The notes beneath the pieces are model-generated. The model ran no database searches. It had not been told where the DNA came from and saw only the letters and a program-made list of their open reading frames with translations. From positions 1-21,707 of IMG/VR virus record IMGVR_UViG_3300021093_000421: 21,707 bases of DNA. One strand, given 5' to 3'. This document shows, in pieces, positions 1 to 21,707 of this stretch (position 1 is the first letter of the stretch; each line of letters begins with the position of its first letter). A program made the position numbers and the translations under genes. This stretch comes from a virus.

Positions 1-333
1 GCCAGTAGTAGTCGCGCCGGTGATTGTTGTAAACCCGGCGGTACCACCCGTGACGGTAGTAAATTGTGCTGCGTTTCCTGTAACAGTCGCACCTGTGACC
101 GTGGTGAACCCTGCAGTATTACCAGTTAATGTTCCAAACTGTCCGGCAGTTCCGGTGACGGTTGCGCCGGAAACAAGAGTCGTGCCAAGAATATTGGTTG
201 CAGTCAGCGTGCCGGTAACGGTTGCATTACCAGTAAAAGTTGGGTTTTGAACAAGGCCGGAAATCGGAACACTTACGTCCGTTCCACCGGAAGTGAACGT
301 AATGGTGTCGACTTTTATAATACCGTACGGCAT
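1..333 (-). CDS. Tail-fibre-like structural protein, N-terminal part (cut by window edge)
   Basis: An open minus-strand frame begins at the ATG at 333 and runs off the left edge, so only about 111 residues are visible. It starts MPYGIIKVDTITFTSGGTDV, the kind of N-terminus seen on cyanophage tail-fibre or tail-adhesin proteins. It then enters a low-complexity pattern of Thr, Gly, Val and Ala with repeated units such as SGATVTG and TAGFTTVTG, which suggests a fibrous beta-structured shaft. The gene lies 37 bp downstream of another fibre-like gene (371-2110) whose C-terminal third has nearly the same repeat units. The ribosome-binding site is weak and A-rich. The receptor-binding tip, if there is one, is outside the window. 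Role in host recognition is inferred from composition and neighbour. Confidence 0.75.
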   Translation of the reverse strand, partial: MPYGIIKVDTITFTSGGTDVSVPISGLVQNPTFTGNATVTGTLTATNILGTTLVSGATVTGTAGQFGTLTGNTAGFTTVTGATVTGNAAQFTTVTGGTAGFTTITGATTTG

Positions 334-370
334 TGTCTTCGCTACTTTTTCTTTATTTTAACCGAAAAAC

Positions 371-2110
371 TTACGGAAGGATAATCAACGGACCTTGAAT
401 AATAAAGCCGTTGGTGCTACCAGAAACAACCCCAGAGCATACAATAGCTGCAGTGGCGCCTGAAGGTGTTGTTATATGAAGTGTACTACCAGTAATATCT
501 GTAAACAAGCCCGTATTTCCCGTAACGGTCGCACCAGAAACTTGACCTGTAAAAACTCCGCTGACAAAGTTTGCCGTTGTACCTGTAACGGTTGTGCCAG
601 TAACGGTAGTAAACCCTGCAGTTCCACCAGTGAGAGTTGTAAACTGTCCGGCGTTTCCGGTGACGGTTGCACCAGAAACTAAAGTAGTTCCAACAACATT
701 AACCCCGGTGATATTTGTTGCTTGAACGGCTGTTCCTGTAATTGTCTGGCCACTGATGTTACCGGTAACCGTAATATTATTGTTGAAAAAGCTCTGACCG
801 GAAATAAATAAACCAGACAGAACAGTAAAATTACCACTGATCGTTTGGTCTCCGGCAAAAGTTTGGTTAATCGCGGTGAGGTTTACAAATTCACCCGACA
901 AGAACTTGGCGATCTGACCGGTTACCGTGGCACCAGAAACCTCAGTTGTGAAAACGCCAGAAACACCAGTGATGTTGGTAAATTTGCCGAAGTCTCCGGT
1001 CACAGTCGCGCCAGACACTTGATCGGTGAATGTGCCGCTAGTCGCAATAAAGTTGACGCCGCTAATGGTTCCGGTGGAAACCGTTAGTCCGGACGCAATG
1101 CTTGCAGTTTGGTCAACGGTGAGTGTTCCGCTGGTTTCAATATTGCCTGTAACAGTGATATTTTGCTTAACAATTCCGGTGGTGATCGTTGCTGTTTCTG
1201 CGGTAAGCGTCGTGAAATTAGCAGTGTCACCGGTAATTAAGGCGCCCGACAACTGCGTCGTATAAACACCGGAAATACCTGTGATTGAAATCGCCTGGAT
1301 AGTGTCGCCAGTAATTGTGGCCCCAGAAAGTTGAGTAGTGAAAACTCCGCTAACACCGGTGAGAGATGTAAATTGTGCGGTGTCTCCGGTTACAGTTGCT
1401 CCAGAAATCTGGGAAGTAAATACGCCGCTTACTCCTGTAAGAGATGTAAGAAGAGCCGTATTGCCGGTAATAGTTGCACCCGAAAGTTGGGATGTAAAAG
1501 TGCCTGAGATTCCAGTTAAGGTATTTACACGAACGGTATCACCTGTAATCGTCGACCCACTAATTGTGTTAGTAAATGTGCCCGATACTCCCGTTATGGA
1601 ACTCACAAGGGCTGTATTGCCTGTAATGGTTGCGCCACTGAGCTGGGATGTAAATACACCCGAAACGCCTGTGATATTAGAAACAAGAGCCGTATCTCCA
1701 GTAATCGTGGCTCCTGATAACTGTGAAGTGAAGACGCCTGAGATTCCGGTTAAGGTTGAAAAACGTCCCGTATCTCCGGTAATAATTGCACCGCTTATCT
1801 GGCCTGTGGCAGTCAGATTGTTTTGAACAACGACACCGCTGAAGGTGGCAAGGCCAGAACTAGTGACAGTATTAAGAGAGGTGGCGCCACTAACGGTAAG
1901 ATTTCCAGTGATAGTAATGTCACCGAAAATTGTTTCGCCACTGATGTTTACGTAATATTGATCTAAATAATTCCTAAACTCGGTAAAAGTAATTTTCTTA
2001 TTACGAAGTGTGGGGTCCACCTCAAAGACGTGGACGAGCGTAAGCAGGTCCTGTTCATTAATGGCGACACCATTAATAAATGGAAATTCGGAAATCCGTC
2101 TGTTCGACAC
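371..2110 (-). CDS. Repeat-rich tail-fibre-like protein, 579 aa
   Basis: The protein starts at GTG (2110). The first 55 residues, beginning MSNRRISEFPFING, form a non-repetitive head of the type found on phage fibre proteins, probably the virion attachment part. From about residue 106 the chain is a regular array: the unit SGA(T)ITGDT recurs at residues 106, 132, 158, 184, 210, 236, 262 and 288, exactly 26 residues apart. Looser copies follow (SGATVTG near 370-400 and again in the C-terminal third). There are few charged residues and no enzyme motif. It is most likely a trimeric beta-rich shaft. The C-terminus ends in a short hydrophobic stretch (GFIIQGPLIILP). Function in adsorption is inferred; a non-fibre structural role cannot be excluded. 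Confidence 0.75.
   Translation of the reverse strand: MSNRRISEFPFINGVAINEQDLLTLVHVFEVDPTLRNKKITFTEFRNYLDQYYVNISGETIFGDITITGNLTVSGATSLNTVTSSGLATFSGVVVQNNLTATGQISGAIITGDTGRFSTLTGISGVFTSQLSGATITGDTALVSNITGVSGVFTSQLSGATITGNTALVSSITGVSGTFTNTISGSTITGDTVRVNTLTGISGTFTSQLSGATITGNTALLTSLTGVSGVFTSQISGATVTGDTAQFTSLTGVSGVFTTQLSGATITGDTIQAISITGISGVYTTQLSGALITGDTANFTTLTAETATITTGIVKQNITVTGNIETSGTLTVDQTASIASGLTVSTGTISGVNFIATSGTFTDQVSGATVTGDFGKFTNITGVSGVFTTEVSGATVTGQIAKFLSGEFVNLTAINQTFAGDQTISGNFTVLSGLFISGQSFFNNNITVTGNISGQTITGTAVQATNITGVNVVGTTLVSGATVTGNAGQFTTLTGGTAGFTTVTGTTVTGTTANFVSGVFTGQVSGATVTGNTGLFTDITGSTLHITTPSGATAAIVCSGVVSGSTNGFIIQGPLIILP
1172..1795 (-). repeat. Eight tandem 78-bp (26-aa) coding repeats in the tail-fibre gene
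   Basis: Eight in-frame units with a constant 26-residue period encode variants of ITGVSGVFTSQLSGATITG. The protein repeats are well conserved while third codon positions vary, so the array is old and under protein-level selection rather than a recent slippage product. Confidence 0.85.
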
Positions 2111-2155
2111 CTACTTTTACGCCATACTCTTACCTTTAATTATAAATCTCTTTTT

Positions 2156-2473
2156 CTAGCGAACCTTAATTTCAATTTTGGGAAGCAAATTGGAAATAGT
2201 ATTCCAACTCCATTGAATTCCGGTTACAATTCCACAAGATAAAAGGATGACCAACAGCAATTCTGCAACTGTAAAGTTGCGACGAACATAAACAATTTGG
2301 GCTTGTTGCCCTGTGGGACGCTGAAGACTTGCTTGTTCTGCCAAGGTTTGTTGAATTGCCAGTTCCCTGGCACGCGCCTTCATTGCCTCAAGTTGTTCTG
2401 GTGTGATCTGGGGCGGCATCGGCGGCTGACTAGCTGGAATTTGGTCTTCCATTTGAGCAAACTGTTTTCTCAC
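2156..2473 (-). CDS. Small protein with one C-terminal membrane helix, unknown function
   Basis: This 105-residue frame opens at GTG (2473); an internal ATG at residue 8 (MEDQIPASQP, about 2452) is an equally credible start. Residues about 10-35 are rich in Pro and Gln. Residues 35-60 look helical and charged. A hydrophobic run of about 20 residues follows (residues 68-90, TVAELLLVILLSCGIVTGIQ), then a short polar tail ending in KIEIKVR. It therefore looks like a single-pass membrane protein. It sits 45 bp upstream of the tail-fibre gene on the same strand and is divergent from the HTH gene at 2505. A holin or spanin-like role is possible given the topology but nothing specific supports it; the lysozyme gene is several kilobases away. 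Confidence 0.6.
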   Translation of the reverse strand: MRKQFAQMEDQIPASQPPMPPQITPEQLEAMKARARELAIQQTLAEQASLQRPTGQQAQIVYVRRNFTVAELLLVILLSCGIVTGIQWSWNTISNLLPKIEIKVR

Positions 2474-2504
2474 ACGTTAGCATCTAAGCAAAACATTTGG
2501 CGTT

Positions 2505-2918
2505 ATGAATCACGGAATCCGCAAAGGCTTAGAAGATATAGCAGCAGAACTAAAGGGAATCCGAAATATCTTGGCTTCCATGTGGCACAGCCGTTATTCG
2601 GAGGGAGAAACAGATCGCCTGAATCCCGAAGCATATGCCGATGAATATATCTCGACCGAAGAATGTGCCAGGCGCCTGGGGGTTTCAGATCAGACACTAC
2701 GGAACTGGATGGCAATGGGACGGAAAAGTCCAGATAAGGGCTGGGTTGAAGGCTTGCATTACGTCAATGCGTCTCCCAACCCCAACAAAAAAGCAATCAT
2801 TCGGATCCCTTGGAACAATTTGGTCCGTTCTTTCGCTAAAAACCCGGAATTAACCCTTGCTGATTATCGGAAACCAAAGTCAAACATGTATGTATTACGC
2901 GAGGTTAACCCTGAATAA
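2505..2918 (+). CDS. Helix-turn-helix (excisionase/MerR-like) DNA-binding protein
   Basis: The 137-residue product has a helical N-terminal segment (residues 1-32, with ELKGIRNILASMWHSRY). A predicted winged helix-turn-helix follows: residues 49-72, ISTEECARRLGVSDQTLRNW, give the two DNA-contacting helices. The segment GLHYVNASPNPNKKAIIRIPW (residues 83-104, abbreviated here as GLHYVN..RIPW) resembles the wing of excisionase-type domains. It is the first gene of a plus-strand run reaching to 4970 and diverges from the minus-strand gene at 2473 across only 31 bp, a position suited to a regulator. Its target is unknown. The start ATG at 2505 is the first in frame and no strong Shine-Dalgarno is visible. 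Confidence 0.75.
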   Translation: MNHGIRKGLEDIAAELKGIRNILASMWHSRYSEGETDRLNPEAYADEYISTEECARRLGVSDQTLRNWMAMGRKSPDKGWVEGLHYVNASPNPNKKAIIRIPWNNLVRSFAKNPELTLADYRKPKSNMYVLREVNPE

Positions 2919-2920
2919 CC

Positions 2921-3379
2921 ATGGCTCATCGCTTTAAGGGCTTTGACATAAATGATGTAGATCTTGAAAACTACCAAGAGCTACTCCCAGAGTCCCTGGC
3001 GCTGCAGCTTAGTATGTTTATACCACCCGAAGGATCTTTTGACGTTGGTTGCGTACGTAGATACCTCGAAAACTTAAAAAATTATGAAGAAGAAGATGCG
3101 AATTCCGGCATGACTTTGGCTAATAGATTGCGACTGGCGTTTCGTGACTTGAAGCCGGACACAATCTGCGGTAAATTTCCACAAGCAGAATTGCCTCTTA
3201 AACGGAGATTGCGATGCGTAGCCGAGTATCTGATCCGTTCTGGAGAATTAGAAAAGATGAGGGATGGCCAAGGGAAACTGATAAAAAAACGAGGAATTCT
3301 TGGAAAAATGGTCGTTTTATACCAGCCGACCGATAAACTGATTGAATCTTTAGCTCGCCAGGGATTGTTGGAAGTATGA
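2921..3379 (+). CDS. Unknown protein, possible winged-helix C-terminus, 152 aa
   Basis: The ATG at 2921 lies just after the stop of the HTH gene, and its own stop overlaps the next start in an ATGA junction (3376-3379), so the gene is part of one operon. I do not recognise the family. The N-terminal 60 residues are acidic and helical (DINDVDLENYQELLPESLAL). The C-terminal half alternates helices and short strands ending in GILGKMVVLYQPTDKLIESL, a layout compatible with a winged-helix fold. No catalytic motif, signal peptide or membrane helix is visible. The surrounding genes suggest an early regulatory or nucleotide-metabolism role, which is inference. Confidence 0.6.
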   Translation: MAHRFKGFDINDVDLENYQELLPESLALQLSMFIPPEGSFDVGCVRRYLENLKNYEEEDANSGMTLANRLRLAFRDLKPDTICGKFPQAELPLKRRLRCVAEYLIRSGELEKMRDGQGKLIKKRGILGKMVVLYQPTDKLIESLARQGLLEV

Positions 3380-3762
3380 ATCGTCGGGAAAAACTGATTG
3401 CTGCGGCGCTCGGCAACGATTTTGATGAGACAAAAGCCAAGATGCTTGATGCCACCATCCGGTTGATTCTTGGTGACATGGGGCAACACTACTGTAAGTT
3501 CTGGGAACACGAAGGGCCTGGCGTCATGGTCTTTCAACCAGAAAACATGTCAAAATCAATGTTCTTTTTGACGCTCAAAGAGTTGCACGCAGCGCAAGAA
3601 GAGTGCGAACGCGAAAACAACGGTGATCTGGCCGAGACCTTTCGAAGAATTTTAGACGCGGCCCAAAAGATTGATCCTGCGGAAAAGGCTGGTTATCTCA
3701 TCAATGACAAAGAGGGCATCCGTTATTCGGAAATCGACTACAACGTGGTCACTGATTCGTAA
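3376..3762 (+). CDS. Unknown early protein, 128 aa
   Basis: The start ATG is inside the stop of the preceding gene (ATGA) and the stop at 3762 shares a base with the next start (TAATG), so translation is probably coupled along the operon. The sequence is soluble, helical and acidic: residues 58-100, around SKSMFFLTLKELHAAQEECE, look like long amphipathic helices. No known motif was seen. Codon use matches its neighbours, which supports a real gene. Confidence 0.6.
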   Translation: MNRREKLIAAALGNDFDETKAKMLDATIRLILGDMGQHYCKFWEHEGPGVMVFQPENMSKSMFFLTLKELHAAQEECERENNGDLAETFRRILDAAQKIDPAEKAGYLINDKEGIRYSEIDYNVVTDS

Positions 3763-4349
3763 TGCCAATTCAAAATATTCGCTCTCACGTTGAAGATCGT
3801 GAGTTAATTACGAATTATGACTTAATTGCTTCCGCTCATGCCTTGCTGGAAGGCATTGACCTGGATGTCGCAAGCTCACATGTAGCAAACAGCTACGTGG
3901 AAGCAAAAGAATACTTTACCCCTGTGGAGGATGGTCTTAATTGCCAGCAGTGGCATGGGAGTGTTTATTTATTTCCACCAAGTGGGGCGTACTTTTGGGA
4001 TAAGAAGAATCAAAGATGGAAGATGACTCGCGCCACGTCTCCGACGTTGATCTCTTCTCATGCCGTTTGGTTTCGAAAGCTGTATAAATCCTGGTCAACC
4101 AGGCAGATTACCCAGGGTTTGTACTTTACAAACTGCCCTGACATGATTCGTTACGAACAAAATATCTTTGATTTTCCCATGTGCATTCTCAAGACTGCAC
4201 CTAGTTTGTTAAAAAACACAAGCGAGGGTATTAGTTCGCACACAACCTGTACTTCGTTTTTGGTTTATTTGCCGCCCATGGATCGAGCCACGGAATGCAC
4301 TGAAAAATTTATTGACATTTATCAAGAAAAAGGACGGCTTTTGTACTGA
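3762..4349 (+). CDS. Dam-like (phage DNA N6-adenine methyltransferase family) protein with altered catalytic motif
   Basis: The 195-residue product resembles the phage Dam family (PF05869 type). It has the signature block LDVASSHVANSYVEAKEYFT (residues 34-53), then EDGL at 56-59 and W-G-S-V at 64-68, matching the usual order DLDxAA...N...YFT..DGL...W.G.V. In active members the next element is N/D-P-P-Y, the catalytic tetrad. Here it reads YLFPPSG (residues 69-75), so Asp/Asn is Phe and Tyr is Ser. The C-terminal half keeps the family's aromatic pattern (FDFPMCILKTAP at about 137-148). Either it is a divergent enzyme or a catalytically dead relative, perhaps a DNA-binding or decoy protein. It overlaps the previous gene by one base (TAATG) and precedes dCTP deaminase. 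Confidence 0.6.
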   Translation: MPIQNIRSHVEDRELITNYDLIASAHALLEGIDLDVASSHVANSYVEAKEYFTPVEDGLNCQQWHGSVYLFPPSGAYFWDKKNQRWKMTRATSPTLISSHAVWFRKLYKSWSTRQITQGLYFTNCPDMIRYEQNIFDFPMCILKTAPSLLKNTSEGISSHTTCTSFLVYLPPMDRATECTEKFIDIYQEKGRLLY

Positions 4350-4382
4350 TTTTTGTATACTGAACAACGATTGATTGAAACA

Positions 4383-4970
4383 ATGTCCGTACTCGCAGAT
4401 TGGCAAATTCGCAAACTTGCGGAAGAAGAGGCGATGATTGCACCGTTTGTCAATCACGTAGTGAGTGAAGAGGACGGTCGTAGGTTGTTGAGCTATGGCC
4501 TTAGTTCCTACGGCTATGACATTCGCCTGTCGCCAAGCCAATGTTTAATTTTTGGCAAAGTTCAAGCTGGGGATTGTGATCCAAAGAACTTTGATCCTGA
4601 AATTTTAAAACCCGCTGCATTGCTCGAGGATGAGCGTGGAAAGTACTTTCTTCTTCCGCCGTACGGATATTGTCTCGGAGTCGCTAAAGAGCGGTTGAAG
4701 CTCCCCAGGGATGTCACTGTGGTTGCTGTGGGCAAATCGACCTATGCTCGTTCAGGAATCCTGGTAAATATTACGCCAGCCGAAAGTGGTTGGGAAGGCT
4801 ACTTGACGTTAGAAATTAGCAACTGCACTGGCCTTTTTAATCGCATTTATGCCGATGAAGGAATTACTCAACTGCTCTTTTACCAAGGATTACCTTGTGA
4901 GGTTAGTTACCAAGATCGTAAAGGAAAATATCAAGACCAACCGCCAGAAGTTGTTTTTTCTCAGGTTTGA
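4383..4970 (+). CDS. dcd: dCTP deaminase
   Basis: The product converts dCTP to dUTP, feeding dTTP synthesis during phage replication. Counting from the ATG at 4383 (195 aa), it carries the family's core: SYGYDIRLS at residues 42-50, the active-site loop VGKSTYARSGI at 116-126 (Ser119 and Arg123 being the family Ser and Arg), and WEGYLTLEISN at 137-147 with the catalytic Glu at 144. Length is close to the usual 180-200 residues. The frame is open upstream to a TTG at 4353, but the ten extra residues do not resemble the family and I prefer the ATG; neither has a strong ribosome-binding site. It is the last gene of the plus-strand operon, and its stop touches the stop of the convergent gene at 4971. 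Confidence 0.9.
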   Translation: MSVLADWQIRKLAEEEAMIAPFVNHVVSEEDGRRLLSYGLSSYGYDIRLSPSQCLIFGKVQAGDCDPKNFDPEILKPAALLEDERGKYFLLPPYGYCLGVAKERLKLPRDVTVVAVGKSTYARSGILVNITPAESGWEGYLTLEISNCTGLFNRIYADEGITQLLFYQGLPCEVSYQDRKGKYQDQPPEVVFSQV

Positions 4971-5396
4971 TTAAATATTCCCAAAGGCCCGCCCTGGTTT
5001 GTTCGCGTAGTTAGTGCTGCCTGCCGTTCCAACCGTATCTCCCATTGAGGGAAGAACCGTTCCGCCAAACGGGACCCCGAAACTTTGAACGTCTACAATC
5101 GCGGGATTCCTGGGGGTGCGTCCACGAATGGTAGGTTCTGCGATACCTGCTCTTGTCCTGTACTCACCAGCGGCCTTGGCTGCCTTCATGTAAGAAGCAA
5201 CATTTTTTTGAGCCTCTGGCTGATTGTTTTCGTATCCAAATTGTTTAAATCGATCAGAAAAAGAATCTCGTTCGTCTGGGTCTAAGCGTCGCAGATCTAC
5301 ATCTCTGGCTTGTTCCGGACGCAAATCAGTTACTTCAACGCCAGACGACGCAGCGTCTAGCCGAGGATCATAATCCTGATCAAAGAAATTTGCCAT
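4971..5396 (-). CDS. Unknown polar protein, 141 aa
   Basis: The frame is open from a TTG at 5423, but the ATG at 5396 (MANFFDQDYDPRLDAASSG) is the natural start. The first half is charged and helical (EQARDVDLRRLDPDERDSFS); the second half is Gly, Thr and Pro rich and probably extended (SFGVPFGGTVLPSMGDTVG), ending in GRAFGNI. No motif is recognised. Its stop codon immediately follows the dcd stop on the other strand, leaving no space for a terminator. Orientation with the late genes suggests a minor virion or assembly protein, but this is only inference. Confidence 0.55.
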   Translation of the reverse strand: MANFFDQDYDPRLDAASSGVEVTDLRPEQARDVDLRRLDPDERDSFSDRFKQFGYENNQPEAQKNVASYMKAAKAAGEYRTRAGIAEPTIRGRTPRNPAIVDVQSFGVPFGGTVLPSMGDTVGTAGSTNYANKPGRAFGNI

Positions 5397-5434
5397 AGTA
5401 TTATTGTAAGAGGAATAAATCAAGCCTTAATATC

Positions 5435-5785
5435 ATGTATCACAGCGCTGCAGGGTTCCTGGATAGCTTTGTACAAGACGAAGTCGAGTGCCGGTGTTTG
5501 GATTTCGAAGAAGACTTTGGCCAACCGCTCGCCAACGAAGAAAATGATGTACCCTTATATGACATGTACAACCGGGGTCTAGTTGCATGCGAACAGGGAA
5601 TGGAACGGAATCCTTTGAACATCGAGGGGATGGAAAGGCCCGGCGTGACGGGTTACATTCCGTCGATGGAGGAAGCGGTCCAGGCGGGAGCAGCGCCTCG
5701 TCCCAAGACTCTGGTACTGGAGCTGGGGGAACCGACCGAGGAGATGCTCGAGATGTCACGAAAGCGCCGTGGTTTAACCCGGTAG
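5435..5785 (+). CDS. Unknown acidic protein, 116 aa, overlapping the DUF3310 frame
   Basis: It starts at the ATG at 5435 (MYHSAAGFLDSFVQDEVE), diverging from the minus-strand gene at 5396. The composition is acidic and soluble with a basic end (EEMLEMSRKRRGLTR). No family is recognised. Its last 199 bp overlap the open part of the next frame (from 5587), which is in the -1 frame relative to it. The protein text of this frame looks natural up to its stop, while that of the other frame looks like coding sequence only after about 5755. So the real arrangement may be two overlapping genes, a fusion made by ribosomal frameshifting, or a disrupted single gene. Confidence 0.55.
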   Translation: MYHSAAGFLDSFVQDEVECRCLDFEEDFGQPLANEENDVPLYDMYNRGLVACEQGMERNPLNIEGMERPGVTGYIPSMEEAVQAGAAPRPKTLVLELGEPTEEMLEMSRKRRGLTR

Positions 5786-6189
5786 ATTCTTACAGTACGT
5801 CTGTAAGTACTGTTACTCTTCCAGGGTTTTCAAATGAATGTGTCGATGGGGTTTGCCCGGTTCCATGGGCAAAAGCTGTTGATGTTCTTAAAGAATCTGA
5901 TTTTTTAACACAAGATCGCAATTCAAATTTCCCTGCGGAAAATACTGTAGCCCCGCATCCTCCAGTAACTCAAGAAGATGTGGTCAATCATCCCAGCCAC
6001 TACACCGATGGTGGGATTGAATGCATTGAAGCAATTGAAGCTCAATTAACTCCTGAGGAGTATCGCGGATACCTGCGGGGCAATTGCGCTAAGTACTTGT
6101 GGCGTTGTATGCTGAAAGGAAAACCACTCGAAGACTTAAATAAATGTCGCTGGTATCTGGATCGACTAATACTGACTTTCGAAGATTAA
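5587..6189 (+). CDS. DUF3310-domain protein (T7 gp1.7-like family)
   Basis: The C-terminal part carries the DUF3310 signature: VNHPSHYTDGGIECIEAIE, then EYRGYLRGNCAKYLWR, then a final WYLDRLI helix. The family is common in phages and includes T7 gp1.7, which acts in nucleotide metabolism; the exact role here is not known. The start is unclear. The first in-frame ATG is 5587, but the Gly/Ser/Asp-rich first 55 residues look like an out-of-frame reading of the gene at 5435-5785. The only later start is GTG at 5980, directly before the domain, yet the 195 bp before it (NPVDSYSTSVSTVTLPGF...) also read like real protein and have no start. After the TAA at 6187-6189 the same frame continues with a second copy of the last helix. 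Confidence 0.7.
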   Translation: MRTGNGTESFEHRGDGKARRDGLHSVDGGSGPGGSSASSQDSGTGAGGTDRGDARDVTKAPWFNPVDSYSTSVSTVTLPGFSNECVDGVCPVPWAKAVDVLKESDFLTQDRNSNFPAENTVAPHPPVTQEDVVNHPSHYTDGGIECIEAIEAQLTPEEYRGYLRGNCAKYLWRCMLKGKPLEDLNKCRWYLDRLILTFED

Positions 6190-6243
6190 ACAAAGAAGGC
6201 ACAGTGGTATCTCAGTAGATTAATTGAGCTGGATGAAGTTTAA
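6130..6243 (+). repeat. Diverged tandem duplication of the DUF3310 C-terminal helix, with a stop inside the second copy
   Basis: Copy 1 (from 6130) reads EDLNKCRWYLDRLI. Copy 2 (from 6181) reads ED, stop, TKKAQWYLSRLIELDEV and ends at a second TAA (6241-6243). Both are in one frame. The nucleotide sequences differ at many third positions, so the copies are not recent. The second ends with a pattern (KAQWYL.RLIEL) closer to the usual DUF3310 tail. Confidence 0.6.
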
Positions 6244-6527
6244 AACGGTTGCAGTTCGTCTTCATCGTCCTCGTCGTCACCCATGCAACTGGCGGCGAGT
6301 TCAACTAATTCAATGTCGGTGGGCAAGTCCCAGTCTAGTTCGATATTTTCATCAGCCATTAACGATTTAATGGCGTACCACTCCATAAGGCGTTGGTGGT
6401 AAAGGTTTAAAAGTGCTGAGTACAGTTGATCCCAAGTCATTTCTTGGGCGGCAAGCTCAGCCTTTCGCATGGAGAATTGCAGTTCCAAAGGAAGTTGAAA
6501 CTCTCGTGGTTCGACTGAACGCTCCAT
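6240..6527 (-). CDS. nblA: NblA-like phycobilisome degradation protein
   Basis: Read from the ATG at 6527, the 95-residue product matches the NblA family pattern over residues 10-56: FQLPLELQFSMR (10-21) corresponds to the usual F-x-L-(T/S)-LE-Q-x-F-x-x-R. MTWDQLYSALLNLYHQR (30-46) corresponds to M-S-x-x-Q-x-x-x-x-L-x-x-LY-x-Q. The predicted fold is the two-helix hairpin of NblA. NblA binds phycobiliproteins and presents them to the Clp protease, dismantling the antenna. It is longer than typical NblA (about 60 aa) because of an acidic tail (GDDEDDEDELQPF) with an extra helix. It follows the lysozyme gene by 34 bp, so it may be expressed with lysis genes. Its stop overlaps the end of the plus-strand DUF3310 extension. 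NblA genes are known in Microcystis and Planktothrix phages. Homology is by eye only. Confidence 0.7.
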   Translation of the reverse strand: MERSVEPREFQLPLELQFSMRKAELAAQEMTWDQLYSALLNLYHQRLMEWYAIKSLMADENIELDWDLPTDIELVELAASCMGDDEDDEDELQPF

Positions 6528-6561
6528 GTAATTCTCAGCCTTAGCTTTAAGTATTCTAAGA

Positions 6562-7221
6562 CTACATGGTAAAGATCGAATCGAGTTCTTCCTCGGCAAA
6601 AGACATCCAGGGGGACCCGTCAATGTCAAAATCGTTAGCAAATTGAGACAGTACATAAGGACTTATGTTTTCTTCTAAGTTGCGAATTGCACGAATTTGG
6701 TGTGGTGCGGCCGTGTAATTGCGGAATGCACATAACAAAATTTCCGTGGAGGCCCAGGGGTTCACATCGATGTCTTGGAGAAACAATGTAATTTCTTCTC
6801 GCCTGCGGTCGATTAAATTCCCCACAACTTTATGATCTGCATCAAAAATCCAGCTGCTCATCACCTGGGTAGCGCCAAAGTAATCTTCTCTATCCAGGCA
6901 ATCGATGATTTCGCTGTAAAGAAAGGGCTCCCAACCAATTGAATGAATAAAAGAAATCAAGGCTTGAGTCATGTAGTTATCCAAGCCTAGGTTTAATTTT
7001 TCTAGCTGACCTTCAATTAAATGAACTTCGTGAAATAAATATTCAAGAGCTTTTTCTTTTGCACAGAGCTGTCCTTGTTTTACCGGAGAACCGTCTGGAT
7101 AAAACTGCGTGCCATAACCAAACGTATAAGGCTCGGCTCCAGTGTACGGATCGGGGTATGCCTTTTCGTTAAAGCCTTCGTACTTACGAATTAAAGTAAC
7201 CGCACGAGTAACGTCAGACAT
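6562..7221 (-). CDS. GH24 endolysin (phage T4-type lysozyme)
   Basis: The enzyme cleaves the MurNAc-GlcNAc bond of peptidoglycan to release progeny. The catalytic signature is plain: E15 in KYEGF, D24 in YPDPY, and T33 in TFGYGT, the E-8aa-D-T arrangement of T4 lysozyme with a few inserted residues (YTGAEPY). The helical lobe follows (ALISFIHSIGW at about 89-99; LIDRRREE at about 136-143). No signal peptide or membrane segment is visible, so a holin would be needed, and none is recognised nearby. The last 70 residues go beyond the T4 domain and are unrecognised. The start ATG at 7221 lies inside a perfect hairpin (7220-7247), so translation may be controlled. The nblA-like gene follows it. 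Confidence 0.88.
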   Translation of the reverse strand: MSDVTRAVTLIRKYEGFNEKAYPDPYTGAEPYTFGYGTQFYPDGSPVKQGQLCAKEKALEYLFHEVHLIEGQLEKLNLGLDNYMTQALISFIHSIGWEPFLYSEIIDCLDREDYFGATQVMSSWIFDADHKVVGNLIDRRREEITLFLQDIDVNPWASTEILLCAFRNYTAAPHQIRAIRNLEENISPYVLSQFANDFDIDGSPWMSFAEEELDSIFTM

Positions 7222-7247
7222 TGGGGGTAAAACCTATTACCCCCAAT
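7220..7247 (-). promoter_or_regulatory. Perfect hairpin covering the lysozyme start codon
   Basis: On the minus strand, 11-bp arms ATTGGGGGTAA and TTACCCCCAAT enclose a 6-nt loop (TAGGTT). The 3' arm includes the first two bases of the lysozyme ATG, and the only Shine-Dalgarno-like bases (AGG) are in the loop. There is no U-run after it, so it does not look like an intrinsic terminator. A role in delaying lysozyme translation or in mRNA processing is inferred. Confidence 0.7.
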
Positions 7248-7257
7248 CATACACAAT

Positions 7258-7386
7258 TTATTTATTACCTTGACCGCGTAATTTTTTACGCCCGTGATTA
7301 GGTTTTGAATTCATTCCTTGTCCTTGTCTGGTTTTTTTGGGACGTGATTCAATTTTGATTGCAGTGCTGGATTTGGGCTTGGCCAT
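7258..7386 (-). CDS. Small, highly basic protein, 42 aa
   Basis: A short minus-strand frame reads MAKPKSSTAIKIESRPKKTR and ends in GRKKLRGQGNK before TAA at 7258-7260. An ATG directly upstream (7389) would add one Met. It is rich in Lys, Arg and Gln without hydrophobic core residues, so it is probably disordered and nucleic-acid binding. Proteins of this type (SRPKKTRQGQG...PNHGRKKLRGQG) are, from memory, widespread in cyanophage genomes without known function. It lies between the 99-aa basic protein and the lysozyme in the same direction. Confidence 0.7.
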   Translation of the reverse strand: MAKPKSSTAIKIESRPKKTRQGQGMNSKPNHGRKKLRGQGNK

Positions 7387-7451
7387 CATTTGAAGAAACT
7401 GGCTTTACCACTTTACCTGGAAATCGCGCCTCGCGCTCGTCTGCGCAATAT

Positions 7452-7751
7452 CTACCATTTAACCTTGTGGCTCCAGTACCTAGCAGACATGATGTCAGGA
7501 TTCGGATCCTGAGCGTTATGCCTTGCGTAATATGATTTTTTTCTTGCTTTATCTTTAGCTGTCTGAGGATTCTTGCCAGCTCCCTTTACGCCTTGCTGGC
7601 CGAAACGAACGATCTTTTCCTCACCATCTTTACAGGCTTTAACAACGTGACTTTTAGTTGGATGCCCAGGGGTTTTTTGCGGCTTATTACAAGCCATTTT
7701 GTCTTTGGCAATCTTTGCCGCAGTGGCAGCTTTTTTGCGTTTATCAGCCAT
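7452..7751 (-). CDS. Small basic phage protein, 99 aa
   Basis: The start ATG at 7751 overlaps the stop of the 806-aa gene as TAATG, so translation is probably coupled. The protein is Lys/Ala-rich at the N-terminus (MADKRKKAATAAKIAKDKMA), followed by a more ordered part with KACKDGEEKIVRFGQQGVKG and a C-terminal SARYWSHKVKW. I recall similar proteins as conserved hypotheticals in cyanophages, often in late regions. The charge suggests DNA or RNA binding, perhaps a packaged or head-associated protein; no direct evidence. Confidence 0.75.
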   Translation of the reverse strand: MADKRKKAATAAKIAKDKMACNKPQKTPGHPTKSHVVKACKDGEEKIVRFGQQGVKGAGKNPQTAKDKARKKSYYARHNAQDPNPDIMSARYWSHKVKW

Positions 7752-10171
7752 TAGAAACCTTTAAATAAAGATGTGAACTCCCCAAGAATTGAGGCGCCGC
7801 TTTTGGGCTTATAGATATCTTTTTCATCTTCTAATCCTAATTTGAAGTAACTTTGAGGCGTTTTTTCCGTTTTATCTGATAGCGAAAAAATTCCACTAAT
7901 TCCATCGTCGCTACTGCCCATTAATTTTTCAATTGCGCTCAGAGAAGCAATAGGATTTTTAGTGCTAAGCCCTGTAAACTTCAGGTCGCCCGCCTTGCCT
8001 CCAGCTTTTGTTAAAAGTTTCTGCTCTTCATAATCCAAATCGGGGAAAAACTTTTGATAAAATTCTCCTTCATCTCCTGAGTAACCATATTTTTTGAAAG
8101 TTTTATATAAAGCTGTTTCTCCCTCAGGAGAGCCAGCGGTATCTGTTGGCTTTTCAATATAAAAAACACCAAGATTTTTTTGGCTTGGTTTTACACCTTT
8201 CTTTTGTAATTCTTTAATCTGTTTGCTAACATCTGCGGCAGAAACAGTTTTAAACGTATTGGCAATATAGCCTTTTAAATCATCATAAGAACCCGCAAAA
8301 GTATCCAGACCAAACGTTTTTAAAACGTCTCCCCAAGTAGATTTATCATTGGGGTTTACTTTAGCGCTAGAAAGTAAATTATCCGCAAATTCGGTAGGCT
8401 TAATAAATTCACCAAAGATTGACATTTTGCCAGCCTTGTCTTTAATGGCGGGCAAAATTGTTGAATAAATATAATCTTGGACTTTGGCTGGGGTCCACAA
8501 ATCTCCCGCAGCATCAAAGCCTTGCGACTGTCCCTTGACCTGAAAATGCAATTTTGCAAATGCTTCTTTATCAGTTGGGTCAACTCCATACTGATAAGCT
8601 TTTGCGTACCAATATCCATTTTGTGCTTTGTATTGTTGTTTGGCATCTTCCCAATCTGCGGATACAATTTCCGCCTGTTTCTTATAAGATTCTTCTTGCT
8701 GTTTACTTCCAACAAGCTGTTTTACTTCTTCTGATTTTAAATTTGCATTTGGATTAAAGTAAAAGTCGGCATTGAAGTATGCGTTTTGAATGCTTTTAAT
8801 TTGGTCTAGATATGTCTGCGCTTGAGCAGCTCCAACTTCAGCTGCTGCGTTGAGTACGTCTTGAGTCTGAAATGGGTTTTGATTTTTATCTTCAACGTCA
8901 ACGTATTCAATAAATTCACTAATTGTTTGTGATTGATTAAACCGTGGAACAAGATATTGCTCAATAAAATCTTTTGCAAAATTTGCTTCAATATTAATTT
9001 GTTCTTTAGCTTCTTTTGTAGTTAAACCAAGTTCTAAATCTTTTTCATATTGTTTTTTCAAATTATTGTCAAACCATTGCTGCCAGTTATATACAGTGCT
9101 CGTGTTGACACCACTCATTTTTGTAAGAGCAGTTTGCAATCCCTCCTCGGCTTTTTTGCCACTGGTGACCGCAAGTATTCCACCTACACCAGAATCTCCA
9201 AGAATAGAATCACTCAGAGTTTCGTTAATATTTAATAACTCCTGAAAACCTGAAAGACCTCCCATCATGGACAAAAGCTGTTCTTTAGCCTTTGCCTTTT
9301 GCATTTCTTTGACAGTATTTTTTAACACAGCTTGAGTTAAAGCGCCAAATTGTTTTGTTTTTTTAACGATATCAGCGCCCAAGGAGGTGCTGGCAATCTC
9401 CTCTAATTGCGTGCCAGGAGTAGAACTTTTTAAAGCCTCGTAACTAATTCCAAGCTGTTTTTCTTTTAAACCTTGAATTTCCGCGTCTGTAGGTTTTTTT
9501 TCAATATATTCTTTGGCGGCTTTTAATTCTTCCGCTTTATTACCACGCTTGCCGGCTGGTTTGCCCACCCAGGTATAGTTATATAAAGCGTATGTATTTG
9601 CATTTTTATATTGCTCAGTAATGTCTAAGTCGCCAGCTTTTACCGCGTCGTCCCAAGTTGCTTTAACTTGAGGATTTTCAGTTAAGTAATAAGATGCATC
9701 AAAGGTTCCAGCTGGAGGTTTGGCTCCCAAATCTATGTTCCAGCCGGTACCGATTTTTTCATTTTTGTAAAACGTGTTATAGCTATTGAATAAAGAGTCA
9801 ATATCTTCTTGTTTAAAGGTTGCCTTCTTGGCTTCGTCTTCAATAGTTTTTAAATTATTTTTTTGTTGTAAATAATCTCCTCCCTTAGTATTTGTCGCAG
9901 TTTGCAAAACTTTGTTATAAATTGCATTTTTATCATTTGCTATTTTATTTGCGGCGTTATTGTCTGCATTTTTTTTAGCGTTAATTTTATTTTTAGCGAC
10001 ATTATCTGGAAGGGGTATGCTTATGCCAGGAACAAAAATCGGTTGCCCTTTTGGGCTATAGACCGTTTTTCCGGGAGATGTTTGGCTTTTCGGATAATCT
10101 GTTTTGTAATCAGTTTTGAGCTTGTCGTTTTCGTAGTTGACTTGCCACTTTCCGTTGTAGTAGTAAAGCAT
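7751..10171 (-). CDS. Large virion-associated protein candidate, 806 aa
   Basis: The longest gene of the window begins MLYYYNGKWQVNYENDKLKT. It is rich in Lys, Asn, Gln, Ala and Tyr, mostly helical, and more AT-rich than the head genes. Residues about 150-180 contain FDASYYLTENPQVKATWDDA followed by GDLDITEQY, a pattern resembling the FDxxYYLxxNPDV..GxxxxxHY units found in some large secreted or virion proteins. The start overlaps the stop of the HNH gene (TAATG). Size, helical character and position among late genes fit an internal core or DNA-ejection protein, or a tail protein. No lytic, protease or polymerase motif is visible. Confidence 0.7.
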   Translation of the reverse strand: MLYYYNGKWQVNYENDKLKTDYKTDYPKSQTSPGKTVYSPKGQPIFVPGISIPLPDNVAKNKINAKKNADNNAANKIANDKNAIYNKVLQTATNTKGGDYLQQKNNLKTIEDEAKKATFKQEDIDSLFNSYNTFYKNEKIGTGWNIDLGAKPPAGTFDASYYLTENPQVKATWDDAVKAGDLDITEQYKNANTYALYNYTWVGKPAGKRGNKAEELKAAKEYIEKKPTDAEIQGLKEKQLGISYEALKSSTPGTQLEEIASTSLGADIVKKTKQFGALTQAVLKNTVKEMQKAKAKEQLLSMMGGLSGFQELLNINETLSDSILGDSGVGGILAVTSGKKAEEGLQTALTKMSGVNTSTVYNWQQWFDNNLKKQYEKDLELGLTTKEAKEQINIEANFAKDFIEQYLVPRFNQSQTISEFIEYVDVEDKNQNPFQTQDVLNAAAEVGAAQAQTYLDQIKSIQNAYFNADFYFNPNANLKSEEVKQLVGSKQQEESYKKQAEIVSADWEDAKQQYKAQNGYWYAKAYQYGVDPTDKEAFAKLHFQVKGQSQGFDAAGDLWTPAKVQDYIYSTILPAIKDKAGKMSIFGEFIKPTEFADNLLSSAKVNPNDKSTWGDVLKTFGLDTFAGSYDDLKGYIANTFKTVSAADVSKQIKELQKKGVKPSQKNLGVFYIEKPTDTAGSPEGETALYKTFKKYGYSGDEGEFYQKFFPDLDYEEQKLLTKAGGKAGDLKFTGLSTKNPIASLSAIEKLMGSSDDGISGIFSLSDKTEKTPQSYFKLGLEDEKDIYKPKSGASILGEFTSLFKGF

Positions 10172-10542
10172 TATCCTGCCGCAAAACTTGGAAGCATCGT
10201 ATCCACATTATAAGAAAGGAGGCTTATCAGGTCTTCTGACATCCATGCCTGGATTTTTGTCAGCCTTTCCTCACTGAAATATATCTGTTGTCGGTACCAA
10301 TCTTCCATTTTAGTGCTTGCTTTATTTGAATTGCATCGACGACAAGCTGGAAGAAGATTATGTCGATAGCTTGAACCAGACCGAAAGCGGGGAATGATGT
10401 GATCAAGCGATGTGGCTGGCTCGCCACAATAACCACAGGCATGATCCCAGGCTTCGTATATTGATTGCCGATAACGTTTTTTTGCTAACTTGGGAGTTAA
10501 TTCAATCAGTAGAGAGAGGGGTTCCTGCTCGCAACTGAACAT
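10171..10542 (-). CDS. HNH endonuclease
   Basis: This 123-residue protein has a classic zinc-bound HNH core: C36-G-Y-C39, then SLDHIIPR (D47, H48), NLLPACRRC (N62, C67, C70) and NSNK. The four cysteines would hold the structural zinc and the DH...N residues the catalytic metal. The N-terminus has a short helical segment. It lies directly before the 806-aa gene (TAATG overlap), away from any recognisable terminase, so it is more likely a free-standing homing endonuclease than the packaging HNH found next to terminase, although that remains possible. It groups with the excisionase-like and recombinase-like genes just upstream. Confidence 0.85.
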   Translation of the reverse strand: MFSCEQEPLSLLIELTPKLAKKRYRQSIYEAWDHACGYCGEPATSLDHIIPRFRSGSSYRHNLLPACRRCNSNKASTKMEDWYRQQIYFSEERLTKIQAWMSEDLISLLSYNVDTMLPSFAAG

Positions 10543-10680
10543 GCTCTTTGGTTGCCGTTATCTTATTTTAATTTCTCCACATTTGTATAGAAACGCAACA
10601 CAAAGCTTAAGTGTATATTAAGAAGCTTGACGGCATAGCAATGACCGATAACGTATGTGAGCACGCGTTTTTTCCGCGCC
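10543..10680. other. Short gap between the divergent HNH (-) and HTH (+) genes
   Basis: This AT-rich stretch probably holds promoters for both directions. A dyad around CTTAAGTGTATATTAAG (about 10607-10623) could be an operator, and its centre contains TATATT, which would serve as a -10 element for the HTH gene. No matching -35 at the usual spacing was found, so this is only a suggestion. Confidence 0.25.
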
Positions 10681-10899
10681 ATGACCAAAATCAGGGGTTG
10701 GGTTTCCGCCCAAAGGGCCGAAGAACTCCTCGGCATTGACCGCAAGACACTCTTCAAGTACCGCGACAACGGCACTCTGAAGTTGGGTCCGCATTTTGCA
10801 GCTTTCCCCGAAACGCGTTCTCGTGACAACTATCGCTGGAACACAGAAAAAATCAGGAGACACCTGCAAAAGCAGGGGCTAATGCCTTCTTGCGTTTGA
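10681..10899 (+). CDS. Excisionase-like helix-turn-helix protein, 72 aa
   Basis: Read from ATG 10681 (a GTG at 10657 would add eight residues), the product has a helix-turn-helix, VSAQRAEELLGIDRKTLFKY, followed by a wing-like segment (GPHFAAFPETRSRDNYRW) and a basic terminal helix (EKIRRHLQKQG). This is the small winged-HTH layout of excisionases and MerR-type regulators, similar in plan to the gene at 2505-2918. It is the only plus-strand gene within the right-hand late block, and its end overlaps the convergent recombinase-like gene by 47 bp. Excisionase plus integrase-like neighbour suggests the relic of a lysogeny module, though no attachment site could be shown. Confidence 0.65.
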   Translation: MTKIRGWVSAQRAEELLGIDRKTLFKYRDNGTLKLGPHFAAFPETRSRDNYRWNTEKIRRHLQKQGLMPSCV

Positions 10900-11275
10900 A
10901 ACTCTTGTAATGAGATTTGCGCAGACGATGGGCTAGGAGTAAATCAGTAATGTTTAAGGACACTTTCTGATATGCGATAGCCTGGTAAAGAGAAACACGA
11001 AGAGAAGATAAGCAGCTCTGCAGATCGCGGGGCTGTTTTTCTTTTAGTTCAAAAAGCAAAACCCACTGAAGATGCAGTGGGGGGATTGATTTTTTTTTAG
11101 TTTTAAGAAAAATTTCGGCTCCGTCTCCCCATTTAAAATCCATTAAATCTTCTGGTTTGACACCATACGTAGCAACCATGGCATAAAGCCATCCGACTTC
11201 TTTTGTTTTTGGTTTGGAGATCAGCTTGAAATATTCGTCTACTATCCGCTGATCTACCGGCGGCTGATAGGACAT
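10853..11275 (-). CDS. Degenerate tyrosine-recombinase-like protein, 140 aa
   Basis: From the ATG at 11275 (MSYQPPVDQRIVDEYFKLIS) the protein follows the catalytic-domain layout of cyanobacterial tyrosine recombinases: a helical segment, then ATYGVKPEDLMDFKW (residues 35-49, corresponding to the box usually TGLRxxEL..L.W), then strands with KTKKKSIPPLHLQW (58-71), then DLLLAHRLRKSHY (111-123), where the family has a D-L-R-H-A-like box. The first catalytic Arg is Lys40, the second Arg/His pair is absent, and there is no C-terminal GH...Y nucleophile. So it is probably inactive as a recombinase. The frame is open to a TTG at 11359, but those extra residues cover a palindrome and are unlikely to be translated. 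The family call is by eye. Confidence 0.5.
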   Translation of the reverse strand: MSYQPPVDQRIVDEYFKLISKPKTKEVGWLYAMVATYGVKPEDLMDFKWGDGAEIFLKTKKKSIPPLHLQWVLLFELKEKQPRDLQSCLSSLRVSLYQAIAYQKVSLNITDLLLAHRLRKSHYKSFKRKKALAPAFAGVS

Positions 11276-11349
11276 GACTAATATGAGCTGGATTAACCCG
11301 ACCATAACTGCTCGGGGTACCAGGAAGCAAGGGCTAAAGAAAACCTTAA

Positions 11350-11367
11350 TAAGTCTCAAGAGACTTA
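11350..11367. repeat. 18-bp inverted repeat downstream of the 520-aa structural gene
   Basis: Arms TAAGTCTC and GAGACTTA are separated by AA. It lies 22 bp past the stop of the structural gene at 11389. On the minus strand a T-rich stretch (GGTTTTCTTT) follows after some 8 bases, so it may be a weak terminator; it could also be a protein-binding dyad near the recombinase-like gene. Confidence 0.45.
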
Positions 11368-11388
11368 ACGTAAGTATACATCAAGTAT

Positions 11389-12951
11389 TTATGTACTAGG
11401 TTCTTGATTTAAAGATGGAACGTACTCTTTCCCCTCTTTATCAATCATCGTGAAATTTTCCATGGCCACCAGATTAGAGGGAATGTTAAATAATTTTTGC
11501 ATCATTGGCATCATCATTGGCGACTGACAGTTATAAGGCGGCACATCCATCTTGGACAGTGCGCCACGAGTTAACAAGGCTGCAGCAATTTCACTTTGAT
11601 CTTTTTCGTTTTGATCAACTAATTTTTGCTCCCAGGCTGCCATCGATCCTTGCTGGACAGGAAAGTCGGAAGGCTCTGGGGGAAAAGTTCCGTCTGCAAA
11701 CTTGAGCGCGTAAATGTGTTTGCAATATCTAAACTCATCCAACAACGGTGTCCAGTTATCTGTTAATGAAGTAATAACTCCACTGCTTGTCGAATAATCT
11801 CCATAACTCGGCATGCCATCTGCCGCAGAACCGGGGATAGCTGGATTATCGCGATTGGCTCCGCTTCTCAAGTATGTTGCACCAAATTCTGAATAAATGC
11901 CCGGATTATCCCTCGCGGCTCCTGGCGTTGGTACTGATCCTCCCTGGGGGAAAGGCACATTCTGACCGGGGGGCGAATACACGGTCATCTGTCGATTGAC
12001 CTGAGCAGAAGTCATTGCGCTGTTATTTAAAACACCGCTTAAAGTCATTCGTTCATAACGGCCCGGTTTAATTGTTGCCACATTGTTTCGCGGGAAAACT
12101 TTACGACTGGTGTCTCCATCTGATTGAACATACATGTAGTCTCGTCTGGTAAAATCTTGACAAGAGCAACAAAAACGAGCCCCAGTAATTAAAAATCTTC
12201 CCGGTGTAAAGCCAACTGGAGACGGCGTTAGCAACTCTTTGTCGGGCGAAACATAAACCGAACCAGCCTTTCGAAACTTCAAAACACCGGTAAACGGATT
12301 TGTCTGTACCAAAACTGCTTGAACATAGCCATATCTTTTTTGTGTAGCGGGATCAATTGTATCTGCATTAATGATGGGTCCACCGTCGACAATTACTCGA
12401 TCTTCAAGAATCTCCGTTGTAATCGGAGTAATCCCAAAGGGAGCACCTGCGATTTGAACATAGAACGGTGGCGGCAATGGATTAGAAGGGCTCCAGGTCC
12501 CTGCCAAAGTCACATACCAATAGCTGCTGTCTTCCGTTACGGAAGCAATTGAAAGTTTTTGAGAGCTGACTGGATCTGTTAGTTGATCGCACCGAAGTGA
12601 ACCTGCATATCGCCAACCGGCCCAGTGCATTCCAAGTTCTTTGTTTTTAGTTGGAAAACCAACAAAAGCACCTGAAACCGTGGGTTGAGGGTTAGAAACC
12701 GAACCCGGAGTTCCAGATGCAACGGGGATTACATATTTAAAGGGATATGTAAAGCTATTGTCATAGAAAGAAGCTGTAGCAATTTCATAGCCACGCCTCC
12801 ACCTGGACCACGCTGCCTCCCTGTTGGATGAATAAAGAGAATCTGGCACCGAACCACGAGAAAATTCAGTGGTTATCGGCTTTACTCCGTTAGGACTAAA
12901 GTTCTCCGAACGAGCGAAAGCCCCAAAAGAACTCCCACTGGTTTTGGCCAT
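11389..12951 (-). CDS. Phage structural protein, 520 aa
   Basis: The protein starts MAKTSGSSFGAFARSENFSP and is rich in Ser, Pro, Gly and Tyr with many short beta-type segments, as in virion surface or tail proteins. A cysteine cluster, RFCCSCQDFTRRDY, lies near the middle (about residue 262), which is unusual for a phage structural protein and may bind metal. Met-rich PMMMPMMQ sits near the C-terminus. The ribosome-binding site AAGGAGG lies inside the end of the preceding gene, 12 bases before the ATG, so the two genes are co-transcribed. I do not recognise a specific family; a tail or adsorption-apparatus component is likely. Confidence 0.65.
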   Translation of the reverse strand: MAKTSGSSFGAFARSENFSPNGVKPITTEFSRGSVPDSLYSSNREAAWSRWRRGYEIATASFYDNSFTYPFKYVIPVASGTPGSVSNPQPTVSGAFVGFPTKNKELGMHWAGWRYAGSLRCDQLTDPVSSQKLSIASVTEDSSYWYVTLAGTWSPSNPLPPPFYVQIAGAPFGITPITTEILEDRVIVDGGPIINADTIDPATQKRYGYVQAVLVQTNPFTGVLKFRKAGSVYVSPDKELLTPSPVGFTPGRFLITGARFCCSCQDFTRRDYMYVQSDGDTSRKVFPRNNVATIKPGRYERMTLSGVLNNSAMTSAQVNRQMTVYSPPGQNVPFPQGGSVPTPGAARDNPGIYSEFGATYLRSGANRDNPAIPGSAADGMPSYGDYSTSSGVITSLTDNWTPLLDEFRYCKHIYALKFADGTFPPEPSDFPVQQGSMAAWEQKLVDQNEKDQSEIAAALLTRGALSKMDVPPYNCQSPMMMPMMQKLFNIPSNLVAMENFTMIDKEGKEYVPSLNQEPST

Positions 12952-12953
12952 TC

Positions 12954-13736
12954 TTAAAAGAAACCTCCTTGTGCAGTGATATGAGCACCTGGAATGTAGC
13001 CAGAAGGGTTAGGGCCGTCCGGGAAAACGCCCACGTAAATTCGATCGCCACGTTCCAGATAAATCCCACGCCCACGCAGAGGCGTGCCGTTACCCAGTCC
13101 TGTGCTGTTTCCGGCTTGCGGAACAGGGGTTGAAAGAGCGGGCATTACATCAGAACAGTCAACAACCTCGCTATTTGCTGGAACCGTTTTTGCAAATAAA
13201 AGACGATAATCACCATTGGCAGGAATGGGATTGGTTGTGCCACGCGTATGATAAAACGCAAAAGTAACTGCAGGTTTGTATCCGTAATTCACGCCGTTAT
13301 AGCTAAAACCAGTAGCAGTACCGCCAGAGTATTCAAGAGCGGTATTGACACCTGTAAGAGTCGTGGCACCGGTATAAATATAATAGCCGGCGCCACTGGC
13401 AGCACCTAAGCCTGTTAAAACACCCGTAGTCGCAATATCTACAATTTGTCCGCTCACTAAAGAAATAATAGTTCCAGACGTCGTCGCGTTAACAACATAA
13501 TCAGCAGAACGATTAAAGTTATTTCTTGTAATAGTAATTGAATCAATCACGCCCCCGTTATTAGTATCTTCACTTAAAGCTGCATCCATATCCACCAGGA
13601 TGGATGGCGCTTGTCCGCCTTGAACAAACAGTGTGTTCGCAGAAGAATTGCCAACCGTTTGCGTCGTGACTCTCACAGAGTCAAACAAAGGCCGATCAAT
13701 CAGCAAAGGCTGTTTATTTGTAGATGTCGAGGCCAA
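12954..13736 (-). CDS. Phage structural protein, 260 aa
   Basis: The start appears to be TTG at 13736 (MASTSTNKQPLLIDRPLFDS); no in-frame ATG occurs nearby. The sequence is Gly, Thr, Ser and Ala rich with beta-strand alternation (TTSGTIISLVSGQIVDIATT), lacks Cys clusters, and ends in GRGIYLERGDRIYVGVFPDG, followed by IPGAHITAQGGFF. This is typical of a virion decoration, tail-tube or adhesin protein. Its end provides the ribosome-binding site for the following structural gene. No closer assignment is possible from the sequence alone. Confidence 0.65.
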   Translation of the reverse strand: MASTSTNKQPLLIDRPLFDSVRVTTQTVGNSSANTLFVQGGQAPSILVDMDAALSEDTNNGGVIDSITITRNNFNRSADYVVNATTSGTIISLVSGQIVDIATTGVLTGLGAASGAGYYIYTGATTLTGVNTALEYSGGTATGFSYNGVNYGYKPAVTFAFYHTRGTTNPIPANGDYRLLFAKTVPANSEVVDCSDVMPALSTPVPQAGNSTGLGNGTPLRGRGIYLERGDRIYVGVFPDGPNPSGYIPGAHITAQGGFF

Positions 13737-13768
13737 TTTTTTTACACCGCTTTTTGTTAATTATAGCC

Positions 13769-13981
13769 TTATTGAATGCCGCTCATATTCATAAACTGTC
13801 GCAAATTATCTGGGATGTTAATTTTTTTCAACAAAACCGATGTGGGATTATTTTGTAAAGCCAAAAAGTTTTGAAAAAAAGAACCCTCATCTTCTTCGTC
13901 CGGTTGAAAAATCTTAGGCCCGTAAATATCCCCCGGAAGAATATCGGGATAGGCATCAAGATATTTAGCAAAGTTTGACAT
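13769..13981 (-). CDS. Small acidic protein, 70 aa
   Basis: ATG at 13981 overlaps the stop of the GH104 gene (TAATG), so it is probably translated together with it. Sequence MSNFAKYLDAYPDILPGDIY, then an acidic patch (QPDEEDEG), then helical segments. No family is recognised. Partner or assembly factor of the upstream hydrolase is a guess based on coupling. Confidence 0.6.
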   Translation of the reverse strand: MSNFAKYLDAYPDILPGDIYGPKIFQPDEEDEGSFFQNFLALQNNPTSVLLKKINIPDNLRQFMNMSGIQ

Positions 13982-14673
13982 TATGGCAGCCCAATTAAGC
14001 TTGTAGGATTAGTAATAGTAGAAAGAACAGATCCGAGAAGAGAACGCTTTAAAGCATTAACCAAACCTTGCGATTTCTCGTTGGTATTATCTAATCCTGG
14101 TTTTTGGCCAAGACCTAGGGAAGAAGAAAGAATGTCTTCCACAGAACGTGTGTCAGTACCCTGAGGTATCGTTGCAACAGCTTGAGCCGGAACAGAGAGT
14201 TTTTTCTGCTCTTCGTAAACTTTGTACAAGTCCCCCAAACTTTTTACTGGCTGCCCGTAGTAACTCTGACCTGCAGCGGTAGGCAAGGAAGCCCATTCAG
14301 GAGCAAGTTTATCCATGACGGTGCCAAACTTGGCACCTTGCAGAAATGGATCTAAGGCGCCACGGCGTTCAATAAGCCGAAGCGCGGCAATATCTTGCTC
14401 TTCGGGACCAAACTTTTTCAGTCCCAGCTCTTTGGCAACACCCTGCCAAGTCCCCGAAAGAAACTGATAAGCACCTGCTGCGTCACTGGCGTAACGACCA
14501 GATTTAATAACACGAGCTGGATGACGACTTAAATCATTAAATTTGCCGCCACCAAACATGGTCCTGTATCCGGACTCGCCAGGAGTTCCTTCGGCATAGC
14601 GAATTGTATTCAGCAAAGCCCGAACCTGGGGCCTCTGAAGCAACTGGCGATAGCGGGATGTTTTATCTGCCAT
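13981..14673 (-). CDS. GH104-type lytic transglycosylase (lambda endolysin-like), virion-associated
   Basis: Residues about 8-160 match the phage lambda R family: TIRYAEGT (catalytic Glu28; lambda has WSEGT), GYRTMFGGGKFNDLSRHPAR, SDAAGAYQFLSGTWQ, LGLKKFGPEEQDIAALRLI, and WASLPTAAGQSYYGQP. It should cleave the glycan backbone of peptidoglycan, forming anhydro-muramic ends. Unlike lambda R it carries a 70-residue C-terminal extension ending in LKRSLLGSVLSTITNPTSLI, a motif also present in the M23-like protein at 16514. Position among virion genes and the extension suggest a virion-borne enzyme that opens the wall during DNA entry rather than the lysis enzyme, for which the GH24 gene is the candidate. 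The start ATG at 14673 has TAAGGA rather far upstream. Confidence 0.88.
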   Translation of the reverse strand: MADKTSRYRQLLQRPQVRALLNTIRYAEGTPGESGYRTMFGGGKFNDLSRHPARVIKSGRYASDAAGAYQFLSGTWQGVAKELGLKKFGPEEQDIAALRLIERRGALDPFLQGAKFGTVMDKLAPEWASLPTAAGQSYYGQPVKSLGDLYKVYEEQKKLSVPAQAVATIPQGTDTRSVEDILSSSLGLGQKPGLDNTNEKSQGLVNALKRSLLGSVLSTITNPTSLIGLP

Positions 14674-14692
14674 GCTTACTATTTTACTGTCC

Positions 14693-14809
14693 TTATTCTC
14701 CTACCCAATTTGACTCGGCCTTGAGACCAGGGATGAACACAGCTTGAAGAGAAGCAATAATGCTTAAAGCGGCGGCAAGGCGTTTGACAAAATTAAGGCA
14801 AAGAATCAT
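14693..14809 (-). CDS. Possible small hydrophobic protein, 38 aa
   Basis: A short frame from ATG 14809 to TAA at 14693 encodes MILCLNFVKRLAAALSIIAS, then LQAVFIPGLKAESNWVGE. It has a basic N-terminus and a hydrophobic stretch like a short membrane helix or signal anchor, and fits the gap between two late genes. There is no convincing ribosome-binding site near the ATG (GGAGG is too far, about 20 bases upstream). It could equally be non-coding. The rest of the gap (14810-14912) shows nothing definite. Confidence 0.3.
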   Translation of the reverse strand: MILCLNFVKRLAAALSIIASLQAVFIPGLKAESNWVGE

Positions 14810-14912
14810 TGGATTAAAGCAACAACACTGGCCTCCATAGATCAAAAGATCAATTATCCAGCTGGTGGACTTACATGCAATGCAATGCCAAGTTTATAAG
14901 TTTATCAAAAGG

Positions 14913-16013
14913 TTATTTTAAACGACTCTCAAATGCACGCTTAAGAAGTGCTAGCTGCGTTTGTGTCAGATCTTCAGAAGATGGAACTTGAAGTCCACGC
15001 TTCAATACTTCCGTTCCGATCATGGAAGGCGGCATCTGCCCTGGAGCGCTGACGCCTAGCTGCTGTGCATCCACACCCAAGCCAAAGCCGGTGGTAGGCA
15101 TCTGGGCGGCAGAAGGGAATTGTACGTTACTGGGAAGACCAGCCGCTTCGCTGGCTTGTCCATAAACTGTTTGAGTCACTCCAGGGATATCTGTACCGAA
15201 CACTTGGCTACCCCGCATGGCCGCAGAGGTTTGATATCCGACTTGACCGGGGCGAACACGTTTGGCTAATTCAGGATTAGTGGTTGCCCAGATCTGCAAA
15301 CCAATTTTTTCTTTTTCTTCGGGTGAACTTGCGGCGTTATATGCTTTTGTTAAATCAGCAACTTGATATTTTTTAAAAAGTGGATCTTGTTCAGCTAACT
15401 GAGCTGCACGTGAACGCTCTTGATCTTGTGCCCGTTGCCTTGGATCAGAAGAAACCTTTTGTTGTTGGCCAGGGAATCCAGCACCTGGGCGAAAAGCCTC
15501 TGCAGCAGCACCTGCCGCAAGTTCCGATTCTCGATAACCAGGGGGTAAGTTACTTATGCGTTGTTGCGGCACTGTTACGGTCTTGGGTGAAATGTTTGTA
15601 CTAGGAATAAAAGGCGCGGCCAAAAAACCAAAGGGTGTTGCTAGTTCTAAAGCACCACCAAAACCTTTTTTCTCTTGTTCGCGAGCAAAGTTCATTAAAG
15701 GACGTTCAATTGAATCAGGTACAATTGAACTTACAAAACGATCAAGAGCGTTTCCTGGAGCTGCCGGAGACTGTTGATTAAGTGCTTGCCTGACTACCTC
15801 GGTCGACCCAACAGCCGTTAATGCTCCGGCTGCTTGCATGGGCCTGGTTCTAGCAATAATATTCAATTTTGCCGGAAGACTTCCTGCAACAGCTGCTTTT
15901 CTTACTTGAGGGCCAGCGGCGCGGAAAGCTCGAATTAAATCACGAGTTATGAAATCATCGGCCACTCCGATTGCACGGCGCCCTTGGCTAAGCAAAAAGG
16001 AAAGTGGATTCAT
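14913..16013 (-). CDS. Internal virion protein candidate, 366 aa
   Basis: The stop of the preceding gene and this ATG form TAATG (16013), so I choose this start over the TTG at 16022. The first 90 residues are helical with small residues and several hydrophobic patches (AAVAGSLPAKLNIIARTRPM; AAGALTAVGSTEVV), followed by a Pro/Gly/Gln-rich middle and a charged segment QQKVSSDPRQRAQDQERSRA. The C-terminus is a basic helix (LTQTQLALLKRAFESRLK). No catalytic motif is seen. Composition and place between head and tail genes suit an internal or ejected virion protein, but the family is not recognised. Confidence 0.6.
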   Translation of the reverse strand: MNPLSFLLSQGRRAIGVADDFITRDLIRAFRAAGPQVRKAAVAGSLPAKLNIIARTRPMQAAGALTAVGSTEVVRQALNQQSPAAPGNALDRFVSSIVPDSIERPLMNFAREQEKKGFGGALELATPFGFLAAPFIPSTNISPKTVTVPQQRISNLPPGYRESELAAGAAAEAFRPGAGFPGQQQKVSSDPRQRAQDQERSRAAQLAEQDPLFKKYQVADLTKAYNAASSPEEKEKIGLQIWATTNPELAKRVRPGQVGYQTSAAMRGSQVFGTDIPGVTQTVYGQASEAAGLPSNVQFPSAAQMPTTGFGLGVDAQQLGVSAPGQMPPSMIGTEVLKRGLQVPSSEDLTQTQLALLKRAFESRLK

Positions 16014-16474
16014 TACCGCCAAACCTCATGAAGATAAATACGAGAACCCACTGCAGTGTCAGCAGGGCCAGGCAGTGCCTGAATAAATTCAGCGCCTGAA
16101 CGCTCATAGCGATACCGAGCCTGGAACGGATCCTTGTAGTTAGGAACGTAAAGAATGTTGGCTAAACGATTTGTTTCGTAAAGATAAATCTCGTCCCATA
16201 CTTTCAATGCTTCTTTGGCATTGCTAGAACGAATAGTACGATCAACGTCACCAACGATACTTTCTAAACGTGTAGAAGGAGAAGTAGCAACTTCTGTTTT
16301 CTTTTCTGCCGTATCACACCGTCCGATTTGGATAGTGATCTTGTCGTAGAAATAAGAATCCGGAACGGTGTTCATCGCTTCTTCCAATCGGGCGTAATCA
16401 CCCGCTGGCACGGTCACCGTGAAGTAGCCCAGATGATACCGGACTCTACTCTTATCGAAGTCGCTTAACTGCAC
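16013..16474 (-). CDS. Conserved phage protein, possible head-completion factor, 153 aa
   Basis: It starts at GTG 16474 (MQLSDFDKSRVRYHLGYFTV) behind a good AAGGAG ribosome-binding site. The protein is compact, without repeats or membrane segments; RLEEAMNTVPDSYFYDKI and NYKDPFQARYRYERSGAEFI are the most distinctive stretches. I recall similar short proteins in cyanophage morphogenesis clusters, where a head-to-tail connector or completion role would fit, but no function is shown by the sequence. Translation is coupled to the following gene by TAATG. Confidence 0.6.
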   Translation of the reverse strand: MQLSDFDKSRVRYHLGYFTVTVPAGDYARLEEAMNTVPDSYFYDKITIQIGRCDTAEKKTEVATSPSTRLESIVGDVDRTIRSSNAKEALKVWDEIYLYETNRLANILYVPNYKDPFQARYRYERSGAEFIQALPGPADTAVGSRIYLHEVWR

Positions 16475-16513
16475 TTCTGAGTCTCCTTATCGTTTAATTA
16501 TAAAAGCAAGTAA

Positions 16514-17245
16514 TCAACCAAAAATACCGCCAAAAAAGTCTTTAGAGCCAGTATTGAATCCCGCCATGTACGGATCCAAAGTGTTGTAAGAAGATAAAAA
16601 AGAAGTTGGATTTAGTGCTTGAGATAAAACATTTCCTAATAATTGCTCTTTTAGTTCTTGTTGTAACGTCTTTTGTTTTTCTCCTGCGCCAGCCTGAGTA
16701 CCATAAAGAAAAGCTTTTAAGATATCTTCTGTTCTACCAGAATCTTTTGTAGTCTCTTCTACAGGTAGTTTAGGTGCAGACGGAAGTTCACTTGAGCCAA
16801 CACTGGCAGCTTTTGCTGGAGTTGTGTGAAGAAATTGAATATCGTAAGGATTGCCCTGTGGGTCAGTTGTTTTTAAAACTCCATATCCCCTTTCAGGCTG
16901 AAAGGTACCATAACCTTTATAGGAAAGCTGAGTTCCCGCAGGAATAGCTAGATCTATCCCTTCGTGATAAGTACTTGCTCCAGCAGTAGGCGCATCCCTG
17001 GGACCATATTTACTGGTAATGGGAAAATTCCACTTCCATCCTTCTTTTGTTTGTTGGACCAATGGTGTTTGATTGGGTCCAACCAATACGTTTTGAAGAA
17101 GAGTTCGCGCTTCTTCTGGATTAATTCGTTTGCCAGATCTCGGCCCAAAGCGCGGAATGATTCGTGAATCCAAATGCGCCCCGGTGCTTGGAAACACATC
17201 GAGTTTTGGATCAACAATACTTCCAATAGGAATTAAACCAGCCAT
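16514..17245 (-). CDS. M23 (LytM)-like peptidase-domain virion protein, incomplete active site
   Basis: Residues 73-142 look like the front part of an M23 peptidase: FPITSKYGPRDAP, then TYHEGIDLAIPAGTQLSY with the zinc ligands H94 and D98 of the HxxxD motif, then IQFLHTTP with H140. The C-terminal GxHLHFE strand that supplies the HxH residues in active enzymes is not present. The domain may be inactive, strongly divergent, or a structural spike-like module. After it comes a linker and an amphipathic tail with ELKEQLLGNVLSQALNPTSF (197-216), which matches the end of the GH104 protein. The ribosome-binding site is weak. It is likely part of the virion and may contact the cell wall on entry. Confidence 0.75.
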   Translation of the reverse strand: MAGLIPIGSIVDPKLDVFPSTGAHLDSRIIPRFGPRSGKRINPEEARTLLQNVLVGPNQTPLVQQTKEGWKWNFPITSKYGPRDAPTAGASTYHEGIDLAIPAGTQLSYKGYGTFQPERGYGVLKTTDPQGNPYDIQFLHTTPAKAASVGSSELPSAPKLPVEETTKDSGRTEDILKAFLYGTQAGAGEKQKTLQQELKEQLLGNVLSQALNPTSFLSSYNTLDPYMAGFNTGSKDFFGGIFG

Positions 17246-17271
17246 TATTGTTTTCTTTTTATTCTAAAACT

Positions 17272-17294
17272 AAAAACCCCCGGTTTCCCAGGGG
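17272..17294 (-). terminator. Intrinsic terminator after the HhH gene
   Basis: On the minus strand a 7-bp stem, CCCCTGG paired with CCGGGGG (one G-T pair), closes a stable GAAA tetraloop and is followed at once by TTTTT. It lies about 17 bp past the stop of the gene at 17311 and before the M23-like gene. Confidence 0.85.
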
Positions 17295-17310
17295 CTTTGA
17301 AGGAGATGGT

Positions 17311-17721
17311 TTATACACGGATTAAGTCAGCCGCTAGAACCGAGTCCCAATCGACTCTTTTAATTTGTCTTAGCTGCTCAAGATTATTAAATCTTTCACC
17401 CGACAAAGACATCTGGAGATCCTTGATCTCACGAGCTGTTTTAAGCCCGATGCCCTTGATGTGATCTGCAATCATTTGAGCAGTTGCCCCATTAATGTTG
17501 AGGCGATTATCAGGGGGAAAGGATCGCGGTTCTTCCTTGGCTGCTTTGTCCTTAACCTGAAGAGTTTTGACAGTTTTAGTTGCCTGTTCGTCAGGAGCTA
17601 GTTCAGTCTTGTAAACAGTAAAAAGGCGACCGTCTTGGTCTTCGACCATAAACCAATCGCCATCATCCCATTCACTTACAACTTTGACGCGGACATTAGT
17701 CTTTAGGTGCTTGTAGAGCAT
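17311..17721 (-). CDS. SH3-like plus helix-hairpin-helix protein, 136 aa
   Basis: The N-terminal 45 residues form short strands (VRVKVVSEWDDGDWFMVEDQ, GRLFTVYKTEL), like a small SH3/KOW barrel. After a charged linker, residues 75-98 read NINGATAQMIADHIKGIGLK, a helix-hairpin-helix motif with the GIG turn used for contacts with the DNA backbone. A second helical pair follows (LEQLRQIKRVDWDSVLAADL). A DNA-binding protein encoded among the head genes could bind the packaged or entering genome. The start ATG follows a 10-bp hairpin by one base, and a strong terminator follows the gene, so its expression looks individually set. Confidence 0.7.
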   Translation of the reverse strand: MLYKHLKTNVRVKVVSEWDDGDWFMVEDQDGRLFTVYKTELAPDEQATKTVKTLQVKDKAAKEEPRSFPPDNRLNINGATAQMIADHIKGIGLKTAREIKDLQMSLSGERFNNLEQLRQIKRVDWDSVLAADLIRV

Positions 17722-17722
17722 G

Positions 17723-17747
17723 AGGACCAGAAAAGCATTCTGGTCCT
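17723..17747 (-). promoter_or_regulatory. Hairpin directly before the HhH start codon
   Basis: Perfect 10-bp arms AGGACCAGAA and TTCTGGTCCT enclose five bases on the minus strand; the ATG at 17721 begins one base after the arm. The only AGGA-type ribosome-binding sequence nearby is in the far arm. There is no following U-run. It may limit translation or protect the 3' end of the abundant head-protein mRNA. Confidence 0.7.
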
Positions 17748-17759
17748 AGTTTACCCTAA

Positions 17760-18560
17760 TCAGCTGACAGTGCGACCAATCAGATAGCCGTCAATGTCTT
17801 CATAACCAGGGGCGGTGTCAGGCTGGATATAGCACACTTCAACGACGAAGTAACCAGCGCGACCAGCATTCGAATCGCCACTGGAGATGTACCAACCGCC
17901 AGAAGTGGTGGTGCCAGTGGTGGTGCCGCGAGCGTACACCTTATAGGTGGTAGCGGAAGTAACTTCCTTATACACACCCGAAGCGGTGACACCAGCAGCG
18001 CCAGTAGCGGTGAGCAGAGCGTTGTTGCTGTAAGCAGCGGAACCACCAGCAAAGAAGACTTCGCCAGGCTGAGAGCCAGAAACGGTAGAAGTCAGGTTAG
18101 CCTGAGACACACCTTCGCCAACACCGGTAACGGCCACAGGACCGCTGGCATCAGGGCAGAAGGTAAGAACGTTGCCGGTAGCAGCGTAAATACCAGAAGC
18201 AACACGGCCGTCACCCCAGCCAGAAGCAACCGAAATGGTGGCGCGATAAACGTAAGCAGGCAGCGTGGAATCACCAGAGATCACCATGCCGGTGATATCG
18301 GGACGAGTGTCGTCAGTCCGATAAGGGGAAGGAACGATCACATTGCCGGTACCGATTGCACCGCCACCAGAGGTAGCGGTAACGGCCACGTAACCACGCT
18401 GTTGGAAGTAGCGATAGCCGGGGATGGCCAGCACCGAAGTGGGGCCACCCTTGGAGGCGTTATTAGTCCCGTCATCGTTGGTATCAATGTTTTTGTACCA
18501 ACCGTTCAGAGCTTCCGCCCAGTTGCCGGGATAGATTTTCTTAGCAGACAAATAGGTCAT
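17760..18560 (-). CDS. Head decoration / second major structural protein candidate, 266 aa
   Basis: The gene follows the MCP by 36 bp, with a good AGGAAAAG ribosome-binding site before ATG 18560. It is GC-rich with a biased codon choice like the MCP, as expected for a very abundant protein. The sequence begins MTYLSAKKIYPGNWAEALNG and continues as Gly/Thr/Ser/Ala-rich beta strands (VAVTATSGGGAIGTGNVIVP; GRVASGIYAATGNVLTF), ending in EDIDGYLIGRTVS. Location right after the capsid gene suggests a capsid decoration or cement protein; a tail-tube role is less likely but not excluded. No named family is recognised. Confidence 0.65.
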   Translation of the reverse strand: MTYLSAKKIYPGNWAEALNGWYKNIDTNDDGTNNASKGGPTSVLAIPGYRYFQQRGYVAVTATSGGGAIGTGNVIVPSPYRTDDTRPDITGMVISGDSTLPAYVYRATISVASGWGDGRVASGIYAATGNVLTFCPDASGPVAVTGVGEGVSQANLTSTVSGSQPGEVFFAGGSAAYSNNALLTATGAAGVTASGVYKEVTSATTYKVYARGTTTGTTTSGGWYISSGDSNAGRAGYFVVEVCYIQPDTAPGYEDIDGYLIGRTVS

Positions 18561-18596
18561 TTATCTTTTCCTATGTTGTGAACTCATGGTTAATTA

Positions 18597-19751
18597 TCAG
18601 AGAACGCCGTCATCAGACACAAAGCTGTAGGCGGTGGTCACGAAGTCCTTGTTCAGGATCTCGAAGCCAGCGTACAGTTGCCAGATGAGGATGATGAAAC
18701 GGCTGAAGTCGTCGTTGTTGTTGATCAACACCTGAGCGTTCGGGCCGCCGATACCAACGCCAATGGCTTGAGGGCCGAAGAAGAAACCTTGAGCAACTTC
18801 TTGGTTGGCATAAGGGGCAGCGCCGGTGAAGGAAGCCGAAACGTTCTTGGTCGGGAAGTTGGTCGACTCGAAGAACTTAACGCCTTCAAACTGAACACCA
18901 GTTGGCATGACGGGTTCACCAGCCAGGAAATAAGCCTGACCAGCTTGGGGACCCATGTAGAAGCTGGCGTTGTTCGGCATCATGGGATTGCCCATGTACA
19001 TGCCTTGGCCAGGGTTGCCAGCGTAACGAGCAATCTCACGGAAGTCGGCATCACGACGCAGGTGCATCATGAAAGTGGGATCGCAAATGCAACGATACAG
19101 ACCATCAGCAAAGGTCGGAACGTTGCGCTTACGCAGATCCTTGACAACAGTCAGAAGATCGGTAGCAACGTGGAACTGCTGCACTTGAGCGGTGTACTCA
19201 GCAGCGGTATAGGTGATTTGACCAGAAGCGCTCTTGGTTTTGCCACCAGGGAAGTAGTAACCACCTTGGGTACCAGAAGCTTCGCCATTTGCTTCAGCTT
19301 TGGCAAGTTCGTCAATAAAGACGCGGTCACGCCAACGGCGATAGTCGTCAAGCAGGGTCAAGCTGCCGATCGACTGGTGGAACATATTCAGGTTGCCGGT
19401 ATCCAGCAGCAGACGCTGGGCGGTAACCAGGGTTTCACGAGCAATCTTAAAGGTGCTGGGTTGGGTCGGATCACCCGGATCAGCAGGGCCGGTGTATTCC
19501 TTCAGCACAACAAGCACCTTCTCTTTGGTGATGTTGCGGCTGTTGGCAGTACCGATGGTCTGGTCGGACACACGCTCGCGGCTGTCCTTGGTACCAGGGG
19601 TACCCCAGAACTTGTAGCGATCAAGCTGAACGGTTTGACCGGGTTGACGGGTAAAGTCGTGGACGACCACGGGCTCAACCGCCATTTCAGCGATGTAAGC
19701 AGGATGGGGACGGTAAAGTTCCGCACCCAAAATCTTAGGAAAGTCGTTCTC
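18597..19751 (-). CDS. Major capsid protein, 3' exon
   Basis: The visible frame codes for about 385 residues, running NDFPKILGAELYRPHPAYIA at its start to NKDFVTTAYSFVSDDGVL. Features such as YRWRDRVFIDELAKA, the Pro/Gly-rich N-arm and ADGLYRCICDPTFMMHLRRD followed by EIARYAG recall HK97-fold capsid proteins of the N4-gp56 type. Place between scaffold and decoration gene and the strong codon bias support the call. No proper start exists: the first in-frame start is TTG at 19730 with no ribosome-binding site at a workable distance, and the frame is closed by TAA (at about 19769) within group I intron sequence. Splicing to a tiny first exon (candidate GTG at 20587) would supply the N-terminus, for example MFI-ENDFPKIL. 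The exact 3' splice site, after 19752 or 19749, is uncertain. Confidence 0.88.
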   Translation of the reverse strand, partial: ENDFPKILGAELYRPHPAYIAEMAVEPVVVHDFTRQPGQTVQLDRYKFWGTPGTKDSRERVSDQTIGTANSRNITKEKVLVVLKEYTGPADPGDPTQPSTFKIARETLVTAQRLLLDTGNLNMFHQSIGSLTLLDDYRRWRDRVFIDELAKAEANGEASGTQGGYYFPGGKTKSASGQITYTAAEYTAQVQQFHVATDLLTVVKDLRKRNVPTFADGLYRCICDPTFMMHLRRDADFREIARYAGNPGQGMYMGNPMMPNNASFYMGPQAGQAYFLAGEPVMPTGVQFEGVKFFESTNFPTKNVSASFTGAAPYANQEVAQGFFFGPQAIGVGIGGPNAQVLINNNDDFSRFIILIWQLYAGFEILNKDFVTTAYSFVSDDGVL

Positions 19752-19974
19752 CTGGTCTCTAATCTCTTAGAGGGGTGGACTATCTCTTCATCCCTGAGGG
19801 ATGCCGGACGCTAAATCTGGTATTACGTAACAAGATCGTGTTACCCCCAGTAGTCTCTGCACCTTCCAATCACGGGCTTGATTGGCTTGGCTCAGGATTA
19901 CCCTCGTCTTTACGTTAGGGCTTCCCTGAATTCATCCGGTTTGCACTCATCAATTACTTGGTGAGGTGACAACG

Positions 19975-20003
19975 TTGAGCGTTCAGGTGAGGTATGTTAC
20001 AGT
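19975..20003 (+). promoter_or_regulatory. Possible promoter of the intron-encoded endonuclease gene
   Basis: TTGAGC (19975-19980) and TACAGT (19998-20003) are spaced 17 bp apart, 25 bp before the ATG at 20028. Each hexamer matches the sigma-70 consensus at four of six positions. Being antisense to the intron, the gene needs its own promoter, so some signal here is expected. Confidence 0.35.
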
Positions 20004-20027
20004 GTTGGAAACTTGTTTATAAACAAC

Positions 20028-20573
20028 ATGAATCCAAAACTTGTACCTGGATTTGGAAATCTTTACTTAACTGAAGAAGGAAAAGCTTTTGAAAAACAAC
20101 TTGATCAAAAAAATCAAGAATATTTTGTAGAGCTTTCTATTAGTTCAACCAGTTCTTACGATCGTATTTCAGTCCTTGTTGATGGAAAACGGAAGCGTTT
20201 TCATTTGCATGTCTTGATGGCGGTTGCTTTTTTAGGATTAGATCTTCGTTCGCATGGAACAAATACCTTTTCTTTACAAGTAGATCATGTAGATAACAAC
20301 AAGAGAAATAATCAAGTTGAAAATCTTCAGATCGTCACCAAACAAGAGAATTTGACAAGGGCCTGGAAAACGGGTTGTTATAAGAACAATGGTTTTGCCA
20401 GTAAAGGAAAGCCGAAGAAGTCTTTAAGAAAGTTTTCTTCAGAAGACGTAAAGCAAATTAAAACTTTAAAAGGAGCAGGTCTTTCTTATAGAAAAATTGC
20501 TGAAAAGTTTAACTGCAATCACGTAGCTATTTACCAAATCTTGAAAGGTAATACCTACCAGGATCTGAACTAG
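20028..20573 (+). CDS. HNH homing endonuclease within the intron, opposite strand
   Basis: The frame opens at a TTG (20013), but ATG 20028 (MNPKLVPGFGNLYLTEEGKA) is the better start; no strong ribosome-binding site is seen. Residues 57-110 form an HNH_3-type nuclease domain: KRFHLHVLMAVAFLG, then LQVDHVDNNKRNNQVENLQ (H87; N95 and N99 as candidate HNH Asn), then VTKQEN. The C-terminal residues 137-180 contain a helix-turn-helix (EDVKQIKTLKGAGLSYRKIA, NHVAIYQILKG), the usual DNA-recognition module of phage intron endonucleases. It would cut intronless capsid genes and spread the intron by homing. The gene reads against the capsid gene, so it must be transcribed separately. AT content is higher than in the capsid gene, consistent with acquisition. 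Confidence 0.88.
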   Translation: MNPKLVPGFGNLYLTEEGKAFEKQLDQKNQEYFVELSISSTSSYDRISVLVDGKRKRFHLHVLMAVAFLGLDLRSHGTNTFSLQVDHVDNNKRNNQVENLQIVTKQENLTRAWKTGCYKNNGFASKGKPKKSLRKFSSEDVKQIKTLKGAGLSYRKIAEKFNCNHVAIYQILKGNTYQDLN

Positions 20574-20578
20574 CTATC

Positions 20579-20602
20579 AATAAACACCTTGGTTTATCCT
20601 CC
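20579..20602 (-). promoter_or_regulatory. Candidate capsid-gene ribosome-binding site and tiny 5' exon
   Basis: On the minus strand GGAGG (20602-20598) is followed after ten bases by GTG TTT ATT (20587-20579), which would encode fMet-Phe-Ile before an in-frame TAG at 20572-20570. ATAAAC and GTTTAT around the GTG can form a 6-bp hairpin that would bring the start closer to GGAGG. The last eight exon bases (TGTTTATT) can pair with GGTAAATA at 20535-20528 as a P1 ending in the required U-G pair. No other start with a ribosome-binding site exists between here and the capsid frame. Confidence 0.45.
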
Positions 20603-20660
20603 GAAATTAAGTTTTATCGGGTGAAAGATTTGGCTTTTGCCTAATCTATGAAAATTTTAA

Positions 20661-20691
20661 CAGCCAGTAACCTAAATTAGATTACTGGCTG
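20661..20691 (-). terminator. Hairpin after the scaffold gene, possible leaky terminator
   Basis: Arms CAGCCAGTAA and TTACTGGCTG (10 bp), with a further CTAA/TTAG inside, lie 7 bp past the scaffold stop. On the minus strand the hairpin is followed by TTAAAATTTT rather than a clean U-run, so termination may be partial, helping to set the ratio of scaffold to capsid mRNA, or it may be a processing site. Confidence 0.5.
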
Positions 20692-20697
20692 AAAAAA

Positions 20698-21663
20698 TCA
20701 CTCCATCACAAACAACTTGCTTGCGACGGCTTGAGGTTGAGCCTGGTTCAAAAGTCGCCAGGCATTTTGAGGATCACGAGCCATTTGCTCATTGAAGCCG
20801 CCCCAGAAATCGCCTTGTGCTTGAGGTGCGGCGGCGGCAGGAGGAGCGGGGAAATTGCCCAGTTGAGCCATTGCGTTGTTCAGCGGAGCGGTGGGATAGC
20901 CACGAGTCTCCAATTGAGCTTCGTTTTCGTACACAGGATAAGGGCCTTCGGGACCAAAGAACTTCAGCGTGTAATCGCTAAGAACGTCCGGGTTGGTCAG
21001 AATTTCGTTATAGGCCAGATTGTGCTGATGCTCATTAACAGCAAAATTTGCATAACGAGTAATCAGATCACTTGCGTTGTTTCCCCACGCGACGGCGCTG
21101 TCCACCAGGCTTTCCAGCTGCACTGCGTAATTGTTCAGCAGAGCCGGCGCTTCGATCCCGAACGCGTCCATCACCTGACGGCTTTCCTGGCTCATTCCCA
21201 CCAGGTCCGCGATTTGCTCCAAGGAGGGATTCGAGGAGGTTTGGGAATAGTTGGGCGAGGATTCCTGGCTGGGCGACCATGTCAGCGGAGCCGATTGAAA
21301 CGTACCCTGGCTGCTGGGCTGTCCGTAATTGGCCGGGGTAAACTGAGTCGTCGGTTGCGACGGTTGACCCTGGAACGGGGATTGCACTGGTGCGCTCAGC
21401 AGGTTCACCACCTTGTTGAACGCCGATTCCCAGGGATTGCTCGCCGCCGAATCCGGTTGGGATTGGGGGGCGTACTGAATAGGGGCTGATTGGTAGCTGG
21501 GGGCTGCCTGAGGTACCGCTTGGGGGTAGCTCGTACCCACCTGATACGGAGCCGGCGCTTGGGAGGGCACTGCCTGAGGAGCTGCCGCCACGTAATTGCT
21601 CGGGGCGACTGCCACTGGTGCTTGGCTCGTCTGTGGGATCGATTGGACGGTAGCGTCCTGCAT
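20698..21663 (-). CDS. Capsid scaffolding protein, 321 aa
   Basis: The ATG at 21663 has an excellent ribosome-binding site (AAGGAG, seven bases upstream). The first 150 residues are Pro, Gln, Ser and Ala rich and probably disordered. From about residue 150 the chain becomes helical (NPSLEQIADLVGMSQESRQV; LLNNYAVQLESLVDSAVAWG), with acidic patches, and it ends with FWGGFNEQMARDPQNAWRLL, a C-terminal helix of the kind scaffolds use to bind capsid subunits. The gene precedes the capsid gene, the normal order in tailed phages. No protease motif is visible, so it is a scaffold rather than a fused protease-scaffold. The assignment rests on place and composition. Confidence 0.75.
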   Translation of the reverse strand: MQDATVQSIPQTSQAPVAVAPSNYVAAAPQAVPSQAPAPYQVGTSYPQAVPQAAPSYQSAPIQYAPQSQPDSAASNPWESAFNKVVNLLSAPVQSPFQGQPSQPTTQFTPANYGQPSSQGTFQSAPLTWSPSQESSPNYSQTSSNPSLEQIADLVGMSQESRQVMDAFGIEAPALLNNYAVQLESLVDSAVAWGNNASDLITRYANFAVNEHQHNLAYNEILTNPDVLSDYTLKFFGPEGPYPVYENEAQLETRGYPTAPLNNAMAQLGNFPAPPAAAAPQAQGDFWGGFNEQMARDPQNAWRLLNQAQPQAVASKLFVME

Positions 21664-21707
21664 AACTCATCTCCTTTTGTAATGCTTCTAAAGTGCGATA
21701 CAGATAT

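Follow-up and report, generated by a model that had tools for sequence, protein, structure and literature searches.

A predicted mobile group IA intron with an antisense HNH endonuclease gene near the start of an S-EIV1-like cyanophage major capsid gene

The major capsid gene gp13 of mycobacteriophage LittleE contains an intron, likely of group I, with a homing gene on the bottom strand, and its splicing was established by RT-PCR and by the N-terminus of the protein (PMC3706429). The LittleE intron is inserted far into the gene, at nt 496 (PMC11855218), and a further capsid-gene intron, in lactococcal phage Tuc2009, is cited in the LittleE study (PMC3706429). Among cyanophages, a group IA2 intron with P7.1 and P7.2 helices and an HNH nicking homing enzyme is described for the polymerase gene of Pf-WMP3 in the abstract and searched passages of one study (PMC3428280). 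A homing endonuclease gene in antisense orientation, that of I-DsqI, occurs in the L2066 group I intron of Didymium squamulosum, and its expression has been shown (PMC9548176).

The DNA analyzed here, referred to as the window, is 21,707 nucleotides of an IMG/VR virus record (IMGVR_UViG_3300021093_000421). It is a genome fragment from a relative of Synechococcus phage S-EIV1, as its homologous major capsid protein shows: the interrupted gene, on the minus strand, encodes a major head protein (PHROG 1357, E 2.5e-17), and the S-EIV1 capsid, the sole match among 50,697 phage records, is 85% identical over its full length. In the S-EIV1 record (KJ410740.1; L002, 4971-6122), the capsid gene is not annotated as such, and the locus is represented instead by an ORF on the other strand (AHV82227) and a piece of the C-terminal part (AHV82228). 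In the window, a 378-codon open frame runs antisense to most of the capsid gene (18678-19814, plus strand), which is probably an effect of composition. Elsewhere in the window, two minus-strand frames (371-2110 and 1-333) encode proteins of many SGATVTG...FT..TG.SG near-repeats with a fibre-like look. The features of the interrupted gene are as follows.

20598 to 20602, minus strand: capsid ribosome-binding site GGAGG, 10 nt before the GTG start
20576 to 20587, minus strand: capsid exon 1, GTG TTT ATT GAT (VFID), starting with GTG, as read from relatives without the intron
19749 to 20575, minus strand: group I intron of 827 nt, placed by the RF00028 match and the empty sites of relatives; exon 1 ends in U and the intron in G
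18597 to 19748, minus strand: capsid exon 2, of 383 codons and a stop codon, beginning AAC GAC TTT CCT, placed by PHROG 1357 and by identity to S-EIV1
20013 to 20573, plus strand: HNH homing endonuclease ORF, antisense to the capsid gene, starting at TTG 20013 or ATG 20028, with stop codon TAG at 20571-20573

The boundaries were fixed by comparison with intronless relatives, in which GTG TTY ATY GAT AAC GAC is uninterrupted and GGAGG is conserved at the same spacing from the GTG. The first-pass annotation of this DNA, which had placed a group I intron near the start of the capsid gene, named as the sign of an error a relative whose capsid gene aligns through the intron region without a gap. 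This check favoured the intron: the continuous genes of 56 distinct relatives simply lack 20575-19749. Removing that interval from the window reproduces their reading, GTG TTY ATY GAT AAC GAC TTT CC or close variants of it. The intron therefore lies 12 bases into the gene, after codon 4, and ends at 19749, since its excision gives exactly the sequence of the relatives; the edge proposed earlier, 19752, falls three bases short. The empty site reads GTGTTTATTGAT/AACGACTTTCC and the predicted spliced junction ATTGATAACGAC, with the exons joined in phase 0 (ATT GAT AAC GAC) as in the intronless genes. Counting distinct sequences, which are not independent events, exon position -4 is T in 81/81 intron alleles with a readable exon end and in 48/56 empty alleles (Fisher p 6e-4), and exon 2 begins AACG in 82/82 intron alleles versus 38/56 empty alleles (Fisher p 1e-8).

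Read without splicing, the gene gives GTG TTT ATT GAT AGC TAG, i.e., VFIDS followed by a stop at codon 6, so that a full-length capsid requires splicing, as had been proposed from the window alone. In the frame of exon 2, a TAA lies a few codons upstream of the AAC, and reading of the sequence found no ATG, GTG or TTG between them. The first start codon in that frame is TTG 19730, amid a strongly conserved stretch. Its presence would permit a reading in which no splicing occurs, the gene is cut short by the insertion and translation of the capsid begins internally at this TTG. We consider that extremely improbable: the TTG falls within the VFIDNDFPKI N-terminus that nearly all relatives keep, no well-placed ribosome-binding site precedes it, and, as set out below, compensatory changes preserve the ribozyme helices and the guide sequence matches both exons.

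A search with the Rfam group I covariance model RF00028 gave 91.1 bits (E 1.6e-22) for minus-strand positions 19999-19756 of the window, well above the gathering threshold of 50 bits. When the 239-nt core was folded alone, the minimum free energy (MFE) structure recovered P2, P3, P4, P5, P6, P7.1/P7.2, P8 and P9 (z = -2.6), and none of 200 shuffled sequences was equally stable. The elements of the predicted ribozyme are listed here.

20565 to 20570, minus strand: 5' strand of the P1 extension, GUUCAG, overlapping the last HNH codons and closing the HNH-containing loop
19981 to 19986, minus strand: 3' strand of the P1 extension, CUGAAC, partner of 20570-20565
19967 to 19974, minus strand: internal guide sequence CGUUGUCA, invariant in 59 distinct introns
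19933 to 19939, minus strand: 5' strand of P3, CCGGAUG, with its 3' strand at 19810-19804, from the RF00028 match and the MFE fold
19851 to 19855, minus strand: 5' strand of P7, GACUA, with its 3' strand UAGUC at 19782-19778, site of the guanosine-binding pocket
19817 to 19850, minus strand: P7.1 (CUGG:CCAG) around P7.2 (GUAACA:UGUUAC), a hallmark of subgroup IA, in the MFE fold
19757 to 19772, minus strand: P9, the hairpin CUCUAA-GAGA-UUAGAG, close to the 3' splice site, in the MFE fold

Alignment of the 59 distinct introns revealed compensatory cells in P2 (66), P7.2 (20), P6 (9), P9 (8), P7 (6, a change from U-A to C-G in 6/59 sequences), P6a (2), P8 (1) and the P1 extension (1), the strands of the last pairing in 59/59 sequences. 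Unpaired cells were near zero apart from the final P9 pair, and P1, P3, P4, P5 and P10 had no variation in this set on which a test could be made. The core from P3 to P8 with the guanosine site in P7 places the element in group I, and the extra helices P7.1 and P7.2, nested between P7 and P3, place it in subgroup IA, in agreement with the first-pass annotation. Judged by these helices and by its distribution, it is almost certainly a mobile group I intron of subgroup IA, an assignment made at the level of IA and not of IA1 versus IA2.

The guide sequence pairs through GUCA (19970-19967) with UGAU at the end of exon 1, forming P1, and through CGUU (19974-19971) with AACG at the start of exon 2, forming P10; the U.G pair at the 5' splice site in P1, P10 and the intron-final G (19749) are all present. 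The P1 helix consists of four exon-intron pairs that are invariant within the main clade, and its covariation comes from one divergent lineage (L110, L190, L197 and L198), in which an intron at the same site has exon CGAU facing guide GUCG, a compensatory change of U to C in the exon and of A to G in the guide. Another candidate for P1, GUUUAUUGAU with GUUUAUAAAC (20024-20015), was rejected: this stretch is lost or altered in introns that lack the HNH gene and is variable in relatives, whereas CGUUGUCA is invariant. The same pairings bear on an alternative set of boundaries, in which exon 1 is only GTG TTT ATT and exon 2 begins GAG AAC, giving VFIENDF. Although an exon-final U and an intron-final G are satisfied there as well, the codon concerned reads GAT or GAC and not GAG in the empty alleles, and the guide pairs with UGAU and AACG rather than with AUU and GAG, which makes these boundaries very improbable. 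Of the options offered in the first-pass annotation, phase-0 joining and an exon 2 starting AAC GAC thus stand, and the three-codon exon and the GAG AAC junction give way to the four codons GTG TTT ATT GAT seen in the relatives.

About two thirds of the intron is taken up by the HNH gene (~560 nt), which the earlier description had left out. Because the flanking GUUCAG (20570-20565) and CUGAAC (19986-19981) pair in all sequences aligned, the gene is placed in the loop of the P1 extension between them, with two bases separating its stop codon and the 5' splice site. The start codon is ambiguous; counted from ATG 20028, the protein has 181 amino acids. It matches Pfam HNH_3 above the cutoff (residues 82-113, 3.9e-8) and PHROG 59 (HNH; E 2.3e-25). 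At the C-terminal end, PHROG 517 (HTH DNA binding protein) is matched at residues 101-180 (E 3.6e-7), and HTH_38 at residues 139-174 (E 2.7e-4) with 21.1 bits, under its 27-bit cutoff. The only natural solved structure matched by a profile of 12 HNH sequences was PDB 1U3E (E 6.6e-6, ~77 residues, covering the HNH core), which we take to be I-HmuI from the DNA polymerase intron of phage SPO1. By this profile match, the enzyme is I-HmuI-like. The ORF is intact in 73/73 long introns, and its frame has the lowest dN/dS of the six frames (~0.11, from 65 introns with the standard N-terminus). Of 78 HNH loci, 73 lie in a capsid intron and the remaining five are cut by a contig end. A consensus scan found no sigma-70-type promoter for the HNH gene; a weak TTGAGC-17-TATGCT pair, which ranks first in just 11 of the 50 distinct HNH upstream regions, is a lead only. 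A second HNH endonuclease gene in the window (10171-10542, minus strand) is free-standing and of another family (PF01844).

At this single site in the capsid gene there are 62 empty alleles, 73 introns with the HNH gene and nine HNH-less or remnant introns. Eight of the last are 271-281 nt long, most of them closing the loop by a short stem, and the ninth, of 325 nt, keeps pieces from both ends of the HNH gene. Intron state changes 26 times on the capsid tree, with at least 16 changes forced by well-supported branches, and an intron-bearing and an empty allele can have capsids just 1% apart (L009 and L011). In one pair of phages (L251 and L252), all HNH third positions compared are identical and capsid third positions differ by 28.5%. 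Long relatives, of up to ~85 kb, each contain a single strong RF00028 match. The patchiness of the intron on the capsid tree and the identical HNH genes within diverged capsids indicate that the element is mobile, as do the intact homing endonuclease that it encodes and its horizontal transfer at one fixed site. Such a pattern of patchy presence and HNH transfer is, on these comparisons, the signature of a homing element, and recombination of the capsid gene could contribute to the patchiness.

In the four divergent phages (L110, L190, L197 and L198), this site is occupied by a different group I intron. Capsid genes of such divergent S-EIV1-like phages (L190, minus strand, ~819-2971; L110) are interrupted by as many as four group I matches, two to three of them above the Rfam cutoff, and one weak match in L190 contains a LAGLIDADG_2 gene on the sense strand (E 5.8e-14). 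From these matches, the capsid gene of the S-EIV1-like phages looks like an intron hotspot.

The distribution also bears on the proposal, made in the first-pass annotation, that the intron is a timing or host-sensing switch, with delayed or host-dependent splicing timing capsid production. That capsid production is impossible without splicing speaks for it, as does the distance of only 12 nt between the start and the 5' splice site, which lies within the stretch that an initiating ribosome is expected to cover, where initiation and P1 should compete. However, close relatives do without the intron even at the 1% capsid divergence noted above, the changes of state are numerous, and beyond the ribozyme, which is the only Rfam match above threshold, there is no conserved aptamer-like or regulatory element. 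With no sign of regulated splicing, and with patchiness, horizontal spread in the recent past and an HNH gene under selection all fitting a mobile, selfish element, we regard a switch as improbable. A related idea is that an initiating ribosome and P1 are mutually exclusive on the RNA, because of the same 12-nt spacing, so that a race between ribosome and splicing at the GTG sets capsid output, antisense HNH transcription across the capsid start tunes it further, and the homing element acts as a governor of capsid production as well. This idea is speculative and unlikely.

We are therefore left, with high confidence, with a mobile group IA intron that is inserted after codon 4 of an S-EIV1-like capsid gene, is predicted to splice in phase 0 and would be spread by the antisense HNH enzyme. 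In the proposed mechanism, the guide CGUUGUCA would pair with UGAU at the end of exon 1 and guanosine would attack after GAU; exon 2, held through AACG in P10, would then be ligated in phase 0, restoring VFID-NDFPK. In mixed infections, the HNH enzyme probably nicks or cleaves capsid alleles that lack the intron, and repair of the cut allele would copy the intron in. In the td gene of phage T4, splicing suffers when the intron ORF is translated into the core, and this translation is kept under tight repression (PMC2988022). The backward orientation of the HNH gene would keep its ribosomes off the capsid pre-mRNA and leave folding of the ribozyme undisturbed, thereby avoiding a conflict of the td type at the price of requiring transcription of its own.

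The position of the intron at the start of the capsid gene is unusual. This one site offers a large natural series of empty alleles, HNH-containing introns, remnant introns and a different group I intron in a sister clade, from which the homing cycle of gain, enzyme loss and intron loss can be studied directly. A heavily expressed capsid gene here tolerates an intron inside the ribosome footprint expected at its start codon, which makes the conflict between ribosome and splicing testable. Automatic annotation will miss the first codons of this capsid gene, and the capsid of the S-EIV1 record is already mis-annotated.

A literature search by title and term found no earlier account of introns in the capsid genes of S-EIV1-like phages, nor of an antisense HNH gene in a P1 loop together with a 12-nt first exon. 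The closest precedent is LittleE, which shares a capsid intron with an antisense HNH homing gene; splicing has been shown in LittleE, and the window intron is known from sequence. The LittleE record (JF937101) confirms the antisense HNH annotation and contains a weak RF00028 core of 30.7 bits, compared with 91.1 bits in the window. The LittleE insertion at nt 496 contrasts with an intron 12 nt into the capsid gene, its core precedes the HNH gene, which thus sits 3' of the core and not in P1, and its HNH protein, gp14, has no detectable similarity to that of the window. Pf-WMP3, as far as the abstract and passages searched describe it, shares a cyanophage setting, an HNH enzyme and P7.1/P7.2, but its host gene is a DNA polymerase and not a capsid gene, and those parts of the paper (PMC3428280) report no antisense homing gene. 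I-HmuI resembles the window enzyme over the ~77 residues of the HNH core and differs in host gene, the SPO1 DNA polymerase. The I-DsqI intron shares an antisense homing gene but is a group IE intron in nuclear rDNA, with a His-Cys box enzyme in P9.2 for which its own RNA polymerase II transcript has been proposed (PMC9548176). Given LittleE, Pf-WMP3 and the antisense homing genes of rDNA, each ingredient of the window intron has a precedent.
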